From NCBI GenBank assembly GCA_016926255.1, contig JAFGOY010000070.1, forward strand, positions 1 through 64,000: a DNA stretch of 64,000 nucleotides, written 5' to 3'. Of this stretch, positions 1-64,000 are shown piece by piece. Numbering within the stretch: position 1 is the first letter of the stretch; every line of letters begins with the position of its first letter. Made by a program: the position numbers and the translations under genes. The notes under the pieces were generated by a model, which was not told the origin of the DNA, did no database searches, and worked only from the letters and a program-made list of their open reading frames with translations. The stretch is from Anaerolineae bacterium. GTDB taxonomy: Bacteria > Chloroflexota > Anaerolineae > Aggregatilineales > UBA3940.

Positions 1-2
1 CC

Positions 3-419
3 GCGCTCAATGACAATATCGAGATCATCGACTCCCAGACGGGTAACTTCACCCGCGCAGAAGCTCTCCCTGTGATGCAGGCGTTCCTGAAGAAGTACGA
101 AGCTGGTACTGATTTCCAGGGCATCTTCATTCACAACGACGACATGGGCATCGGCGCTATTGAAGCCCTGAAGGGCGCTGGCGTTGAGCCGGGCGATCTC
201 TTCATTGTCTCCGTGGACGGCACTCGCGGTGGCTTCCAGGCCATGATCGATGGCTGGTTCCAGGCTGACGTTGAATGCAACCCTCTGCTTGGCCCACAGG
301 TCGCAGAGATGGCCCTGGCGCTCATCAATGGCGAGACCATTGACCGAGAAGTCCTGACCAACGAGACTGTCTACTATCCTGACAATGCCGAAGAACTGCT
401 GCCGACCCGGCAGTACTAA
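3..419 (+). CDS. Sugar ABC transporter substrate-binding protein, C-terminal part (YtfQ-like)
   Basis: The reading frame is open to the left edge, so only about the last 138 residues of a periplasmic-binding-protein-like sugar receptor are present. It ends at a TAA at 417-419. The segment has the type I binding-protein pattern: an HNDDMGIGAIEAL stretch, then SVDGTRGGFQAMIDGW and a late QVAEMALALINGE helix. These match the ribose/galactofuranose receptor family (YtfQ). Two permease genes and a double ATPase follow on the same strand, in the E. coli ytfQRTyjfF gene set but with the ATPase last. The ligand is inferred to be a furanose or related monosaccharide; the sequence does not prove which. 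Confidence 0.85.
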   Translation, partial: ALNDNIEIIDSQTGNFTRAEALPVMQAFLKKYEAGTDFQGIFIHNDDMGIGAIEALKGAGVEPGDLFIVSVDGTRGGFQAMIDGWFQADVECNPLLGPQVAEMALALINGETIDREVLTNETVYYPDNAEELLPTRQY

Positions 420-470
420 AATAAGATAGTTGCATGAGGTCTGTGTACCTCTGCGCAGAATGATCTAGCT

Positions 471-510
471 GACAGGGAAGCAGCAAAAAGCAAAACGCTG
501 CTTCCCTGTC
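471..510 (+). terminator. Strong intercistronic stem-loop after the binding-protein gene
   Basis: A perfect 14-bp stem (471-484 with 497-510) encloses a 12-nt A-rich loop. No T-tract follows it. It lies 52 bp after the receptor stop and well before the first permease. Such stem-loops commonly let the receptor mRNA outlast the permease mRNA, so it is better read as an attenuating or mRNA-stabilising hairpin than as a full terminator. The rest of the 420-750 gap holds a weaker dyad near 690-725 and no gene. Confidence 0.6.
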
Positions 511-750
511 TCAAGAGACAGCGAATGTAATAATAATGACAGTGGTGTATCTTCCTTAACATATAGTAAAATGAATTACTGAGGACGTAAATCTGAGCGA
601 TAAGCTTGGTGCAATCGGGTGCCAGTGAACCCGCAAAAGAAAGTGCTTCGAATGAACAATTGTATTGCGGTGATGCGTGACCGTAAAAGGGTCGCTAAAT
701 GTTCTGACAGAGTGGACGATCAGACCCTTATATACCATTACAGGTGAGTT

Positions 751-1842
751 ATGAAACAGACATCATTTTTTAGACGAATCCGAGACAGCCGGTTATTCTG
801 GCCGCTTGCGGCCTGGTTCATCATCCTGGCTTTTAATGCCATCGTTATGCCAGACTTCTTCAAAGTTGACATCATGGATGACCCGGTATACGGAAAGCAT
901 TTTTACGGCAACATCATTGACATCTTCAATAATGGGGCGCCGCTTATATTGGTGTCAATCGGGATGACACTGGTGATCGCAACAGGCGGCGTTGATCTCT
1001 CTGTTGGTGCCGTGATCGCGATCTCGGCGGCAATGGGCACCGTATTGATCAATCCGGCACTGGGCAATGAGTTGATCGAGAACAGGATTTTGACCGAGAA
1101 TACAACCCGCACGCCACTGCCGATCATCATTCTGGCTGACCTGGCCGCCGGTGCAGCGTGTGGTTTATGGAATGGGCTACTCGTTTCCAGAGCAAAAATC
1201 CAACCGATGGTTGCTACATTGATCCTGATGGTTGCAGGTCGTGGAATTGCCCAGCTCATTACGAATGGGCAGATCATGACGATTTATTACACTCCATACT
1301 TCTGGTTTGGAAATGGCTATATTCTATACCTGCCGGTCTCCATTTATATTGTCGCGGTGGTATGTATCATCGCCTGGTTATTGGTACGCAAAACATCAAT
1401 CGGCCTGTTCACCGAGTCGGTGGGGACCAATGCTACGGCAACTTACTACAGCGGCATCAACGAAAAAAACGTCAAACTGTTGGCCTATACCTTCTGCGGA
1501 ATTTGTGCAGCCATTGCCGGGCTGATTTTCAGTTCCTACGTCCACAGTGCAGATGGGAACAACAACGGACTGTACTATGAACTGGATGCCATCCTGGCGG
1601 TTGTCATAGGCGGAACATTGATGTCGGGTGGACGGTTTTCCATACTTGCCAGTGTGGTTGGCGCGGTCATCATCTGGACTTTTACGGTTACGGTTTACAG
1701 CCTGGGTGTACCGGGGCAAGCCTTGTTAGCTGCTAAGGCAGTGTTGGTTATGCTGGTCATCCTGCTCTACTCCGATTACTCCCGCCGTTTGATAAGTCGA
1801 CTATTCGAGAGAAAAGGTTCCAAGCATGAAGCAGCGAGTTAA
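751..1842 (+). CDS. Sugar ABC transporter permease 1 (YtfT-like)
   Basis: A 363-residue polytopic inner-membrane protein of the ribose/xylose/arabinose/galactose permease family (BPD_transp_2). About nine hydrophobic segments are visible. The family signature GGVDLSVGAVIAISAA lies near residue 75 and VVIGGTLMSGGRFSI near residue 290. The charged C-terminus ends in a Lys/Arg-rich tail. An AGGTGAG ribosome site precedes the ATG. It overlaps the next permease gene by 17 bp, which suggests translational coupling and a heterodimeric channel. Length is slightly above the usual 320-340, because of an extra loop around residues 105-125. Confidence 0.9.
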   Translation: MKQTSFFRRIRDSRLFWPLAAWFIILAFNAIVMPDFFKVDIMDDPVYGKHFYGNIIDIFNNGAPLILVSIGMTLVIATGGVDLSVGAVIAISAAMGTVLINPALGNELIENRILTENTTRTPLPIIILADLAAGAACGLWNGLLVSRAKIQPMVATLILMVAGRGIAQLITNGQIMTIYYTPYFWFGNGYILYLPVSIYIVAVVCIIAWLLVRKTSIGLFTESVGTNATATYYSGINEKNVKLLAYTFCGICAAIAGLIFSSYVHSADGNNNGLYYELDAILAVVIGGTLMSGGRFSILASVVGAVIIWTFTVTVYSLGVPGQALLAAKAVLVMLVILLYSDYSRRLISRLFERKGSKHEAAS

Positions 1843-2812
1843 ACACTTCCTTTTACAACATGGTCCAGTGCTGTTAAGTTTTGTGGTCTTCCTCTTGGTC
1901 TACTTTGCGGGCAGTCGGATGTATCCTGCCATGCAGAAGCCGCAGGTGTTTTTTAATCTGTTCATCAATGATGCCAGCCTGCTGCTCGTTTCGATCGGGA
2001 TGACGATGGTAATCCTTACCGGCGAAGGCGGAATCGACCTTTCGGTGGGCGGGGTGATTGCCCTGGTCAGCACTGCTTCTGCAGCACTGCTCCGGGCCGG
2101 GGTAAACCCGTACGTCGTCATTCCGCTAATGATCGTCCTGGGCATCGCATTCGGGGCGATGATGGGCTGGATCATCCAATATCTCAAAGTACAGCCATTC
2201 ATTGCGACCCTGATGGGCCTCTACCTGGCACGCGGCGTGGCATATATCATCAGCCTGACGTCGGTGAGCATTGCGGACCCGGTGTATAAGCAGATTGCGC
2301 TGACACCGATCTATCTTCCAGGCATGGAAAACGTGTATATCTACCCGACATCTCTGGTCGGCCCGGTCATGCTGCTGGTGACGATCTATCTGAGCTTCTT
2401 CACGCGCTTTGGCCGCACAATCTACGCCATGGGCAGTAATGAACAATCCGCGATCCTGATGGGTCTGCCTGTCGCCCGTACAAAGATATTGGTCTATGCG
2501 TTCAGCGGTTTTTGTTCAGCTCTGGGGGGAATTGTCTTCAGTATGTCATTGCTGGCAGGCTATGGACAGTTCGCATCAGGGATGGAACTCGACTCAATCG
2601 CCGCCGTGGTGATCGGAGGTACGGCACTAACCGGCGGCGTTGGCAATGTGATTGGCACCCTGTTTGGCGTGTTGATCCACGGCACAATTGTGTCCATTCT
2701 CCAATTCAATGGCACGCTGAGTTCATGGTGGACTCGTATCGGCGTTGGTTTACTGACCCTGGTGGCTATCGGGATCCAGAGCATCTACACCCTCAGGCAA
2801 AAGCGTTCGTGA
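1826..2812 (+). CDS. Sugar ABC transporter permease 2 (YjfF-like)
   Basis: A 328-residue membrane protein of the same BPD_transp_2 family as the preceding gene. It shows GEGGIDLSVGGVIALVSTA near residue 67 and AVVIGGTALTGGVGN near residue 255. It starts inside the end of the first permease, so the two are probably made in equal amounts and pair to form the translocation pore. Length matches E. coli YjfF. Substrate is inferred only from family and operon. Confidence 0.9.
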   Translation: MKQRVKHFLLQHGPVLLSFVVFLLVYFAGSRMYPAMQKPQVFFNLFINDASLLLVSIGMTMVILTGEGGIDLSVGGVIALVSTASAALLRAGVNPYVVIPLMIVLGIAFGAMMGWIIQYLKVQPFIATLMGLYLARGVAYIISLTSVSIADPVYKQIALTPIYLPGMENVYIYPTSLVGPVMLLVTIYLSFFTRFGRTIYAMGSNEQSAILMGLPVARTKILVYAFSGFCSALGGIVFSMSLLAGYGQFASGMELDSIAAVVIGGTALTGGVGNVIGTLFGVLIHGTIVSILQFNGTLSSWWTRIGVGLLTLVAIGIQSIYTLRQKRS

Positions 2813-2921
2813 GGGATATTACAGTACAGACTTAAAACTTTCCCTGAATGGAGAAATGGCCTGCAAACTGCTTCTCCATCGGGTAAATCCAGCAAGCCCA
2901 TGATGTGAATCGAGGTAAAGT

Positions 2922-4442
2922 ATGGTCGAAGCAAATAAAGAAATCGTGACCATGAAAGGCATCTACAAGTCCTTTCTGAGTGTGCAGGCGCTTGAGGACG
3001 TTGATTTCACGCTCAATCTTGGTGAAATACACGCCCTGGTAGGAGAGAACGGGGCAGGCAAATCCACCCTGATCAAGGTATTGACCGGCGTCGAGCAGCC
3101 AGATGCTGGCGTGGTCATGATCAATCAACAGAAGATGACCATCCGATCGCCGCAGCATGCCCAGGAAATCGGTATCAGCACGGTCTACCAGGAAACCAAC
3201 CTCTGTCCCGATCTGAGCGTGGCAGAAAACATCCTGATTGGCCGGGAACCGATGAAATGGGGCCTCGTCATCGACAGGAAGGCCATGAATGACAACGCCA
3301 GGCAAATCCTGCAGGAGTTGGGGGTCGACCTGGACGTCACTCAAACACTGGGGGAGTGCTCGGTGGCGATCCAACAAATGGCGGCCATTGCACGCGCTCT
3401 CGAGATTTCATCGGTCAAAGTGCTCGTGCTGGATGAACCTACCTCCAGCCTGGACATGAGTGAAGTTGACCAACTCTTTCAGGTCATTCGCAAGCTGAGG
3501 GAAAGCGGAGTGGGTATTATCTTTATTACCCATTTCCTCGATCAGGTCTTTGAAGTTTCTGACCGAATTACCGTCCTCCGAAACGGGAGGCTGGTAGGAA
3601 CTTACGAAACGACCTCACTGGCACGCCTGGAACTGATTCAGAAAATGATCGGTCGCAGTCTGGCTGCCTATGACAACATGACACAAACCAAACTTGAAAG
3701 CAGCCAGCATATTGAAAGCGAAGCATTGCTAGAGGCGAAAGAAGTTGGCCTCGCAGGGTCCGTGGAGCCATTTGACCTGGATTTACATGCCGGGGAAGTG
3801 GTTGGCCTGGCCGGTCTTCTTGGCTCAGGGCGTACTGAAATAGCGCGACTTCTATTCGGTATCGATAAGCCGGATAAGGGCGTGATCACCATGGATGGCG
3901 AGGTAATCAAGAATTATTCCCCGCTCGATTCCATCATGCGCGGTATAGCCCTCTGTCCAGAAGACCGGAAAGCCCAAGGGATCGTGGGTGAGCTGACCGT
4001 GCGAGAGAATATCATCCTGGCTATGCAGGCCGACCTGGGCTGGTTCAAATATCTGGGCATGAAAAAACAATATGAGATCGCGGAGGAGTACATCAAGCTG
4101 CTCAATATTGTGACTCCCTCGGCTGATCAACCCGTCAAAAATCTGAGCGGCGGCAACCAACAGAAGGTGATCCTCGCCCGCTGGCTTGCCACGAACCCGC
4201 GCCTGCTGATCCTGGATGAACCTACCAGAGGTATTGACGTCGGAGCAAAAGCCGAGATCCAGAAATTGGTGCTTTTGCTGGCCGAAGAAGGTAAGTCCTG
4301 CGTCTTTATTTCCTCAGAATTGGACGAGGTAATGCGTACCAGCCACCGTATTGTGGTTCTGAGAGACAAGGAAAAAACGGCGGAGTTCTCCGGTGATGTC
4401 GATGAACCCACAATCATGCATGCTATTGGTGGAAGTGAGTAA
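2922..4442 (+). CDS. Sugar ABC transporter ATP-binding protein with two nucleotide-binding domains (YtfR/RbsA-like)
   Basis: A 506-residue cytoplasmic ATPase with two tandem ABC domains. Domain 1 has a Walker A GENGAGKST near residue 42, a divergent signature ECSVAIQQM and Walker B VLVLDEPTSSLD. Domain 2 has a non-canonical Walker A GLLGSGRTEI, the signature NLSGGNQQKV and Walker B LLILDEPTRGID. The degenerate second P-loop is normal for this family. It energises the two permeases upstream. The 110-bp gap before it holds no gene. Placing the ATPase after both permeases differs from the usual Q-R-T order. Confidence 0.92.
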   Translation: MVEANKEIVTMKGIYKSFLSVQALEDVDFTLNLGEIHALVGENGAGKSTLIKVLTGVEQPDAGVVMINQQKMTIRSPQHAQEIGISTVYQETNLCPDLSVAENILIGREPMKWGLVIDRKAMNDNARQILQELGVDLDVTQTLGECSVAIQQMAAIARALEISSVKVLVLDEPTSSLDMSEVDQLFQVIRKLRESGVGIIFITHFLDQVFEVSDRITVLRNGRLVGTYETTSLARLELIQKMIGRSLAAYDNMTQTKLESSQHIESEALLEAKEVGLAGSVEPFDLDLHAGEVVGLAGLLGSGRTEIARLLFGIDKPDKGVITMDGEVIKNYSPLDSIMRGIALCPEDRKAQGIVGELTVRENIILAMQADLGWFKYLGMKKQYEIAEEYIKLLNIVTPSADQPVKNLSGGNQQKVILARWLATNPRLLILDEPTRGIDVGAKAEIQKLVLLLAEEGKSCVFISSELDEVMRTSHRIVVLRDKEKTAEFSGDVDEPTIMHAIGGSE

Positions 4443-4951
4443 AATTGGCCTGGCGGCCAGGGGATGCTTCAAACAAAAGCGACGGATACCGATATTGTGC
4501 TGTACAATAAACTGTCAAAATCTTCGAAAATCCTATCTCCATGTAAGCAGAGGGAGTATTACGGGATTTCGACCCCAAGCTACGGGGTATTCTTTACAAA
4601 TAATCTGTCTCGCCAGGTAAGAACAACCCAGCGTATCATACTGTTTGGCGTGGAGACGGGAAAGCAGCGGCTCTCTGTGCACTACGCAGTCGATATAACC
4701 GACAAGTAGTCCAGCAGGCCGGGGTTGAGGGAGTCGTTTATCAAGACCGGAACATTCCAGGAAATGGCACTGGCCCGGTTAACGGGCCAGTATCGGCGGC
4801 CTTGCTTCCAGCAGCCTCGAATAGCTAATCACGGGATGCCCCAATTTGTTCAAAGCCGGATTCTGCCTGCTTACAGAGTCCGATAGAGAAGTTCACAACA
4901 TAATCCAATGACATACCCGGGGTCTTATAGGGTGCTAGGAGGCAAATATCA
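4443..4951. other. Intergenic region with dyads, no convincing gene
   Basis: About 500 bp separate the transporter from the isomerase gene. Short frames exist but have poor ribosome sites and no family resemblance. Two dyads are visible: ACCCC/GGGGT near 4573-4590, and a perfect 8-bp stem at 4769-4776/4784-4791. The second may terminate the transporter transcript, although no T-tract follows. A strong AGGAGG site at 4937-4942 serves the next gene. Confidence 0.5.
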
Positions 4952-6364
4952 ATGAAACGAACTACGCTTGGACTCATCGTCGGTAATCGGGGTTTCTTCC
5001 CCGACCATCTCTGCGACAAGGGCAGACAGACTGTCCTCGAGGTTCTTGAGGAAGAGGGCATTGATGTCGTCGCCCTCACTCCGGAGGATACGCCATTCGG
5101 CAGTGTGATGACTCTGGAAGAATCTCGGAAATGCGCAGATTTGTTCAAGAAGCACCGGGATGATATCGACGGAATACTCATCACGCTGCCCAACTTTGGC
5201 GAGGAACGCGCGATTGTCAACGCGCTTCGCTGGGCAGACCTTAATGTGCCGGTTTTGGTGCAGGCTTTCCCTGACGACGTCAACCTGATGACCATCGATG
5301 ACCGTCGGGACGCTTTCTGCGGGAAGATGTCCACTTGCAACAACCTGACTCAATACAACATCAAGTACTCACTGACCGAACTGCATACCGTCGACCCAAC
5401 CAGTGAGAGCTTCCGGGCTGACCTGCAGAAGTTCGCCGGAATATGCCGGGTGGTGCGCGGCCTCAAGGGGGCACGTATCGGTGCGATTGGTGCACGTCCG
5501 GCGGCCTTTAATACCGTTCGCTACAGTGAGAAACTGCTTGAGCATTCGGGTATTTCTGTCGATACGCTGGACCTGTTCGAGTTGTTCGGCTGGGTGAACA
5601 GCCTTGAAGACAGCGATCCTGGTGTTGTCAACAAACTTGACGAAATCAGAGCTTACGCACAGACCAAAGATGTTCCCAACGAGGCGCTTCTACGGATCGC
5701 CAAGCTGGGATATACCATTGACCGCTGGCTGGCCGATAATGAGCTTCAAGCTTACGCCATTCAGTGCTGGACGGCCATGGAAGAGTTTTACGGTGTGGTG
5801 CCCTGCACCGTCATGAGCATGACAAGCAATGCACTGATCCCCAGCGCCTGTGAGACAGATATCGCCGGGGTGGTTGGCATGTATGCCCTGACTCTTGCCT
5901 CAGGCAAGGCAAGCGCCATTGTAGACTGGAATAATAACTACAGCGATGATCCCGACAAGGGTGTCGTCTTCCACTGCTCGAACCTGCCCAAATCCATTTT
6001 TGTAGAAGATATTCCTGTAATGGACTACCAGGCAATCATTGCCGGGACGGTGGGGAGAGAGAATACCTATGGTACGGTTGTAGGCCGGGTAGGGGCGTCT
6101 CCCTTCACCTTCTGCCGTGTCTCGACCGACGATCTCAATGGCCGTATCACCGCCTATGTCGGTGAAGGGGAACTGACCGAAGACCCACTTGACACTTTCG
6201 GCGGCTACGGGGTTGTGACCATTCAAAACTTCCAGAAGCTTTTACGCTATATCTGCGAGAACGGTTTTGAACATCACGTCGCTATCAATCCTTCGCAGGT
6301 GTCCGGGGTCGTAGAAGAGGCGCTGTCCAAGTATATGGGCTGGAGTGTTTACCATCATTCATGA
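4952..6364 (+). CDS. L-fucose/L-arabinose isomerase-like protein
   Basis: A 470-residue soluble protein resembling the L-fucose isomerase-related family (COG2407), which interconverts aldoses and ketoses with a divalent metal. Evidence is the overall length, the N-terminal Rossmann-like half (LGLIVGNRGFFPDHL, then DDIDGILITLPNFGEE), the CRVVRGLKGARIGAIGARP linker, and the C-terminal isomerase half with EGELTEDPLDTFGGYGVV. A strong AGGAGG lies 9 nt before the ATG. Its position after the furanose/pentose-type importer suggests it performs the first catabolic step on the imported sugar. The exact substrate cannot be read from sequence. Confidence 0.8.
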   Translation: MKRTTLGLIVGNRGFFPDHLCDKGRQTVLEVLEEEGIDVVALTPEDTPFGSVMTLEESRKCADLFKKHRDDIDGILITLPNFGEERAIVNALRWADLNVPVLVQAFPDDVNLMTIDDRRDAFCGKMSTCNNLTQYNIKYSLTELHTVDPTSESFRADLQKFAGICRVVRGLKGARIGAIGARPAAFNTVRYSEKLLEHSGISVDTLDLFELFGWVNSLEDSDPGVVNKLDEIRAYAQTKDVPNEALLRIAKLGYTIDRWLADNELQAYAIQCWTAMEEFYGVVPCTVMSMTSNALIPSACETDIAGVVGMYALTLASGKASAIVDWNNNYSDDPDKGVVFHCSNLPKSIFVEDIPVMDYQAIIAGTVGRENTYGTVVGRVGASPFTFCRVSTDDLNGRITAYVGEGELTEDPLDTFGGYGVVTIQNFQKLLRYICENGFEHHVAINPSQVSGVVEEALSKYMGWSVYHHS

Positions 6365-6505
6365 ACCCACCAAGGGGGTGGGGGTGTGAATGCATTCATC
6401 CTTCAAGGGTTGGCATGGCTGCTGGAATCGGTAACAGCAGCCATGTCGTATTATACACAATGCCTGAGGAGGCAGTTTGGCGTTGAGGCTGCCGACTCTG
6501 ACAGT

Positions 6506-7996
6506 TTACCGGGGCAACCCGAAATCGTCCAGTAGACGGTCGGCGGCCAGCCGACCAGAGACAAGCGCAGTCGGCAGCCCGGTGCCGGGACGGGTGCTGG
6601 CTCCGGCGAAGTAAAGATTGTGGTAGCGCGGATGCCGGTTGGCAGGCCGGAAATAGCCCAACTGAGCCAGATTGTGGGCCAGCCCGTGCGTCGACCCTTT
6701 CACCAGGTTGTACCGCTTGCGCCACGAGAGCGGTGTATAGTTCACCTCAAACTTGATGTGTTCCTCTAAGTCCGTAATCCCCAATAGAGACAGGCGGCGG
6801 AACACCTGCTGCCGTGCCTGGTCACGTATCGACTGCCAGTCCTGGTCTTCGTTGGGACTCAGGTGTCCGACCGGCACGATGGCGGTCAGCGTATCCTGCC
6901 CATCCGGGGCCATTGCCGGATCGAGGCGAGCGGGCGCATGGATGTACAGGCTGGGATTCTCCGGTATATCCATGTCATCGATGATGCTATCGAAGTTGGC
7001 GTGGTAGTCGTCGGCAAGGAAAAGCGTATGCGGCGGCAGTTCTTCGTATACCTTATCCACGCCCCAGAAAAAGCTGATCGTCGAACAGGAAAAGCGCTTG
7101 TTCTCCATCTGGCTCTTGCGGCCATTGGCCGGGAGCAGGTTCCGGTAAACATACGGAAGATCGGCGTTTGCCAGAACAGCGTCCGGCTCTAACTGCTGTC
7201 CATTCTCTAAGATCACCGCCCGGGTTTTGCTTCCGTTGACATCGATCCGTTCGACCGCTGCGTCGAACACGAACTTCACGCCGGACTTTTCGGCGATAGC
7301 CATCAAAGCCTCGACAACCTGGTACATGCCTCCCCTGGGATACCAGACGCCGTGAGCCAGCTCGGTGTAAGGCATCATCGAGAAGGTGGCCGGGGCCTCG
7401 AAGGGGCTGAGTCCCATATAGACATCCTGAAAGGTGAAGGCCGACTTCAACCGGGGGTCATCGAAATAGGCCGACATATGCGCGTAATGCCGCACCAGCG
7501 GCTTGACCTGGTAAATCAATGGCACGTTTTGCAGGTTAAAGAAGTCGGTCGCCCGCCGGAAATCCCTATCGACCAGCCGCTCAGTGGCAATGTGATAGTG
7601 ACGGTGACCCTCTTCGAAGTAGCGCAGAAAGCCATGATAGCTCCCCGGCTCGATTGCCTCTAACTGCTCGCGCATGGCATTCAGATCGGAGGTCAGGGAT
7701 ATGCCGCTGCCATCATCAAAAACCAGATGATAGGTCGGGTCTACCCGCCGGAGATCGAGCGCCTCGTGAAGCGAGGAACCCAGAGCCGTGAATTCGGCTT
7801 CAAACAGCAGCGGCATGACAAGCAGAGTCGGGCCAGTATCAAAGTGATGACCGTCGCGGCTGAACCGGTCGCAGCGACCGCCGGGACGGGCGTTCTTTTC
7901 CAGCACCGTAACGTCGATTCCATGCTGTGCCAGATGAGTGGCCGCTGTAATTCCACCGACGCCTGCGCCAATGACAATCACAGAAGGCGATTTCAT
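6506..7996 (-). CDS. crtI: Phytoene desaturase family protein
   Basis: A 496-residue FAD flavoprotein that introduces double bonds into phytoene-type C40 (or C30) chains in carotenoid synthesis at the membrane. The N-terminus carries the dinucleotide fold IGAGVGGITAATHL followed by VLEKNARPGGRC. The C-terminus has the CrtI signature YFAGASTRPGTGLPTALVSG. The ATG at 7996 is chosen over an upstream in-frame start because a GAGGGGG ribosome site lies just before it and because it gives the canonical N-terminus. It overlaps the stop of crtB by four bases (ATGA), so the two are translationally coupled. Confidence 0.93.
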   Translation of the reverse strand: MKSPSVIVIGAGVGGITAATHLAQHGIDVTVLEKNARPGGRCDRFSRDGHHFDTGPTLLVMPLLFEAEFTALGSSLHEALDLRRVDPTYHLVFDDGSGISLTSDLNAMREQLEAIEPGSYHGFLRYFEEGHRHYHIATERLVDRDFRRATDFFNLQNVPLIYQVKPLVRHYAHMSAYFDDPRLKSAFTFQDVYMGLSPFEAPATFSMMPYTELAHGVWYPRGGMYQVVEALMAIAEKSGVKFVFDAAVERIDVNGSKTRAVILENGQQLEPDAVLANADLPYVYRNLLPANGRKSQMENKRFSCSTISFFWGVDKVYEELPPHTLFLADDYHANFDSIIDDMDIPENPSLYIHAPARLDPAMAPDGQDTLTAIVPVGHLSPNEDQDWQSIRDQARQQVFRRLSLLGITDLEEHIKFEVNYTPLSWRKRYNLVKGSTHGLAHNLAQLGYFRPANRHPRYHNLYFAGASTRPGTGLPTALVSGRLAADRLLDDFGLPR

Positions 7997-8961
7997 GATC
8001 GTGCCCCCTCTGTGGTCGAGATATGGTGCAGTACAGGAAAGGTTGGCTGTGGGCAGATCGTCTGCCAGAGTGATGACAGGCCCATCTTCAAACCCGGTTG
8101 TAGTGTTTTGCATTCCGGATAGGAAGCCCGCAGCCGGTAGCCATCACGCTCAATCATGTCCAGCACCGATTCGAAACGAGCGATGTAAGCGTAGCCCGCC
8201 AGCCGACAGCGGGGATTCTCGACCTGCTCGAGGTAGTTCCGGCCTGCTCGGAAGCAGCAGTAGGCCAGTTCCACGCGGCCTTTCACCCAGGCACGAAAAG
8301 CCGGGCTGTTTCCGTCCTCCAGGTCGACTCCGGCAGCTTCGACAGCCTCACGCGGGATATTGATATAGCCTTGCGCAATATCATCCAGCGCGTCACGAAG
8401 CATGTGGGTAATATGCGCCCCCGTTGCAGCCAGATAGCGCATCTCATTTTGAGGCGAACCACAGCGGTTGCCGATGAAATAGTGCATGGCTTCAGTCACT
8501 GCAATAGCCAGCCAGCGCGTATAGTTGCTCAGTTCGCCTTCAGAGATCAGGCGGCCCCGCCGCTCCGTGTCAAAAGCCATGACTGCCATCATGTGGCAGA
8601 TATACGATTGCAGGCCGCTGCCGGGTTCGTGATCGTGCCGGATCAGATCGGCCAGCAGGCGTTCCTCCGTACACAGGTCTTGAGGCTGCTCTCCCCGGTA
8701 CAGGCGTTCAACCAGGCTGCTCTGCCGCTCGACGAAAGCTATGCGCCCGGCGGCGTCCATCCCGCTTTCATCGATCAAATCGTCCACCCACCGGAAGTAA
8801 GCATAAGCCCGGTAAGCATCGGCCATCCGGGTCCGGTCGGTGAGAAAAAGGACTGTGTAATAAGTTTGTTTACTGGCCTTCCAGGTAATTTCTGAGGCCA
8901 GTGATTGACGATATAAACGACTATCTCCAATCATCTCCGAATGTACGTAACCTGTTGACAT
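7993..8961 (-). CDS. crtB: Phytoene/squalene synthase family protein
   Basis: A 322-residue all-alpha prenyl synthase that condenses two prenyl diphosphates head-to-head, giving phytoene for CrtI downstream. The two Asp-rich substrate-binding motifs are present: YFRWVDDLIDE near residue 60 and RDALDDIAQGYINIP near residue 190. The start could be the ATG at 8961 or a GTG at 8976 (327 residues); neither ribosome site is decisive. A promoter lies immediately upstream. The C-terminal tail is about 30 residues longer than the catalytic core needs. C40 versus C30 specificity is not determined. Confidence 0.9.
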   Translation of the reverse strand: MSTGYVHSEMIGDSRLYRQSLASEITWKASKQTYYTVLFLTDRTRMADAYRAYAYFRWVDDLIDESGMDAAGRIAFVERQSSLVERLYRGEQPQDLCTEERLLADLIRHDHEPGSGLQSYICHMMAVMAFDTERRGRLISEGELSNYTRWLAIAVTEAMHYFIGNRCGSPQNEMRYLAATGAHITHMLRDALDDIAQGYINIPREAVEAAGVDLEDGNSPAFRAWVKGRVELAYCCFRAGRNYLEQVENPRCRLAGYAYIARFESVLDMIERDGYRLRASYPECKTLQPGLKMGLSSLWQTICPQPTFPVLHHISTTEGARS

Positions 8962-8989
8962 CACCTTACCTATCACTTCTCTAGATATA

Positions 8990-9019
8990 TCAATAAAAAT
9001 AAAAATTGTGTTGTGTCAA
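8990..9019 (-). promoter_or_regulatory. Probable promoter of crtB-crtI
   Basis: On the minus strand there is a perfect -35 TTGACA (9019-9014), an 18-nt AT-rich spacer and a -10 TATTGA (8995-8990). It lies 30-60 bp upstream of the crtB start, in a notably AT-rich stretch compared with the surrounding coding DNA. Confidence 0.5.
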
Positions 9020-9198
9020 GATTATTTACGTGCAATCGGATGTTTAGTTTCAGAGCGGGAAGGAAACCGGCGAAGCAGATCACAAATGGAGTGCATCACA
9101 ACAAAAGATGCCCGGATCGAACTTCGCGATCTGGACATCATAAGATTGAGGGTAGTGTGATATGTTCTAAAACAACCGGTAACCAGAAATGGTGAGTG

Positions 9199-10626
9199 TC
9201 AGTTATCGGCCAGTGCCAGGACATGAATGGCCCGCACGGCGAGATCGGCATCGTCGTCAGTGACGACCAGCGAAATCCCGCACTCGGATGATCCCTGTGC
9301 AATGGCGATCACGTTGACCCCATTACTGCCGGTAGCGGTGAATATCCGCCCGGCGATTCCGGGGGTTTCGAGCATCCCGGCACCGACAACGGTGACTATG
9401 GCGACATCATCCCGGGAAGTGGTTTGATCGATATCGCGGCGGGCGATCTCCGAGACGAATTCCTCGCGCAGCGCCTTGACGACAACGCCTGAGGCAGCAC
9501 GAGGGACAACAAAACAGATGCTCTGCTCGGAAGATGACTGGGAGATGATCAGGACGCTTTTACCCGTTCGGGCAACCGCACCGAAGGTGCGGGCGGCAAT
9601 GCCGGGTACACCAAGCATTCCCTTCCCCTCGACGGTGATCAGGCTCATCTCGCGGATGACCGTCACAGCCTTGATCGGGTGGTCGCTTGCCAGATCGTTG
9701 GGTGTGATCAGGGTTCCGGGATGTGTTGGGTTGAACGTATTCTTTACCCGCAGGGGGATATCGGCTTCGAGAACGGGACGGATCGTCTTGGGATGGAGCA
9801 CCTTTGCCCCAAAATAGGCCATCTCGCCGACCTCTTTATAGGTCAGCCGCTCGATGCTGCGTGCCTCTTTCACGATACGCGGGTCGGTGCTCATCACGCC
9901 GTCGACATCGGTCCAGATCCAGACCTCGTCGCTGTTCAGGATCGCGCCGAGCAGGGCGGCACTGTAGTCCGAACCGCCGCGCCCCAATGTCGTGCTGACG
10001 CCGTCGACCGTTGCCGCGATGAAACCGGTCACTATCGGAACGATTCCCTCGTTCAGCAGTGGGCCAAGACCCTGTTTGACCTTCGCTTCGGTCAGGTCGA
10101 GGATTGGGGCAGCGTTTTGAAACTGATCGTCGGTAACGATCAGGTCGGTGGCATCGACTGCCTGGGATTTGATCCCGTGATGGCGAAGCGTTGCGGCAAC
10201 CAGTCGGGCGCTGATCCGCTCGCCAAGCCCCATTGTATAATCGAGGGCGCGGGGCGGCGCTTCACCGAGTACATGGACGCTCTCGCAAAAACGCAGATAA
10301 CCGTCGATCAATTCGTTCGATGAAGCAAGGAGCGGATCGGCTTCGCCATCGAGCAGATTGTCGATCACCTGCCAGTGCCGCTCACGCAGCGCCTCGGTGA
10401 CGTGTTGATAGCCTGCTTCGTCGCCTGAAGCAGCACAAACCAACCCTTCCTGAAGAAGATTGGTCACACCGTTGAGCGCCGAGACGACCACCAGCACGTT
10501 CTCTGATTCAGTTGAAAGGGTATCGCGAACAATGTCCTTTACCTGGGTGATTGCTTCGGCGCTTCCGACCGACGTGCCGCCGAATTTCATGGCGATTAGT
10601 TTCATTTTTCCTGATTGGTTGCTCAT
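9199..10626 (-). CDS. lysC: Aspartate kinase
   Basis: A 475-residue enzyme that phosphorylates L-aspartate, the first step towards Lys, Thr and Met. The kinase domain shows MKFGGTSVGSAEAI at the N-terminus and VDGVSTTLGRGGSDYSAALLG near residue 215. Two C-terminal ACT-type regulatory segments follow (SLITVEGKGMLGVPGIAA and AIVTVVGAGMLETPGIAG). The start at 10626 is preceded by GAGGGGAT. It lies 47 bp after the cystathionine gamma-synthase-like gene on the same strand, so it is probably co-transcribed under the SAM-I riboswitch upstream. That would make this isozyme respond to methionine status. Confidence 0.94.
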   Translation of the reverse strand: MSNQSGKMKLIAMKFGGTSVGSAEAITQVKDIVRDTLSTESENVLVVVSALNGVTNLLQEGLVCAASGDEAGYQHVTEALRERHWQVIDNLLDGEADPLLASSNELIDGYLRFCESVHVLGEAPPRALDYTMGLGERISARLVAATLRHHGIKSQAVDATDLIVTDDQFQNAAPILDLTEAKVKQGLGPLLNEGIVPIVTGFIAATVDGVSTTLGRGGSDYSAALLGAILNSDEVWIWTDVDGVMSTDPRIVKEARSIERLTYKEVGEMAYFGAKVLHPKTIRPVLEADIPLRVKNTFNPTHPGTLITPNDLASDHPIKAVTVIREMSLITVEGKGMLGVPGIAARTFGAVARTGKSVLIISQSSSEQSICFVVPRAASGVVVKALREEFVSEIARRDIDQTTSRDDVAIVTVVGAGMLETPGIAGRIFTATGSNGVNVIAIAQGSSECGISLVVTDDDADLAVRAIHVLALADN

Positions 10627-10673
10627 CGTATCCCCTCGCTGCGATGGTTTCTGGTTGGATTTGGGAGACAAGT

Positions 10674-11882
10674 TTATACGACGGCCAGCGCCTGCGCCAG
10701 ATCAGACAGCAGGTCGTGGGTATCTTCGATGCCGACGGCGAAACGGATCAGGGTATCGGAAATGCTGATCCGGGCACGTTCTTCCGAACTGAGGTCGTAG
10801 TAGGTCATCACCGCAGGCTGGTTGACCAGCGATTCGACACCGCCCAGGCTAGGAGAGATGCTCGGATACTGGAGCGCATCGATAAAACGCCCGGCATCCT
10901 CCAGCGTCCCCTCGATCTCGAAGCTGACCACGCCGCCGAACCCCTTCAACTGCCGAGCCGCGATAGCATGATCGGGGTGCGTATCGAGGCCGGGATACCA
11001 GACACGGCGCACGGCGCTGTGGTCGGAAAGGTAGCAGGCGATCTCATAGGCGCTCTGATTTTGATACGTCACGCGCAGGCCCAATGTTTTCAATCCGCGC
11101 TCGAGCAGCCAGGCAGTATGTGGATCGAGTACATCACCGATCATACCCTGGTTCTGGCGCAGGGCGGAAATCAAATCGGCAGACCCGGCCACCGACCCGG
11201 CCAGCAGATCGTTGTGGCCACCCAGGTACTTGGTGCCGCTGTGAACAACCAGATCGACCCCGTATTCGATTGGGCGGACATTGACCGGCGTGGCGAAGGT
11301 CGTATCGACCAGGGTTTTCACGCGGTGGGTCTTCGCAATCGAGACGAGGCGTTCAAGATCAATGACCCGCAGATACGGATTGGTCGGCGATTCGGTGACG
11401 ATCAGCCGGGTTTCGGGGCGGATCGCCGCTTCGAGGGCGGCATAATCGCCCATCGGGACGAGTGAACTCTCGATCCCCAGGCGTTTGAGGAAAGTGAGGG
11501 AAAAATCACGGGTGCGGCGGTAGCAGTCGTCGGTGAGGACAATATGGCTGCCAGTCGACAGGATGCTCAACAACACGCTTGTAATGGCTGCCATGCCAGA
11601 AGAGTACAGAAGGGCATCTTCGGCACCTTCCAGGGCCGCCAGGCGGGCTTCTACTGCCTTTACAGTGGGGTTGCCGTAGCGACTGTACTCGCTGCGGCCA
11701 TTAGACATGCCCATCGACTTGGCCTGCATGTAGGAGACAACATCCGCCGTATCGGCAAAGGTGTAGGTTGCTGTCTGATAAATAGGCGTGGTCAGCGCAT
11801 CTTTCGGCTGCTGACGGGAACGCCCGGCATGCACCGCCTGAGTCGACGGGCCGGTAGTGTGGTTTTGTACAGACTCGGCCAT
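10674..11882 (-). CDS. PLP-dependent Cys/Met metabolism enzyme, cystathionine gamma-synthase-like
   Basis: A 402-residue fold-type I PLP enzyme. It carries the family landmarks SRYGNPTVKAVEARLAALEG (substrate/PLP loop), the SSGMAAI turn, and the Schiff-base lysine in HSGTKYLGGHNDLLAG near residue 203. The GHND form resembles plant-type cystathionine gamma-synthases, but O-acetylhomoserine sulfhydrylase or methionine gamma-lyase cannot be excluded. The ATG at 11882 has a GAGGGGG ribosome site. An upstream in-frame ATG at 11906 falls in the loop of the hairpin that can hide that site. A SAM-I riboswitch in the leader strongly supports a methionine-biosynthetic role. Confidence 0.88.
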   Translation of the reverse strand: MAESVQNHTTGPSTQAVHAGRSRQQPKDALTTPIYQTATYTFADTADVVSYMQAKSMGMSNGRSEYSRYGNPTVKAVEARLAALEGAEDALLYSSGMAAITSVLLSILSTGSHIVLTDDCYRRTRDFSLTFLKRLGIESSLVPMGDYAALEAAIRPETRLIVTESPTNPYLRVIDLERLVSIAKTHRVKTLVDTTFATPVNVRPIEYGVDLVVHSGTKYLGGHNDLLAGSVAGSADLISALRQNQGMIGDVLDPHTAWLLERGLKTLGLRVTYQNQSAYEIACYLSDHSAVRRVWYPGLDTHPDHAIAARQLKGFGGVVSFEIEGTLEDAGRFIDALQYPSISPSLGGVESLVNQPAVMTYYDLSSEERARISISDTLIRFAVGIEDTHDLLSDLAQALAVV

Positions 11883-11893
11883 GATTGAAATAT

Positions 11894-11925
11894 CCCCCTC
11901 TGGCATTTGCGCTTTTCCAGAGGGG
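11894..11925 (-). promoter_or_regulatory. Hairpin that can sequester the ribosome-binding site
   Basis: On the minus strand a 9-bp perfect stem (11925-11917 with 11902-11894, extendable by sliding) encloses a 13-nt loop. Its 3' arm contains the AGAGGGGG ribosome site of the cystathionine gamma-synthase-like gene. The CCCCTCT and AGAGGGG blocks match those in the terminator just upstream, so alternative pairings between the two hairpins are possible. Confidence 0.6.
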
Positions 11926-11938
11926 TTACCTGTAGAGG

Positions 11939-11970
11939 GAAATAAAAATCCCCTCTGACAGATAGAGGGG
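11939..11970 (-). terminator. Riboswitch terminator hairpin
   Basis: On the minus strand CCCCTCT (11970-11964), a 7-nt loop and AGAGGGG (11956-11950) are followed by ATTTTTATTT. This is a classical intrinsic terminator directly after the SAM-I aptamer and before the coding region. Confidence 0.85.
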
Positions 11971-11984
11971 TGCCACGTGGCATC

Positions 11985-12086
11985 CTCTTATCTTTCAGAA
12001 ACACTCTGCCGGAATTGGCACCACCCCACGTGTGGGAGGTTGCCGAGGCTTCAACGGGCCGGTCCCTCCGCCTCTCTGGATAAGAG
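11985..12086 (-). ncRNA. SAM-I (S-box) riboswitch aptamer
   Basis: Read on the minus strand, the region has the S-box landmarks in order. P1 is CTCTTATC (12086-12079) pairing with GATAAGAG (11992-11985). Then come the AGAGAGGCGGAGGGACCGGCCC core, GAAGCCTCGGCAACC, a P3 hairpin, GGTGCCAATTCC and GCAGAG, then AAAGATAAGAG closing P1. This aptamer binds S-adenosylmethionine and normally turns expression off when SAM is abundant. It controls the cystathionine gamma-synthase-like gene and probably lysC downstream. The identification rests on direct recognition of conserved core sequence. Confidence 0.95.
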
Positions 12087-12110
12087 CAGAAAACTATTTA
12101 ATTGTGGATA

Positions 12111-12139
12111 ATGCTACACGAGCCGGGAAGATTTGTCAA
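12111..12139 (-). promoter_or_regulatory. Promoter of the SAM-riboswitch transcript
   Basis: On the minus strand there is a perfect -35 TTGACA (12139-12134), a 17-nt spacer and a -10 TAGCAT (12116-12111). Transcription would begin near 12104, about 18 nt before riboswitch helix P1, which is a typical geometry. Confidence 0.65.
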
Positions 12140-12314
12140 CCCGTTGCGGGTAAAAAGTATGTTAAAAAGGTTCGTCCATCTTTGTCAGGTGAACAAGTAT
12201 TTTGTAACGCAGAATTCGGGGCGGGCCGTCGGCAGGGACAAAATTACAAATCGTCACGTTTCGTAACGTGGAATTTAGGGCTGGGTATCGTCAATTCTCC
12301 TGGGAGAATCGATC

Positions 12315-12339
12315 GGCGTTTCGGCAAAGCCGAAACGCC
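12315..12339 (-). terminator. Hairpin after uppS
   Basis: A perfect 11-bp stem with a 3-nt loop (12315-12325/12329-12339) lies about 20 bp after the uppS stop. It has no T-tract, so it may be a terminator of the frr-uppS transcript or a processing hairpin. Nothing else is visible between it and the riboswitch promoter. Confidence 0.45.
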
Positions 12340-12359
12340 CACGTTTTGGAGTTCAGGGG

Positions 12360-13100
12360 TCATTTGAGCCGACCATAACGGCGGTCGCGGTCGGCGAAGT
12401 GAAGCAGCGCCTTGCGGAATTCCTCGCGGTCGAAATCAGGCCAGTAGACTTCAGGAAAATAGTATTCGGCATAGGCAGCCTGCCAGATCAGGAAATTGCT
12501 CAGGCGAAGCTCCCCGCTGGTGCGAACGATCAGGTCGGGATCGGGGAGATCGCCGGTGTAGAGATAGTGGCTGATCAATTCTTCGGTGATTTCTTCTGGT
12601 GAATGCCCGGCCCTGACAATCTCCTGCACCGCGTGGATAATCTCGGCGCGGCCTCCATAATTAAAAGCGACGTTCAGGATCAGGTTATCGTTGTCTTTTG
12701 TCAGGTCGATGGCTTTGAGGACTTTTTCTTTGAGGTCGGGATCAATGCGGGAAAGATCGCCAATGTGTTGGAGACGGACTCCTTCTTTGTTCAGTTCGTT
12801 CAATTCCCGGTCGATGACATCGCGCAGAATGTTCATCAGGCCAGAGACTTCTTCCTCCGGTCGGCCCCAGTTTTCGGTAGAGAAGGCATAGATCGTCAGA
12901 ATTTCAACACCGAATTCGACACAAGCCCGCAGCACCCGGCGCAGATTTTCGGTTCCGGCGCGATGACCGGCCAGCCGAGGCAGGCCGCGCTTCTTTGCCC
13001 ACCGACCATTGCCATCCATGATGATAGCAACATGGGTAGGGACTTTTTCAGGTGGAATATCGAGTGTTGCTACTTCGGATTTTCTGCCTCTTTTCGCCAT
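12360..13100 (-). CDS. uppS: Isoprenyl transferase (undecaprenyl diphosphate synthase)
   Basis: A 246-residue cis-prenyltransferase that extends farnesyl diphosphate with isopentenyl units to make the C55 lipid carrier for peptidoglycan and surface glycans. It shows [24 protein letters not shown] near residue 25 (pyrophosphate-binding Asp and Arg/His), [23 protein letters not shown], and the C-terminal [19 protein letters not shown]. Family length is normal. It starts 4 bp after frr, the usual frr-uppS neighbourhood. Confidence 0.95.
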
Positions 13101-13104
13101 AAAC

Positions 13105-13662
13105 CTACACTTCCAGGATTTCTTTCTCTTTACGTTCCCCGGCCTTGTCGACCTCGCTTGAGTAATGATCGGTCAGTTCTTGAAGCTTTTCTTTACCCGC
13201 AAAGAAATCATCCTCGGAGATCATCTTCTCTTTTTCGAACTCGCGGAGGTCTTCGAGCGTATCGCGCCGGACGTTGCGAACAGCTACCTTGGCGACTTCG
13301 ATCCGCTTGCTGACCACTTTGACGAGGTCCTGGCGGCGCTCCTCGGTGAGCGGCGGGATAACCAGACGGATCAACTTGCCATCGTTGCTGGGCGTCAGGC
13401 CCAGGTCGGAACTCTGGATTGCTTTTTCAATCTTCCCGATGGTAGTCGGGTCATAGGGACGGATGGCGATCAACTGCGGTTCGGGCGCAGAACAGGTCGC
13501 CAATTGTTGAAGCGGCGTTGGCGTGCCGTAATATTCAACCATGATCCGTTCGACCAACGCAGGCGAGGCACGTCCTGTCCGGATGGACGCGAAGTCCTCT
13601 TCCAGGGCATTGATCGCACTTTTCATGCGTACTTCCGCATCGCGCAGTGTATCCTTGATCAT
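13105..13662 (-). CDS. frr: Ribosome recycling factor
   Basis: A 185-residue cytoplasmic factor that splits post-termination ribosomes together with EF-G. Signatures are [49 protein letters not shown] and the Lys/Glu-rich C-terminal helix. The in-frame sequence extends 23 residues further upstream, but the ATG at 13662 has a GGAG site and gives exactly the family length, so it is chosen. pyrH and tsf, often neighbours of frr, are not upstream here. Confidence 0.95.
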
Positions 13663-14104
13663 TTTCTGACTCCAGAATTTGTGGCAGGCGGGCGGCAGTT
13701 CTACATGTTCTGTTGGAACTGCTTCAGTCATCCTCAGTTCTTCTGGCGCTTTCCCCAGGTGCGCCAGTTATTCACAAGGCCAAGTGTAAAAACGACCCTG
13801 ACCGAAAAAATCACGCTCTCATTTTGTCGCAACTGGGGTGAGTTGTCAACCAGCGGGAAGGGGAATGAGAGTAGTTGGAAGTTGGGTGTCGCCCCCTAAT
13901 CTTCGCTGTGCTCAGATTTGTTCGGCTCTGGCAAAAGGGGACGATAAACTCTTCGAGGGACGGTGGCAACGATCACAAGGAATGCTTCCACGAGATGGAA
14001 TTGCGTAGCTTTTGGTGATCTGAGTCGTTTTTTTTAGTAAGTACGGGTTATTCATTGTACAATGCTGCGCCTGACACCATTACATCTATATCGAAGGACA
14101 TCAA
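13663..14104. other. Divergent intergenic region between frr and the lipid kinase gene
   Basis: About 440 bp contain no convincing gene. The frr promoter should lie in the left part. On the plus strand a TACAAT box at 14058-14063 lies 42 bp before the lipid-kinase ATG, which is preceded by GAAGGA. No strong hairpin or repeat was seen. Confidence 0.4.
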
Positions 14105-15055
14105 ATGCCACGCCTGAGAATAATTTTCAACCCGGCAGCCGACCGGGGACATGCGGCTGAGAAAGAACCGATCATCCGGAATGCGCTTGGGAAAGCCATT
14201 CACGCGGCTGAAAGCGAAGGCCGGAGTTACGACCTTGACTGGGTATCGACCGAGTACCCTGAACATGCCATCGCTCTGGCCCATGAAGCCGCCGCCCAGC
14301 AGATCGACCTGGTGGTGGCGGTTGGCGGTGACGGGACGATCCACGAGGTGATCAACGGTTTGATGGCGGTCGAGGGGGGGCAGCGCCCCAGACTCGGCGT
14401 GATCCCCGGCGGATCGGGAAATGATTTCGCCCACAATTTCGGGGTGCCGGATGATATCGACGAGGTGGTGCGGGTCATCATGGAGGGCGTGGAGCGCCCG
14501 ATCGATCTTGGCATGCTGACGGATGATCAGGGGCGGTGCGTGTACATCGACAACACGATGGGTATTGGATTCAGCGGTGTGGTCAATATCAATACGCGCA
14601 AGCGGAAGTGGCTGCGCGGCTTCTTCGCCTATCTTGTCGCCGTACTGGAGACGATCATCTCCCCGCCCTGGCTGGCGTTTCGCCTTACAGTTGACGACAA
14701 AGAACCGTTTACTCGCGAATTGTGCATGTTAAGCATCAACAATGGGCCACGCGAGGCCGGGGGATTCCCGACCGGGATCGGGGCGCTGATGGACGATGGT
14801 CTGTTAACCTTCCTGATGATGCGGAAAATGGGATCGCTTCGGCTGCTGCGGTATCTGCCGGTAGTGATGGCCGGGAAACATCTGAACTATCCGAAATTTT
14901 TCACCAGCGAAAACGCGAAGCGCCTCAGCGTCGAGACAGATCGCCCGATGGTGATCCACACCGACGGGGAGGTGTTCAGCACCGCCGATATGGGGCTGCA
15001 TGCGCTTGAGATCGAGGTTGTGCCCGGTGCGGTACAGGTAATGAGCGCCAATTAA
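14105..15055 (+). CDS. Diacylglycerol kinase family lipid kinase
   Basis: A 316-residue kinase of the DagK/YegS/sphingosine-kinase type, which phosphorylates a lipid such as diacylglycerol at the membrane surface. The ATP-binding signature VAVGGDGTIHEVINGL is near residue 77 and the GVIPGGSGNDFAHNFG block near residue 98. The C-terminal beta domain has DGLLTFLMMRKM and HTDGEVF. Family length is normal. It stands alone on the plus strand with a good GAAGGA site. The specific lipid cannot be assigned. Confidence 0.9.
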   Translation: MPRLRIIFNPAADRGHAAEKEPIIRNALGKAIHAAESEGRSYDLDWVSTEYPEHAIALAHEAAAQQIDLVVAVGGDGTIHEVINGLMAVEGGQRPRLGVIPGGSGNDFAHNFGVPDDIDEVVRVIMEGVERPIDLGMLTDDQGRCVYIDNTMGIGFSGVVNINTRKRKWLRGFFAYLVAVLETIISPPWLAFRLTVDDKEPFTRELCMLSINNGPREAGGFPTGIGALMDDGLLTFLMMRKMGSLRLLRYLPVVMAGKHLNYPKFFTSENAKRLSVETDRPMVIHTDGEVFSTADMGLHALEIEVVPGAVQVMSAN

Positions 15056-15141
15056 AGTATAATAGGAAGGTGTTGAGAACATTCTAGGCGGGGCTGCACG
15101 CGACAGGTTTTTGGTGCCGCCTCCTGACTGGATAGTGCTTG

Positions 15142-16875
15142 ATGCCTACTCTGATCCGTGCTTTGGTAGATTACGATCCTGACCTGCTGCGGGTGATCGC
15201 CCAGCAGTGGGACATAGACATCACCGCAACTGACCGGGTAGCGACCTCGGAGGAACTCGCGGAGGCCATCGTGCAGCCGGAAGCGGTCGAGGTGATGTGG
15301 GAGCGCCTGGATGACGACGACCGGCAGGCGTTAAATGAACTGCAAGCCCGCGGTGGCCGCATCCCTTTTACCCACTTCGAACGCCAATACGGAGAGATCC
15401 GCCCGATGGGGCCTGCCCGCCGGGAACGGGAACGTCCCTGGCTCGACCCGGTGAGTGTGACCGAAAAACTCTACTACCGGGGACTGATCGTCCGCCAGTT
15501 CGACCAATCAGAAGAGGGGATGCGGGAGTATATAGCCATTCCCGCCGATCTTATGGAGCTGCTGCCTCGACCGGCAACTGGCGATCTTCTGCCGTCGCCC
15601 GGCTATGCAGCTGCCCCACCGCGCGATCTCAAGGATGGGCACAACACGGCCCCGGATGATATCGCCACGATACTGGCTTACCTGTTGATACGGGATACCA
15701 ATGCCCGTGAATGGCTCCTCGCTGAGCCTGCCCCGGCCATCGATCCGTACCTGCGGCGCGCAGACGATCCGGTTTACCGCGCTCTGCTGGTTCACCTGGC
15801 CTACGATCTTGAGTTGATCGCTGACGACGAAGTGCTGACACATGTCGTGACCAGGGTCGACAGAGAAGCGGCCAGGCCCTGGCTGGAAGCACCAAAACTC
15901 CACCAGGCGCGGTCGCTGGCGGAAACGTGGGCCGAATCAGTGCGCTGGAACGATCTCGCCCATACGCCTGGCTTGGAATGTGATGACTGGGTGAACAATC
16001 CACTGGCGGCACGACATGCAATCCTGGGGATGCTAGGTGGGGTGCCTGCTGAAATCTGGTGGAGCCTGGACGGGTTTGTGGAGCATGTCAAACGGTACAA
16101 CCCCGATTACCAGCGTCCGGGCGGCGATTACGGTGCGTGGTATATCCGCGATGTGAACAGCGACGAAATTCTGCACGGGTTCGGATACTGGGATTATATC
16201 GACGGGGCGCTGCTGCGATTCATCATCAACGGGCCAATGCGCTGGCTGGGGGTGGTGCGCTTCGGGCAGGGTCGTTTTTTGCTGACCCCGATCGGGCTGG
16301 CGCTGCTGGGGCGCGGAGAGTGGCCTTCGGAGTCTGACCGGGATGTCCGAATTCAGGTTGACGAGCAGGGGATGATCAGCGTGCCGGTCGATATCAGCCG
16401 GTACGACCGCGTGCAAATTTCGCGGTTCGCTGCCTGGATATGCTCGCCTCCCCCATCGATTCATACACAGCGGCCAGACAGCCGGGACGAGGGGCATTAT
16501 ATCTACCGGCTGACACCGCAGGCCATCGAACGGGCGACAGGGGAGAAAATCTCGCTGAAGGGGCACATCGTCCCGTTCTTACAGCGTTTATCGGGCCACC
16601 GCCTGCCGCAGAACGTGATCGACATGCTTGAAGCGTGGGAGGATGAGCCACGCGAGGTGATCGTCCACGACGTAGTGATCGTCACGGTTCGGGACCTGGG
16701 CGTATACGAGCGGCTGCAGGACAACGAACGGGTGAGCCGCTGGTTCGAACAATCGATCGGGCCTAATACGCATATCGTCAAACGGGAAAACATGCCCGCC
16801 CTGTTAAATGCGCTGCGTGATATGGGGATACTCCCGCTGTTCGAGGGTCACGAGAAAGACGACCGCCCGCTGTAG
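15142..16875 (+). CDS. Protein with Helicase_C_3/XPB N-terminal-like region, function unknown
   Basis: A 577-residue soluble, acidic protein. The N-terminal third (to about residue 120) looks like a helical winged-helix region. The C-terminal part (about 385-575) resembles the Helicase_C_3 domain found N-terminally in XPB/Ssl2-type helicases (VPVDISRYDRVQISRFAAW, YRLTPQAIERA, DVVIVTVRDLGVYERLQDN). No helicase motifs (Walker A/B) are present. An Asp/Arg-rich middle has no recognised fold. The ATG at 15142 is preferred to a TTG three bases earlier. A role in nucleic-acid transactions is a guess from the domain alone. Confidence 0.65.
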   Translation: MPTLIRALVDYDPDLLRVIAQQWDIDITATDRVATSEELAEAIVQPEAVEVMWERLDDDDRQALNELQARGGRIPFTHFERQYGEIRPMGPARRERERPWLDPVSVTEKLYYRGLIVRQFDQSEEGMREYIAIPADLMELLPRPATGDLLPSPGYAAAPPRDLKDGHNTAPDDIATILAYLLIRDTNAREWLLAEPAPAIDPYLRRADDPVYRALLVHLAYDLELIADDEVLTHVVTRVDREAARPWLEAPKLHQARSLAETWAESVRWNDLAHTPGLECDDWVNNPLAARHAILGMLGGVPAEIWWSLDGFVEHVKRYNPDYQRPGGDYGAWYIRDVNSDEILHGFGYWDYIDGALLRFIINGPMRWLGVVRFGQGRFLLTPIGLALLGRGEWPSESDRDVRIQVDEQGMISVPVDISRYDRVQISRFAAWICSPPPSIHTQRPDSRDEGHYIYRLTPQAIERATGEKISLKGHIVPFLQRLSGHRLPQNVIDMLEAWEDEPREVIVHDVVIVTVRDLGVYERLQDNERVSRWFEQSIGPNTHIVKRENMPALLNALRDMGILPLFEGHEKDDRPL

Positions 16876-16892
16876 CGCCAGCGGCGATGGGA

Positions 16893-17738
16893 TCAGTCGC
16901 CAGCCACCCGGATAATTTCGGTTTCCCAGGTTGAAGTATTCAGGATAATGGCGGCAGGGCTGCCGTAATCGGAGGGGATGGTGTAGACGGCCAGCGCCGA
17001 GGTGTCAGCATGGCGGGCGATTCGCAGCTGCCGGGCATGGTGAACGTGTCCGCTGAACACGGCGCGGACCTTTCCGCGTTTGAGCACCTTCTGACCCAAT
17101 TCGATGTTGGCGTAATAGGCGTTGAGGATTCCCTGTTCGACGGTGTTGATCGGTTTCAGACAGCCTTTGAACAGTGGAACATGGGTGACGACGATGATAT
17201 TCTTGACGTCCGGGTTGTTTTGCAGGTCGTCGAGCCGGGCTTCGAAACCTTCGGCAACCTGTTGGGCGAATTCGATATCTGTCCAGGGCCAGTCGATATA
17301 ATTCGCGTCGTTGGAAATCTGGGGCTTGATGCTCTGGTAAAAATCATCGTCGAGTTGGAGATGGGGATGCTTGCCACCGTAATCGTACCAGGCGATGGTG
17401 CCACAGATACCCAGGTCACCGATAACCAGGTTCTGGTGCTCAAGCCAGGTGTAGTGGTAGGCTGAGGCCGCTTCGGGGAGCAGTGAGTTCCACAGGTGAT
17501 CGCTGGTGTAGGTGAACGTCCGATGCCACACGTCGTGATTCCCGGCGACGGCAGCACGCTGCTCGCATACTGAGGAGAAGTTGTCCAGCCCGCGGGTGAA
17601 CATATACAGTGGTTCGCCAATGTCCCCGGCGAGGACAAGCAGGTCGGGGCGTTCCAACTGCAAAAGCTCGGCAAGCTCTTGAAGCTTATCCGCCCATTGT
17701 GGAAAGAAATGGATATCGGATGTGATCGCTATGCGCAT
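16893..17738 (-). CDS. Metallophosphoesterase
   Basis: A 281-residue calcineurin-like phosphoesterase. All five metal-binding blocks are visible: SDIHF at residue 8, VLAGDIGEP near 34, AVAGNHDVWH near 63, VVTHVPLFKG near 187 and FSGHVHHAR near 237. Such enzymes hydrolyse phosphomonoesters or diesters in the cytoplasm using two metal ions. The ATG at 17738 gives the canonical start; an in-frame extension to 17786 lacks a better ribosome site. The substrate is unknown. It converges with the gene on its left, 18 bp away. Confidence 0.88.
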   Translation of the reverse strand: MRIAITSDIHFFPQWADKLQELAELLQLERPDLLVLAGDIGEPLYMFTRGLDNFSSVCEQRAAVAGNHDVWHRTFTYTSDHLWNSLLPEAASAYHYTWLEHQNLVIGDLGICGTIAWYDYGGKHPHLQLDDDFYQSIKPQISNDANYIDWPWTDIEFAQQVAEGFEARLDDLQNNPDVKNIIVVTHVPLFKGCLKPINTVEQGILNAYYANIELGQKVLKRGKVRAVFSGHVHHARQLRIARHADTSALAVYTIPSDYGSPAAIILNTSTWETEIIRVAGD

Positions 17739-17966
17739 AACTTTGTCGATCCGAACCGTTTCTGACAGCAGTACATTCCGCCACAAGGCACAGGAAAAAC
17801 GGGTAGATATCCCGTGTTTCGCTTCCCAAAGGATTATCGACGGTTATGTGAGTTTACATAACCTTATAATTCAAGGCCAGCGAGTATTATAAAACAACAA
17901 CAGCAGAACGTAAAAAAGCGGTTTGAAAAATATTAGAAAACCGCTTGTCGTACAGGGCGAGCAATT

Positions 17967-18680
17967 TCAGGGTGCTTCGAGGCCATGTTCGGTGAGCAGC
18001 GCCCCGTCGCTGAGAATGTCCCCGGTTGGGCCATCGGCGGCGACTCGGCTGTTATCGAGAATGACCACCCTGGTGAACAGATCGGCGACAAGACGCATAT
18101 CGTGGGTGGCTGTCAACATGGTGCGCTCCATGCTGTCGAGCAGGTTGATCAGACTGCGGCGGGCGCGGGGATCGAGTCCGGCGGTGGGTTCGTCGAGAAC
18201 GAGTATCTTAGGGTGCATTGACAGGACGGTAGCAATGGCGACTCGCTTCTTCTGCCCCAGGCTGAGATGGTGAGAGATGTGGTCGGCGTAATCCTGCATG
18301 CCAACGGCATCGAGGGCGGCGTCGACACGGCGGCGGACTTCTTCTTCGGGCAGGGCCATGTGGAGCGGCCCAAAGGCGACATCATCGAACACACGGGGAT
18401 TGAACAACTGATCGTCGGGGTTCTGAAAGACCAATCCGACCCAGGCGCGAATCTGCCCGATGTTGTCATCGGTGACGGGCAGCCCGCCGACGGTCACCTG
18501 GCCGGACGTGGGGCGGTAGATTCCATTCAGGTGGAGCATCAGCGTGGATTTACCTGCACCATTCGGGCCGACGAGCGCGACTCGCTCGTCGGGGCCAACC
18601 GACAAGCTGACATCGATCAAGGCTTGATGCCCACCGGGGTAGGTGTAGGTCAGATTCTCGACTTCGATGGTGTGGTGCAA
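17967..18680 (-). CDS. cbiO: Energy-coupling ABC transporter ATPase (CbiO-like)
   Basis: A 237-residue ATPase that powers cobalt/nickel uptake. It has Walker A VALVGPNGAGKST, Q-loop LVFQNPDDQLF, the ABC signature as HHLSLGQKKRVAIA, Walker B ILVLDEPTAGLD and the switch THD. The TTG at 18680 is chosen because AAGGAG lies 9 nt upstream and it leads straight into HHTIEVENLTYTY; a GTG nine codons earlier is possible. It is last in the cbiM-cbiQ-cbiO series on the minus strand. Confidence 0.9.
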   Translation of the reverse strand: MHHTIEVENLTYTYPGGHQALIDVSLSVGPDERVALVGPNGAGKSTLMLHLNGIYRPTSGQVTVGGLPVTDDNIGQIRAWVGLVFQNPDDQLFNPRVFDDVAFGPLHMALPEEEVRRRVDAALDAVGMQDYADHISHHLSLGQKKRVAIATVLSMHPKILVLDEPTAGLDPRARRSLINLLDSMERTMLTATHDMRLVADLFTRVVILDNSRVAADGPTGDILSDGALLTEHGLEAP

Positions 18681-18762
18681 ACGGGAAGACTCCTTCGGGA
18701 AATACACTCAGGGGTTCCACCCCGGAAACCCCGCAAACTTTTTCAAAAGTGTGATCAAAACT

Positions 18763-19554
18763 TCATATGATCAGGCTGATCGCCAGCAGCGAAGCGGCAA
18801 TCAAGACCGGGATAAGGCCGATCAAAACATCGCGGGGGCAGAGTTGGGGCGGGTCGATCTGCATCGGCGCGCCAGTGTAGCCCCGTGAAAGCATGGCGTT
18901 GTAGACTCGCTCGCTGCGTTCGAAAGCGCGAACGAGCAGGCTGCCGATCATCCGCCCGGTGGTGCGGGCGCGAAAAATCAGCGAACGGGCTGTGACCGGA
19001 CTGCCTGCCGGAACTGCGCTGCGCGAATCGCGGGCGCGGGACAGCCGCGCGGCTTCGTCGGCGAGCAGGAACAAGTAGCGATACATAAAGGAAATAATGG
19101 CGACCAGCACGCCGGGAATGCGCAACGATGACATCGCCCAGAGCAGGGTGGTGAAGTGGGTGGTGGCGATCAGCAGGATGGCGGCCTGGACGGAGATCAG
19201 GCTCTTGAAAACAATGCTGACACACTGCACGAGACCCGGCTCGCTGATCGGCCAGCCGGTGACCGGCAGCGCGGCGAGATATGGTTCCGGGCCGGTGAAG
19301 ATCAGGGTGACGGCGGCGAGCGAAAAGGGCAGGACGGCGAGAGAACGGGCCACGACCAGCACCGGCGAGACGCGGGCGATGATCGCCTCGGCCATCATCA
19401 GGGCGAAGAGGGCGATATAGGCCCCGAAAGCGCCGGAGGGCATCAGGCCGGTGATCAGGATCAGGGAGAGGGCGACAATCAGCTTGACGCGCGGATCGAG
19501 TCGGTGCAGTGCCGTATCGGCTTCGGTTGGGTTGAGATGTTGAAGCTGGATCAT
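18763..19554 (-). CDS. cbiQ: Energy-coupling factor transmembrane protein (CbiQ-like)
   Basis: A 263-residue membrane component of the ECF-type metal importer, with about five hydrophobic segments. The two Arg-rich coupling motifs contact the ATPase: ARSLIFRARTTGRMIGSLLVRAFERSERVYNAML near residues 165-215 includes the ARxRSxRVY-type element. It lies between cbiM and cbiO. A 282-residue overlapping frame is spurious: it is Arg/Pro/His-rich with no membrane segments. A perfect hairpin just upstream may affect its translation. Confidence 0.9.
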   Translation of the reverse strand: MIQLQHLNPTEADTALHRLDPRVKLIVALSLILITGLMPSGAFGAYIALFALMMAEAIIARVSPVLVVARSLAVLPFSLAAVTLIFTGPEPYLAALPVTGWPISEPGLVQCVSIVFKSLISVQAAILLIATTHFTTLLWAMSSLRIPGVLVAIISFMYRYLFLLADEAARLSRARDSRSAVPAGSPVTARSLIFRARTTGRMIGSLLVRAFERSERVYNAMLSRGYTGAPMQIDPPQLCPRDVLIGLIPVLIAASLLAISLII

Positions 19555-19564
19555 TGATGGATAG

Positions 19565-19594
19565 TCCCTGGGAGGCAGTCGAACCTCCCAGGGA
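19565..19594 (-). promoter_or_regulatory. Intercistronic hairpin between cbiM and cbiQ
   Basis: A perfect 11-bp stem with an 8-nt loop (19565-19575/19584-19594) lies 10 bp upstream of the cbiQ ATG. On the minus strand the arm nearest the gene contains the only purine-rich ribosome-site candidate (GGGA). No T-tract follows on that strand, but TTTTAT follows on the plus strand. It may tune the cbiM:cbiQ ratio. Confidence 0.5.
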
Positions 19595-19632
19595 TTTTAT
19601 CACCTGTTGGGTGGAATGTCAGCAGGGCGAGA

Positions 19633-20670
19633 TCAGGTGGACAGTTCTTCTTTTTTCCTGACTCTGGTCAGGGTTGCCAGACCAACCGCCGTGCCAAAGA
19701 CAATCAGGACACCGATCATTCCGGCAACGATGGTACTCGCCCCGCTCTCGCCGAGGAACGGCACCGTGTAATCGGGGAGAATTTCGTAGGGCGATTCGCC
19801 GAACTTGCCATTGAATACGGCCTCTTCGGGTACGGCAAAGCCGACCGGTGCGATTTCGACCTCGGATGGCTCGGCGAAGGCCTCGGCGATGCGCTCCAAG
19901 CCATCGGAGTAGGGGGAGGCGAGCGGCGCAAAGAGTGTGATGGCAAGCGCGAGCAGCAGTCCGGTCAGCACCCATCCGGCGGCTTTCTGTCCGGGGGCAG
20001 CTTCGCCGGTCAGCAGGTCGGGGCGGGTAGCGAAGATGAATGACAGGGCGAACACGGTCAGTAATCCTTCGCCAACGCCGATCAAGGAATGGACGCCAAC
20101 CATCGCGGGCAGGGCAATGCCCATCGGTGAGGTGCCTGATACGGCCAGCTCGACCGCAGCAAAAGCTGAAGTGACGATCAGCGAGAGCCAGGCCCCGGCA
20201 AAGGCCCCGGCCAACATCCCGCCCCGGCTGTCTTTGAACAGCTTCTTGACGTGCCGGTAGGTGAAATATCCGACGAACGAGGTGATGATTCCCATGTTGA
20301 TAATATTGATGCCCATCACCAACAGACCGCCATCCTGGAAAAGCAGTCCCTGAACGACGACCACCGCCGTCATGACGAGCACACTGGCCCAGGGGCCGAG
20401 AATGATCGCAGCCAGGGTGCCGCCAAGCAAATGACCCGACGTCCCGCCGGGAATGGTGAAGTTGAGCATCTGCCCGGCAAAAATCGCCGCGCCGACGATT
20501 CCCATCAGGGGAATCTGGCGTTCTCCAAGCTGGCTGCGAGTATTGCGGATGGCGAGGCCGACCATCACCAGGGTGATGATCCAACCGGCAATCGAGAGCC
20601 AGACCGAAAAGAATCCGTCGGGGGCGTGCATGGGCGGCGGGGCAGGCGGGGCAGAGAGTATCGGGGACAT
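19633..20670 (-). CDS. cbiM: Cobalt/nickel ECF transporter substrate-binding membrane protein CbiM with C-terminal PDGLE-type domain
   Basis: A 345-residue polytopic protein. The metal-site motif MHAPDGF is at residues 14-20, followed by the CbiM core (MLNFTIPGGTSGHLLGGTLAAIILGPWASVLVM). The C-terminal 90 residues (SDGLERIAEAF near 257, a final transmembrane helix after VPFLGES) match a PDGLE/CbiN-like domain fused in cis. An AAGGAGAT site fixes the start at 20670, which places 13 residues in front of the Met-His that usually forms the mature N-terminus. No separate cbiN is present. It imports Co2+ or Ni2+; which one is undetermined. Confidence 0.9.
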   Translation of the reverse strand: MSPILSAPPAPPPMHAPDGFFSVWLSIAGWIITLVMVGLAIRNTRSQLGERQIPLMGIVGAAIFAGQMLNFTIPGGTSGHLLGGTLAAIILGPWASVLVMTAVVVVQGLLFQDGGLLVMGINIINMGIITSFVGYFTYRHVKKLFKDSRGGMLAGAFAGAWLSLIVTSAFAAVELAVSGTSPMGIALPAMVGVHSLIGVGEGLLTVFALSFIFATRPDLLTGEAAPGQKAAGWVLTGLLLALAITLFAPLASPYSDGLERIAEAFAEPSEVEIAPVGFAVPEEAVFNGKFGESPYEILPDYTVPFLGESGASTIVAGMIGVLIVFGTAVGLATLTRVRKKEELST

Positions 20671-20711
20671 GACTATCTCCTTACGATATCGAATGGGTAA
20701 AAATATGTAAA

Positions 20712-20725
20712 TGCAAAGACTTGCA
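20712..20725. promoter_or_regulatory. Dyad TGCAA-N4-TTGCA in the cbiM leader
   Basis: A short perfect inverted repeat, TGCAA agac TTGCA, lies about 42 bp upstream of the cbiM start and just downstream of the putative promoter. The position would suit a metal-responsive repressor. The regulator family is not identifiable. Confidence 0.3.
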
Positions 20726-20741
20726 ACAAAGATCGCGGGAA

Positions 20742-20770
20742 AGAATACCACGCTGCGCCGGGATATGCAA
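20742..20770 (-). promoter_or_regulatory. Possible cbiMQO promoter
   Basis: On the minus strand there is -35 TTGCAT (20770-20765), a 17-nt spacer and -10 TATTCT (20747-20742). Each box matches consensus at four positions. It lies about 70 bp upstream of the cbiM start. Confidence 0.35.
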
Positions 20771-20830
20771 CAAGAATATAAAATTGGGTATGGCTGGGAG
20801 GAAGAGCAGAGCCTGAGTGAGATCAAAGGC

Positions 20831-20851
20831 GGGCACAGCAACGCTGTGCCC
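20831..20851 (-). terminator. Terminator-like hairpin after the SGNH-like lipoprotein gene
   Basis: A perfect 9-bp GC-rich stem with a 3-nt loop (20831-20839/20843-20851) lies 34 bp after the minus-strand lipoprotein stop. No strong T-tract is present on the minus strand. Confidence 0.5.
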
Positions 20852-20884
20852 GTGCGTTTCGAGTTTTGGAACGTCCGCTGGTGT

Positions 20885-21895
20885 TTACTCCTCCTCGCGG
20901 ACGGCACGCCAGACCGTGTCGATGGATTGGAGGGCGGTCAGGTTGCGGTAAGGCCAGGCATGTTCCATCGCTTCGGGGTCATCGAAATAGGGGCGGGCAA
21001 AAGTGATGTGGCGCTCATCGGGCTGCATGCCGTGATTCGGTAGATGCTGAACCGCCCGCCAGAAATTCCAGAGGGGGACATCATATTCCTGGGCCAGGTC
21101 GACGATCAGGGCGTTGATGCTGTAATCGCCCTCGATGTTGTCGGCTTTGGTGGAGAGGATCGGTACGACACCATTATCGATGAAATACTCGATGATCTCA
21201 CGCAGATACATCTCATAGTCTTCAAGCACCATCGTGTCGGCCTTACGCTCGATGCTGATGATCACGATGCTGGGCAGGTAGTGGCGATACTCGCAGGCGA
21301 TGGGCGTTTCGTAGGGATAACACGCCTCCGGGTCAGCCCAGAGAGGTGATAAAGCCGCCGAAACGGTCATCCCCGGTTCGACGGCGTAGCGCTCGCGGTA
21401 GAACGACCCGGCAAAATTGTCGATGGTTTCCTGGAGATAGGCGTATTCATCGCCCAGGCTGTACTGATCGGGCTGTTCGAAGAAGCCCAGGAACCAGACC
21501 ATCACGCTCTGGCAGTCGCCGACGACGATAAAGGATTGTGGACTGTTACCCCGCTCAATGCCCAGCTCGTAAATCTCGCGGGCAGTATCGCTGACTTCGG
21601 GGATGACGGGCATATTCATCCAGGGTTCGGGGTATGGGGTCGAAGTCGGTAGACCGGGCGTGTCGGATGGGACAGGGGTAGACGATGAAGACGGCGATGA
21701 AGACGGCGACGGGGACGGCTCGTCGGTGTCGGGTGGAACTGGCGACGGCTCTTCGATCAGTTCTCCAGTTTCCTCGATCTCGCTCTCTACGGCGGCGGCT
21801 GCTGCTGCCGGTTCTGCCGGGCTGTTGCATCCGGCCAGACTGCCGCTAATCAGGACTGCCCCAATTAATGTCAACAGGTTTCGTCTGGCTATCAC
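20885..21895 (-). CDS. SGNH-hydrolase-like lipoprotein, Cys-nucleophile variant (A)
   Basis: A 336-residue exported lipoprotein: signal peptide with lipobox ending at Cys23 (LAGC), then an acidic/Ser/Pro-rich linker to about residue 90. The globular domain has an SGNH layout: block I VVGDCQ (Cys128 where Ser is expected), IVIISIERKAD in place of the GxND block, and block V DERH (Asp293, His296). Two further Cys (192, 201) are conserved among relatives and could form a disulfide. The GTG at 21895 has a GGAAGGGA site. Its closest relative is the next gene upstream; another lies at 53294-54379. The enzymatic role (esterase, acyltransferase or glycan-binding) is unproven. Confidence 0.75.
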   Translation of the reverse strand: MIARRNLLTLIGAVLISGSLAGCNSPAEPAAAAAAVESEIEETGELIEEPSPVPPDTDEPSPSPSSSPSSSSTPVPSDTPGLPTSTPYPEPWMNMPVIPEVSDTAREIYELGIERGNSPQSFIVVGDCQSVMVWFLGFFEQPDQYSLGDEYAYLQETIDNFAGSFYRERYAVEPGMTVSAALSPLWADPEACYPYETPIACEYRHYLPSIVIISIERKADTMVLEDYEMYLREIIEYFIDNGVVPILSTKADNIEGDYSINALIVDLAQEYDVPLWNFWRAVQHLPNHGMQPDERHITFARPYFDDPEAMEHAWPYRNLTALQSIDTVWRAVREEE

Positions 21896-21942
21896 TGTTT
21901 ATCCCTTCCCCCATTTCCCGTTCGTGAAAAGCATATTATCGC

Positions 21943-22962
21943 TCAGTCTTCATCGTAATTTGAGACGGCCCGCCAGACAGCATCGAGGGCTTGCAGCGCA
22001 GTCAGGTTGCGCACTGGCCAACCCGACTCCATCCGTTCCGGGTCATCGAAATAATTGTGTGAATAGGTCAGATGGAAACCGTCGTCGACCAGCCCGTGAT
22101 TGGGAAGCGGATCGGCGGCGGCCCAGAAATTCCAGAGCGGGACATCATACTCCTGGGCGACTTCGACAATCACCTGGTTGATGCTGTGATCGCTTTCCAT
22201 GTTATCGGCCTTGGTTGAGAGGATGGGAACGGCGTTGTTCTCCAGGGCAAACTCGACAATGTAGCCGAGATATTCCCGGTGCGTCTCCGCCGGGGAATTG
22301 GCCCAGTTGGTGCCCAGGCTGATGATCACAATAGAAGGTTTCGACAGGCGAAACTCGCATTCGAGCGGGTTTTCACCTGCTTCGCAGTTCTCCGGATCGG
22401 CCATCAGCGGCGAAAAAACCGTCGCGGCGTTAAAGCCGCCGCCAACCGCATAGCGATCACGGGAAAATGCGCCGTGAAACTGGTTTATCGTCTCTTGCAA
22501 GTCCTCGTATTCGCTGCCTAACTCGTACTGCGAGGGCGAGTCGAAGACGGTGAGAAAATAGTCGGTCAGGCTGTTGCAATCGCCAACCACTGAAAATGAG
22601 TGGGGATCGTTGCCGCGATTGATCCCACGCTGATACAACTCGCGCATCTCCTCGCTGACGGTTGGAATGACCGGCCAGTTTTTCCAATCTTCGGGGTAGA
22701 GCGTTGCAGTCGGCTCCCTGGTGGGAGTCGGCGATGGTTCCCCGGTTTCTTCTGGTTCCCCGGTCGGTTCGGGTGACGGGGTCTCGGTGGGTGGAAGGCC
22801 GGTCGCCGTCGGCGGGGCCTTCGTCGTCGCCGGGGGCGGCGTGATGGGCGTCGGCGTGGTAGTCGGCGATTGGGCAACATCAGCCGTCGTGCATCCGGTC
22901 AATGCGCCGATCAGCAGAAGCAGCAGAATGAGTGTAGTTGGAAATTCGCGCCGCAGGATCAC
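21943..22962 (-). CDS. SGNH-hydrolase-like lipoprotein, Cys-nucleophile variant (B)
   Basis: A 339-residue paralogue of the downstream gene. It has a lipobox at Cys24 (LTGC) and a Thr/Pro-rich linker to residue 88. The domain has VVGDCN (Cys129), GTNW near residue 217 where SGNH block III expects GxND, and DGFH (Asp294, His297). A conserved C-terminal WPVRNLTALQALDAVWR block is present. The GTG at 22962 is chosen because AAGGAG lies 5 nt upstream; the longer in-frame start lacks a site. The gap to the next gene is 47 bp, so both are likely co-transcribed. It is presumed anchored on the outer face of the membrane. Confidence 0.75.
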   Translation of the reverse strand: MILRREFPTTLILLLLLIGALTGCTTADVAQSPTTTPTPITPPPATTKAPPTATGLPPTETPSPEPTGEPEETGEPSPTPTREPTATLYPEDWKNWPVIPTVSEEMRELYQRGINRGNDPHSFSVVGDCNSLTDYFLTVFDSPSQYELGSEYEDLQETINQFHGAFSRDRYAVGGGFNAATVFSPLMADPENCEAGENPLECEFRLSKPSIVIISLGTNWANSPAETHREYLGYIVEFALENNAVPILSTKADNMESDHSINQVIVEVAQEYDVPLWNFWAAADPLPNHGLVDDGFHLTYSHNYFDDPERMESGWPVRNLTALQALDAVWRAVSNYDED

Positions 22963-23105
22963 TATGTCTCCTTGGATAGTATTCGAAATGCCGTCTATTG
23001 CAGGCGCCACGAAGGACGTGCGAAATCTGGTAGATTATAGCGAAAGGCGGAGCTTTTGCACTTTCCGGTTTCATCCAACCGCAGAGTTTGCAAAGTATGC
23101 AAAGA

Positions 23106-24116
23106 TCAATTTCTTTGATTGCGCAGTTTGCGCAGTTCTTGCAGGCTGACCGGGCGGATCAGCCAGGCGGCGGCGCTGATCAGGCCACCGGCAAAGAAAA
23201 AGGTCACCAGGATGAGAAAGGAAAAACCGAGCGCAGGTTCGGGGGCAATGCCATAGGTGCTCAAGTAGGCAACAATCGACGCCTCGCGGGTACCGAGGCC
23301 GGAGATCGAGATCGGGATCAGGGCGACGAGGCTGCCCAGCCCGACGGCGAACATCACCGGGACATAGCCCAGGGGCAGGTCGAGCGACCGGGCGAGCAGC
23401 GTACACTGCCCGAAGTAGATGAAATAGGCGAAAGCGGTCAGGGCGGTGATTCCAAGCAGGCGGACAGCGGTGAGATCGCCAAAGCCGCGCCTGATCTCCG
23501 GGAGCAGGCCGTCGTCATCGAACAGGCGGTGCCCCAGTTTGCCGAATTTCAGGCCGCGTTCCTGAAACCATCGAAAGGACGTTTCATTAAGGAAGAGGGC
23601 AAAGGCGGCGGTCATGCCGATCAGGAGGGCAATGGTCAGGATCAGGGCCGCCGACCCGCCGACCGCCACCCTGGGTAAGGCAAGACAGCCGACAAAGAGC
23701 AGTGCGTAGAGATCGAAAAGGCGGTCGGCGAGGACACTCGAAAAGCCGCGTGCTAGCGAGACATCGCAATCACGGCTGACGTGAAGCGCCTTGACGAATT
23801 CCCCCAACCGTCCTGGAGTCAGGTAGCCGATGAACAGGCTGCCCATATAGGCCAGGAAAGCGGGCCAGAGGGCCATCTGGAGGCCCTGCGCTTTGAGAAG
23901 CACCTGCCAGCGGATCGTCTTGACGAGGATCAGAGGGATGAACCCGGCAATCGCCAGCGCGAGCAGTGGGAGATCGGTGGTCTGGAGGGTGGCCCAGATT
24001 TGGTTCAGATCGAGCCGGGTGATGAGTACGATCAAAAGGATCAGGCCAAGAGCACGCAGCATCCACATGCCAATCTTTGGTTTCTGGTGGGTGGGCTGAT
24101 CTACAGCTTGCGACAT
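23106..24116 (-). CDS. Flippase-like membrane protein (lysylphosphatidylglycerol synthase TM-domain family)
   Basis: A 336-residue integral membrane protein with about eight hydrophobic segments, of the UPF0104/LPG_synthase_TM family (AglD/MprF flippase-domain type). Typical elements are YMGSLFIGYLTPGRLGEFVKAL, GFSSVLADRLFDLYALL and the late SISGLGTREASIVAYL. The ATG at 24116 overlaps the end of the methyltransferase gene by 16 bp; the long in-frame extension upstream is a shadow of that gene. As last gene in the GT2-FrhB-methyltransferase series it probably moves or helps assemble a lipid-linked product. Confidence 0.85.
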   Translation of the reverse strand: MSQAVDQPTHQKPKIGMWMLRALGLILLIVLITRLDLNQIWATLQTTDLPLLALAIAGFIPLILVKTIRWQVLLKAQGLQMALWPAFLAYMGSLFIGYLTPGRLGEFVKALHVSRDCDVSLARGFSSVLADRLFDLYALLFVGCLALPRVAVGGSAALILTIALLIGMTAAFALFLNETSFRWFQERGLKFGKLGHRLFDDDGLLPEIRRGFGDLTAVRLLGITALTAFAYFIYFGQCTLLARSLDLPLGYVPVMFAVGLGSLVALIPISISGLGTREASIVAYLSTYGIAPEPALGFSFLILVTFFFAGGLISAAAWLIRPVSLQELRKLRNQRN

Positions 24117-24883
24117 ATCATCACCCGGCGCAGGCCAAGCAGGGGCATCAACCAGCGGCGGGTGTGCTGCTCGATCCAGATTCCGAGTTTGACGAGAAAG
24201 TGGGGACCGCCGGGAATCAGCACGGTGGTTTCGTATTTCTCGATGGTGAAGCCAGCGTCGGCGATCATCTTTTTGAGCCGCCTGACCGGAATGAAGCGGT
24301 GCGGCCCTTCGGAGTGGTGGAGGGTGGTGATCGCCGCCAGCGCGTGAACCGGCTCCCATAATACATTGGGCGTTGAGAGGATCATGGTACCACCCTTTTT
24401 GGTGACTCGTCCCAACTCCTTGACCATCTTCTCCGGTTCGGAGAAATGTTCGATGGTTTCGAGGAAGAGAATAGCGTCGAATTCGCCGTCTTCGAAGGGA
24501 AAATTGTAGTCTTCGATTTTGACCCAGCGATAGTTGGTGAACCCGGCCTCGTCGAGGCGGCGTCGGCACAGGCTGCCGAGATACTCGGAGACGTCGGCGC
24601 AGACGGCCTTGCCCACCTTCCCATGCTCGTGGAAATAAAGCGTACCGATCCCGGATCGGGAGCAGATGTCGAGGACATAGGAGTCGGGTTCGAGATCGCT
24701 CAGGCGCAGGCCGTCGACGAAACGCTGGAAATAGGAGTAGGTCTCCTCATTGATGTCGTCGTAATGCTCGACCGAGTCCCAGTGGTCGCCAACCTCTTGG
24801 AACGTCCAGTGGCGGGTGCCCCAGTAGCGGAACTCGTCGCGGATGCGCTGCCAGAGCGTGCCATGATCGTGATCGTGGGTCAT
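24101..24883 (-). CDS. Class I SAM-dependent methyltransferase
   Basis: A 260-residue Rossmann-fold methyltransferase. Motif I is VLDICSRSGIGTLYFHEHG near residue 69, with Ser/Arg where Gly is commoner. The acidic post-motif is FEDGEFDAILFLETIEHFSEPEKMVKELGRV. It resembles UbiE/Methyltransf_11 proteins. A 4-bp ATGA overlap couples it to the FrhB-like gene upstream. The operon context suggests methylation of a glycolipid or sugar head-group; the acceptor is unknown. Confidence 0.85.
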   Translation of the reverse strand: MTHDHDHGTLWQRIRDEFRYWGTRHWTFQEVGDHWDSVEHYDDINEETYSYFQRFVDGLRLSDLEPDSYVLDICSRSGIGTLYFHEHGKVGKAVCADVSEYLGSLCRRRLDEAGFTNYRWVKIEDYNFPFEDGEFDAILFLETIEHFSEPEKMVKELGRVTKKGGTMILSTPNVLWEPVHALAAITTLHHSEGPHRFIPVRRLKKMIADAGFTIEKYETTVLIPGGPHFLVKLGIWIEQHTRRWLMPLLGLRRVMICRKL

Positions 24884-26271
24884 TGCGTGTTTTTCTCCAG
24901 ATGATGGTTTTGATCGATGCCAGTCAGGACGATTTCGTACTGACCCAGTCCCTTACGTTTGACCGGCTTCGACAGGTTTTTCCATGTTTTACGCAGGGTG
25001 TTGAACAGCGGCCCCAGGATTTTGATCGGGATGAGACGCACCGCGAATCGGGCAAGGCGCGTTCTGCCGATGGCAAATAACCCGCTGATCACCACCTCGA
25101 CGAGTTTGCGGGTCAGGGGCAGGTGGCGAGGATGATAGCCATAGTCGGGAACGGGTCGGCCCAGCGCCCGCCGCCAGCCGATTCGAATGAACGATCCGCG
25201 TTTCTTGAAATCGAGCATGTGCCCGTGCATCGAGAAGGCATCGGCGGCTTCCAATGGTTCGAGCACGAGCAGTCCGCGTTCCTGCTCCGACCGTAAGACC
25301 TGTTCGCCTTTTTCTGTGCGGGCGATCACCACCGAGAAGCCCTCGCCCAAGCCCTCGTAGCGCGGACTCCAGGCATCGCCGACCGAGATGTCGGTCAGTT
25401 CGTTGGTGAAATCGACCGAAAAGAGCGTGGCGCGGGTCACGTAGAAGGGAATCAGGTAATTGTAGTGAAACTTCTCCGCTTTAAGTGTCCGCCCGTCTTG
25501 CAGGGTGATCGACAAATGGCCGGGCCATTCGCCATCGCGGTAGCGGAGTCGGGTGATCTGTTCGACGCTTTTGACCCCATTCGAGCGGAGGAAGCTCTCG
25601 ATGGCCCCGAAGTAGTTATTCGTGCCGGTGTACGGTCCCAGCACAAAATCGACTTTCAGCGCACCGGAATGGCCGATCTGCTGAAGTTTGCGCAGCGAGG
25701 CGACCTGATCAGGCAGGCCGACATAAGCCAATCGACCTTCGAAGGCGGCCATTTGATCGAGCAGAGCGTTGACCGGCACCGGTCGATAGACGCTCTGGCT
25801 GCATGCCCGGATTTCTTCGGCGGTGGTGGCGATCACCGGTTCGGCTTCCCACGCGCGAGGCGATCCCTGCCGGACGACAACTGCGCCGTCGATCTGGCCC
25901 TGCTCAAGGAGATCGACCAATACCTGAGTAATCACACCGCCGGACGCGCCCTCGCGTCGAATATCGGGCAGGGCGGAGTAGCCAAGATAAATCCGGTGGA
26001 TATTCCCGGACAGCCAGCTATCAGGCAGATGGCCGAAAACGGCCTTGTTCAAACCGGGATAGTCGATGCGATGGCCGGGGCAGCACGAAAGAATGTCGTC
26101 AGGTAGAGTCACAGGCTGATCGCCTGCCGGAGCGGGCAGCGGTCCGTAGTCGGTCTCGACCATTGCGAGAGCCCCGCCGGAAAGCCCGGCGCAGGTTCCG
26201 CAGTGGGTACACAGGCCGGGTTTCACGACCCCGGCGACAAGTTGATCGAATGGTGTCTGGTGGTCAGTCAT
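24880..26271 (-). CDS. F420-hydrogenase beta-subunit-like (FrhB/FdhB C-terminal) iron-sulfur flavoprotein
   Basis: A 463-residue protein with an N-terminal [4Fe-4S]-type cluster motif (CTHCGTCAG, Cys21/24/27) and a CCPG around residue 63. The FrhB domains follow: REGASGGVITQVLVDLLEQGQIDGAVVV, then FVLGPYTGTNNYFGAIESFLRSNG and DFTNELTDISVGDAW. The family includes F420- or flavin-dependent reductases and geranylgeranyl-lipid reductase partners. Here it sits between a GT2 and a methyltransferase with short overlaps at both ends, so it probably carries out a reductive step on a lipid or sugar intermediate. The C-terminal 100 residues are basic with a weak hydrophobic patch. Confidence 0.8.
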   Translation of the reverse strand: MTDHQTPFDQLVAGVVKPGLCTHCGTCAGLSGGALAMVETDYGPLPAPAGDQPVTLPDDILSCCPGHRIDYPGLNKAVFGHLPDSWLSGNIHRIYLGYSALPDIRREGASGGVITQVLVDLLEQGQIDGAVVVRQGSPRAWEAEPVIATTAEEIRACSQSVYRPVPVNALLDQMAAFEGRLAYVGLPDQVASLRKLQQIGHSGALKVDFVLGPYTGTNNYFGAIESFLRSNGVKSVEQITRLRYRDGEWPGHLSITLQDGRTLKAEKFHYNYLIPFYVTRATLFSVDFTNELTDISVGDAWSPRYEGLGEGFSVVIARTEKGEQVLRSEQERGLLVLEPLEAADAFSMHGHMLDFKKRGSFIRIGWRRALGRPVPDYGYHPRHLPLTRKLVEVVISGLFAIGRTRLARFAVRLIPIKILGPLFNTLRKTWKNLSKPVKRKGLGQYEIVLTGIDQNHHLEKNTQ

Positions 26272-27163
26272 TGCGATAGGTATTCGGGAGACGCTGGTTG
26301 ATCAGTTCGGCGAGCAGACCGATCACGCCGATCTGGATGCCAGTCATGGCAATGACCAGTGTGCTGACATCGGCGAGGGCTCCCAGCAAAAAGGTGCTGA
26401 TCAGGCCCCAGGCGAGGGAGAGCAGCAGCAGCGCGGCGCTCATCGGCAGGAAGAGGCGCAGCGGCGCGAAATAGAGCGCGATGCGACCCACCAACTGCAC
26501 GAAGTTCAGCGTATCGGCGATGGGCTTGATTTTCGACTGCCCGATCCGGGCGTGGTAGTTGATCGGCTCGTAGTGGACGAGAAAGCCATTGCGCAGCATG
26601 GCAAGGGTGATCGTGGTGGTGAAGGAAAAACCATCGGGCAGGATGTTGAAGAAGCGCAGGGCAACCGGACGGCGGAAGGTACGCATCCCGGAATTGAGGT
26701 CGGGTATACGTTCGCCCGCCACTATGTTAGCTAACTGGTTGATCATCCACTTTGCCGGACGCCGGATGAGGGGAATAGACACATTTTCGCCGGTGCGAGA
26801 GCCGACAACCATATCGAAATGGCCGGTGGACAACTGCTCGACAAGGTCAGGGATGCGGTTGTTGGGATAGGTGCCATCAGCGTCGGTGATACAGACGATC
26901 TCGTGGGTGGCTCGGCGGATTCCACTCTTTAGTGCTGCGCCATAGCCCCGATTGCCGAGATGACGCACCAGTACAATCGACGGATACTGTTCAACGACCT
27001 GAGCAGTGCCATCTTTCGAACCATCGTCGACGACAATGATCTCGATGGGTTTGCCCTGACTGACCTGGATCAGTTGATCGAGCACCGGGCCAATTCCGTG
27101 TTTCTCGTTATAGGCCGGGATGACGATTGAGTATCCGTCGAGATGGGCAGTTTCTTCTGGCAT
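26264..27163 (-). CDS. Family 2 glycosyltransferase (polyprenol-phosphate type)
   Basis: A 299-residue GT2 enzyme. It has SIVIPAYNEKHGI at the N-terminus, VDDGSKDGTAQVV near residue 45, DADGTYP near 97 (DxD site) and two transmembrane helices after residue 230. The architecture matches dolichol/undecaprenyl-phosphate sugar transferases. It is first in a four-gene operon (GT2, FrhB-like, methyltransferase, flippase-like) with overlapping ends. It likely builds a polyprenyl-phosphate sugar used at the cell surface. Confidence 0.9.
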   Translation of the reverse strand: MPEETAHLDGYSIVIPAYNEKHGIGPVLDQLIQVSQGKPIEIIVVDDGSKDGTAQVVEQYPSIVLVRHLGNRGYGAALKSGIRRATHEIVCITDADGTYPNNRIPDLVEQLSTGHFDMVVGSRTGENVSIPLIRRPAKWMINQLANIVAGERIPDLNSGMRTFRRPVALRFFNILPDGFSFTTTITLAMLRNGFLVHYEPINYHARIGQSKIKPIADTLNFVQLVGRIALYFAPLRLFLPMSAALLLLSLAWGLISTFLLGALADVSTLVIAMTGIQIGVIGLLAELINQRLPNTYRND

Positions 27164-27244
27164 AAATAATCGATTCTCGTATCAGCGTAAAGTCAACGGC
27201 CCCGATTATCTATTGGGTGATGTGGTTTTACAAGAATCGATTCT

Positions 27245-28063
27245 CTAGAAGGTCAGGACGGTGCCTGCCGGACAGGGCTGCACCTTCTCGCCAAAAGCAT
27301 CAGCCAGTACGTTGAAAGCCTTTTGCCCGGTGCAGTGACTTGGATAGAGGCGCGGCTGGTTGTAATCGTCGCGCAGCGCGTCGACGGCTTTGGCGAGCAT
27401 GGCGGCATCGGCGCTGCCGAGATGGGTTCCACCGGCCACTGTGATAATCTTACCATCAAACGTCCGGCTGATCTGAGAGAGCGTGTTCAACAGTCCGGCG
27501 TGACAGCATCCGCACAGGACGACCAGCCCTTCGCCGGTCTTGACGACAACTGAGAAATCGTCGCGGTAGGGATCGGGAATCCATTCGCCGTCGATCTGAA
27601 CTTCGTGCCACTTGCTGCGGCCTTCGAAGAATTTGCGTTCGACAATCTCGCCCGTCGTCCAGACTTCATTGACCATTTCTACCGGCTGATCGTCAAGCCG
27701 CAGGTGAAAGTGATCATCAAGCACTTTCTGACCGATCCCCATGCCACATCTGGCACGCCTCGAATACCGCTCGCGGAAAATATCGGGGTGGGCATAAAGC
27801 GGGATCGATGAGCGGGTATGGGCGATCACCGCCGGGAGTCCGCCGGTATGATCGAGGTGAGCGTGGCTGAGGACAACCGCGTCGATGGTGGCCCAGTCGA
27901 GAGCGAGCAGGGCGGCGTTGTGCGCAAGCAGATCGGGATCAGGGCCGGTATCGAACAGCACGCGGGCGGAGCCGGTATCGATCAACCATGCAATGCCATG
28001 CTTCGCTTTGAACGATGTGCCGGGTAAGGCTTCGTTTTCGACCACGCAGGTAATTTTGATCAT
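27245..28063 (-). CDS. MBL-fold metallohydrolase
   Basis: A 272-residue metallo-beta-lactamase-fold enzyme. It has the zinc motif SHAHLDHTGG near residue 66, an internal CGCCHAGLLN near residue 190 and a final HCTGQKAF. The last two are typical of the subgroup annotated as dihydropterin ribofuranosyl-aminobenzene phosphate synthase-like (MptE/RFAP-related) hydrolases. Its ATG overlaps the Rieske gene stop by four bases, so the two are coupled. The substrate is unknown. Confidence 0.85.
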   Translation of the reverse strand: MIKITCVVENEALPGTSFKAKHGIAWLIDTGSARVLFDTGPDPDLLAHNAALLALDWATIDAVVLSHAHLDHTGGLPAVIAHTRSSIPLYAHPDIFRERYSRRARCGMGIGQKVLDDHFHLRLDDQPVEMVNEVWTTGEIVERKFFEGRSKWHEVQIDGEWIPDPYRDDFSVVVKTGEGLVVLCGCCHAGLLNTLSQISRTFDGKIITVAGGTHLGSADAAMLAKAVDALRDDYNQPRLYPSHCTGQKAFNVLADAFGEKVQPCPAGTVLTF

Positions 28064-29067
28064 GTTTCGGTATCCATATTCTGCCGGGCCGCCTCGATCA
28101 ATTCCCGGCGGCGTTTGCGGTAAGTGATAATCGGCCCGTCGCCCTGGATCAGCGTTTCGCCGATATCCAGATCGGCGCGGGGCGGCTGGTGGGTGACGAC
28201 GACTCTTTTATCCTGACGCTCGATCCAGAAGTTGAAGGGCAGCGAAAACCAGTTGACCAGTGTCCTCAGCAGCGGGACGCGCATAAATCGCTGGTAGAAG
28301 CGAATAACCATCAGTGTGTTTTCGGCGTCGATGGGAACAAAGGCGATGAAAACACGGACGTCATCACTGATCCAGTTGTGCCAGATATTAGGGAACTGGA
28401 ATTGAAGCTGCGGATGTCGATCCGGGCGCGTGAACTCGCGGGGGCGGATCGGCGTCTGGCCCCGGTCAACCTCGTTGTTGAGCCAGACTTCAAGGCGGTT
28501 GCAGCCGTCGATCTCACAGTCAACTTCGGTCAGCGGGCCGTTGACCACCGTCTTGTTGCCACGCCCGATGGTCGTGCGGTGAACGAAGGGCAGGTGTACC
28601 ACGTCGAGTTGGTTCTCGATGGCGCGTGAGTAGTGGGTCGGCCAGTGATCTTTGAGGGTGGCATAGCTGAACGAATCGTCAATTGTCTCGAAAAAGTGGA
28701 TCGGCGGGAGATCGTCGCGCGGGTCGCCCCACCATACCCAGATCAGGTCATGGGCTTCGCGGGCCGGGTAAGTATGGACTTTCATCTTTTTTGGGGGCGT
28801 CCCGGTTTTGCCGATGGCCGGGATCAGCGTGCACTGACCGGTTGGGTCGAAGCGGAAGCCGTGAAAAGGACATTCGAGCGTTCCGTCTTTGAGTTCGCCC
28901 AGACTGAGCTGCACGCCTCGATGCGGACATTTGTCACGCTGACAGACGACCTGCCCCTGCTCATCGCGCCAGAGGACGAGCTTTTCGCCCAGGCGGGTCA
29001 CGCCGACCGGCTTCCCGCGTTTGACTTCTTTCGATTCGAGAATGGCATACCATTGATCGCGTATCAT
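28060..29067 (-). CDS. Rieske [2Fe-2S] oxygenase, alpha-subunit-like
   Basis: A 335-residue non-haem iron oxygenase. The Rieske ligands are Cys47/His49 (CPH) and Cys66/His69 (CPFH). The mononuclear iron site is exactly N-x2-D-x2-H-x4-H at Asn152, Asp155, His158 and His163. It most resembles PaO/vanillate demethylase-like single-component oxygenases. Such enzymes hydroxylate, demethylate or desaturate aromatic or lipid-like substrates using electrons from a reductase, and none is encoded next to it. The paired MBL hydrolase suggests a short catabolic or modification route. Confidence 0.88.
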   Translation of the reverse strand: MIRDQWYAILESKEVKRGKPVGVTRLGEKLVLWRDEQGQVVCQRDKCPHRGVQLSLGELKDGTLECPFHGFRFDPTGQCTLIPAIGKTGTPPKKMKVHTYPAREAHDLIWVWWGDPRDDLPPIHFFETIDDSFSYATLKDHWPTHYSRAIENQLDVVHLPFVHRTTIGRGNKTVVNGPLTEVDCEIDGCNRLEVWLNNEVDRGQTPIRPREFTRPDRHPQLQFQFPNIWHNWISDDVRVFIAFVPIDAENTLMVIRFYQRFMRVPLLRTLVNWFSLPFNFWIERQDKRVVVTHQPPRADLDIGETLIQGDGPIITYRKRRRELIEAARQNMDTET

Positions 29068-29094
29068 GGGTTGTCCTCACTGATCGGCTATTAT

Positions 29095-29126
29095 CACACG
29101 GGGCGCAGTTGATCGCGCCCCGTGTG
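29095..29126 (-). terminator. Hairpin between the molybdenum hydroxylase and Rieske genes
   Basis: A perfect 12-bp GC-rich stem with an 8-nt loop (29095-29106/29115-29126) lies 30 bp after the hydroxylase stop. There is no T-tract. It probably terminates or processes the upstream operon. Confidence 0.55.
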
Positions 29127-29155
29127 CATTCTATTCACGCTTTATTCCAATCCTG

Positions 29156-32077
29156 CTATTTACCGTTCAGCGACCGCCAGACGCGTTCGGGGGTCAGCGG
29201 AAGCTGGCGCATCCAGACACCGGTAGCGTCGTGAACCGCGCTGACCATCGCCGGGCCGACGCCGTCAATCGAGATTTCGGCGACCGACTTGGCCCCATAT
29301 GGGCCGGTCGGCTCGTCGGTCTGGACGAAGATGACATCGGTGGGAGGCATATCGGTGGCCCTGGGAATGTAATAGGGGCCGATGCGCGGGTTAAGCGGCT
29401 GGCCTTCATCGTCATAGAGCATCTCTTCGGTGAGGGCAAAGCCAAGTGCCTGCGATATCCCGCCTTCGACCTGACCGGCGGCGGTGATCGGATTGATCAC
29501 ACGGCCACAATCCACGACCATCAGCAGGCGTTCGGTATCGATCTGGCCGGTCTCCATATCGACCGCTACCTCAACGAACTGAGCGGCGGTCGGCGGTGGG
29601 CTGACATAGCTGATATGCGAATCGGTTGCCATGATCTGGTGCTGGTTCTCGACGTGGAAACTGCTAAGGCCGACGTCTTCAAGCGTCACCGAGCGTCCAT
29701 CCGGGGCGGTGACTTTCCGGTCGGCGAGGGTCAGGGTGTCGGGATCATCGATTTCCAGCATGAACGCGGCATGATCGAGAAGCATCTTTTTAATCTTGAG
29801 GGCGGTCTTTCTCACGGCCATACCGCTCAGGTAGGTGGTCGAACTGGCGTAGGCACCCTTGTCGAAGGGGGTGAAGTCGGTATCGGATGAGTAGACGATC
29901 AGGTCTTCGACCGGAATGCTGAGCACCTCGGAAGCGATCTGGGCGAGGATGGTATCGGAGCCGGTGCCGATGTCGGTCGCGCCGATCAGCAGGTTGAATG
30001 ACCCATCGTCGTTCATCTTGAGCGTCGCGGCGGCCATATCCAGCCCGGCGATGGCGCTGCCGTGTATCATTACTGCAAAGCCGATCCCGCGCCGGATACG
30101 CCCATTCTGATTTTTGTACTGCTCGCGTTTGGCGTAAAAATCGGTGGCTTCGAGGCCAATGCGGACACATTCATCCAGAGCGCTCGTCACCAAATCCTGT
30201 TTTTGGCCCTCCCGTCCTTCGCCGAGCGCCTCGGAGAGGTGCATCGGCTCGCCGATCTTGATCCAGTTATTGCGCTTGAACTCAACAGCATCAAGGCCGA
30301 GTTGTTCGGCGATTTCTTCCATGATCACTTCGACGCCGTACTGGCACTGCATCGAGCCGTAGCCACGGAACGCGCCTGCCGGTGGGGTGTTGGTGTAGAC
30401 CACGTCACAGAGAAAGCGGGCGTTGGGGGGATTGTAGAGGGTCAGACCCTTGAAGCCGCCGACCATCTGGACGGTGAGGCCGTGCGTGCCATAGGCACCG
30501 GTATCGCCGAGCAGATACAAATCCATCGCCGTGACGGTGTTGTCTTTCACACCGACTTTGTAGCGAATGATGTTCGGGTGACGGGAACGCGAGGCGTTGA
30601 ACTCCTGCGTGCGGGTGTATTCCATCTTGACCGGTCGACCGGTACGGATGGTCAGCAGCGAGCAGATGTCTTCGAGCAGGATTTCCTGCTTGTTGCCGAA
30701 CCCGCCGCCGATGCGGGGCTTGATCACCCGGATGCGCTTGATCGGCAGGCCGATCAATGGCGCGATGATCCGGCGGACGTGGAACGGCACCTGTGTGCTG
30801 GAACGAACCACCATCCGGTCGTCTTCGTCCCAGTAGGTGACGCAAACATGTGGCTCAAGATTGACGTGCTGCTGCTTCGGTGTGAGATATTCGCCCTCGA
30901 AAACGTGGTCAGCCTCGGTGAAGGCTTTTTCGACGTCACCGCCTTCGGCTTCGATGTGGTAGACGATGTTGCGCTGTGCATCGTAGATGCCTTCGGTGTC
31001 CGGTTCGTCATGGATAACCGGCGTACCGGGTTCCATTGCCTTGACCATATTGACGACTGCTGGCAAGATTTCGTACTCAACCTTGATCAAACGCAGCGCG
31101 CGCCGTGCGATTCGTGCATCATCGGCGGCGACGGCGGCGACACGGTCACCGACGTGGCGGACTTTGTCGTCAAAGACAACCTGATCGTAGGGTTCCGGCT
31201 GGGGCCAGCTCTGTCCGCCAGTCGCATACTTGACGCGCTCGACGTTCTTGTAGGTCAGAACAGCGTGGACACCCGGCAGGGCTTCGGCTTTGCTGGTGTC
31301 GATGCTCTTGATCCGGGCGTGGGCGTGGGGACTGGTCAACAATGCGCCGACCAGCGTACCTTCCGGCAGAACATCGTCGGTGAATACGGGGTACCCCTTT
31401 GCCAGCTTGACCGCATCGACTTTAACCTGCGGCGCACCGATATATTTCGTCCGTTCCATTTCCGGCGGGGTGTAGACCAGCGGCGGCAGGGGAACACTGG
31501 TGGCATACTGGTCGCGCCGGTAATAAGGTTCGGGAAGTTGAAGCGGATCATCGGGGCCGGGGAGGGTTAGCGCGATGTGAGAAACCGGCGGGACTTCTTC
31601 GCCGCGCATCACCGCTGCCGCACGCTGAACCGCTTCGACCAGGCGGACATAGCCCGTGCAGCGACAGTGGGCGCTGTTCATCACCTGGCGGATATCCGCT
31701 TCGGCGGGATCGGGGTTGGTATCGATCAGGGCTTTTGCCAGAAGCATCTGGGCGGGCGTGCAGAACCCGCACTGAATAGCCCCGGTTTCGACGAACGCCT
31801 GCTGGATGGGATGCAGGGTACCATCGGCGGCGACCAGCCCTTCGACGGTGGTGACCGCTGCACCGTCGACCTCGACGGCGCGGAGCATGCAGCTTCGGAC
31901 AGGCTGGCCGTTCATCAAAACGACACACATGCCACAGTCGCCGGTATCACAGCCGCGCTTGACGCTCTTGTAGCCCGCGCCGCGCAGCACGTCGAGCAGA
32001 CAATCGACTCGCCCAACACTGAGCTGTCTTTCGAGACCATTAACGGTAAGCGTGACGGAAAGGTTTTGATCACTCAC
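29156..32077 (-). CDS. Molybdenum hydroxylase with fused [2Fe-2S] and molybdopterin domains (XdhD-like)
   Basis: A 973-residue xanthine-dehydrogenase-family enzyme. Residues 1-160 hold two [2Fe-2S] domains (GCDTGDCGMC near 39 and CGFCTPAQM plus HCRCTGY further on). The hammerhead and molybdopterin domains follow, with GGGFGNKQE near 465, PPAGAFRGYG near 575 and the catalytic Glu in YGAKSVAEISIDG near the C-terminus. The Fe-S/Mo fusion recalls E. coli XdhD and putative selenate-reductase-type enzymes. It hydroxylates an N-heterocycle or aldehyde; the substrate is not deducible. The GTG start has AAGGAG upstream and overlaps the FAD-subunit stop by four bases. Confidence 0.9.
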   Translation of the reverse strand: MSDQNLSVTLTVNGLERQLSVGRVDCLLDVLRGAGYKSVKRGCDTGDCGMCVVLMNGQPVRSCMLRAVEVDGAAVTTVEGLVAADGTLHPIQQAFVETGAIQCGFCTPAQMLLAKALIDTNPDPAEADIRQVMNSAHCRCTGYVRLVEAVQRAAAVMRGEEVPPVSHIALTLPGPDDPLQLPEPYYRRDQYATSVPLPPLVYTPPEMERTKYIGAPQVKVDAVKLAKGYPVFTDDVLPEGTLVGALLTSPHAHARIKSIDTSKAEALPGVHAVLTYKNVERVKYATGGQSWPQPEPYDQVVFDDKVRHVGDRVAAVAADDARIARRALRLIKVEYEILPAVVNMVKAMEPGTPVIHDEPDTEGIYDAQRNIVYHIEAEGGDVEKAFTEADHVFEGEYLTPKQQHVNLEPHVCVTYWDEDDRMVVRSSTQVPFHVRRIIAPLIGLPIKRIRVIKPRIGGGFGNKQEILLEDICSLLTIRTGRPVKMEYTRTQEFNASRSRHPNIIRYKVGVKDNTVTAMDLYLLGDTGAYGTHGLTVQMVGGFKGLTLYNPPNARFLCDVVYTNTPPAGAFRGYGSMQCQYGVEVIMEEIAEQLGLDAVEFKRNNWIKIGEPMHLSEALGEGREGQKQDLVTSALDECVRIGLEATDFYAKREQYKNQNGRIRRGIGFAVMIHGSAIAGLDMAAATLKMNDDGSFNLLIGATDIGTGSDTILAQIASEVLSIPVEDLIVYSSDTDFTPFDKGAYASSTTYLSGMAVRKTALKIKKMLLDHAAFMLEIDDPDTLTLADRKVTAPDGRSVTLEDVGLSSFHVENQHQIMATDSHISYVSPPPTAAQFVEVAVDMETGQIDTERLLMVVDCGRVINPITAAGQVEGGISQALGFALTEEMLYDDEGQPLNPRIGPYYIPRATDMPPTDVIFVQTDEPTGPYGAKSVAEISIDGVGPAMVSAVHDATGVWMRQLPLTPERVWRSLNGK

Positions 32078-32772
32078 AGCCTGTTTTCTCCTTCTCGGAT
32101 TTGTTCCAGTGCCCGACGGGTCAATACGGCGGCCATTTCGCGGCGGTATTCGGCGCTTCCCAGGTAGTCGGAGACGGGACTGACCTCCTGGGCAACGGCA
32201 GCGGCGGCGGCTTCGATCTGTTCGGCGTTAAGTTCCTTACCGACCAGGAGATCAACCGATTGGGACAGGCGGACGGTTTCACGGCAGACACCGATCAGGG
32301 CCAGCCGCGCCGAGCCAACAATCGTGCCTTCTGATTTCACAACGGCCACCGCTGCGACAATCGGCTGGTCAGCTGACATCCGGGCGACACGGGCCGATCC
32401 CCAGCAGCAGTCGGCCCGGTCGACCGGGAGGAGCAGGGAAGCAGGCGGTGACTGGCTGGCACTGGTACGGGCGAAAAACTCGATGATCGGAACCTGTGCC
32501 CCATCGGCGAGCGCGACTCGTGCATCCAGCGCAAGCAGCGCGGCGGCGGCTTCGGGGATGCGGTCAGGTGAATAGACTGCCCGTTCGAGCGTGGTGGCGG
32601 CCCGGCGCTGCCAGGGCAAAGCGGTCAATGTTCTGCGGAGCGGTGCAGGCGTGTCTTCACAGTCGACGGCGGCCTGCACCATCAATTGAAGCGGCAGGCT
32701 GACATATTCTTTGCCATCTTCTCCACTTGTTCGGGTGATTTCGATGAAGGAATCCCCAACGCTACCTGTCAT
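32074..32772 (-). CDS. Xanthine-dehydrogenase FAD-subunit-like protein lacking the FAD-binding N-terminal domain
   Basis: A 232-residue protein. Its C-terminal half matches the CO_deh_flav_C domain of FAD subunits (IVAAVAVVKSEGTIVGSARLALIGV, then VSDYLGSAEYRREMAAVLTRRAL). The middle retains ALLALDARVALADG. The usual N-terminal stretch with AGGT and the later RN-x-STIGGN FAD contacts is missing or altered (QRRAATTLERAV occupies the latter place). The length is 25-60 residues below family. An AAGGAG site directly before the ATG and no upstream in-frame remnant argue for a genuine start. It probably still docks to the large subunit, but FAD binding is doubtful. Confidence 0.75.
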   Translation of the reverse strand: MTGSVGDSFIEITRTSGEDGKEYVSLPLQLMVQAAVDCEDTPAPLRRTLTALPWQRRAATTLERAVYSPDRIPEAAAALLALDARVALADGAQVPIIEFFARTSASQSPPASLLLPVDRADCCWGSARVARMSADQPIVAAVAVVKSEGTIVGSARLALIGVCRETVRLSQSVDLLVGKELNAEQIEAAAAAVAQEVSPVSDYLGSAEYRREMAAVLTRRALEQIREGENRL

Positions 32773-32980
32773 TGTGATAACTCCTTGAGGGATCGGCCAT
32801 CAACCTGGCGGTGAGGCGGTGAACGTACTTATGTAGAGTATATCGTAGACAGACCAGGCTAATAAGTCAATCGACAGCCGCAACACGGTTGTCTGTATGC
32901 CTCTTATTCAAAAACGGCAGGGACAGCGAATCTTTCGACATCAGACTGATAGTGTGGGGCCAGACATTGCCTAAGGAGTA

Positions 32981-34924
32981 CTATGAAAGCTCCAGAAGGA
33001 TGACCGACTGCGGGGCGGTGAGTCCTTTGATCTGGACAGCTTCCAATTTCTGGATTTTGAGATTTTCTGAACCGGGGATGCCCTCGGCGATGACTTCCGG
33101 GGTAACCGCGATCTGTCCATCGCGGGCAAGATCGACCAGGCGGTGGGCCACGTTGACAGTCAGCCCGACCATTGCATAGTTCATCCGCGTTCGCCCGCCA
33201 ACATGGCCGAGAACGACAGGTCCCCGGTTGATGCCGATTCCCATCCCCACATGCATCCCTCGTTCTCCGGCCCAGTATTTCTGCAACTGGCGGAATCTGC
33301 GAAGCATGGAAACCGCCGTCGAGAGTGCCCGGTGGCTGGCGTCCAGCTGTTCGTAGGGTACATTGAATGCGATCAGGAGTTCGTCCCCGGCGATATCGAA
33401 AATTACCCCTTCGTGCTGGTAGGTGATCTCCATCATCTCGGTAAATACATTGTTGAGCAGTTCAATCACATCATCAGGGGGGTGCTCAATGGTCAGGCGG
33501 GTGAAGCCCCGGAGATCGGCAAAGAGCACCAGCGCCGTGCGGCGTTCGCGCCGGGAGAGAATATCGCTGTCGCCTAGAACACGTTCGACAAGCGCGGGAC
33601 TCATGTAGCGCGAGAAGGCTTCGAGCACGCGTTTTCGCTCGACGCGCTCGCTTTCCAGGCGGATGCGCTCGCCTTCTTTGATCGCGGTGATATCCTGCCA
33701 GATCATCACGAAACCCAGTGATTCGACCGGAGAGATGCTGACATTGAACGTGCGATTGGCAGTGCTGTCTTCGCCGCCGCGAAGCGTGTACTCGCCGGAA
33801 ACCGCCGAAAAGCGCTCCTTTGACCTGATCTGGAGATCGGCCAATGCCAGGCTGAAAACATCCTGAAGCGCCTGCCCAATATGATCCTCGGTCAGTCCGA
33901 GAACCTGCCGGGCAGAACTATTGATGGTAGTCAGTATCCCATCGCTGTTGACGATTGTGACGGGATAGCCGGTCGAGTATAGAAGCGCCTCCGCCTGGCT
34001 GCGCTGCCGTCTGACTTCTCCGAACAGGCGAGCGTTATCGAGCGCAACGGAGGCGTGACTGCTGATCGCTACGAGGAGGTTGAGTTGATCTTCGGTGAAC
34101 ACATTTGAACGCCGTGAGAGGACTACCAGGGCACCCAGTAAATAGTCGATGTGAAAGAGGGGAACAGCGACGGCAGAGCCAACCTGCTCGACTTCGACCT
34201 GTTCGTTCCAGAACGGATCAGACTGACAATCCCTGATCAAGAGTGGTTTCTGGTGTTCCATAACGTGGCGGGCAAGCCGGTCGGACAGGGCGTCGATGTC
34301 GGCTGGCGCGGCATCGACGGGAGATGTTCCGGGGCGTGATATGACGTGCTGCTCCTCGCCCCTTCTGTCTCTATCAGTCAGCAGCAGGAAGGTCTGATCG
34401 GCCTGGGTCAGCGAAGTGGTCAACGAAGCAATTTCGTGCTTGAGGCTGTCGTAATCGAGAAAGCTCGATAGGAGCTGGCTGATCAGGTAGAGCAGCTCGA
34501 TTCGCTGCCGTTCTTCGTTCAGCGCATCTCGTCTCTTCTTTAACGCTAAAAGGGAATTGATTCTTGCCATCAATTCATCAGAATTGAATGGGCGTGAGAT
34601 AAAATCGTTGGCCCCGGCATCGATCCCCCTGGTGCGCTGTTCCGGGGTCTGTAATGCACTAACCAACACGATGGGAATGAATTGGTTCTGATAGTGCTTC
34701 CGGATATATTCGGTTACTTCGAAGCCATTCATGTCCGGCATCATGACGTCGAGGAGAATGAGATCGGGGATTTCTTCTTCAATCAGCGCCAGGGCTTCCT
34801 GACCGGAAGCGGCGAGAGTTAGCCGGGAGAACCCGGCTATTTTCAGGCGGGCGTGAAGCAGGTTAAGATTGGACGGATCATCATCGACAATGAAAATATT
34901 GGCCTGGAATAGATCGTTAATCAT
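32981..34924 (-). CDS. Response regulator-GAF-PAS-class III nucleotide cyclase-like protein
   Basis: A 647-residue signalling protein. A receiver domain with phospho-acceptor Asp59 (LILLDVMMPDMNG) is followed by a GAF domain (about 140-300), a PAS domain (about 310-425), a coiled linker and a class III cyclase domain (about 455-640). Metal-binding Asp residues are kept (FADLRGFT and IAGDELL). The adenine-selecting Lys (usual DKxxGD) is Asp here (IFDIAGD), and the second selector Asp is Leu (VGLTVNVAHRL). The catalytic Asn/Arg remain. It may therefore be a cyclase of altered specificity or a non-catalytic effector. It is monocistronic. Confidence 0.85.
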   Translation of the reverse strand: MINDLFQANIFIVDDDPSNLNLLHARLKIAGFSRLTLAASGQEALALIEEEIPDLILLDVMMPDMNGFEVTEYIRKHYQNQFIPIVLVSALQTPEQRTRGIDAGANDFISRPFNSDELMARINSLLALKKRRDALNEERQRIELLYLISQLLSSFLDYDSLKHEIASLTTSLTQADQTFLLLTDRDRRGEEQHVISRPGTSPVDAAPADIDALSDRLARHVMEHQKPLLIRDCQSDPFWNEQVEVEQVGSAVAVPLFHIDYLLGALVVLSRRSNVFTEDQLNLLVAISSHASVALDNARLFGEVRRQRSQAEALLYSTGYPVTIVNSDGILTTINSSARQVLGLTEDHIGQALQDVFSLALADLQIRSKERFSAVSGEYTLRGGEDSTANRTFNVSISPVESLGFVMIWQDITAIKEGERIRLESERVERKRVLEAFSRYMSPALVERVLGDSDILSRRERRTALVLFADLRGFTRLTIEHPPDDVIELLNNVFTEMMEITYQHEGVIFDIAGDELLIAFNVPYEQLDASHRALSTAVSMLRRFRQLQKYWAGERGMHVGMGIGINRGPVVLGHVGGRTRMNYAMVGLTVNVAHRLVDLARDGQIAVTPEVIAEGIPGSENLKIQKLEAVQIKGLTAPQSVILLELS

Positions 34925-35185
34925 ACTTGCCTCATCTACCTTAGATTAGTGAAGTGTATCAAAAACCGGAACGCATTGAAAGTGGAAAAAATAGACAGCC
35001 ATTTCTTGCTGCCAGCGTTTGCAGATTGTTTACTCAAAGAGTTATTGTTCAGGCTGGTTGTTTCCAGGGTTGATAATCGGTAAGCTTATTAGTGCTCATT
35101 CTAAAATAATGATCTGCCATTATAAAGACAGGATAATCTTGCGAGAGATGTCAGATCAACTGGTGGTGTGGAGGACAGTGTGTCA

Positions 35186-36610
35186 ATGAAACGATTTCCA
35201 TTAGTGCTGGTTCTTGTTTCCGTGCTCATATTCGCAGCGTTTTTCAACCCTGGACAGGCATTGGCTCAAGGAGAAAATCCAGATGAGCCGGTAGTCTATG
35301 GCATTCTACTCTATTCGAATACCTGCCCGCACTGCCACGAGTTTATTACCAATGACTGGCCGGTGATGAAGCAGGAGTTTGGCGATCAGTTCCAGCTTTT
35401 GTTCATCAATGTGAATTCGGACGCAGGACACATACTCGGCGGAGCGGTCTACGACTATTACGGCATTCCTGAAGGCGAACGCTATGTGCCGATGATGATG
35501 ATCGGCAACCAGGTGTTCGTCGGCGGGTACGACATCCCAATGCTGGGCGGCGACGCGGTGCGCCAGGGGTTGGCCTCTGGCGGCATTCCGCTGCCGGATG
35601 TCCCCGGATTGCAAGAAGCCTATGCCCAGGCGCTTGCAATGGCCGGGGAAACCGCCTCGAATACAGGTGAAGAACCTGCTGATGCGGCACCTGAAGCGTC
35701 GAACAGTTCTGGTGAGACGCAGGAAAACTCGTCCGGAGGGATCGACACTCAGGCTGAGAACGTCGACTCCGGGCAGTCGATCCGCGATATGACGGTGGCG
35801 GATCGGATCAAACGCGACCTGGCCGGAAACCTGATCGCGATTGTCGTGCTGCTGGGATTGGTCGCAAGCCTGGGGACGGTGCTGGTTACCACTGCCTCGA
35901 CCGGGGAAAAGGCTTCCGGCTGGCTGGAGAAGTCACCGGCCTGGGCGATTACGTTGATCGTGGCGCTGGCGGGACTTTTCATCGGGGTAACACTGGTTTC
36001 GAGCACGCAGGGAGAAGCCCTGCCAACGATGGCAGCGCTGACCGTTCTGGTGGCTTATCTCGTCATCAGTGTGACGATCTACGTGGCACGGCCAATCACC
36101 AGCGGGCCTCGCAGAAAGCTTTCGGCGTTTACCATTCCTTCATGGTTGTTCCTGGTGGCAATTTCCGCTGGGATGGTCGTGGCGCTTTACCTGGGTTATG
36201 TCGAGGCTGCCAAGGTAGAAGCGGTTTGCGGCGCAGTCGGCGACTGCAATACCGTTCAGCAGAGTTCTTACGCTATGCTGTTTGGATTTCTCTCGGTGGG
36301 GCTTTTGGGTGTTATTGGGAACGTCGCGATGTTGATCGCGTGGCTGGTCGGGATGTCTGGCAGGGGGATGCTGTCTGACCTCGGCTGGGTGGCCCTGTTC
36401 GGCATGGCGATCTTCGGGACGGCTTTCTCGATTTACCTGACCTTCCTCGAACCCTTTGTAATCGGGGCGACCTGCGCCTGGTGTGTCACTTCGGCGATTA
36501 CAATGATGCTGATACTGTGGTTCAGCACGGGACGCGGGTTGCAGTCAGCCCAGCGGTTGTTAGAGGGGCAGAACGTAAAAACCCAGCCCGGTGCTTCGGC
36601 ACCAGGCTAA
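35186..36610 (+). CDS. Thioredoxin-like/VKOR fusion protein
   Basis: A 474-residue membrane protein. A signal-anchor helix leads to an extracytoplasmic thioredoxin-like domain with CPHC at residues 47-50 and a cis-Pro region (YVPMMMIG). A low-complexity Ser/Glu linker follows, then a transmembrane VKOR domain with the loop pair CGAVGDC and the active-site CAWC near residue 430. VKOR oxidises the thioredoxin partner and passes electrons to quinone, making disulfides in exported proteins. Here the Trx domain precedes VKOR, the reverse of the common bacterial order. ATG 35186 or GTG 35180 share a GGAGGA site. Confidence 0.88.
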   Translation: MKRFPLVLVLVSVLIFAAFFNPGQALAQGENPDEPVVYGILLYSNTCPHCHEFITNDWPVMKQEFGDQFQLLFINVNSDAGHILGGAVYDYYGIPEGERYVPMMMIGNQVFVGGYDIPMLGGDAVRQGLASGGIPLPDVPGLQEAYAQALAMAGETASNTGEEPADAAPEASNSSGETQENSSGGIDTQAENVDSGQSIRDMTVADRIKRDLAGNLIAIVVLLGLVASLGTVLVTTASTGEKASGWLEKSPAWAITLIVALAGLFIGVTLVSSTQGEALPTMAALTVLVAYLVISVTIYVARPITSGPRRKLSAFTIPSWLFLVAISAGMVVALYLGYVEAAKVEAVCGAVGDCNTVQQSSYAMLFGFLSVGLLGVIGNVAMLIAWLVGMSGRGMLSDLGWVALFGMAIFGTAFSIYLTFLEPFVIGATCAWCVTSAITMMLILWFSTGRGLQSAQRLLEGQNVKTQPGASAPG

Positions 36611-36665
36611 AGACGGCTGCGGGACGAGCTTCTATCTGGCGTGGTATTGAAAGAACAAGAGAATA

Positions 36666-36704
36666 AAGAGCCAACCCGACGATCAGGTTGGCTCTTAGTT
36701 TTCT
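36666..36704. terminator. Bidirectional terminator between Trx-VKOR and sigma-factor genes
   Basis: An 11-bp perfect stem with a 9-nt loop (36666-36676/36686-36696) is followed by AGTTTTC on the plus strand and by TATTCTCTTG on the minus strand. It sits between two convergent stops. Confidence 0.75.
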
Positions 36705-36725
36705 GGCATGAATACTGAATACAGT

Positions 36726-37733
36726 TTACGGGGCGAGGAAATCCTGCAGGATGCTGGCAAACTGCGGCTGGCGAAGACGTCGCAGGGCCTGGCGCTCGAT
36801 CTGGCGGATGCGCTCACGCGAGAGTCCCATCGCCCTGCCGACCTGCTCCAATGTCTGAGGGATGCCATCCCCCAGACCGAAACGCAGGCGTAGAATCTGG
36901 GCCTCGCGGGGCATCAACTCGTCCAGTGTCTGCTCAATCGTCTCGTTGAGGGCTATGGTGCGGATGGCCTCGTCGATTGAGGGCGAGTCTTCGTCTTCGA
37001 TGAAATCGCCGAATTCGCTTTCCTCCCCAACCGGTGTCTCCAGCGCAATGGTTTGTGGGTTCGCCTCCAGGGTTTCTCTCACCTGGGAGACGGGTAGGTC
37101 GAGCATCTCACCGAGTTCCCGGTGGGTTGGCTCGCGGCCTAATTCCTGCTCCAGAATTTCGTTGGCGGTGTTGATCCGGCGGAGCTGGTCGGAGAGATGG
37201 AGGGGGAGGCGGATCGTACGTGATTTCTGGGAAAGCGCCCGCGTGATCGTCTGCCTGATCCACCAGCTTGCGTAAGTGCTGAAGCGGTTGCCCATCGAGT
37301 AATTGAATTTGTCGACCGCGATCATCAGGCCGATATTGCCTTCCTGAACAAGATCGGACATCGGCAGGCCCTGGTTGCGGTAGCGCTTGGCAATGCTGAC
37401 GACCAGGCGCGTATTGGCGCGGCCCATGTGCTCACGTGCCCGCTGGCCATCGGCGACTGCTTCTTCGAGCAGGACGATATCCTCTACGGACAGGTCTTCC
37501 TCGTCCTTGAGCATGTCGGCGGCTTTAAAGCCGAGTTCGATTCTTTTCGCGAGGGCGACTTCCTGATCGGCTGTCAGGAGGGGTTCGGAGGCCATCTGCC
37601 GGAAATAGAGGCTGACGGTATCGTCGGCAGGAATATGGTCTATGTTTTCGGGCGTGTCATCGGTATCAGCAAAAAGATCGCTGTCAACTTCGTAACTGTC
37701 TAATAACTCAAGTACCGCTTTACTATTGCTCAT
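36726..37733 (-). CDS. Primary-type RNA polymerase sigma factor (sigma-70, RpoD/SigA family)
   Basis: A 335-residue sigma factor with regions 1.2 (DTVSLYFRQMASEPLLTADQEVALA), 2.1-2.4 (NTRLVVSIAKRYRNQGLPMSDLVQEGNIGLMIAVDKFNYSMGNRFSTYASWWIRQTI), 3 and 4 (HTH near SRERIRQIERQALRRLR). It lacks the long acidic region 1.1 of large RpoD proteins. That fits either a short SigA or a group 2 sigma factor, and the window cannot tell which. A promoter and a striking symmetric dyad lie upstream, so its own transcription is probably regulated. Confidence 0.92.
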   Translation of the reverse strand: MSNSKAVLELLDSYEVDSDLFADTDDTPENIDHIPADDTVSLYFRQMASEPLLTADQEVALAKRIELGFKAADMLKDEEDLSVEDIVLLEEAVADGQRAREHMGRANTRLVVSIAKRYRNQGLPMSDLVQEGNIGLMIAVDKFNYSMGNRFSTYASWWIRQTITRALSQKSRTIRLPLHLSDQLRRINTANEILEQELGREPTHRELGEMLDLPVSQVRETLEANPQTIALETPVGEESEFGDFIEDEDSPSIDEAIRTIALNETIEQTLDELMPREAQILRLRFGLGDGIPQTLEQVGRAMGLSRERIRQIERQALRRLRQPQFASILQDFLAP

Positions 37734-37773
37734 TCATTACCACCTTTCGTTATTCAACCAATACAACATCATC

Positions 37774-37801
37774 TATACAAACATTGTACAACGCATGTAT
37801 A
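37774..37801. promoter_or_regulatory. 28-bp symmetric dyad over the sigma-factor promoter
   Basis: The sequence TATACA-N4-TTGTACAA-N4-TGTATA is perfectly symmetric in its three specified blocks. It overlaps the -10 box of the sigma-factor promoter. This geometry suits a dimeric or tetrameric repressor contacting two or three successive grooves. Confidence 0.5.
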
Positions 37802-37812
37802 CTTACAGTCAA
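37783..37812 (-). promoter_or_regulatory. Sigma-factor gene promoter
   Basis: On the minus strand there is -35 TTGACT (37812-37807), an 18-nt spacer and -10 TACAAT (37788-37783), about 50 bp upstream of the start codon. It is a strong vegetative-type promoter. Confidence 0.6.
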
Positions 37813-38177
37813 GTGCCCCATTCATCTCCCGGCATTATGGATTATTATTGTAATTTTTACCATTATATACAAATCCTGTCTATGATCCATTAGAGTCATA
37901 TAAGAAAAAAAGGATTCATAAAAATGAGTGAATATCTAAAAATGTGATCAACTGCCAGCAATTTGATCGTATCGCTGGAAGCTTTTTAGCCCTCACCCTA
38001 AATTCCCTCGTGTGAATTGGCTAACCAATTGCCCATATTGCCACCCTCTTGCATGGAGAGGGACTTAAGACCTGATGAAAAAGAACCGGGGATAAGGGGC
38101 AAAAAACACCATCCGGTTTATTTTACAGGACCGCTCTCTCTGTGTTTGGAAAATGCAGCATTATTTCTTTACAGTCA
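37813..38177. other. AT-rich intergenic region with a repeat-like block
   Basis: No gene was recognised. The left part is AT-rich. The right part (about 37989-38101) has a CCCTCACCCTAAATTCCCTC element, then GGAGAGGGACTTAAG and GGGGATAAGGGG. This style resembles dispersed intergenic repeats of other bacteria, but only one copy is in the window. Confidence 0.4.
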
Positions 38178-39059
38178 CTATGGGAACAACCGGCGGACGA
38201 GCCTGCCCAGGAGAAATATCAAAACGGGGAGCAGGGCTATGCCAAAGATAATCGTGGCGAACAGGTAGCTATATCCCTCATCTTCTGGCCCAAAAGGTTG
38301 ACCGAGCGAGGCGGTGAAAGCGCCCCACCAGACAGTCAGCCAGGCCAGGGCGACGTCAATGGAGGGCTGTATCGCCGATACATACCAGGTCTGAAGTGAG
38401 ACAATCCAATCACCGACAAATGGGGAGAGGTATTCATAGTTGGCGGTAATCAGCCAGATCAGGCCGCCCAGCACGCCAACGATCCCCCAGAACCGCCGTC
38501 TGCGGGCACGTTTGCCCGCGCGCTGGCCGGCGAATTTCTCCCGGCGCTGCTGTGCTGCTTCCTGCATTTGACGGTCGATGGTGCGCCACTCGGTCACCCC
38601 ATAGGTGGGATTATAGCGGCGGTTGGCCTCCAACTCTTCCCGCGCTTTTTCCTGGCGGACACGTTCATGGAGAATGGGCACCCACTCATCGCGCTGTGCT
38701 TCGACCGCCTCCAGGCGCAGCAAGTGGCTGAGACGCGCCCCGCAGGCATTACATACGGCGCTGTATACGGGCTGCTCGCAACGCGGGCAGCGGCTGGCAA
38801 GCCCACTGCCGCAGGTCAGGCAGAAATTCAGCGAGCCGTCATTCTGTGCGCCGCAGGTATGACACGTCCAGGTGAGAGGGAGCAGGTTTCGACCGGATCG
38901 ATCCGGGTAGCCGAGGGTATCGCAGTGCGGGCAGCGGATTCGCGGCTGCCAGGTATCGACTTCGACCCGACCACCGCAACTGGCACAGGTCATCCCGGTG
39001 GGGATGCCGTCGATATCCCATATGACGCTTGATTGTGGCGAATGGGTAAAAGTCTCCAT
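38178..39059 (-). CDS. Zinc-ribbon membrane protein, function unknown
   Basis: A 293-residue protein. Residues 20-115 contain about seven CxxC pairs (CASCGG, CPHCDT, CHTCGAQ, CLTCGSG, CPRCEQ, CNACGARL), consistent with multiple zinc ribbons. A charged helical stretch with many Glu/Arg follows, then two hydrophobic helices (about 195-215 and 265-290). The architecture suggests a membrane-tethered adaptor with a cytoplasmic metal-binding head. No enzymatic motif is visible. It is monocistronic, transcribed away from the next gene. Confidence 0.75.
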   Translation of the reverse strand: METFTHSPQSSVIWDIDGIPTGMTCASCGGRVEVDTWQPRIRCPHCDTLGYPDRSGRNLLPLTWTCHTCGAQNDGSLNFCLTCGSGLASRCPRCEQPVYSAVCNACGARLSHLLRLEAVEAQRDEWVPILHERVRQEKAREELEANRRYNPTYGVTEWRTIDRQMQEAAQQRREKFAGQRAGKRARRRRFWGIVGVLGGLIWLITANYEYLSPFVGDWIVSLQTWYVSAIQPSIDVALAWLTVWWGAFTASLGQPFGPEDEGYSYLFATIIFGIALLPVLIFLLGRLVRRLFP

Positions 39060-39215
39060 CTACTGCCAGCTATCTGTTTTGATTGCGAATTACAACTGCC
39101 TGTAAAGTATAGTCTAACTCGCATAGTCTTGGTATAGTACCCACAATAAATGGGGTATGCTTTTCAGGCATCGACAAGGTGCTCAAAAGGCTATACGCAG
39201 TTTCTGGGAGAAACG

Positions 39216-40337
39216 ATGCAGACAGAGACGATCTCACTGGGACCGGTGCCGCAGCTTACTATCAACTGCCAGGGGAACCTGGAGATCAGCGGATCAGCAC
39301 GCAAGGAGATCAAAATTGAGTACGAGGCCGGTTCTCTTGAGTTAGCCACCGACGACAATAAGGCAGCCATACACAGTCCCTCCGCCTGTGTGATCCGGAT
39401 GCCCCAGGCGGGTACAGCCCGGATCGGGCAGGTCGGTGGTAATTTCCATGTACGCGATGTCGCCGGGGAACTGATCATTGAGGCAACACACGGGTCATTC
39501 TATGCCCGTCGGGTTGGGAAACTTGAAATCGGGCGGGTCGAAAAGGAAGCCCGCATCCGCGAAGTGAGCGGCTCGGTGACCATCGGGCAGATCGGCGGGA
39601 GCCTGGCTTTGAGAGATACTGAACGCACTGTTTATATCGAGGAGATCGGCGGCGACCTGTGGGGGAGAAATGTCACTGGTGGGATCGAATGTGACCGGGT
39701 AGGGGGGACACTGGCCCTGCGTACGCCATTTACTCCCGGCATTACCTGGCGGTTTGGCCGGGCTGAGCGGGCGATCTTCCAGGTGGACGACGATGATAAT
39801 GTGCGGTTTGTGCTCGCGCCGGAAGCTGTATTACAGTTGGCTGAAAGATTGAGTGCAATCTGGGAGGGAAATCACTGGGTGGTTCTGATCGGGAGCGGTG
39901 CGGCGACTGTTCACCTGCTGGCGGCGACCCATGTAGCCTTGAATCGAGGGGCCAGATATGATGAAGGGACAGCGTTTGCCTATTCATTCGCCGTCGACGA
40001 CGAACCTGCCTCCGACCTGGCCGATCTTTCGGCTGAACTGGATACCCAATATACGATGCTTGAGGCCAGCCTGTCCGACAACCTGTCGGAACGGCTGCGG
40101 CATCATATCACCGAACAGCAGAAGATCGCCCGCCGCCAGGTAGAGGATGCGCACCGGGCAGGCGGGGGAAATCAGCCGCCATCACCGAAGACGGGTACAC
40201 CGGCGGATGTATTCGGCATGGCAGAAAGCAGCCTGCTGCGAGAGCCGATCACCGAACAGGAACGGCAGCGAATTCTCCAGATGCTCGAAAGCGGGCGTAT
40301 CAGCGTCGAGCAGGCCGCCCAATTATTGGACAACTAG
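39216..40337 (+). CDS. Beta-repeat protein with C-terminal SHOCT-like helix pair
   Basis: A 373-residue soluble protein. Residues 1-180 show short beta repeats with the GxVxGxFxxRDV-type rhythm (AGTARIGQVGGNFHVRDVAGELIIEA and similar), as in DUF4097/adhesin-like right-handed beta structures. The centre (200-330) is mixed. The last 25 residues (ILQMLESGRISVEQAAQLLDN) form a SHOCT-like two-helix module. The ATG at 39216 has GGGAG upstream; a longer frame from 39150 lacks one. It is followed 15 bp later by a GNAT gene and then by a second SHOCT-like protein. Confidence 0.7.
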   Translation: MQTETISLGPVPQLTINCQGNLEISGSARKEIKIEYEAGSLELATDDNKAAIHSPSACVIRMPQAGTARIGQVGGNFHVRDVAGELIIEATHGSFYARRVGKLEIGRVEKEARIREVSGSVTIGQIGGSLALRDTERTVYIEEIGGDLWGRNVTGGIECDRVGGTLALRTPFTPGITWRFGRAERAIFQVDDDDNVRFVLAPEAVLQLAERLSAIWEGNHWVVLIGSGAATVHLLAATHVALNRGARYDEGTAFAYSFAVDDEPASDLADLSAELDTQYTMLEASLSDNLSERLRHHITEQQKIARRQVEDAHRAGGGNQPPSPKTGTPADVFGMAESSLLREPITEQERQRILQMLESGRISVEQAAQLLDN

Positions 40338-40352
40338 AAAAGGACAACGATC

Positions 40353-41363
40353 ATGGCCGCCTCGACCATACACGGTCGGCACCATACAGGGCATAACGAA
40401 GGTCTCCAGGCAACACAGCTATCCCGCGACCTGGGCCAGATTGCGGAACTGATCGAGCTGTGCTTCAGCGCACAGATGGACGCCGGGGGACGCTCGGCGG
40501 TGCGCGAAATGAAGATGCTTTCGAGCCTGGGGCCGCTGCTGTGGCCGCTGACACTGTTCAATGGAACGGCATTTGGCCTGGGGTTGGGTTACGTCTGGCG
40601 AGAAGGGGGACGGGTGATCGGCAATGTGAGCCTGTATCGTGGCGGGCGGCATCCCTGGCTGGGGCCGGGGTTCCTGATAGCGAATGTCGCCGTTTTGCCT
40701 GAGTACCGGCGGCGGGGGATTGCGCGGGCTATGATGATCGAAACACTGCGGCTGGCCCAGCAGAAACAGGGTCGGTGGGTTTCATTGCAGGTCGAAGCTG
40801 ACAACGCGGGCGCGATTGCACTGTACCGTGAACTGGGTTTTGAGCAGTTGGAAACGATCAGCCAGTGGACGACCGGGTATTTCCGCCCGACGGTGCTGCC
40901 AACTCCCCACGACGAATGGCCGGTGCGAATCCGACGCCGGGGCGAGGTCGACGCGGAGATGGACCTGATCTATAACCGGGCGCGGGTCGGGGCGATTGCC
41001 TGGACGCGTCCCATCGCGCAGGGTGCCGTCCAGGAGATGGCCAGCAATGTTTTGCTTGGGACGAACAAGGAACACTGGGGGGTGTTCGATCCAGATGACG
41101 GTGGGCGACTGTTGGGCGTTTTATGGATAGACGTAATCAACTGGGTTTCTGTGCGGCTGACGCTCTTCTTCGACCCGGCACTGGAAGATCCCAACGGACG
41201 CCGGGCATTATTGAGCCGCACGTTACGCCTGGCTCATCTGCAAGGGCGGCGGATTCAAATTGAAACTGCGGCGCATGACGATCCTGTTGACGAAGTGCTG
41301 ATCAGCAACGGATTCCGAAAAGTCCGCACACTGGTCTTGATGCGCAAGCAGCTTGAAGATTGA
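40353..41363 (+). CDS. GNAT-family N-acetyltransferase
   Basis: A 336-residue protein with a clear GNAT acetyl-CoA site in the first half (FLIANVAVLPEYRRRGIARAMMIETLRLAQ near residue 115) and the following NAGAIALYRELGFEQ. The second half (190-330) looks like a degenerate second GNAT domain (SVRLTLFFDPALEDPNGRRALLSRTLRLA). The acceptor is unknown. It is sandwiched between two proteins with related C- or N-terminal helical modules, and the three are probably one operon. Confidence 0.85.
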   Translation: MAASTIHGRHHTGHNEGLQATQLSRDLGQIAELIELCFSAQMDAGGRSAVREMKMLSSLGPLLWPLTLFNGTAFGLGLGYVWREGGRVIGNVSLYRGGRHPWLGPGFLIANVAVLPEYRRRGIARAMMIETLRLAQQKQGRWVSLQVEADNAGAIALYRELGFEQLETISQWTTGYFRPTVLPTPHDEWPVRIRRRGEVDAEMDLIYNRARVGAIAWTRPIAQGAVQEMASNVLLGTNKEHWGVFDPDDGGRLLGVLWIDVINWVSVRLTLFFDPALEDPNGRRALLSRTLRLAHLQGRRIQIETAAHDDPVDEVLISNGFRKVRTLVLMRKQLED

Positions 41364-41386
41364 ATCAGATCAGCAAGAGAACGGAC

Positions 41387-41746
41387 ATGGGAGAAGACCA
41401 GAACCAAATCCTGGCGCGTGTTGCGAGAGGAGAGCTTTCTGCCGAGGAAGGCAGCGAACTGCTGGCGGCAACCAACAGTATCCACCCGGCCCAGACCGGC
41501 CTGACTAAGCCCGGAACCCTTCGCGTGAAGATTACAAATGTGGATTCGGGCAGGGTGAAGCTCTCGATCAATATTCCCCTGAGCCTGGTCGAAGTGGGTA
41601 TTGGGATGGGGGCGCGCTTCGCGCCGCACCTCGACGATTCTGCCTTTGAGCAGGTGGCCGACGCCGTACGGGAAGGCAGTGCGGGGAAGGTGCTTGAGAT
41701 ATTCGAGGAGAACAGCCGCGAGCGGGTGGAAGTATGGATCGAGTAA
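41387..41746 (+). CDS. Small SHOCT-like domain protein
   Basis: A 119-residue protein. The N-terminal QILARVARGELSAEEGSELL is a SHOCT-like helix pair resembling the C-terminus of the gene at 39216. The following LRVKITNVDSGRVKLSINIPLSLVEVGIGMG is typical of small proteins coupled to DUF4097-like beta-repeat partners. A TTG at 41360 overlapping the GNAT stop could extend it by nine residues. Function is unknown; co-occurrence suggests a shared complex with the beta-repeat protein. Confidence 0.7.
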   Translation: MGEDQNQILARVARGELSAEEGSELLAATNSIHPAQTGLTKPGTLRVKITNVDSGRVKLSINIPLSLVEVGIGMGARFAPHLDDSAFEQVADAVREGSAGKVLEIFEENSRERVEVWIE

Positions 41747-41843
41747 GCGGGGCGGTACTATTGACTTCGCGACCAAAGGGCACTATCGTTAAGCCGATTT
41801 TGAGCCTGTTCAGGGTAGAAAACAGAGATTAAAGAGAGTAGCA

Positions 41844-43301
41844 ATGAATCATACCAAGATAGTCTGTACCATTGGCCCAGCCTCACGCGAGCAGGAAATG
41901 CTGGAAAAGCTGATCGAGGCCGGAATGAACGTCGCAAGGCTGAATTTCTCGCACGGTGACCAGGAATATCACGCAGAAAATATCAGGCGAATCAGAGCGG
42001 CAGCGGAGAAAACCGGCAGGCCTGTGGCGATCACCGCCGATCTGCAGGGGCCAAAACTGCGCGTTGGCAAAGTCGCCGAGCCGGGGGTGGCGATCAACGA
42101 AGGGGAGCGGATCGTCCTGACGACCGCCCCGGTAGCGGGCCACCGGACGGAATCGGAAGAAACAAAAGCCGTGATTCCGATCCAGTATGAGGCCATGCCA
42201 AAAGACGTGAACCCAGGGGAGCGCATCCTGATTGACGATGGGTTGATGGAGCTTTCGGTCGAGTCAACGCGGGAGATCGATATCGTCTGCACGGTGGTGA
42301 CCGGGGGAATTGTTCACAACAACAAGGGTCTGAATCTGCCGGGTACCGCGTTGTCTCTGCCGGGGATCACCCAGAAGGACTGGGAGGACCTGGACTTTCT
42401 GATCGCGCAGCAGGTGGACTGGGTAGCACTTTCTTTCGTGCGGACTGCATCGGATGTCGAGGAGTTGAAGAAGTATATCGATGGGTGCTGCTCAGAAGAT
42501 CATACAATCCGGGTGATCGCCAAGATCGAGAAACCGCAGGCGCTTGACGTGATCAATGATATTCTGGAGGCTGCCGATGCGATCATGGTCGCAAGAGGCG
42601 ATCTGGGGATCGAGATTCCCGCCGAAAAACTGCCGATGGTGCAGAAACGGCTGATCCGGTTAGCTAACAGACGCGGACGGCCTGTGATCACCGCGACACA
42701 AATGCTCGATTCGATGATCCGCAACCCGCGCCCGACACGGGCGGAAGCCAGCGACGTGGCAAACGCGATCCTTGACGGCACGGACGCGATCATGCTTTCA
42801 GGCGAAACGGCGATTGGTCACTACCCGCTCGAATCGGTGCGAACAATGACCCGGATCGCCAAAGAAGTCGAAGAGGCAACGCTGGTCGGAGACTGGCAAC
42901 CCCCGTCGTATATCTCACACCTGGCACGGGATGTCACCGACGCGGTGAGTCATGCGACCTGTGAAACTGCCGACGATCTACAGGCTAAGGCGATCATTGC
43001 TTCAACGGCCAGCGGCTGGACGGCGCGGAGCATTGCCAAATACCGGCCTCATATGCCGATTATCGCCGTCACACCTGACCCGGTGGTGCGGCGTCAACTG
43101 GCACTCTCCTGGGGCGTTCTTCCGCTACTGGTGAATCGAGCAAGCAGCACCGACGAAATTCTCAAAGTTTCGATTGATGAGGCTCGGAAACAGGGATTGA
43201 TCAATCCGGGGGATCGGGTTGTTGTGACGGCGAGCGTCACGCCGAATATCCCCGGCGCAACAAACATGATGACAGTGGAACGGGTGCCGGACGAGGCCTG
43301 A
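41844..43301 (+). CDS. pyk: Pyruvate kinase
   Basis: A 485-residue glycolytic enzyme transferring phosphate from phosphoenolpyruvate to ADP. Signatures are TKIVCTIGPASREQEMLEKLIEAGMNVARLNFSHGD at the N-terminus, the B domain, and the active-site segment VIAKIEKPQALDVINDILEAADAIMVARGDLGIEIP (catalytic Lys). Then TATQMLDSMIRNPRPTRAEASDVANAILDGTDAIMLSGETA and a C-terminal regulatory domain follow. Length is standard for the tetrameric enzyme. An AGAGAG stretch precedes the start. Confidence 0.97.
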   Translation: MNHTKIVCTIGPASREQEMLEKLIEAGMNVARLNFSHGDQEYHAENIRRIRAAAEKTGRPVAITADLQGPKLRVGKVAEPGVAINEGERIVLTTAPVAGHRTESEETKAVIPIQYEAMPKDVNPGERILIDDGLMELSVESTREIDIVCTVVTGGIVHNNKGLNLPGTALSLPGITQKDWEDLDFLIAQQVDWVALSFVRTASDVEELKKYIDGCCSEDHTIRVIAKIEKPQALDVINDILEAADAIMVARGDLGIEIPAEKLPMVQKRLIRLANRRGRPVITATQMLDSMIRNPRPTRAEASDVANAILDGTDAIMLSGETAIGHYPLESVRTMTRIAKEVEEATLVGDWQPPSYISHLARDVTDAVSHATCETADDLQAKAIIASTASGWTARSIAKYRPHMPIIAVTPDPVVRRQLALSWGVLPLLVNRASSTDEILKVSIDEARKQGLINPGDRVVVTASVTPNIPGATNMMTVERVPDEA

Positions 43302-43435
43302 TCGATAGAACAGATCTCCAAAGCCGAACAGTTGTTGTTCATCCATTAGATACTCCTATCTTCCTAATCGCTACCGAGGCACAGTGCAGGTGTGGCAGGT
43401 TTTCTGGAGGACGTATTGTTCAGTGGGAGTGTGCA

Positions 43436-43720
43436 ATGGAAGAACACCCTCTGGCTATGGCGTGTACTTCTGCCATCCTGGCGGGAGTCATGCTTGGGAT
43501 CGGTTTCGAGGGCGAGCTGGTCGGCCCGATTGTCCTTTTGCTGATCATCGCCTATATGTCTGGCGCTGTGATGAATATGATTCACTGCGAAAGGGATGGT
43601 ATGCAGCCGCTGATGTCACTGCTGGCGCTTGTCGTGTTGAGCAGTGTGTCCGTCGTTTTTGGCTATATGACGATACGCTATTTCGTCACCAGCGACATAC
43701 TTAAAATGTTCATGCCGTGA
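43436..43720 (+). CDS. Small membrane protein, function unknown
   Basis: A 94-residue protein with three hydrophobic segments (about 8-22, 26-47 and 58-82) and a short Met-rich end. A GGGAGTG site lies 7 nt upstream of the ATG. It converges with the PBP2 gene 16 bp away. No family was recognised. Confidence 0.6.
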   Translation: MEEHPLAMACTSAILAGVMLGIGFEGELVGPIVLLLIIAYMSGAVMNMIHCERDGMQPLMSLLALVVLSSVSVVFGYMTIRYFVTSDILKMFMP

Positions 43721-43736
43721 CCGGCCAACCTACCGC

Positions 43737-45797
43737 TTATTCTTCGGCGGCTTCCTGAAGGGCGCGCTCGGTTTTGAGGCGGAAGTAGGCATCCATCACT
43801 TCGGAAGCGACGGGAAGGGCTATCGACGAGCCTTCGCCGCCGTTGTAGATGAAAGCAATCACCGATATCTCTGGATTGCCATACGGCGCGTAGGACATAT
43901 ACCAGGCGTGAGCGGGCCAGTTGCCAGGGATACACTGTTCGAGGGCGGCGGCGATATTGTCACAGAACTCGGCGGTACCGGTCTTCCCGGCGATGGGGAC
44001 ATAGGGTAGATAGTTTTCCTGGGCGGTGAGCGCCGTACCGCCTTCTATGGTCACTGCCCCGCGCATCCCGGTCTGGATCAATCGCATCGTCTCGTCGAGG
44101 GTTTCCGGGTAAGGCTCGCCATATTCTTCCTGCCAGTATGCCCGGATGTCTTCCCGCATGTCGGTTCTGACCGGTTCAAACCCGGCTACCACCTGTCCAT
44201 CGGCGTCGATGATCTCGCGGACCAGAGTCGGCTTGACGGCAACGCCGTTATTGATGATCGTGTTCAAAACGTTGATCATTTGCAACGGCGTGGTCAGGAT
44301 GTAACCCTGCCCGAACGCCGAGTTATACGTATCACCGGTTGACCAGTTTTCGCCCCAGACCCGGCGCTTCCAGTCCGGGCTGGGGACAAATCCCTGGTTC
44401 TCGCCGGCCAGTTCGATGCCGGTCGTCTGCCCCAGGCCGTAGAACTCCATCCAGCGGGCCAGCCGGTAGATACCCAGACCAGTTCCTTCGACTTCGTCTT
44501 CGAATCCGCCGCCTACCTTGTAGAAATAGATATCGCACGACCAGGCAATTGCCTCGATGAAACTAACCCGCCCGTGCCCGGTTTCCAGCCAGCAGACGAA
44601 CTGCTGCGCCCGGCCCGGATCGTTGGGGTAGTAACGGTCTTCAAGCTGGATTTCCCCCGGACACTCGATTTCATAATCGGGATCAACGACTCCTTCTTCG
44701 ACCACGCCGGTGGCAGTGACGACCTTGAAGATTGATCCGGGTGGGTAGAGCGAGTTGACCGCCTGGTTGAACAGCGGACGCAGCGGGTCTTTTGATACCT
44801 GGTCGTAATAGGGGTAGTCGATGGAACGGGCAAAGCGGCTGTTGTCATAGGTTGGCCAGCTTACCATTGCCAGGATTTCACCGGTGCGCGGGTTTGTGGC
44901 GATCACCACGCCCCGGTCATAGCCTATGAGATTATCCGGGTTCTGCTCTTTGAGCCGGGTGATCATATCGATCAGCGCTTCCTGGGCAGCCTCCTGAAGC
45001 TCGGCGTCGATGGTCAGGCGGACACTGTAGCCCGGCTGCGCCGCGCGCGGCTCGCTGACGTTGCGGATGATCTGACCTGCCACGTCACGTTCGACACGTT
45101 GGAGTCCGGGGTTTCCGGCCAGCAAGTCCTGCAAAGAATACTCGATACCGTCATAGCCAATCCGGTCGCGGTCGAGGACATAGCCCTGCGCTTCAAATTC
45201 ATCGGCCCGGTCGGCGGGGATCGGCCCCATGTAGCCAATGATATGAGCCGTAAGCGGCCCGGTCGGATAATCGCGCACGGAGACCCATTCGACATCGACA
45301 CCAGGGAAGTTTTGCTGCTCGGAGATAATCATCCGGGCAATATCGTGGTCTACGTCAGTATCGACGACCACTGCCCGGAAGGGAGCGATACCCTGGCCTT
45401 CACGAACCATCGTCAGCAGGCTTCGCTGGGGGATGCCGCGCTCGTCGACCGCATCCAGTTCGCCGCTGTAGGGGATGCCGAGCAGTCCGGCCAGCCGTTC
45501 GAGCACGGCCCGTTCTTCGGCATCGTCATCCGGCAGGAGTGCCGGAGTAACCGTCACGTTAGCGCTGGCAACGTTGACGGCTAACTGCACATCGTTCCGG
45601 TCGAGAATGATACCGCGTGTGGCGGGAATGCTGACCTCATCGTAGCGGTTTTCGTCGGCCTGGAGGATATATGTATCACTCTGGACAAACTGGATCACGT
45701 AGAGACGCGCTGCCAGCCCAACAAAGGCAATCGCGATTACAACCTGTAAAGTCAGAATTCGCCATCTGGGTGGCTGACGTCGGGGTCGATAGGTCAT
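43737..45797 (-). CDS. mrdA: Penicillin-binding protein 2 (elongation transpeptidase)
   Basis: A 686-residue class B penicillin-binding protein that cross-links peptidoglycan during cell elongation. It has an N-terminal membrane anchor (LTLQVVIAIAFVGLAARLYVIQF), a dimerisation domain (RGIILDRNDVQLAVN), and a transpeptidase domain with SxxK in YPPGSIFK, SCD (IAWSCDIYFYKVGGG) and KTG (VPIAGKTGTAEFCDN). The ATG at 45797 gives the standard start; upstream residues belong to another frame. It begins 16 bp after mreD in the mre operon. Its usual polymerase partner RodA is not next to it. Confidence 0.95.
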   Translation of the reverse strand: MTYRPRRQPPRWRILTLQVVIAIAFVGLAARLYVIQFVQSDTYILQADENRYDEVSIPATRGIILDRNDVQLAVNVASANVTVTPALLPDDDAEERAVLERLAGLLGIPYSGELDAVDERGIPQRSLLTMVREGQGIAPFRAVVVDTDVDHDIARMIISEQQNFPGVDVEWVSVRDYPTGPLTAHIIGYMGPIPADRADEFEAQGYVLDRDRIGYDGIEYSLQDLLAGNPGLQRVERDVAGQIIRNVSEPRAAQPGYSVRLTIDAELQEAAQEALIDMITRLKEQNPDNLIGYDRGVVIATNPRTGEILAMVSWPTYDNSRFARSIDYPYYDQVSKDPLRPLFNQAVNSLYPPGSIFKVVTATGVVEEGVVDPDYEIECPGEIQLEDRYYPNDPGRAQQFVCWLETGHGRVSFIEAIAWSCDIYFYKVGGGFEDEVEGTGLGIYRLARWMEFYGLGQTTGIELAGENQGFVPSPDWKRRVWGENWSTGDTYNSAFGQGYILTTPLQMINVLNTIINNGVAVKPTLVREIIDADGQVVAGFEPVRTDMREDIRAYWQEEYGEPYPETLDETMRLIQTGMRGAVTIEGGTALTAQENYLPYVPIAGKTGTAEFCDNIAAALEQCIPGNWPAHAWYMSYAPYGNPEISVIAFIYNGGEGSSIALPVASEVMDAYFRLKTERALQEAAEE

Positions 45798-45813
45798 TAG
45801 CTGCCTGATCCGG

Positions 45814-46317
45814 CTATATCTTAACCTGACGTGGGTGCAGCCGGTCGTGCCAGCGTGCCAGCAGACGCAGGACCGGGATAAACAGAACGATATCAAACAA
45901 TACTGACGGCAGTGTAACATACCCGAAGCTTGCCGACCACGATAAAGGATAATCGGTGAGGAAACGCAGCAGAAGCATATAGATCACATGGTAGGCTGTC
46001 GCACCGACGGCGGTGAGCAGCAGGGGGAGCAGCAGGGATGCCCGGTAGACCTGCGCTTCGAGCAGACCGATCAGGTAGGCAAGGGGCAGCAGCGCCAGCG
46101 ACGAAACGCCAAGGGGCATCCCGGAGAACAGGTCGAGAAGAAGGCCTCCGACAAAGGCCCAGGCCAATCCCTCCTGCTCCTGATCGAGTGTCGACCAGGC
46201 AAGAACGAGAAGTACAACCAGATCGGGCTGTCCACCGTAGACCCGCAGATGGGGAAGCACCGTCGCCTGGAGGAGGACGGCGACAACAAAAAGCGGGATG
46301 CCTAACTGGAGACTCAC
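45814..46317 (-). CDS. mreD: Rod shape-determining protein MreD
   Basis: A 167-residue membrane protein with five to six hydrophobic helices and the family hallmark GGQPDLVVLLVLAWSTLDQEQEGLAWAFVGGLLLDLFSGMPLG. It is part of the elongasome linking MreB to peptidoglycan synthesis. It overlaps mreC by four bases and precedes PBP2, the classical order. Confidence 0.93.
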   Translation of the reverse strand: MSLQLGIPLFVVAVLLQATVLPHLRVYGGQPDLVVLLVLAWSTLDQEQEGLAWAFVGGLLLDLFSGMPLGVSSLALLPLAYLIGLLEAQVYRASLLLPLLLTAVGATAYHVIYMLLLRFLTDYPLSWSASFGYVTLPSVLFDIVLFIPVLRLLARWHDRLHPRQVKI

Positions 46318-47192
46318 TGCCCTGTCCCGCCTTCGGATTCAATGACTTCATCGAAGGTGGCCAGGTCGACCGGCTCGAAGCTGGTGATGATCGAGACGAT
46401 GCGCAGGTTGTCATAGTCAACGGTTGGGCGGATTTCGGCGGACTGGAAAAGGTCGGCCTGCTGGCGGCGGACGCTGGTCACCTGGCCGATCACGATATTG
46501 GCCGGGAAAGTGCCACCCAGTCCGGAGGTCAGCACCAGGTCACCAGGTTCGACGAGCGCCTCCTGCGGGATGAGTTCCATGCGCAGGCCGCCCTGAAGCT
46601 GCCCGGTGACCGTTCCCTCGGCGCGGGCGGTTTGCAGGCGGGCGTTGATCGCGCTCTCCGGGTCGTTGGTCAGGCGTATCCAGGCAGCGTTGGCCGCCAC
46701 GCTTTCGACGCGCCCCACCAGTCCCAGGTCGCTGATCGCCGGGTTGCCGACCTGGACGCCGTCCCGCGTGCCCCGGTTGATGATCACCCAGCGCAGGTAG
46801 CTGCTCGTGTCGCGGGCGATCACATCGGCGGTGACGAAGTTCTGATCGGTATTTTCGGACGCATAATTGAGAATATCGCTCAGGCGGTAATAGTCCTGCT
46901 CGATCTCGCGCAGGCGGACGATCTCGACCTGCATCTCGGCGACAAGCCGCTCAAGTTCGAGCGCACGCTCTTCCAGGTCGGCATACTCAAGGGGGTCTTC
47001 AGTCAGTTCCTGGGCGGCCCCGGCGCCATCGGTCAGCAAACCAGCGGCGGGTTTAAGCGGGGCCATGATCGCCGTCTGGATGATCCGCAAAACGCCGGAC
47101 TGACTACCGGCTATGATCAGAATGGTGACAATCAATAAAATGCCGAAGGTCACCAGCCATCTGTTTTCACGGCGCATAACAGTTAATCCCAT
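46314..47192 (-). CDS. mreC: Rod shape-determining protein MreC
   Basis: A 292-residue protein: short cytoplasmic start, one membrane helix (WLVTFGILLIVTILIIAGS), a coiled coil (DLEERALELERLVAEMQVEIVRLREIEQDYYRLSDIL) and a beta-barrel domain (VIINRGTRDGVQVGNPAISDLGLVGRV; LVLTSGLGGTFPANIVIGQV). The ATG at 47192 is used; ATG 47177 is also possible. It scaffolds PBP2 on the outer membrane face. Confidence 0.93.
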   Translation of the reverse strand: MGLTVMRRENRWLVTFGILLIVTILIIAGSQSGVLRIIQTAIMAPLKPAAGLLTDGAGAAQELTEDPLEYADLEERALELERLVAEMQVEIVRLREIEQDYYRLSDILNYASENTDQNFVTADVIARDTSSYLRWVIINRGTRDGVQVGNPAISDLGLVGRVESVAANAAWIRLTNDPESAINARLQTARAEGTVTGQLQGGLRMELIPQEALVEPGDLVLTSGLGGTFPANIVIGQVTSVRRQQADLFQSAEIRPTVDYDNLRIVSIITSFEPVDLATFDEVIESEGGTGQ

Positions 47193-47204
47193 CAAACAAA
47201 CAAT

Positions 47205-47240
47205 CAGGTGTGGTCCCTATCCAAACTGGAACCACACCTG
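47205..47240 (-). promoter_or_regulatory. Hairpin between mreB and mreC
   Basis: A 10-bp perfect stem (47205-47214/47231-47240) with a 16-nt loop lies in the 75-bp gap. Only scattered T residues follow on the minus strand (GATTGTTTGTTTG), so it may partly terminate or protect the mreB message. That would make MreB more abundant than MreCD. Confidence 0.5.
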
Positions 47241-47267
47241 TTATTTTATCACGTTCGCTTCTGTTGA

Positions 47268-48329
47268 TCAGTGGTGGGTGGAACCACGTTCCAGTCCGAC
47301 GAGCACGCGCCGCAGGTTGTCGTAGTCTTCGAGGACGCGCCCCGCACCACGCGCCACGCAGGTCATCGAGTCTTCGGCAAGCCAGACACGCATGTTGACA
47401 TCGTCGGCGACCCGTTCGGTCAGCCCGGCAAGCTGCGATCCACCTCCCGCCATACAGATGCCGCTCTCCATCAGGTCGGCGATCAGTTCGGGGGGTGTTT
47501 CTTCGAGGGCGTCTTTAATCGTGTCAATGACAATCTGGACGGAAGTCGAGAGCGCTTCACGGAGTTCAATCGAGGAGAGTTCGACGGCTTCGGGCAGCCC
47601 GGTGATCAGGTTGCGGCCGCGCATGGTAAAGGTGCGTTCCTCCGGCAGGGCAAAGGCCGAGCCGCACTCGATTTTGGCGCGTTCGGCCATGCGCTCGCCG
47701 ATCAGCAGGTTATATTTTGAGCGCATGTACTGGATGACATCCTCGTCCATCTCATCGCCCGCCACGCGGATCGAGCGGCTGATTACGATGCCGCCCAGCG
47801 AGAAGATGGCGACCTCGGTGGTGCCGCCGCCGATATCGACAATCATGCTGCCCCGGCTTTCGGTGATGGGCAGTCCGGCCCCAATTGCGGCGGCCATCGG
47901 CTCTTCGATCAGGAAGGCTTCACGCGCACCGGCGGAGATCGTCGCATCGTAGACGGCGCGTTTCTCGACTTCGGTGACACCGCTGGGGATGCCGACCACG
48001 ACACGGGGGCGCGGAACCGGCACCAGCGATTGTTCATGGGCCTTACCGATGAAGTATTCGAGCATCGCCTGGGTGATCTCGAACTCGGAGATGACCCCAT
48101 CCCGCAGCGGGCGGATCGCCACGATGTTGGCCGGGGTGCGCCCGACCATCTGGCGGGCCTCGGAGCCAATTGCCAGGGCCTTGCGAGTACTTTTTTCAAT
48201 CGCCACCCAGGATGGCTCGTTGATCACAATACCCCGTCCACGGACGTTGACCAGCGTATTTGCCGTACCGAGGTCGATGCCGATATCGAGAGAAAACAGA
48301 CCAAGTAACCAGTTAAGCGGGGTAAACAC
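47268..48329 (-). CDS. mreB: Rod shape-determining protein MreB
   Basis: A 353-residue bacterial actin that forms filaments directing lateral wall synthesis. ATPase motifs are SLDIGIDLGTANTLV (phosphate 1), SRGSMIVDIGGGTTEVAIFSLGGIV (phosphate 2) and GICMAGGGSQLAGL (adenosine). The GTG at 48329 is chosen: AGGAG lies 10 nt upstream, and the resulting short FTPLNWLLGLF start mirrors the membrane-binding amphipathic N-terminus of MreB. A TTG at 48359 would add ten residues without a site. Confidence 0.96.
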   Translation of the reverse strand: MFTPLNWLLGLFSLDIGIDLGTANTLVNVRGRGIVINEPSWVAIEKSTRKALAIGSEARQMVGRTPANIVAIRPLRDGVISEFEITQAMLEYFIGKAHEQSLVPVPRPRVVVGIPSGVTEVEKRAVYDATISAGAREAFLIEEPMAAAIGAGLPITESRGSMIVDIGGGTTEVAIFSLGGIVISRSIRVAGDEMDEDVIQYMRSKYNLLIGERMAERAKIECGSAFALPEERTFTMRGRNLITGLPEAVELSSIELREALSTSVQIVIDTIKDALEETPPELIADLMESGICMAGGGSQLAGLTERVADDVNMRVWLAEDSMTCVARGAGRVLEDYDNLRRVLVGLERGSTHH

Positions 48330-48644
48330 AGAGGGTGTACTCCTCAAGTGGGCAAACAATCACCCTGATTTTTTTATAGTGATGGGAACTTTTCAGGCTC
48401 TATGTAAAACATCTCGCAGCGAGAATTAGATGATCGACGTAGGATTTTATACTGCGAGACACAAAAAGCCTGACAGAACCTGTAGGGCATAAATAAGACA
48501 GATAATTTCAGAAAAACTATCACTTTTGCAAATAGGATAAAGTGATAAATGTTTATCAGCCTGCCGCCGAATTATACCATTGCCAAAAAGTGCCTGCAAT
48601 GTACCGATTCTGGGGCCCGGTGCTTGAGCGCCGGGAATTGGCGA
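48330..48644. other. Upstream region of mreB with a short repeat
   Basis: No gene was seen. The mreB promoter is expected here (a TATAAA box on the minus strand near 48450). At 48617-48638 is a GC-rich inverted-repeat element also found at 59441-59462. Confidence 0.4.
48617..48638. repeat. Short GC-rich inverted-repeat element, copy 1
   Basis: A 22-nt element beginning CCGGTGCTT and ending GCGCCGGGAAT. It can form a small hairpin and matches 59441-59462 with one difference. Both copies are intergenic. Confidence 0.5.
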
Positions 48645-49889
48645 TCATCCCTCCCAACCTGCCGCCGACCGGCCCGCCAGCCAGCCCGTCGAAAAAGCCG
48701 CCTGTAGATTATATCCTCCGGTGTCTGCGTCGATATCGATCACCTCTCCGGCAAAATACAATCCCTCGACCAGCCGCGAGGCCATCGTGCGAGGATCGAT
48801 CTCGCGGATGTCCACGCCCCCGGCAGTGACAATCGCCTGGGCAATCGGCTGGAATCCGGTCACTTCAAGCCGGAAATCTTTCAACCAGCCTCGCAGCCGA
48901 CCGCGCTCCTCGGACGTGATCTGATGCCCTGGTTTGTCAGGAGAAATCTCGACCAGCCTTGAACACACCGGGATCAACGACTGCGGCAGCAGGTCTTTCA
49001 GAATCCGCTGGAAATGCTGCTTGCCCTTCTGATCGAAATCCCGCAGTAGCCGTGCATCGAGTTTTTTCTCGTCGAGCGCCGGTTTGAGATCAATCGATAG
49101 GCTCACTGATTGTTTTCGCAGCACCGCATCGACCACCTGCTTACTCATCGTCAGGATGACCGGCCCGGAGACGCCGTAATGGGTAAACAACATCTCCCCG
49201 AACTCCTCCGTCTGTTTTTTTCCATCGACATACAGGGTCACGTTCACGTTGCGCAGGCTCAAACCCTGCAATTCCTTTGCGACATCACCGGCGGTCTTGA
49301 GTGGCACCAGCGCAGGGCGTGCAGGCACGATGCCGTGCCCCACTCCTTCCGCCAGATAATAGCCGTCCCCCGTCGATCCCGTTCCCGGATACGACATACC
49401 ACCCGTCGCCACGATCACCGCATCGGTCCGGTAAGTCTTATCGGTCGTCTGAATCGCGGTGACCCGTCCGTCTTCCACCAGCAGGCGTTTCACCCGCGTT
49501 TTCGTCCTGATCTCCACACCCAGGCCGCGCACCCAGCCTACCAGCGCATCGACCACGTCCCCGGCTTCTTCGCTCGCAGGGAACACCCGTCCGCCCCGCT
49601 CGGTGACCGTCTTCACGCCCAGATCGGCCAGCAGCGCCAGCAGGTCATCGCTGAAGAACCGGTAAAACGCCCCGCGCAAAAATCGCCCGTTTGAGCCAAA
49701 GTGCGCGACGAAGTCCTCTATCTCCGCGATATTCGTGATATTGCATCGCCCTTTGCCGGTTATTTTAAGTTTTTTCCCCGGCCAATCCATCTTTTCGAGC
49801 AGCAGCACTTCCGCCCCCATCGAAGCTGCCTGCCCCGCCGCCATCAGCCCCGCCGGGCCGCCGCCGATCACGATCACCTGTTTTGCCAT
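48645..49889 (-). CDS. NAD(P)/FAD-dependent oxidoreductase (BaiN/HI0933-like)
   Basis: A 414-residue flavoprotein. It has the N-terminal dinucleotide fold VIVIGGGPAGLMAAGQAASMGAEVLLLEK, then KKLKITGKGRCNITN (a HI0933-family hallmark), VIVATGGMSYPGTGSTGDGY near residue 162 and the C-terminal GLYFAGEVIDIDADTGGYNLQAAFSTGWLAG. Members include BaiN-type reductases; most are uncharacterised. It is divergent from the WD40 lipoprotein gene. Confidence 0.9.
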   Translation of the reverse strand: MAKQVIVIGGGPAGLMAAGQAASMGAEVLLLEKMDWPGKKLKITGKGRCNITNIAEIEDFVAHFGSNGRFLRGAFYRFFSDDLLALLADLGVKTVTERGGRVFPASEEAGDVVDALVGWVRGLGVEIRTKTRVKRLLVEDGRVTAIQTTDKTYRTDAVIVATGGMSYPGTGSTGDGYYLAEGVGHGIVPARPALVPLKTAGDVAKELQGLSLRNVNVTLYVDGKKQTEEFGEMLFTHYGVSGPVILTMSKQVVDAVLRKQSVSLSIDLKPALDEKKLDARLLRDFDQKGKQHFQRILKDLLPQSLIPVCSRLVEISPDKPGHQITSEERGRLRGWLKDFRLEVTGFQPIAQAIVTAGGVDIREIDPRTMASRLVEGLYFAGEVIDIDADTGGYNLQAAFSTGWLAGRSAAGWEG

Positions 49890-50055
49890 ACACCCTCCGT
49901 TTGATATCGCCCTAGAGCATGAACCGTCCGGGGACGTTTGTCAACCTTTGATTATGGAACTCGACGGCGAAACTTGGACGATCCCACACACGTTGGTTAC
50001 ACTTGTTCGGCAGTTTAGACCGCGATTATCAGGTGTTCATTACACCGGTGAGATT

Positions 50056-51180
50056 ATGAAACGATTGACTCCGCTATTATTATTTGTCCTGCTCGTGCTG
50101 ACCGCCTGTCAGATTCAGCCCTCCTACCTGCCCACGCCGACCAAAACGCCTTATAGCATGTCGACCGCCCTGCCTCCCGCAACGGCAGCCCCGACACTGG
50201 AAGCCACCGCAACCCTCGAACCCACCCAGGCACCCGATTCGGCAGCTGATATCACACCGACCCAGGTGCCGCAGCGTGAAGCGATCACCATTGAGAATGC
50301 GTCCCAGGTGGCAAGTACACGCCTGGATTCACTTGATCATCCCACCGCTCTGGTCTGGTCGCCTGACGGAAGCCTGCTGGCGGTGCTTGCCGAGAACGGT
50401 ATCTCGCTTTTCGACAGCGATGATTTAACCGCCGCACCGCGCCTGATCGATCCCGGCACCGGTGGCGGCAGCAGCATTGTTTTTACGCCCGATGGCAGCT
50501 CCATCATTCTCGCCGGGTACGACAACACCGTCCAGGTGATCGATGTTGTATCGGGTGGGGCAGATACCCTGCTCGACGGCATCAATGTCAATACACTGGC
50601 GATCAATCCTGCCGGGACGATGCTCGCCGTTGGCGACAGTGTGGGCAAAGTCCACCTGCTCGATTTCCCCTCCGGCGATCTCGTCCAGCAGCTTCAAATC
50701 GGCTGGCCAATATGGTCTGTTGCTTTCAGTCCCGATGGTACGATCCTCAATTCCGGCGGTGACGACGGCATGGTCTGGATGTGGGATGTCGTCAACATGC
50801 AGCTTCTCAACAAGTATGACTATATCGGCGAGGTCTGGACTATCGATTTCAGTCCGGATGGCATCTTCTTCGCCACCGGCAGCGCCGATAATTCCGTCCG
50901 GCTGTGGGACGTGCTGTGGGCAGGCACACGCCGCGAAGTGACTTTCGAAGAACATGGCAACGACGTACTGGCTATCGATTTCAACCCCGACGGCACGATC
51001 ATCGCCTCCGGCGGCGCTGATGGATTTTTGTACTTATGGGATGTCATCATCGGAGGGAGCCTCGTCCGCTTTGAAGCAGCCCCCGGCAGTCAGGTTGTCT
51101 CTGTCGCCTTCTCACCCGATGGCACCATGCTGGCGACGATCAACAGCTACGGCCCCATCGATCTATGGGAGCTACCATAG
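50056..51180 (+). CDS. WD40-repeat lipoprotein
   Basis: A 374-residue exported lipoprotein with a lipobox near residue 17 (LLVLTAC), then a Pro/Thr-rich linker and seven WD40-type repeats (for example VWSPDGSLLAVLAENGISLFD, WSVAFSPDGTILNSGGDDGMVWMWDV). These would close one seven-bladed propeller. The ATG at 50056 is preceded by GGTGAG and begins a proper signal peptide; the long in-frame upstream stretch overlaps the divergent gene and is spurious. It is a probable protein-interaction scaffold on the cell surface. Confidence 0.85.
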   Translation: MKRLTPLLLFVLLVLTACQIQPSYLPTPTKTPYSMSTALPPATAAPTLEATATLEPTQAPDSAADITPTQVPQREAITIENASQVASTRLDSLDHPTALVWSPDGSLLAVLAENGISLFDSDDLTAAPRLIDPGTGGGSSIVFTPDGSSIILAGYDNTVQVIDVVSGGADTLLDGINVNTLAINPAGTMLAVGDSVGKVHLLDFPSGDLVQQLQIGWPIWSVAFSPDGTILNSGGDDGMVWMWDVVNMQLLNKYDYIGEVWTIDFSPDGIFFATGSADNSVRLWDVLWAGTRREVTFEEHGNDVLAIDFNPDGTIIASGGADGFLYLWDVIIGGSLVRFEAAPGSQVVSVAFSPDGTMLATINSYGPIDLWELP

Positions 51181-51243
51181 TGGGCGACCGCAAGGGGCGT
51201 CCCTACAGTTCCGTCATTTTGAATTGGCCCATCCCAAAAATAA

Positions 51244-51285
51244 AACCGGGGGACATCGCAAGAAGATGTCCCCCGGTTCATTTTT
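51244..51285. terminator. Bidirectional terminator
   Basis: A perfect 14-bp stem with a 7-nt loop (51244-51257/51265-51278) is followed by CATTTTT on the plus strand and TTTTATTTTT on the minus strand. It ends both the WD40 gene and the acyl-ligase operon. Confidence 0.9.
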
Positions 51286-51300
51286 CCCGTTTAGACGTTC

Positions 51301-52998
51301 CTACAATCCCTTTTCGTCCAGGAATTTCAATCGATTCGCCGAGCGCGACACTTTGCCGCTGCTGGTCTTGACCAGCCAGCCGCGCGGCACCAGTTCGACA
51401 TAGCGAACGGCCACGTCACTACCCGCCGCCACCTTTCGCCGGACATTCGCCTTGAGTAGCGACTTTTCCTCGTCGGGCATATCGAAATCGTCGATCTCGG
51501 CGATGACCGCCACGTCTTCGGTCCCGGCTCCTACATTCGGTGCACCGAAAGCTACCACCCGACCGGGGTGAATGCCATCGACTTTACTGACCAGCATCTC
51601 GATATCACGCGGGTAGACGTTCTTCCCACCGACGATGATCAGGTCTTTCTTACGTCCTAAGACGAACACTTCGCCGTCGGCCACATAGCCCATATCGCCA
51701 GTCAGGTACCAGCCCTCGTGGAAAGCTTCCTCGGTCGCATCCGGGCGTCGATGGTACTCAGTCAGCATGTAGGAGCAGTTCAACGCGATCTCGCCGATCC
51801 GACGTTCGGGCAGCGGATTGCGATCCGGGTCAAGCACCCTGACGTTCATCCCGCCAATCGGCTTCCCCGACGAAACCGCCGACTCGACGTTCTCGTAATC
51901 CGGTTCCACCGGCACCGCCTGTAAGTCTTCGCGCAGTGCCTTGCGATCCAGCCACTCGACCCGCGCCGGTTCGCCGATCTTGCTCTGGGTGACGCCGAAC
52001 ACGGTTTCCGCCATCGCGTAGCAGGTCGCCAGCTTCTCGATTCCTGCCCCGTAGGGTTCAAATCGTTCGGCAAACAGGCGGTGACTGTTGTCATAGATCG
52101 GCTCCGAGCAGTTGATGAAGGCGCGCATCGAACTCAGGTCAACGCCTTCCAGGTTTTCATCCCGGATTTTCTGAGCGCAGAAGTTGTAGGTAAAGTTCGG
52201 CAGCCAGGTCAGCGTTCCGCCCTGAGCGGTGATCGCCTGAAGCAGCATGTGAGGAGCGCGCACCCAGTCGAAGGGTGACATCAACACCAGCCGCGCGCCG
52301 GTCAGTAAAGGCATCAGGAACCCGGCGATCAGCCCCATGTCGTGGTAAAGCGGCAGCCAACTGACAATCACATCGTCGGTCGTGAAATCAAGTGACTTGC
52401 TGTACTGATCGAGCTGCTCGAAGATCGCCCGGTGTGCCAGCGCGACACCCTTTTGCAGCCCCGTCGTCCCCGACGAGTGCTGTAAGAGCGCCACCACGTC
52501 TGGATCGAAGGTTCCATCCAGGCGCGGCTCGTCGCTGTTGCCCAGCACCGATTCGGGGGTCAGTACCAGAATCTGTGGAAGGTGGATACCTTCGCCTTCT
52601 TCGGGCAGAATAGCACGGGCATCATCCTCGACCGCCGGATCGGTCGCCAGCACCGCCGGTTCCGACAGCTTGATCAGCGCCGACATCGCATTCCGGTAGC
52701 GATCCGGGTGCAGCTTTTCGCTGGCAAAGGGCATGATCGATGGGATCGCCCCCAGCAGTGCCGCCCCGAAAAAGCTCGCCGTCAGCAGCAGCGAATCCTG
52801 CTGCACGATGATCACCAGGTCGCCGGCACCAACACCCAGCGCGGCCAGTTGTTCTGCTGTGCGCTGCGCGGCCAGGTAGACTTCTTTGCGGCTCAGTACA
52901 ATTTCGTCTCTGTCGGAATAGATCAGGCGCAGGGCCTCGCGGGCGGATTCTGCGCCGGTCGCGAGTGTGAATAACTGTCCGGGTAGCGTCCGTGCCAT
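51301..52998 (-). CDS. Fatty-acyl-AMP ligase-like adenylating enzyme
   Basis: A 565-residue ANL-superfamily enzyme that activates a carboxylic acid as acyl-AMP. It has the P-loop LQHSSGTTGLQKGV near residue 178, VSWLPLYHDMGLIAGFLMPLLTG (FAAL-like), the A5-type CYAMAETVFGVTQ, the WYLTGDMGY Asp near 434, RKKDLIIVGGKNVYPRDIE and the catalytic Lys in TSSGKVSRS near the end. Proteins of this subtype load fatty acids on carrier proteins. The acyl carrier protein gene ends one base upstream of its ATG. It fills the DltA position in the acylation locus. Confidence 0.88.
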   Translation of the reverse strand: MARTLPGQLFTLATGAESAREALRLIYSDRDEIVLSRKEVYLAAQRTAEQLAALGVGAGDLVIIVQQDSLLLTASFFGAALLGAIPSIMPFASEKLHPDRYRNAMSALIKLSEPAVLATDPAVEDDARAILPEEGEGIHLPQILVLTPESVLGNSDEPRLDGTFDPDVVALLQHSSGTTGLQKGVALAHRAIFEQLDQYSKSLDFTTDDVIVSWLPLYHDMGLIAGFLMPLLTGARLVLMSPFDWVRAPHMLLQAITAQGGTLTWLPNFTYNFCAQKIRDENLEGVDLSSMRAFINCSEPIYDNSHRLFAERFEPYGAGIEKLATCYAMAETVFGVTQSKIGEPARVEWLDRKALREDLQAVPVEPDYENVESAVSSGKPIGGMNVRVLDPDRNPLPERRIGEIALNCSYMLTEYHRRPDATEEAFHEGWYLTGDMGYVADGEVFVLGRKKDLIIVGGKNVYPRDIEMLVSKVDGIHPGRVVAFGAPNVGAGTEDVAVIAEIDDFDMPDEEKSLLKANVRRKVAAGSDVAVRYVELVPRGWLVKTSSGKVSRSANRLKFLDEKGL

Positions 52999-52999
52999 T

Positions 53000-53245
53000 T
53001 TACTGATTCGCCTCGATGTGCTTGACCAGTTCTGCGACTGTGTCGAAGTTATCTGCCGTCAGTTCGTTGTCGTCGATTCTCACCCCGAAGGTCTCCTCGA
53101 CGAACAGCGCGATATCCACCAGACTGAACGAGTCGATCAGCCCGCTGGAGATCAACGGTTCGTCGTCGGCCATCGGGTAGCTTTCGTCGTGGAGAATTTC
53201 ACTTTTCAGGTAGTCTTTCAGTTTTGCGCCAATCTCGTCGCTCAT
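53000..53245 (-). CDS. Acyl carrier protein
   Basis: An 81-residue acidic carrier with the phosphopantetheine Ser in GLIDSFSLVDIALFVEETFGV (Ser39 context, DSF in place of the commoner DSL). It is separate from the fatty-acid synthase genes and precedes the adenylating enzyme with a one-base gap. It should carry the activated acyl group to the MBOAT, as DltC does in D-alanylation. Confidence 0.9.
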   Translation of the reverse strand: MSDEIGAKLKDYLKSEILHDESYPMADDEPLISSGLIDSFSLVDIALFVEETFGVRIDDNELTADNFDTVAELVKHIEANQ

Positions 53246-53293
53246 TTTTGTTTCCCTCGTTTAACTTGAATTTGATTGCGGTACCGTCTGGTC

Positions 53294-54379
53294 TCAATTC
53301 CCCGAAACGCCGCGCCACACTACATCCAGCGTTTGCAGCGCGGTCAGGTTGCGGACCGGCCAGCCGTATTGCATATTTCCCTCGTCGTAGAAGTGGCAGA
53401 ACGGCCCCTGGTAGGTCAGGTGGAAATCGTCATCGCGCAGGCCGTGCGCGGGCAGTGGATCGGTCGCCGCCCAGAAATTCCACAGCGGTACGTCGTATTC
53501 CTTCGCCACCTGAACGACCGCCGCATTGAGGCTGTAATCGCCTTCCAGGTTGTCGGCCTTCGTCGAGAGGATCGGCACCGCGCCGTGTTCGATACTGAAC
53601 TCGACGATCTGCCGCAGGTAGCCCGCATAGGTTTCCGCCGGACGTTCGTACCACCATGTCTCCATGCTGATGATCACGATGCTGGGATTGTTCACCCGGA
53701 ACTCGCATTCGAGCGGTGATTCACGCGCATCGCAGGGGGTGTGCTCGGTATCCGTCCACAGCGGCGACAGCGCCCCGGCGACGTTGAAGCCAGGATTCAC
53801 CGAGATGCGCTTGCGCGAGAACGAGTTCGTGATGTTGAAATTGTCAATCACGCCCTGGAGAGAGGTGTATTCGCCCAGGTTGTACTTGTTCGGGTCGCCA
53901 AAACCGCCCATGAAGAACTCGTAGCCGCCCTCGTTGCTATCCGCCGGGGCGTTGATGTTCTGGCAGTCGCCGATCACCGAGAACGAATTCGGGTCGGTAC
54001 CCATTGCCAGCCCACGCTGGTAAATGTCGATTGCCGTCTGGCTGACGCCGGTCGGCACAACCGGCTCTAATCGCCAGTCGCCCGTCCAGGGTGTGACGGT
54101 GATCGTTGGCTCAACTTCTGCCGGGGCCGCCTCGACCGATCCGCCCTCGGCGGGCTGTTCCGCTTCAGCGGGTGCTTCGGCCACTGCGTCAGCCGGGACC
54201 TGATCGACGGTTGTGGCGGTCGCCGGAACGGGGGTGGGTGGGACGGCGGTCGGCATGTTGGAGGTGTTGAGCGGCACCGCCACTCCCTGCGAACGCCCAC
54301 ACCCAGTGGACAGCACTATAACCACCAGCAGGCTGAGTGTCGTCATCACGTATCGAAATTGTTGTCCAGTTCGTCGCAT
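53294..54379 (-). CDS. SGNH-hydrolase-like lipoprotein, Cys-nucleophile variant (C)
   Basis: A 361-residue member of the same family as the pair at 20.9-23 kb, here inside the acylation locus. It has a lipobox at Cys27 (LSTGC), an Ala/Glu/Pro linker to residue 98, VIGDCQ (Cys139), SMETWW in the GxND place, a conserved Cys pair (216, 225) and DDFH (Asp317, His320). The ATG at 54379 is preceded by AAAGGA with good spacing. The gaps are 48 bp to acp and 23 bp to the membrane SGNH gene. It could hydrolyse, receive or present the transferred acyl group; this is unproven. Confidence 0.78.
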   Translation of the reverse strand: MRRTGQQFRYVMTTLSLLVVIVLSTGCGRSQGVAVPLNTSNMPTAVPPTPVPATATTVDQVPADAVAEAPAEAEQPAEGGSVEAAPAEVEPTITVTPWTGDWRLEPVVPTGVSQTAIDIYQRGLAMGTDPNSFSVIGDCQNINAPADSNEGGYEFFMGGFGDPNKYNLGEYTSLQGVIDNFNITNSFSRKRISVNPGFNVAGALSPLWTDTEHTPCDARESPLECEFRVNNPSIVIISMETWWYERPAETYAGYLRQIVEFSIEHGAVPILSTKADNLEGDYSLNAAVVQVAKEYDVPLWNFWAATDPLPAHGLRDDDFHLTYQGPFCHFYDEGNMQYGWPVRNLTALQTLDVVWRGVSGN

Positions 54380-54402
54380 TCTCATTCCTTTAAAAGCGGC
54401 AG

Positions 54403-55536
54403 TCATCGATCTTCAATCGATTTACCGATCTCTTCTGCCAGCAGATCCGATCCCGTTGGCGTGAGATGTATCGCGCTGTTGGTGAACTCGGTTCCGGGCA
54501 CCAGGTCCCACAAATCGAGATAGCACCATCCATTGGCCTCTGCCTGTTCTGCAAACAGAGCGCGGTAGTCGTCATACGCCCACCGCGGATAGAAGAAATT
54601 ATAACGAATGTCGCTGTTCTCACCCATGCTGATAAAAATCGGCTCGTTGACGAGGATCACCGGGACATCACCCGCCATCTCGACCCCCGCCCCGATCACG
54701 TCGAAGGCCAGGTCGTCGGCGGTCAGTGGTTCTTCGAATTCGTAGAAGGAGTAGTCTTCCTCGAAATCCTCCTGGCGCGGTTCGTAATCCGGGTAAATCT
54801 GGTCGATCCCGGTCGATGCCCACATTATGCCGTAAAGATTGAGGCGCAGCACGTCAGCAAGTGCCCGCCGCTCCCCGATGATTGTTCGATCCCAGGCTGT
54901 CCGATCCACGAACGACGGGTCGTCCGGATCGATGTTGAGATCGTATTCGGCGATCAACTCGCGCACCTGTTCCGGGTTGTTCTGCACCAGCGGCGAAAAT
55001 AGCTGCTTGCTGGATGGAGCCGCTTCGAGCGTTGTCAGCCAGATGATCAGGTCGGGATCGTAGTCCATCGCGTAGGAGAGCAGCAGCAAGTCCTTCGTCT
55101 GTGAGATGGTCGGGTGCCCCAGATTATAAAATCGCATCGACCGGCCATCCGGCGCGATGAGGTCCATCTGGTTGAGGTAGCTCGATAATGTGTCCTTTGG
55201 TTCGAGTAAATAGCCCCACACGCTCGAATCGCCCATCAGGAATACGCGATATTCATCGTCGGCTTTGGGCTGTGATGCCTCGTGTGAGGCAAACATCGCC
55301 TCGACGCTGTAGAGGCTCAGGTTGTAGGCTTTGTCGGGTGCTTCGCCGAAGGGCAGGCGCTCCCGCCCCGGCACGATTGAATTGTAGATCGATACCCGCG
55401 CCAGCATGGGCAGCGGATCGAGCAGTATGTAAAGTACATTGAGGATCACGAACAGCCCCAACGCCTTGAGGATCACCCGGATCACAAAGCCTTTGTCCGG
55501 TCGTTGAGTCGTTTCAGATGAAGGCGAATCGGCCAT
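54403..55536 (-). CDS. Membrane-anchored SGNH protein, DltD/AlgJ-like partner of MBOAT
   Basis: A 377-residue protein with one N-terminal membrane helix (about 18-40) and an extracytoplasmic SGNH domain. The nucleophile motif is FLMGDSS (Ser104) and the C-terminal catalytic His lies in NSAIHLTPTG (His357). The residue three before this His is Ser, not the usual Asp. Proteins of this layout encoded next to MBOAT genes complete acyl transfer outside the membrane. It starts 3 bp after the MBOAT stop and so is co-translated. Confidence 0.85.
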   Translation of the reverse strand: MADSPSSETTQRPDKGFVIRVILKALGLFVILNVLYILLDPLPMLARVSIYNSIVPGRERLPFGEAPDKAYNLSLYSVEAMFASHEASQPKADDEYRVFLMGDSSVWGYLLEPKDTLSSYLNQMDLIAPDGRSMRFYNLGHPTISQTKDLLLLSYAMDYDPDLIIWLTTLEAAPSSKQLFSPLVQNNPEQVRELIAEYDLNIDPDDPSFVDRTAWDRTIIGERRALADVLRLNLYGIMWASTGIDQIYPDYEPRQEDFEEDYSFYEFEEPLTADDLAFDVIGAGVEMAGDVPVILVNEPIFISMGENSDIRYNFFYPRWAYDDYRALFAEQAEANGWCYLDLWDLVPGTEFTNSAIHLTPTGSDLLAEEIGKSIEDR

Positions 55537-55539
55537 CGG

Positions 55540-56967
55540 TTACATCCCAAACAATTTCGCAAAGACCGCCCCCGCCATATCGACGGTCGGCAGCGCGAAC
55601 CATATCCAGCCCAGCAGCACGAAATGGAAGGTGAATACCACGCAGAGCACGTTGTACGCCTTTTTGAGCGCCGGGCGCTCGTCGAGTTTTCGCAGCCGGG
55701 CGCGCATTACGTTCAGCCAGCGGTTGTGTACGAATAGTCCCAGGCCGTGCCACGCGCCCCAGATCGCGTAGTTCCAGGTGACGCCGTGCCACAGGCCGAT
55801 CATGACCATGGTCGTGATCTGCCCGAACAGGATGATCGCCCAGACCGGCCACTTCTTAGCCGTCCGCATCCTGCGCGATACCGGGTTGAACCAGTAGGCG
55901 CGGAACCACTGGGCGAGGGTCATGTGCCACGAATTCCAGAAGGTGGTCAGGTTTGTTTTTAGGTAGGGCCGCTCGAAGTTCTCCGGCAACGTGATTCCCA
56001 TCAGCCGCCCGACTCCGATAGCTACATCTGTATACCCGGAGAAGTCGAGATACAGCCGGAAGGCGTAAGCGTAGAGCATCACCCACAGCCAACCGGTCGA
56101 TTCAACTTGCAGCGCGTTCTGGCCGCTCAGGGCCAGCAGCGCCAGCCCGTCGGCCAGCACGAATTTTTTCAAGATTCCGATCACGATCCGCTGCCCACCT
56201 TCATAAAGATCGGTCGGCGTGAAAGTGTATTCGGCCCGCAAATCCCTGACGAAGCGGTCGACCCGGTCGATAGGCCCTGCCGTAAATGCGGGGAAGAATA
56301 CCACGTAGATCACGAACTCTTGCAGCGAAACAGCGGGCAGCCGCCCGTTGATCCAGTCAAGCAGCACGTGCACCAGCCGGAACGCGACATACGAGAAGCC
56401 CAGCCAGCGAATATCGAACGCCGACGCCTGCTCCACCGACTGCCCCATCAGGCTGCGAATTCCCGCGCTGGCGAATTCGGTCAGCGGTTCGGTCTTGAGC
56501 ACGATCAGCAGCCCCAGCAGCCCGATGATCGTCCCAATCACCGCCCAGCGTTTACCGGTCAGCCCTCGTTCGACGCCGAACACCAGCCCGGCGATCAGCG
56601 TCAGCCCGATCCCGACGATCCAGATTTGCGGTGGTCGGGAAGGGGTCAGGCAGCACAGCGGCCCGGCGTAACGCAGCAGCCCCACGATCAACACCAGCCC
56701 AATCAGCACCGCTGCCGTGATCAGCGTTTCGCGCTGGTCGGGTTTTTCGTCCCCGCCAGCCCACGAAAGCGCCCATACTACCCCAACCAGCGCCAGCGTC
56801 GCTGTCGGCAGCCAGAAATCGAGATAGCGGATCGGCGTCACCGACTGCACCCAGTAGATGGCGAGAACACTCCCTGCCAGCATCAACCAGTTACGCCAGC
56901 GGCCCTTCGCCAGCACGCTGAATAGAATCGCCGCCGCGCTAAAGATCGATATATGAAAGAGTGTCAC
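55540..56967 (-). CDS. MBOAT-family O-acyltransferase (DltB/AlgI-like)
   Basis: A 475-residue polytopic membrane protein with about eleven hydrophobic segments. MBOAT signatures are FFPAFTAGPIDRVDRF near residue 225, YLDFSGYTDVAIGVGRLMG near 306, FWNSWHMTLAQWFRAY (His348) and the catalytic-His region GLWHGVTWNYAIWGAWHG (His394). It moves an acyl group from a cytoplasmic carrier to an acceptor on the outer face. The GTG start at 56967 abuts the stop codon of the microprotein gene. Its neighbours (ACP, acyl ligase, SGNH protein) match the Dlt scheme. Confidence 0.93.
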   Translation of the reverse strand: MTLFHISIFSAAAILFSVLAKGRWRNWLMLAGSVLAIYWVQSVTPIRYLDFWLPTATLALVGVVWALSWAGGDEKPDQRETLITAAVLIGLVLIVGLLRYAGPLCCLTPSRPPQIWIVGIGLTLIAGLVFGVERGLTGKRWAVIGTIIGLLGLLIVLKTEPLTEFASAGIRSLMGQSVEQASAFDIRWLGFSYVAFRLVHVLLDWINGRLPAVSLQEFVIYVVFFPAFTAGPIDRVDRFVRDLRAEYTFTPTDLYEGGQRIVIGILKKFVLADGLALLALSGQNALQVESTGWLWVMLYAYAFRLYLDFSGYTDVAIGVGRLMGITLPENFERPYLKTNLTTFWNSWHMTLAQWFRAYWFNPVSRRMRTAKKWPVWAIILFGQITTMVMIGLWHGVTWNYAIWGAWHGLGLFVHNRWLNVMRARLRKLDERPALKKAYNVLCVVFTFHFVLLGWIWFALPTVDMAGAVFAKLFGM

Positions 56968-57087
56968 TTAGAAACCCTGGTAAATCCACTGTGGAGACGT
57001 GGCCGCCGTCATCACGATCACCAGGATCACAATCAGGCACAGCCCGACGGCCAGCAGGTTCTCTCTGGAAAACAATTTCTTGAGCAT
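56968..57087 (-). CDS. 39-residue DltX-like membrane microprotein
   Basis: This small gene encodes 39 residues: a basic start (LKKLFSREN), one membrane helix (residues 11-29) and a short outer tail ending in WIYQGF. The ATG at 57087 lies 5 bp after the stop of the lipoprotein gene, and its TAA is immediately followed by the MBOAT GTG, so translation is tightly coupled on both sides. DltX proteins of teichoic-acid D-alanylation are similar in size and topology and end in a Tyr-containing aromatic motif thought to carry the acyl group. I infer the same role here from position and motif; no overall sequence identity can be claimed. An AGG at -8 is the ribosome site. Confidence 0.75.
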   Translation of the reverse strand: MLKKLFSRENLLAVGLCLIVILVIVMTAATSPQWIYQGF

Positions 57088-57092
57088 AAGGC

Positions 57093-57488
57093 CTAACGAT
57101 ACCCGCACATCAGCCAGTCGCCGCCCTCACGAACCGCCGAATACGTCCGTCCCTCAAGCTGGAGCGGGCGATCTTCGCCATCGTAGGTCAGCATCAGACT
57201 TCCTGTGCAGGTGACCAATGTCTCGTCGCCCTCGCTGCCCGAAGACTCGCAGGCCACACCCTCCAGCCGCGCCCCGACTGCCTCCAGCGAGTCGACCTCG
57301 ACTATCGCATCGGCTTCCCAGTCCGCGCAGGAGAGATTCACCACCCGGTTGGCGTCTTTATCGACCAGCGCCTGCAAATACGCTTCGACGGCCTGGGCTG
57401 GAGCATCCTGTCCACCGGAGCAGGCCGCCAATCCGAGAACAGCCAGCACGCTAATAATGATCAATACTAATGTAAAACGGCGCATCAT
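57093..57488 (-). CDS. Small lipoprotein, NTF2-like
   Basis: A 131-residue exported lipoprotein with lipobox LAACSGG (Cys near residue 23). The body (APAQAVEAYLQALVDKDANRVVNLSCADWEADA) resembles small NTF2-like or DUF4878-type lipoproteins. The ATG at 57488 has AGGTGA upstream; a GTG three codons earlier is weaker. It is first in the leftward acylation operon. It may be an accessory or acceptor protein. Confidence 0.7.
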   Translation of the reverse strand: MMRRFTLVLIIISVLAVLGLAACSGGQDAPAQAVEAYLQALVDKDANRVVNLSCADWEADAIVEVDSLEAVGARLEGVACESSGSEGDETLVTCTGSLMLTYDGEDRPLQLEGRTYSAVREGGDWLMCGYR

Positions 57489-57689
57489 GATTTTCACCTG
57501 TTCGTGTGAACTTTTCTTGCACGTGGTAAACTATTGCCTGTTTTTATCTGCCTGTTAGAGATTGGCAAACAGGCTTATAGAGTGTTTCGCGAAAAGTCGA
57601 CTATAAATTTCGTAAAACCTCAACTACACGGGGCAGTTATATACTAAGCTACCATCTTCTGCAACCGTGTTACAAGTATTGGTTACCTT

Positions 57690-59288
57690 ATGCAGCGTCG
57701 ATACTGGTTCACACTCTTTGCCATACTCGTGATTATCGCCGTCCTCATGATTTTGATTTCCAACGACGATGATCCGCAGATTGTCCTCCAGACCCCGGTT
57801 CTCATCGCCGAGGGCGCGGAGACAACCGGAGGATTATCCACCGCAACTTCAACGATTACCCAGACTCCATCGGAGGATATCGCCACACCGACTTCCACCG
57901 AAGAGGTCGAGGCGACCGCCTATCCCACTCCGACCATCACCCCAACTCCCGAACGGGCCGCCACGAGCGGCTATTACGTCGTGCAGGCCGGTGATACCCT
58001 CCTCGCGATTGCCTACGATCTTGGCGTCACCTTCGAGGAACTGCTAGAAGCCAACCCACAGCTCGACAGCCCGAACATGCTCCACCCCGACGATGTACTG
58101 CGCGTGCCACTTCCCGAAGGCAGCGAGGCCGCCCTGGAAATGACCGTCACGCCGCAGGCCGGTGCTGAAGTTACCGCCTACGTCTCCGCCGAAGGCGGAC
58201 GTCTGCTGCTCCGAGAAGAACCCGATCCGGGGGCTCCGGTGATCGCCCTACTCGGCGAGCAGGCACCTTTGCGTGTGCTTGGCCGCACCGAAGGCAGCGA
58301 GTGGCTCGAAGTCGAGGCGCTCCCCTCCGGGCTGATCGGCTGGGTAATCGGCGAATGGGTGATCGAAGATGTCTCCCTTGCCGAAGTTCCGATCACCGGC
58401 GAAACCATTGACGCCACCCGGACGCCAACCATCACCCCGACCCTGCCCACACCGCACCCGTTTGCCACCGCTACCCGCACCTTTACCGGTGAGGTGCTTG
58501 CCGACTATCCCTATCTGAGTAATCTCACCAGCCGTTCACAGGAGATATTCCTGCGTGGCCGTTTGATGGGCAATCGAAAGAACGTTTTCTCCAAAATCGG
58601 CGACAGCATCACTGCCAACACCGCCTACCTCTATCCCATCGGCGTGAACGACTACGATCTGCGTGACTACGAAGAGCTTCAGCCGGTCGTCGATTACTAT
58701 AGAGTGCAGCTGGCCCGCGATCACAACTCGTTCGCCAATACGTCACTGGCCGCCAAGGGCGGCTGGCTGGTCTGGCACGTCCTGATCCCCCGCTACGCCG
58801 ATCCCGAAATCTGCTATGACTACGAATCCCCCCTCGAATGCGAATACCGGGTGGTCAAGCCCTCCGTCGCCCTGATCATGCTGGGTACCAACGACATCCT
58901 CTCAACGCAGGATGGTGTCTACGAGGAAGGGATGCGGCAAGTGATCGAAATCTCGATTGACATGGGTGTCATCCCGGTCGTCAGCACCATTCCGCCTTTC
59001 TATTATGGCGATGTCGAACCAGGCCGCGTCGAACTGTTCAACAACATCATCGTCTCGCTCTGCGAAGAATACGAAGTCCCGATCTGGGATTACTGGGCAG
59101 CCCTGCAGCCGCTTCCCAACGAGGGCCTTTCCACCGATGGCGTTCACCCTTCCTGGAACGACCCGGCGGATTTCACCCCGTCGAATCTCGAATACGGGAT
59201 GGCCGTCCGCAACCTGACCGCGCTACAGGCCCTCGACGCCATCTGGCGCTACGTCATTCTGCCCGAAACCGGCGAAACGGTTCCCTGA
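57690..59288 (+). CDS. LysM-SH3-SGNH surface protein (Ser-type family member)
   Basis: A 532-residue protein: N-terminal membrane anchor (7-23), Thr/Pro-rich linker, LysM domain (YYVVQAGDTLLAIAYDLGVTFEELLEANPQL, 95-140), SH3-like domain (about 155-225), a second linker and a full SGNH domain with GDSI (Ser306), GTND (near 399) and DGVH (Asp483, His486). It shares the conserved Cys pair and the C-terminal VRNLTALQALDAIWR block with the three Cys-variant lipoproteins, so it is their canonical relative. LysM points to peptidoglycan binding. It is divergent from the acylation operon, with about 200 bp between them. Confidence 0.85.
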   Translation: MQRRYWFTLFAILVIIAVLMILISNDDDPQIVLQTPVLIAEGAETTGGLSTATSTITQTPSEDIATPTSTEEVEATAYPTPTITPTPERAATSGYYVVQAGDTLLAIAYDLGVTFEELLEANPQLDSPNMLHPDDVLRVPLPEGSEAALEMTVTPQAGAEVTAYVSAEGGRLLLREEPDPGAPVIALLGEQAPLRVLGRTEGSEWLEVEALPSGLIGWVIGEWVIEDVSLAEVPITGETIDATRTPTITPTLPTPHPFATATRTFTGEVLADYPYLSNLTSRSQEIFLRGRLMGNRKNVFSKIGDSITANTAYLYPIGVNDYDLRDYEELQPVVDYYRVQLARDHNSFANTSLAAKGGWLVWHVLIPRYADPEICYDYESPLECEYRVVKPSVALIMLGTNDILSTQDGVYEEGMRQVIEISIDMGVIPVVSTIPPFYYGDVEPGRVELFNNIIVSLCEEYEVPIWDYWAALQPLPNEGLSTDGVHPSWNDPADFTPSNLEYGMAVRNLTALQALDAIWRYVILPETGETVP

Positions 59289-59311
59289 TCGGTGCTTTTT
59301 ACGGGCAAAAC

Positions 59312-59325
59312 TTAGGTATGCCTAA
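59312..59325. promoter_or_regulatory. DtxR/MntR-like palindrome
   Basis: TTAGG TATG CCTAA is an inverted repeat resembling half of DtxR/IdeR/MntR-type operators. It sits just upstream of a TATACT box at 59336-59341. The assignment is by resemblance only. Confidence 0.35.
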
Positions 59326-59335
59326 AAAACTATGG

Positions 59336-59341
59336 TATACT
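59336..59341 (+). promoter_or_regulatory. Possible -10 box of the mgtE transcript
   Basis: TATACT on the plus strand, about 300 bp before mgtE and just after the palindrome. The -35 region is poor. If used, the transcript has a long leader containing the structured element at 59537-59638. Confidence 0.3.
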
Positions 59342-59440
59342 ATTGTGGTGTGTCGTAAGGCTCGATTTTTAGTCTTATTGCTGCTGTTTCGACATGTTGT
59401 TTGATAATGAAATCGGCGATAGGGGCAACGTATCTTTAGT

Positions 59441-59462
59441 CCGGTGCTTCAGCGCCGGGAAT
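59441..59462. repeat. Short GC-rich inverted-repeat element, copy 2
   Basis: Matches 48617-48638 at 21 of 22 positions (CCGGTGCTTC start, CGCCGGGAAT end). It lies in the mgtE leader region. Confidence 0.5.
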
Positions 59463-59536
59463 GTTTCATCAGATTCGAAGTAAAAGGAACAATGGACGAT
59501 TACCACCCTCCAAGTACCAGTCGGTACTCAGTAGAT

Positions 59537-59638
59537 AGCTCCACACAAAAGGAGCTGCCCGTGTAGCTTCAAGCAGGCATTGAAGGCCGGGCAGCGCTTC
59601 TGTGTGGCCGATAGAGATATTACCAATTAAGGAGCGCT
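59537..59638 (+). promoter_or_regulatory. Structured leader of mgtE, candidate cis-regulatory RNA
   Basis: A long compound hairpin is formed by three nested stems: CCACACA (59541)/TGTGTGG (59601), CTGCCCG (59555)/CGGGCAG (59588) and CTTCAA (59567)/TTGAAG (59580). A competing local hairpin AGCTCC (59537)/GGAGCT (59551) excludes part of it. An AGCGCT at 59593 can also pair with AGCGCT at 59633, which includes the GGAGCG ribosome site. The layout suits a switch responding to Mg2+ or another signal. It does not match the M-box consensus that I know. Confidence 0.45.
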
Positions 59639-59641
59639 GAC

Positions 59642-61015
59642 ATGGCAATGATGCCCGCTACCCCTGCTCTGCAAGAGGTTCGCCAGCAGGTCGCAGATCT
59701 GCTTGAGGCCCGCAACCTCGATGCTCTTCTAAAACTCCTCAAGACTCAGCATCCCGCCGACATTGCCGACGTGATCGATCTGCTCGAAAAAGATCAGCGT
59801 GTGGCAATCTTCAGCATGCTGCAAAACGATATCGCCGCCGAGGTGCTCGACGAGACGCGCACCGAGGTCACCCGCAACCTTGTCGAAGCTATCCCTGACG
59901 AGCAGATCGCCGATCTACTCGAATCCATGCCAATGGACGACGCTGCCGAGGTTCTCTCCGAGCTTGAGGCCGACCGCGCCGAAGACCTGATCGGTTTGAT
60001 GGAGCCCAGCGAGGCGGCTGAGGTTGAACGTCTGCTCGCCTTTCCCGAAGACTCCGCCGGGCGCTTGATGACCACCAAGGTCGTCCGCATTGGGGCCTCG
60101 TGGACGATCCAGCAGGCGCTCGAACGCCTCCGCACTGTCGATCCCGAAGTCGAGACCAGGGCGTATCTTTATGTCGTCAATGGGAACCGCCAGTTGGTTG
60201 GTATTGTCCCGGTCTGGAACATCCTGACCTCCGCCCCCAACAAACTCGTCTCGGAAGTGATGGACCCGGAAGTCACCTCGGTACGGGTCGACGCTGACCA
60301 GGAAGAAGTCGCCCATCTGGTTTCGCAGTATGACTTTTTTGCCATTCCGGTCGTCGATGAACTGAATCGTTTCCTAGGCATTATTACCCACGATGACGTG
60401 ATCGACATCCTGCAAGAGGAGTTCACCGAAGACGTCCAGCGCTTCGGTGGTGCAGCCCCACTTGAGTTTTCCTACCTCAGTTCCCCAATTATCGAGATCG
60501 TCCGCAAGCGTGTCGGCTGGCTCATCCTGCTGATTCTGACCGCGACGCTGACCGGGACGGTTATGCGCCTCTTTGAAAGCGACCTTGAGAAGACCGTCGC
60601 CCTGTCTTTCTTCATCCCCCTACTGATCGGGACCGGCGGTAACGCCGGGTCACAGGTCACCGCCACCATGATCCGCGCCCTGGCGGTCGGCGAGGTTCAC
60701 TTCAAAGACCTCTGGCTTGTAATCGGTCGTGAGTTGGTGACCGGGCTGCTGTTGGGGCTGGCAATGGGGGCTGTCGGGTTGGTGCGTGCTGTGACCTGGG
60801 GAACATCTTTCGCCGTTGGGCTGACCGTCGCCGCATCGCTCTGCACACTCGTCGTCTGGGCCAACCTGATGGGAGTCGTCCTGCCCTTATTCGCCTCCCG
60901 CCTGCGCATCGACCCCACCGTGATTTCCGGCCCGGTGATGAGCACCCTGGTCGATGCAACCGGCCTGCTGATCTACTTCTCGCTGGCACGGGTGATTATT
61001 GGGTTGTTTGTGTAA
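59642..61015 (+). CDS. mgtE: Magnesium transporter MgtE
   Basis: A 457-residue Mg2+ channel. A cytoplasmic N domain of superhelical repeats (ADIADVIDLLEKDQRVAIF, then IPDEQIADLLESMPMDDAAEVLSEL) is followed by a CBS pair (ISMTTKVVRIGASW-type start near 140; VPVWNIL, VVDELNRFLGIITHDDVIDIL) and five membrane helices. The signature FIPLLIGTGGNAGSQVTATMIRALAVGEV is near residue 325. The N and CBS domains sense Mg2+ and gate the pore. GGAGCG lies 7 nt before the ATG. A possible RNA switch is upstream. Confidence 0.95.
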   Translation: MAMMPATPALQEVRQQVADLLEARNLDALLKLLKTQHPADIADVIDLLEKDQRVAIFSMLQNDIAAEVLDETRTEVTRNLVEAIPDEQIADLLESMPMDDAAEVLSELEADRAEDLIGLMEPSEAAEVERLLAFPEDSAGRLMTTKVVRIGASWTIQQALERLRTVDPEVETRAYLYVVNGNRQLVGIVPVWNILTSAPNKLVSEVMDPEVTSVRVDADQEEVAHLVSQYDFFAIPVVDELNRFLGIITHDDVIDILQEEFTEDVQRFGGAAPLEFSYLSSPIIEIVRKRVGWLILLILTATLTGTVMRLFESDLEKTVALSFFIPLLIGTGGNAGSQVTATMIRALAVGEVHFKDLWLVIGRELVTGLLLGLAMGAVGLVRAVTWGTSFAVGLTVAASLCTLVVWANLMGVVLPLFASRLRIDPTVISGPVMSTLVDATGLLIYFSLARVIIGLFV

Positions 61016-61027
61016 CTGCTCTGCCAT

Positions 61028-61777
61028 TTACTCAGGCTTTCGCGCGACGGCGATCAGCCGCTGCGCGGTATGATCATATTCGCCGCCGGTTAAATCACCG
61101 TAAATCCGAATCGGTTCGAACCCGGCGTTCTCAAGCACACGCCGCAGGTCGGACGCGCCATAGATGCGGTGAGAGAAGGGATATTCCCGGCGCTCCCCAT
61201 CGCGGATCACGATCCACCGGTTGCTGAACCATGTCCAGTCGGCTGTGGTCGTGCGTTCCTCCAGGATCAGCGTTCCATCCTCCAACTCACGCCAATCGCG
61301 GGCCTGGAAAATGCGGGCGATCACTTCTTTCCCGGCCAGGTCCATCACCAGTACCCCGCCGGGCCGCAGCGACATATAGAAATTGTCGACCACCCGCTGA
61401 TCCTCGTCCGGGTCTTTGAAATAGCCAAACGACGTGTAGAGATTGACGGCGAGGTCAAAACTTTCAGGCCGTTGAAAAACACGCATATCTTCCCTGATAA
61501 ATTCGATGTTTAAACCCAGTTCGTTGGCCTGCTGCTCTGCCACGTCGAGATAGGCTTGTGTGCGGTCGACGGCAGTGACACGGCAGCCCAGCCGCGCAAA
61601 TTCGAGTGTGTGGCGTCCGATTCCGCAGGGCAGGTCAAGCACCCGGATTGGCGGTTCGAAGGCAGCCAGTGCCAGCACCTGCTCGACCTGCTGCGGGGCG
61701 TGCTCCCGCGCATACGCATGGAAAATGATGTTGGCAGCACCCTCCCACCAGTCATCCTGATCATGCCAGGTCGTCAT
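61028..61777 (-). CDS. Class I SAM-dependent methyltransferase
   Basis: A 249-residue methyltransferase. Motif I is VLDLPCGIGRHTLEFARLGCRVTAVDRT near residue 50, followed by FDLAVNLYTSFGYF and LRPGGVLVMDLAGKEV. It belongs to the Methyltransf_25/11 type. It converges with mgtE 12 bp away. The substrate is unknown. Confidence 0.88.
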   Translation of the reverse strand: MTTWHDQDDWWEGAANIIFHAYAREHAPQQVEQVLALAAFEPPIRVLDLPCGIGRHTLEFARLGCRVTAVDRTQAYLDVAEQQANELGLNIEFIREDMRVFQRPESFDLAVNLYTSFGYFKDPDEDQRVVDNFYMSLRPGGVLVMDLAGKEVIARIFQARDWRELEDGTLILEERTTTADWTWFSNRWIVIRDGERREYPFSHRIYGASDLRRVLENAGFEPIRIYGDLTGGEYDHTAQRLIAVARKPE

Positions 61778-61843
61778 GAGGTCTCTTCTCCTTCACTGAT
61801 TGACACCCTGAATGCATTATATGTCAAAACCGGTCGATGAAAT

Positions 61844-61872
61844 AAAATGGGCCTCGCCAGGAGGCCCATTTT
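61844..61872 (-). terminator. Terminator of the rny transcript
   Basis: A 12-bp perfect stem with a 5-nt loop (61844-61855/61861-61872). On the minus strand it ends in a TTTTATTT tract. It lies about 20 bp after the rny stop. Confidence 0.85.
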
Positions 61873-61893
61873 CGTAAGTGATTCGAGCTTCGA

Positions 61894-63423
61894 TTATTTT
61901 GCGTAGTCGACTGCCCGCGTTTCGCGGATCACCGTCACCTTGATCTGACCCGGATACTGCATCGACTCCTCGATCTGTTTCGAGATGTCTTTGCTCAACC
62001 GTATTGCCGACAGATCGTCGATATCCTCCGGCTTGACGATAATCCGCACCTCGCGCCCGGCTTGCAGGGCATAGCTCTGGTTGACTCCCTCGAATGAGTT
62101 GGCGATTTCTTCCAGCGTCCTGACCCGTTTCAGGTAATTCTCCAGGCTTTCGCGGCGAGCGCCCGGACGTGCCCCGCTGATCGCGTCAGCCGCCTCGACG
62201 ATCACCGCTTCCACGTATTCCTGGTCGCGCTCGTGGTGGTGGGCTTCGATGCAGTTGACGACGGCTTCGGGAACCCCGTACCGGCGGCAGAATTCCGCGC
62301 CGATCTGGGCGTGGGTGCCTTCGATCTCGTGATCCATCGCCTTGCCGATATCGTGGAGCAGCCCGCCCATCTTGGCGATATCGACATTTGCGCCCAGTTC
62401 GGCAGCCAGCACTCCGGCCAGCCGTGCCGACTCGACGGCATGGGCCAACTGTTCCTGCCCGTAGCTCGTGCGGAATTTCAGCCGCCCCAGCATCTTGAGC
62501 ACTTCGATATTCAACCCGGCGACACCGGCATCGTAGGCAGCCCGTTCGCCTTCTTCACGGATCGCCTGCTCGACTTCCTTCACCGCGTCCTCAACCAGCT
62601 TTTCGATCCGGGCGGGGTGAATGCGCCCGTCGAGAACCAGGCGGCTGAGTGCGCGCCGTGCGACCTCGCGCCGCACCGGGTCGAAGCTGCTGATCGTCAC
62701 TGCTTCGGGCGTATCATCAACAATCACGTCGACGCCGCTGGCCTGTTCAAAGGCGCGGATATTGCGCCCGTTGCGGCCAATGATACGGCCTTTCATCTCG
62801 TCGCTGGGCAGCGGCACAACCGAGACGGTCACATCCGACACATAGTCAGACGCGACGCGCTGGATCGCCATTGCGATCAGTTCCCGTGCGCGGCTGTCGG
62901 CTTCGGCGTTGAGTTCATCCTCGACTTCTCGAATCCGCCGAGCCATGTCGTTGCGGGTTTCCTCCTCGACCATCTGCAGCAGATGGTCACGCGCTTCACC
63001 GCTGGTCATTTCTGCGACTCGCTCAAGCGCCTCAAGGCGCTCAGCCTTGATTTCTTCCAACTCGTTGCGCTGGCGGTCGAGAGTACTCTGACGCTTGTTT
63101 AACATGCTTTCACGATCTTCCAGTTTCTCGGCACGACTGTCGAGCTGTACTCTTCTGCTGTGAAGCCGGTCTTCGTCGCGCTTCAGGTCTTCGCGGCGTT
63201 GGTTGTGTTCCTGGTCATATTCACTCCGAAGTTGGCTGATTTCATTGCGGGTTTGCTGAAGCATATCCTGGGCTTCATGTTTTGCCATTACAAGGATGTT
63301 CTGCGCTTCCTGTTCAGCCGCAATACGTTTACGACGCTCGATGCGCGTTTGCCAGATATAGACAACCGCTGCGCCAATAGCAATGCCGATGATCAGATCG
63401 GCCAGTAAAACGATCCAGTCCAT
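61894..63423 (-). CDS. rny: Ribonuclease Y
   Basis: A 509-residue membrane-anchored endoribonuclease that initiates mRNA decay. It has an N-terminal membrane helix ([17 protein letters not shown]), a long coiled coil (about 40-190), a KH domain ([31 protein letters not shown]) and an HD domain ([25 protein letters not shown], with the HD pair) followed by [32 protein letters not shown]. Family length is typical. It lies one base downstream of recX. Confidence 0.97.
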
Positions 63424-63424
63424 G

Positions 63425-64000
63425 TTAGGTTACCTCCCCATCCAGGTTTATGTTGTTGGGTGCAGGTTCATATTGAGCGTTCTTCTCTTCCCAAAGTTGA
63501 TCCAATACGGTACGTACAATGCTATACGAGAAGCCGCGCCGGGACAGGAAATCCCCCAATCGCTTACGAAAGGTTTCCTCGTCTGCCTGTGCATAGCGAT
63601 GCATCCGCGATTGGGCCGCCCGGTAGGCTTCTGTCTCTTCGTCGAGGTCTTCCATCGCCGCCTGAATTGCCGGATCGGAGACTCCCTTTTGACGGAGTTC
63701 GTACCGCAGCGCGCGGGCGCTGCGCGGCTTGAACTGGGATCGGTTCTCCACCCAGTAGCGGGCAAAAGCCGCCTCGTCAAGAAGGCCCGATCTTTCAAGG
63801 CGCTCGATGACAGTCTCGACTGTTGTTTCGCTGAACTTCTTTTTGCTCTGACGTAGATTGCGGCGCACTTCTTCGACGCTGCGGGGTCGATACGACAGGT
63901 AATTCAGCGCATGTTCATGCGCTACTTCGATCTCGTCCAGCGCTTTCAGCCGCTCGATGTCGGCATTGTCAAGCTGCTGGCCTTTTTGCAGCTTAATCGC
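63425..64000 (-). CDS. recX: Regulatory protein RecX, C-terminal part (partial)
   Basis: The frame is open to the right edge; 191 residues are present, with the N-terminus beyond the window. RecX signatures are [19 protein letters not shown], then [24 protein letters not shown] and [13 protein letters not shown]. RecX restrains RecA filaments during recombination and repair. The apparent start at 63868 is internal, because the family block continues upstream in frame. It is coupled to rny downstream; recA may lie upstream outside the window. Confidence 0.88.

Follow-up and report, generated by a model that had tools for sequence, protein, structure and literature searches.

Does an operon that encodes a fatty acyl-AMP ligase (FAAL) and an acyl carrier protein (ACP) together with an MBOAT, a membrane microprotein and SGNH proteins specify a single surface acylation system, or do unrelated pathways share one locus? 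The operon lies in a 64,000-nucleotide stretch of Anaerolineae DNA (the whole of which is called the window here), and a sequence-only reading had likened it to the Dlt system with a fatty-acid-type adenylating enzyme. FAALs are familiar chiefly from the synthesis of lipopeptides and polyketides. Of the systems with which the operon can be compared, Dlt carries out teichoic acid D-alanylation, PatA-PatB-Ape1 peptidoglycan O-acetylation and AlgI/AlgJ/AlgX alginate O-acetylation.

Layout of the operon and its neighbours

Inspection of the window's sequence and open reading frames (ORFs) confirmed that all seven of the tightly spaced minus-strand genes that had been proposed are present at 57488-51301 (Table 1). 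In the direction of transcription they encode a small lipoprotein, the microprotein, the MBOAT, an anchored SGNH protein, an SGNH lipoprotein, the ACP and the FAAL ligase. Directly behind the ligase gene lies a 12-bp G+C hairpin followed by TTTTATTTTT (a T tract); the hairpin has a folding energy of -31 kcal/mol (z -6.6 vs shuffled sequences), and because it is strong and is followed by a T tract the transcription unit plausibly ends at 51276-51236.

Table 1. Features of the operon in order of transcription, and the divergent neighbouring gene
Feature	Position	Strand	Junction with next gene	Basis
Small lipoprotein, 131 aa, lipobox LAAC	57093..57488	-	stop 57093, next ATG 57087	sequence; conserved neighbour upstream of microprotein
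DltX-like membrane microprotein, 39 aa, MLKKLFSREN...TSPQWIYQGF	56968..57087	-	stop 56968, start 56967, 0 nt	C-terminal motif, locus conservation
MBOAT, 475 aa, DltB-like	55540..56967	-	stop 55540, start 55536	PF03062 52 bits, above cut-off
Anchored SGNH protein, 377 aa, N-terminal TM	54403..55536	-	4-nt overlap (54406/54403)	alignment, model pLDDT 84, DltD fold match
SGNH-fold lipoprotein, 370 aa	53294..54406	-	gap 48 nt	alignments, predicted SGNH fold
Acyl carrier protein, 81 aa	53000..53245	-	gap 1 nt	PF00550 29 bits, above cut-off
Fatty acyl-AMP ligase, 565 aa	51301..52998	-		family profiles, PDB matches, FAAL markers
Intrinsic terminator-like hairpin	51236..51276	-		sequence and folding
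LysM-SH3-SGNH protein, GDS type	57690..59288	+		LysM, SH3_3 and GDSL_2 domains

Past the FAAL end of the operon, a WD40-repeat beta-propeller ORF at 49735-51180 is convergent with it (an internal start would yield a lipobox protein, LLVLTACQ), and mreC and mreB lie on the operon's own strand at 46314-48359, about 3 kb away. At the other end, the product of the divergent LysM-SH3-SGNH gene is homologous to the operon's SGNH lipoprotein and retains GDS. A divergent LysM-SGNH neighbour is also found at loci L034 and L035, and we regard this protein as a probable wall-bound esterase or partner, associated with the operon and outside it.

The ligase, its carrier and the relay proteins

Is the ligase indeed a FAAL? 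It matches the Pfam AMP-binding family at 165 bits (above cut-off) and PRK09192 and PRK07768 at 315 and 342 bits, respectively (below both curated cut-offs). Its best PDB matches are nearly all FAALs or FAAL-like loading domains, and the nearest characterised structures are EcFAAL and a Legionella FAAL. The features by which Patil et al. tell FAALs from CoA ligases are, in EcFAAL (3pbk), the bulky F279, W224 and M231, seated at the bottom of the CoA pocket, and a FAAL-specific helix (T252-R258); these residues and the helix plug the pocket (PMC8460268). In the alignment to 3pbk, W214, M221 and F269 of the operon ligase correspond to W224, M231 and F279, and residues 242-248 to the helix T252-R258; the W, M and F plugs are invariant in an alignment of 18 homologues. 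In DltA controls from three Streptococcus loci, on the other hand, Q and L replace W and M and the helix pattern is absent. The A4-motif Asp was tried as a discriminator between amino-acid and fatty-acid enzymes and rejected, the Asp of DltA FDLS aligning on that of FAAL HDMG. Judged by its pocket markers, the operon ligase is a FAAL rather than a CoA ligase or a DltA; the sequence-only reading had called it FAAL-like, and a check for a CoA-ligase profile brought out FAAL markers, not those of CoA ligases or DltA. The ACP has its phosphopantetheine Ser39 in GLIDSF. It adjoins the FAAL in most loci; in the locus survey no ACP was found beside the FAAL in one family of loci (f3) and a few other genomes.

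The MBOAT's PDB matches are to DltB only (6bug/8jem), and its H348 and H394, invariant in 19 sequences, align to the DltB histidines His289 and His336 (PMC11035591). It ends in ...AVFAKLFGM, the fused C-terminal hexapeptide of the PatA/AlgI type being absent. In a tree, a branch with support 98 divides DltB, a Paenibacillus homologue and the split-type MBOATs of Chloroflexota from the hexapeptide-fused MBOATs; on the fused side, three rows lack the hexapeptide tail (one of these is cut by a contig end). By this placement the operon MBOAT groups with DltB, away from most hexapeptide-fused MBOATs.

The microprotein consists of one hydrophobic helix and a C-terminal hexapeptide, WIYQGF, that is nearly invariant in relatives and fits the acyl-shuttle hexapeptide FxYxxF of a separate microprotein, with Trp in first place. 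In the Dlt system the invariant Tyr of the DltX motif FxYxxF receives D-Ala from DltB, and DltX hands it on to the Ser of DltD; in PatA acetyl is likewise carried on the Tyr of a fused hexapeptide (PMC12148441). By analogy, the microprotein Tyr is predicted to be a covalent acyl carrier. Of 51 loci, 32 encode a microprotein ending in WIYQGF immediately before the MBOAT; it was undetected beside the MBOAT in the other 19, a number that family f3 explains only in part. In f3 the microprotein gene is absent beside the MBOAT and lies directly behind the FAAL in all seven loci (L076-L080, L082, L083). Found either with the MBOAT or with the FAAL, the microprotein links the MBOAT half and the FAAL half as parts of a single system. 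The small lipoprotein upstream matches no Pfam family above cut-off (there is a weak Rv0361-type C-terminal match below it), and its homologues adjoin the MBOAT in many loci.

Ser104 (in GDS) and His357 of the anchored SGNH protein are invariant in the alignment. Its predicted model matches DltD (3bma/7dxm) over residues 49-377 with Z 13.4, and generic esterases match the model at similar Z, mostly over the core only. Loss of the block II Gly has been linked to transfer rather than hydrolysis in PatB and OatA (PMC12148441), and that position, as mapped by motif, appears to be T, I or V in all 17 aligned sequences. The anchored SGNH protein is predicted to be the final acyltransferase. An invariant MBOAT His, a Tyr hexapeptide and an SGNH Ser/His are the sequence signs of an MBOAT-SGNH acyl-tyrosine relay, and the operon shows all of them.

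In the SGNH lipoprotein the nucleophile motif reads GDC instead of GDS, a change seen in every one of the ten operon-type homologues in the alignment, and block III has for the most part disappeared; its model is of moderate quality (pLDDT 75), with weak PDB matches that are nearly all SGNH esterases. From the GDC nucleophile and the mostly lost block III, it may bind a glycan or other acceptor, or it may use its cysteine in a relay. Clusters of several SGNH paralogues of the GDC type also lie close to the MBOAT in further Anaerolineae (L036, L038, L040, L043, L047).

Do these proteins make the operon a member of the Dlt system? Against TIGR04091 (DltB; cut-off 375) the MBOAT scores 218 bits, whereas the S. 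mitis DltB control scores 538. A search of the window's own genome with TIGR01734 (DltA) gave nothing at E<=1e-60, and none of 41 related genomes has a DltA above its cut-off of 559.85 bits, which two control genomes pass (S. mitis DltA scores 811 bits). The possibility that a DltA is encoded elsewhere in the genome was set aside on these results; the matches in four relatives are below cut-off, in long open frames, and are probably NRPS modules. The ACP scores 21.4 bits against DltC model TIGR01688 (cut-off 52.35) and 29.8 against NF003464 (cut-off 68), and the S. mitis control passes both; the microprotein does not match Pfam DltX PF12459 at E<=10, the S. mitis DltX control giving 56 bits. 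The anchored SGNH protein does not match the DltD family PF04914, the passing controls here being S. mitis DltA, B, C and X, with none for DltD; GDSL_2, which matches both SGNH proteins weakly, is its only Pfam match. By the curated profiles, no component passes its Dlt cut-off, and the system is Dlt-like in its working and not a Dlt member. The statement that the locus reproduces every element of Dlt holds, then, for the roles and not for the families, since by these profiles no part is a true Dlt protein.

Linkage of FAAL and MBOAT in Anaerolineae and beyond

The gene order lipoprotein, (microprotein), MBOAT, SGNH, SGNH, ACP and FAAL recurs in loci L096, L097, L102 and L103 with small variations: the microprotein ORF was undetected in L096 and the lipoprotein in L102, and L102 and L103 have an extra SGNH gene. 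The order in relatives, on which the sequence-only reading had staked its interpretation, is thus conserved and syntenic, and its guess that the DNA came from a member of Chloroflexota also fits: the nearest records are from Anaerolineales and other Chloroflexota, and the tree places the window MBOAT with theirs. An M23 peptidase gene, another wall-related neighbour, follows the FAAL in L097 (15815-16753).

How closely do the two halves keep together? Of 101 genomes sampled from the order, 47 encode an MBOAT as well as a FAAL, 3 MBOAT only, 12 FAAL only and 39 neither (Fisher p 8e-14), and in a sample of 301 genomes of the phylum the corresponding numbers are 23, 3, 1 and 274 (p 4e-30), both p values being inflated by the shared ancestry of the genomes counted. 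Two of the FAAL-only genomes of the order (G006, G052) carry another MBOAT beside the FAAL, and G054 and G061 have MBOAT fragments at contig ends. By hand count, of the 23 genomes in the phylum sample that have FAAL and MBOAT, 16 carry them on one strand and within 4 kb. In many genomes they sit on different contigs, and such separate placement argues against mere hitch-hiking. The gene set is widespread across the class Anaerolineae. In the cultured Leptolinea tardivitalis (L104, 9395-17193), lipoprotein, microprotein and MBOAT genes are followed by ParA and plasmid-like genes, not by SGNH genes, and the FAAL is elsewhere in the genome, away from this MBOAT.

MBOATs with a fused hexapeptide (FIYQGF, FLYFQF) are also encoded directly beside ACP and FAAL, at L091 (1696-5138), L093 (845-4175) and L123 (8155-12875); in L123, from an Acidobacteria MAG, an SGNH gene precedes the fused MBOAT, ACP and FAAL. 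Judged by gene content and MBOAT tail, this combination is a second form of the proposed FAAL-fed relay. The Acidobacteria FAAL was not found in 13 other genomes of that family, so outside Chloroflexota this is one isolated case.

Separate microproteins were seen in two further settings. In Candidatus Chisholmbacteria (L108, 2372-4675) an MBOAT gene without a fused hexapeptide is followed by a 36-aa ORF ending in FIYVDF and then by a further gene in the position of an SGNH partner; here the acyl-shuttle microprotein has apparently become a separate protein independently, outside Dlt. In Paenibacillus koleovorans (L158, 6749-10939) a microprotein ending in FIYEGF precedes a very divergent MBOAT of the DltB side, with an ACP-like gene nearby and no DltA or FAAL match.

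A predicted fatty acyl relay, its alternatives and known systems

We consider it likely that the operon encodes a transmembrane acylation system of Dlt logic that is fed by a fatty acyl-AMP ligase and places a fatty acyl group on a surface acceptor. Given the gene set, linkage, FAAL markers, catalytic residues and fold described above, we infer the acyl group, the transfer steps and the acceptor as follows: as in its family, the FAAL would adenylate a free fatty acid and load it onto the phosphopantetheine of the dedicated ACP, not onto CoA. On the cytoplasmic side, the MBOAT would receive the acyl thioester from the ACP, and its His348 and His394 would, as in DltB, pass the acyl group to the WIYQGF Tyr outside. 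As from DltX to DltD and from PatA to PatB, the acyl group would then move from the tyrosine to Ser104 in the anchored SGNH protein, and this protein would place it as an ester on the surface acceptor. Peptidoglycan or a wall glycan is our lead for the acceptor because of the LysM-SGNH neighbour, which may be compared with Ape1, the gene for which adjoins PatAB; the nearness of mreBC points weakly the same way.

Could the locus instead hold two unrelated pathways, in which FAAL and ACP start a lipid or lipopeptide and the MBOAT and SGNH proteins use acyl-CoA in the manner of PatA and AlgI? FAALs usually serve lipopeptide or polyketide assembly, and the finding of FAAL and MBOAT on different contigs in many genomes would suit such an arrangement. 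Other MBOAT/SGNH pathways are moreover thought to use acyl-CoA without a carrier protein (PMC12148441). We nevertheless think this explanation improbable: the window's ORF list has no PKS, NRPS or condensation gene among the ORFs adjoining the operon, FAAL and MBOAT co-occur strongly, the f3 microprotein sits at the FAAL, FAAL and ACP are attached to fused-type MBOATs too, and the operon MBOAT is on the DltB side of the tree, where the donor is a carrier protein.

That every Dlt role is filled and that DltB is the nearest solved MBOAT would also suit genuine D-alanylation, or the transfer of another aminoacyl group, with an enzyme of the FAAL family doing the work of DltA. The ligase has FAAL markers rather than the DltA pattern, however, its nearest solved structures are FAALs, and the DltC and DltD family models are unmatched, so that we give this very little credence. 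A short or unusual carboxylic acid (e.g. branched, hydroxy or aromatic) carried by the same relay would be a sub-case of the fatty acyl system and does not exclude it. The bacterial MBOAT/SGNH systems known so far transfer acetyl or D-Ala (PMC12148441), as this sub-case would lead one to expect, but EcFAAL, the Legionella FAAL and PRK09192 are assigned to fatty acids, and we hold such an acid to be possible and on the unlikely side.

If the fatty acyl system is as proposed, fatty acyl chains can travel through an acyl-tyrosine relay, and the donor module is exchangeable (FAAL-ACP, DltA-DltC or acyl-CoA). We also put forward, as a speculation that is rather doubtful in its full form, that Anaerolineae lipidate their wall from outside: long-chain fatty acids would reach peptidoglycan or a wall glycan via carrier, MBOAT and microprotein Tyr, and the cysteine SGNH lipoprotein would serve as a further thioester relay or acceptor. 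The resulting covalent lipid coat would be unlike teichoic acid D-alanylation or O-acetylation.

How does the operon compare with what has been described? A 2025 paper has the pathways other than Dlt working without a carrier protein and without a DltX-like microprotein (PMC12148441); in contrast, we find here a non-Dlt system with a carrier, a DltX-like microprotein and a fatty-acid-type ligase. No description of a FAAL-fed MBOAT-SGNH system was found in the literature searched (subscription papers were outside its scope), in keeping with the earlier impression that such a system is undescribed. With Dlt the operon shares the logic of ligase, carrier, MBOAT, microprotein and SGNH protein, the separate microprotein with a C-terminal aromatic-Tyr hexapeptide, the DltB histidines and a DltD-like anchored SGNH fold; it differs in that a FAAL replaces DltA and in its extra GDC SGNH lipoprotein and small lipoprotein. 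In PatA-PatB-Ape1 and AlgI/AlgJ/AlgX, too, the MBOAT passes the acyl group to a Tyr hexapeptide and then to an SGNH transferase, and the wall-binding SGNH esterase Ape1 has its likeness in the nearby LysM-SGNH gene, but PatA and AlgI have the hexapeptide fused to the MBOAT and acetyl-CoA as donor, where the operon has a separate microprotein and an ACP-FAAL donor. Like EcFAAL (3pbk), the Legionella FAAL (3kxw) and FadD32, which work with holo-ACP, the operon ligase has the FAAL-specific helix and the CoA-pocket plugs; those known FAALs feed PKS/NRPS or mycolate synthesis, whereas this one would feed a transmembrane MBOAT-SGNH relay.

Follow-up and report, generated by a model that had tools for sequence, protein, structure and literature searches.

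The locus and its gene cluster

The window, that is, the whole 64,000-nucleotide stretch of DNA analyzed here, contains a gene cluster on its minus strand in which a very small open reading frame lies between a lipoprotein-like gene and a gene for an MBOAT protein (Table 1). The frame runs from 57087 to 56968, with an ATG at 57087-57085 and a TAA at 56970-56968, and its 39 codons specify the microprotein MLKKLFSRENLLAVGLCLIVILVIVMTAATSPQWIYQGF, which ends in WIYQGF. The plus-strand reading of 56968-57087 encodes something different; the strand was left unstated in the preliminary description of the locus, which gave the length of the gene, its last six residues and its fit between its neighbors correctly. 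That fit is close: 5 bp separate the stop of the lipoprotein-like gene (57093) from the microprotein ATG, and 0 bp separate the microprotein TAA from the GTG start of the MBOAT gene at 56967, which is in the same frame. Use of an alternative upstream GTG start at 57108 would give a microprotein of 46 aa. From the charges of its basic N-terminus (MLKK..R), the microprotein is predicted to be oriented N-in/C-out.

The usual order of the cluster is lipoprotein, microprotein, MBOAT, two SGNH-type proteins (SGNHa and SGNHb), carrier protein and ligase. The lipoprotein-like gene at 57093-57497 (minus strand) neighbors the microprotein in many genomes, and its product has a weak match, below cut-off, to an Rv0361-type membrane protein. 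Divergently transcribed from the cluster is a gene for one secreted protein with LysM, SH3 and GDSL/SGNH domains (57690-59288, plus strand), relatives of which recur beside the cluster in other genomes. In a dozen loci, such as L044, L144, L148, L159 and the window, no base separates the microprotein stop from the MBOAT start and the two genes share a frame; all three stop codons are used at these in-frame junctions, where the two genes are probably translationally coupled.

Table 1. Features of the microprotein cluster in the window, with the evidence for each.
Feature	Coordinates	Strand	Evidence
Membrane microprotein, 39 aa, proposed trans acyl shuttle	56968..57087	-	ATG-TAA frame; family in 95/396 class genomes
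Single transmembrane helix, ~residues 12-28 (predicted)	57004..57054	-	Sequence; helix = model residues 7-26 in L048 homologue
C-terminal hexapeptide W34-I-Y36-Q-G-F39; proposed acyl-carrying Tyr36 (codon 56980-56982)	56971..56988	-	Tyr and final Phe in 91/91 stop-terminated copies
DltB-type MBOAT, 475 aa, GTG start, without C-terminal extension	55540..56967	-	PF03062, 52 bits; TIGR04091 (DltB), 218 bits (cut-off 375)
MBOAT invariant His348 and His394	55924-55926; 55786-55788	-	Invariant alignment columns
SGNHa, membrane-anchored SGNH enzyme, proposed acyl acceptor from microprotein	54403..55536	-	Conserved Ser/His; SGNH fold
SGNHa residues Ser104, Asn138 and His357	Ser104, 55225-55227; His357, 54466-54468	-	Ortholog alignment for Ser, His
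SGNHb, second GDSL/SGNH-like protein, lipoprotein-like N-terminus, block I GDC in place of GDS	53294..54406	-	PF13472, 25 bits, below cut-off
Acyl carrier protein, phosphopantetheine Ser39 (53129-53131)	53000..53245	-	PF00550, 29 bits, over cut-off; DSF motif invariant
Fatty-acyl-AMP-ligase-like adenylating enzyme, proposed carrier-protein loader	51301..52998	-	PF00501, 165 bits; NCBIfam; nearest solved structures
Small lipoprotein-like gene directly upstream of microprotein, often retained in cluster	57093..57497	-	

Conservation of the microprotein

A frame of only 39 codons without a family match could be a chance opening between two genes. The microprotein finds no family at cut-off in Pfam, NCBIfam or PHROGs, a PDB sequence search with it gave no meaningful match, and its ortholog in Leptolinea sp. 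HRD-7 (BCY19582.1) is annotated only as a hypothetical protein. However, the frame is conserved over 42 sampled genera with synonymous substitution, and the same protein sequence is found at other genome positions. A profile search detected the microprotein in 95 of 396 genomes of the class Anaerolineae (Chloroflexota), spread over 42 of 223 genera, and the 26 matches in 301 genomes sampled from across the phylum all fell within that class. A scan of a genome collection gave 183 confirmed stretches, of which 80 were retained, with record titles that are nearly all Chloroflexota or Anaerolineae. Two matches under Bacteroidetes (L253) and Pleurocapsa minor (L264) record titles were not read as transfer.

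The microprotein lies just upstream of the orthologous MBOAT in 20 of 30 relatives' loci, where it ends in WIYQGF and once in WIYQNF. Its absence from the other ten loci was considered and rejected, given that all ten genomes encode it elsewhere. Away from the MBOAT, the microprotein can be found directly behind the ligase gene (L105-L109, L112) or, in L043, about 7 kb upstream of the MBOAT and behind an SGNH gene, and some further copies stand without cluster genes beside them.

Collection of 92 copies yielded 91 that reach a stop, while the 92nd runs off its contig. An alignment of the last six residues upstream of relatives' MBOATs, as proposed in the preliminary description, found the frame kept and the motif Tyr, the final Phe and a Pro two residues before the hexapeptide invariant in all 91. 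The hexapeptide is WIYQGF in 81 copies, FIYQGF in 4, WIYQNF in 2, and WIYQAF, WVYGGF, WMYQGF and FVYGGF in 1 each, such that its first position is Trp in 86 and Phe in 5. The codons for the invariant residues vary, with 56 TAT and 35 TAC for Tyr, 53 TTC and 38 TTT for Phe, and four different codons for Pro. Purifying selection, the absence of which would have counted against the gene in that description, is evident from free synonymous change and a dN/dS of about 0 to 0.2 in the closest pairs; pairs with saturated or odd dS gave higher values and were left out of the selection argument. The most conserved part of the microprotein is the extreme C-terminal hexapeptide, which is conserved above the helix. 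Given this codon-level conservation, with invariant Tyr, Phe and Pro and synonymous change around them, the chance-frame reading is refuted with near certainty, and the microprotein frame is a real gene, far beyond chance.

Co-occurrence and complementarity with the MBOAT

An ortholog of the MBOAT (E up to 1e-50) is found in 94 of the 396 class genomes, and all 94 also encode the microprotein, with none that has the MBOAT alone (Fisher p ~1e-91, from counts uncorrected for shared ancestry). The sole genome with a microprotein match but without the MBOAT is G080, where the match has an internal stop. An ortholog of the ligase (E up to 1e-120) is found in 92 genomes, 83 of which are among the microprotein's 95; the mismatch is in part a threshold effect, as the clusters of L140, L150 and L152 do contain the ligase.

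The two proteins are also complementary in sequence. None of 80 orthologous MBOATs carries a C-terminal F-x-Y-x-x-F hexapeptide. As a control, 22 other MBOATs were taken from the window genome and from relatives of the same order; 21 of them end in this motif and the last one in FVYQGI. Three more MBOATs of this cis type, in the collected loci, end in FIYFQF, FIYFQF and FIYVQF. The control cis MBOATs that were measured have about 140-162 residues after the His of the WHG motif, compared to 81 in the window MBOAT. Since the orthologous MBOATs lack the hexapeptide and the cis MBOATs have it, the microprotein supplies the missing part in trans. Diverged sister MBOATs (L288, L291, L292, L295) adjoin diverged microproteins that end in FIYAGF, FIYQGF, FIYTGF and LIYRGF, two of them with carrier and ligase.

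Second-copy MBOATs of the detached type (L281-L287, L289, L290, L293, L294) have no adjoining microprotein, and some of these genomes have one microprotein, so that a single shuttle may serve two MBOATs.

Alternatively, the microprotein could serve the MBOAT in a structural or assembly role, as other one-helix stabilizing subunits do, with a Tyr that is not acylated. Its one helix, strict co-occurrence and adjacency would suit such a role. The co-folding proposed in the preliminary description was approached with an AF2 model of a natural stop read-through fusion in locus L048, which has a 32-residue linker, ties down the C-terminus and was modelled from 37 alignment rows. In this model the MBOAT folds well and the microprotein helix has a pLDDT of about 80, but the hexapeptide has a pLDDT below 50 and is placed without confidence; the model thus gives fair confidence to the helix only, as a structural subunit would have it, and does not put the motif in the active site, which speaks neither for nor against docking. 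Conservation, in contrast, peaks at the C-terminal hexapeptide and not at the helix, and the hexapeptide is what the partner MBOATs lack and their cis relatives carry, and it has been shown to be acetylated at the C-terminus of PatA (PMC12148441). A purely structural role is considered unlikely.

Partner proteins

The window MBOAT is nearest to DltB in sequence and in fold, with a fold Z of 28.8 over 387 residues compared to 22.3 for the next family. An MBOAT with conserved catalytic His, as in MBOAT/SGNH systems, is indicated by a PF03062 match over cut-off and by invariant His columns, and the SGNH partner with catalytic Ser and His is SGNHa, in which the Ser is found in 55 of 55 orthologs and the His in 54, with one gap. 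A PDB sequence search with SGNHa returned nothing, and its AF2 model (pLDDT 91) has a fold that matches SGNH esterases and, at lower scores, DltD (6pfx) and an LPS acetyltransferase domain. The SGNHb family shows a natural split within one SGNH-like enzyme family: the block I nucleophile is Ser (GDS) in 54 and Cys (GDC) in 31 of 85 sequences, and the window copy has Cys.

The best NCBIfam models for the ligase are acyl and fatty-acyl ligases, and most of the solved structures nearest to it are fatty-acyl-AMP ligases. The best 25 of its 106 NCBIfam matches include no DltA model, whereas two real DltA proteins, run as a control, score 700-716 bits. Because the ligase is near acyl- and fatty-acyl-AMP ligases and unlike real DltA, the cargo of the cluster is likely to be something other than D-alanine, as judged from sequence. 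The carrier protein scores below the cut-offs of the DltC models TIGR01688 (21.4 against 52.35) and NF003464 (29.8 against 68). Of 16 genomes that encode the system, only 4 have matches to the glycerol-phosphate polymerase family PF04464, and these are weak. The window's own contig carries, beyond the window, a weak but over cut-off PF04464 (CDP-glycerol glycerophosphotransferase) match at G000:C20:77794-78411.

Comparison with the Dlt and Pat systems

The preliminary description called the microprotein DltX-like, which holds for its architecture but not for its family. As with DltX, this is a small one-helix membrane protein that ends in an aromatic, Tyr-centered hexapeptide. The motif is of the FXYXXF type with invariant Tyr, and FXYXXF is the published motif for both DltX and PatA (PMC12148441), in agreement with the motif given in the preliminary description. 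A single transmembrane helix, seen in the fusion model, lies in a protein of 33-47 aa (trimmed family length), comparable to the roughly 50 residues of DltX. The tails read WIYQGF in the microprotein and FIYNEF in DltX. Six real DltX sequences were used for comparison, and all six match PF12459 (cut-off 25 bits). The window microprotein does not match this model, a search of the genome with it gave nothing at the locus, and 1 of 43 microprotein family members has a weak match (E 0.033). The hhalign comparison of the microprotein with the six DltX sequences covers only the last 15 columns, with a probability of 12.6, which falls to 0.5 when the hexapeptide is removed, so no similarity to these sequences extends beyond the motif. 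The microprotein would therefore be DltX-like in action, but it lies outside the DltX family by the tests used, with a tail nearer to those of cis-type MBOATs.

The comparison extends to the whole cluster. DltX, too, has as partners an MBOAT without the motif, an SGNH protein, a carrier protein and an AMP ligase, and DltB likewise has an MBOAT fold, two conserved His and no C-terminal extension, and falls on the same side of the MBOAT tree. However, the window MBOAT reaches 218.2 bits on the DltB equivalog model, below the cut-off of 375, and has a longer N-terminal region than DltB; the Dlt ligase is DltA, whereas the cluster ligase is not DltA-like; and the gene order is unlike Dlt, with the microprotein before the MBOAT or after the ligase. 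In the genomes searched, the microprotein is confined to the class Anaerolineae, whereas the literature gives DltX as conserved among Firmicutes (PMC5541007). In short, the layout of the cluster is like that of Dlt, but none of its components passes the Dlt family tests that were applied.

These observations bear on whether Anaerolineae have a D-alanylation system in which the microprotein is a true ortholog of DltX. The parts list (X, B, SGNH, carrier and ligase) is that of Dlt, one family member does have a weak DltX match, and the MBOAT tree, for which no root was inferred, separates the partner MBOATs together with DltB from all sampled cis MBOATs on a branch with 100/98 support. Yet the microprotein has no DltX match above cut-off, the MBOAT and carrier fall below the DltB and DltC cut-offs, the ligase resembles fatty-acyl-AMP ligases, and the polymerase family PF04464 is weak and confined to a quarter of the 16 genomes sampled, which makes orthology to DltX improbable.

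A second proposal concerns origin rather than function: the microprotein may be the split-off last helix of a cis-type MBOAT, generated by gene fission within Chloroflexota and separate in origin from DltX. PatA/PatB and other MBOAT/SGNH pairs share an F-x-Y-x-x-F-type shuttle motif for MBOAT and SGNH enzyme, and cis tails in these genomes, such as APFVYQGF, are closely like the microprotein tail. The microprotein profile matches the C-terminal tails of 24 cis MBOATs of the same order with a probability of 97, an E of 8e-11 and a score of 42.6, whereas 60 column shuffles with the hexapeptide left intact reach at most 33.1; removal of the hexapeptide still leaves a weak match (probability 67), and this contrasts with the slight DltX match, which holds nothing past the motif. 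On the other hand, the match is short, at 20 columns, helix residue bias can inflate such scores, DltX also resembles cis tails (probability 72), and in the MBOAT tree the partner falls with DltB and not inside the cis group. Fission is thus offered tentatively, as somewhat less than an even chance; one ancient detached design or an independent fission could each account for these results.

Proposed mechanism and significance

In the Dlt system, DltB transfers the D-Ala carried by DltC onto the DltX Tyr, from which it passes to DltD, whereas PatAB has the Tyr within PatA and draws on acetyl-CoA as donor (PMC12148441). The parts of the cluster fit the Dlt scheme with a different ligase, and by this analogy the microprotein is very probably a trans-acting acyl shuttle for a carrier-fed MBOAT/SGNH machine with a cargo other than D-alanine; the chemical steps, topology, cargo and acceptor are those we infer. 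The substrate of the AMP ligase would be a carboxylic acid, and probably not D-alanine but a fatty or other acyl acid, which the enzyme would activate and load onto the carrier protein. The DltB-type MBOAT would then move the acyl group across the membrane onto Tyr36 of the microprotein, the single helix of which would lie next to the MBOAT and hold the WIYQGF tail on the outer side. From the acyl-tyrosine tail, the membrane-anchored SGNHa would take up the group on its active-site Ser and could hand it to an envelope polymer.

A separate small-protein Tyr shuttle has so far been known only from the teichoic-acid (Dlt) system of Firmicutes, and according to a 2025 account, MBOAT/SGNH pathways outside Dlt have neither a carrier protein nor a DltX-like microprotein (PMC12148441). 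The pathway described here is widespread in Anaerolineae and has both, yet fails the Dlt family tests. No paper that links DltX with Chloroflexi, or an MBOAT with carrier and SGNH, was found in a literature search with coverage mostly outside subscription journals and preprints. Therefore, the chemistry is known, but a detached shuttle outside Dlt is undescribed in the searchable literature. The claim in the preliminary description that the locus extends the Tyr shuttle beyond teichoic acids needs adjustment accordingly: that extension had already been made in cis, on the C-terminus of PatA, and what is new is the detached microprotein in a carrier-fed system that is not Dlt by family.

PatA is an MBOAT that contains the motif and takes acetyl-CoA as donor, whereas in the cluster the motif is on a protein of its own and a carrier and ligase are co-encoded, which suggests that the choice of carrier or CoA as donor goes with a detached or fused shuttle. 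A general rule might follow, put forward speculatively and with rather more doubt than conviction, by which carrier-fed MBOATs use a detached Tyr shuttle and CoA-fed MBOATs a fused one; the Anaerolineae microproteins would then be a second, independently recruited detached family, related to cis-MBOAT tails, with a cargo other than D-alanine and a polymer other than teichoic acid. The work also puts a name to a gene that was missing for many genomes of little-studied bacteria, and single genomes with both detached and fused shuttles allow a natural comparison of the two. The window genome (G000) also encodes two fused-type MBOATs (contigs C74 and C39; L001 and L002), which end in FVYQGF and FVYQGI, the latter with Ile at the position of the usual final Phe.
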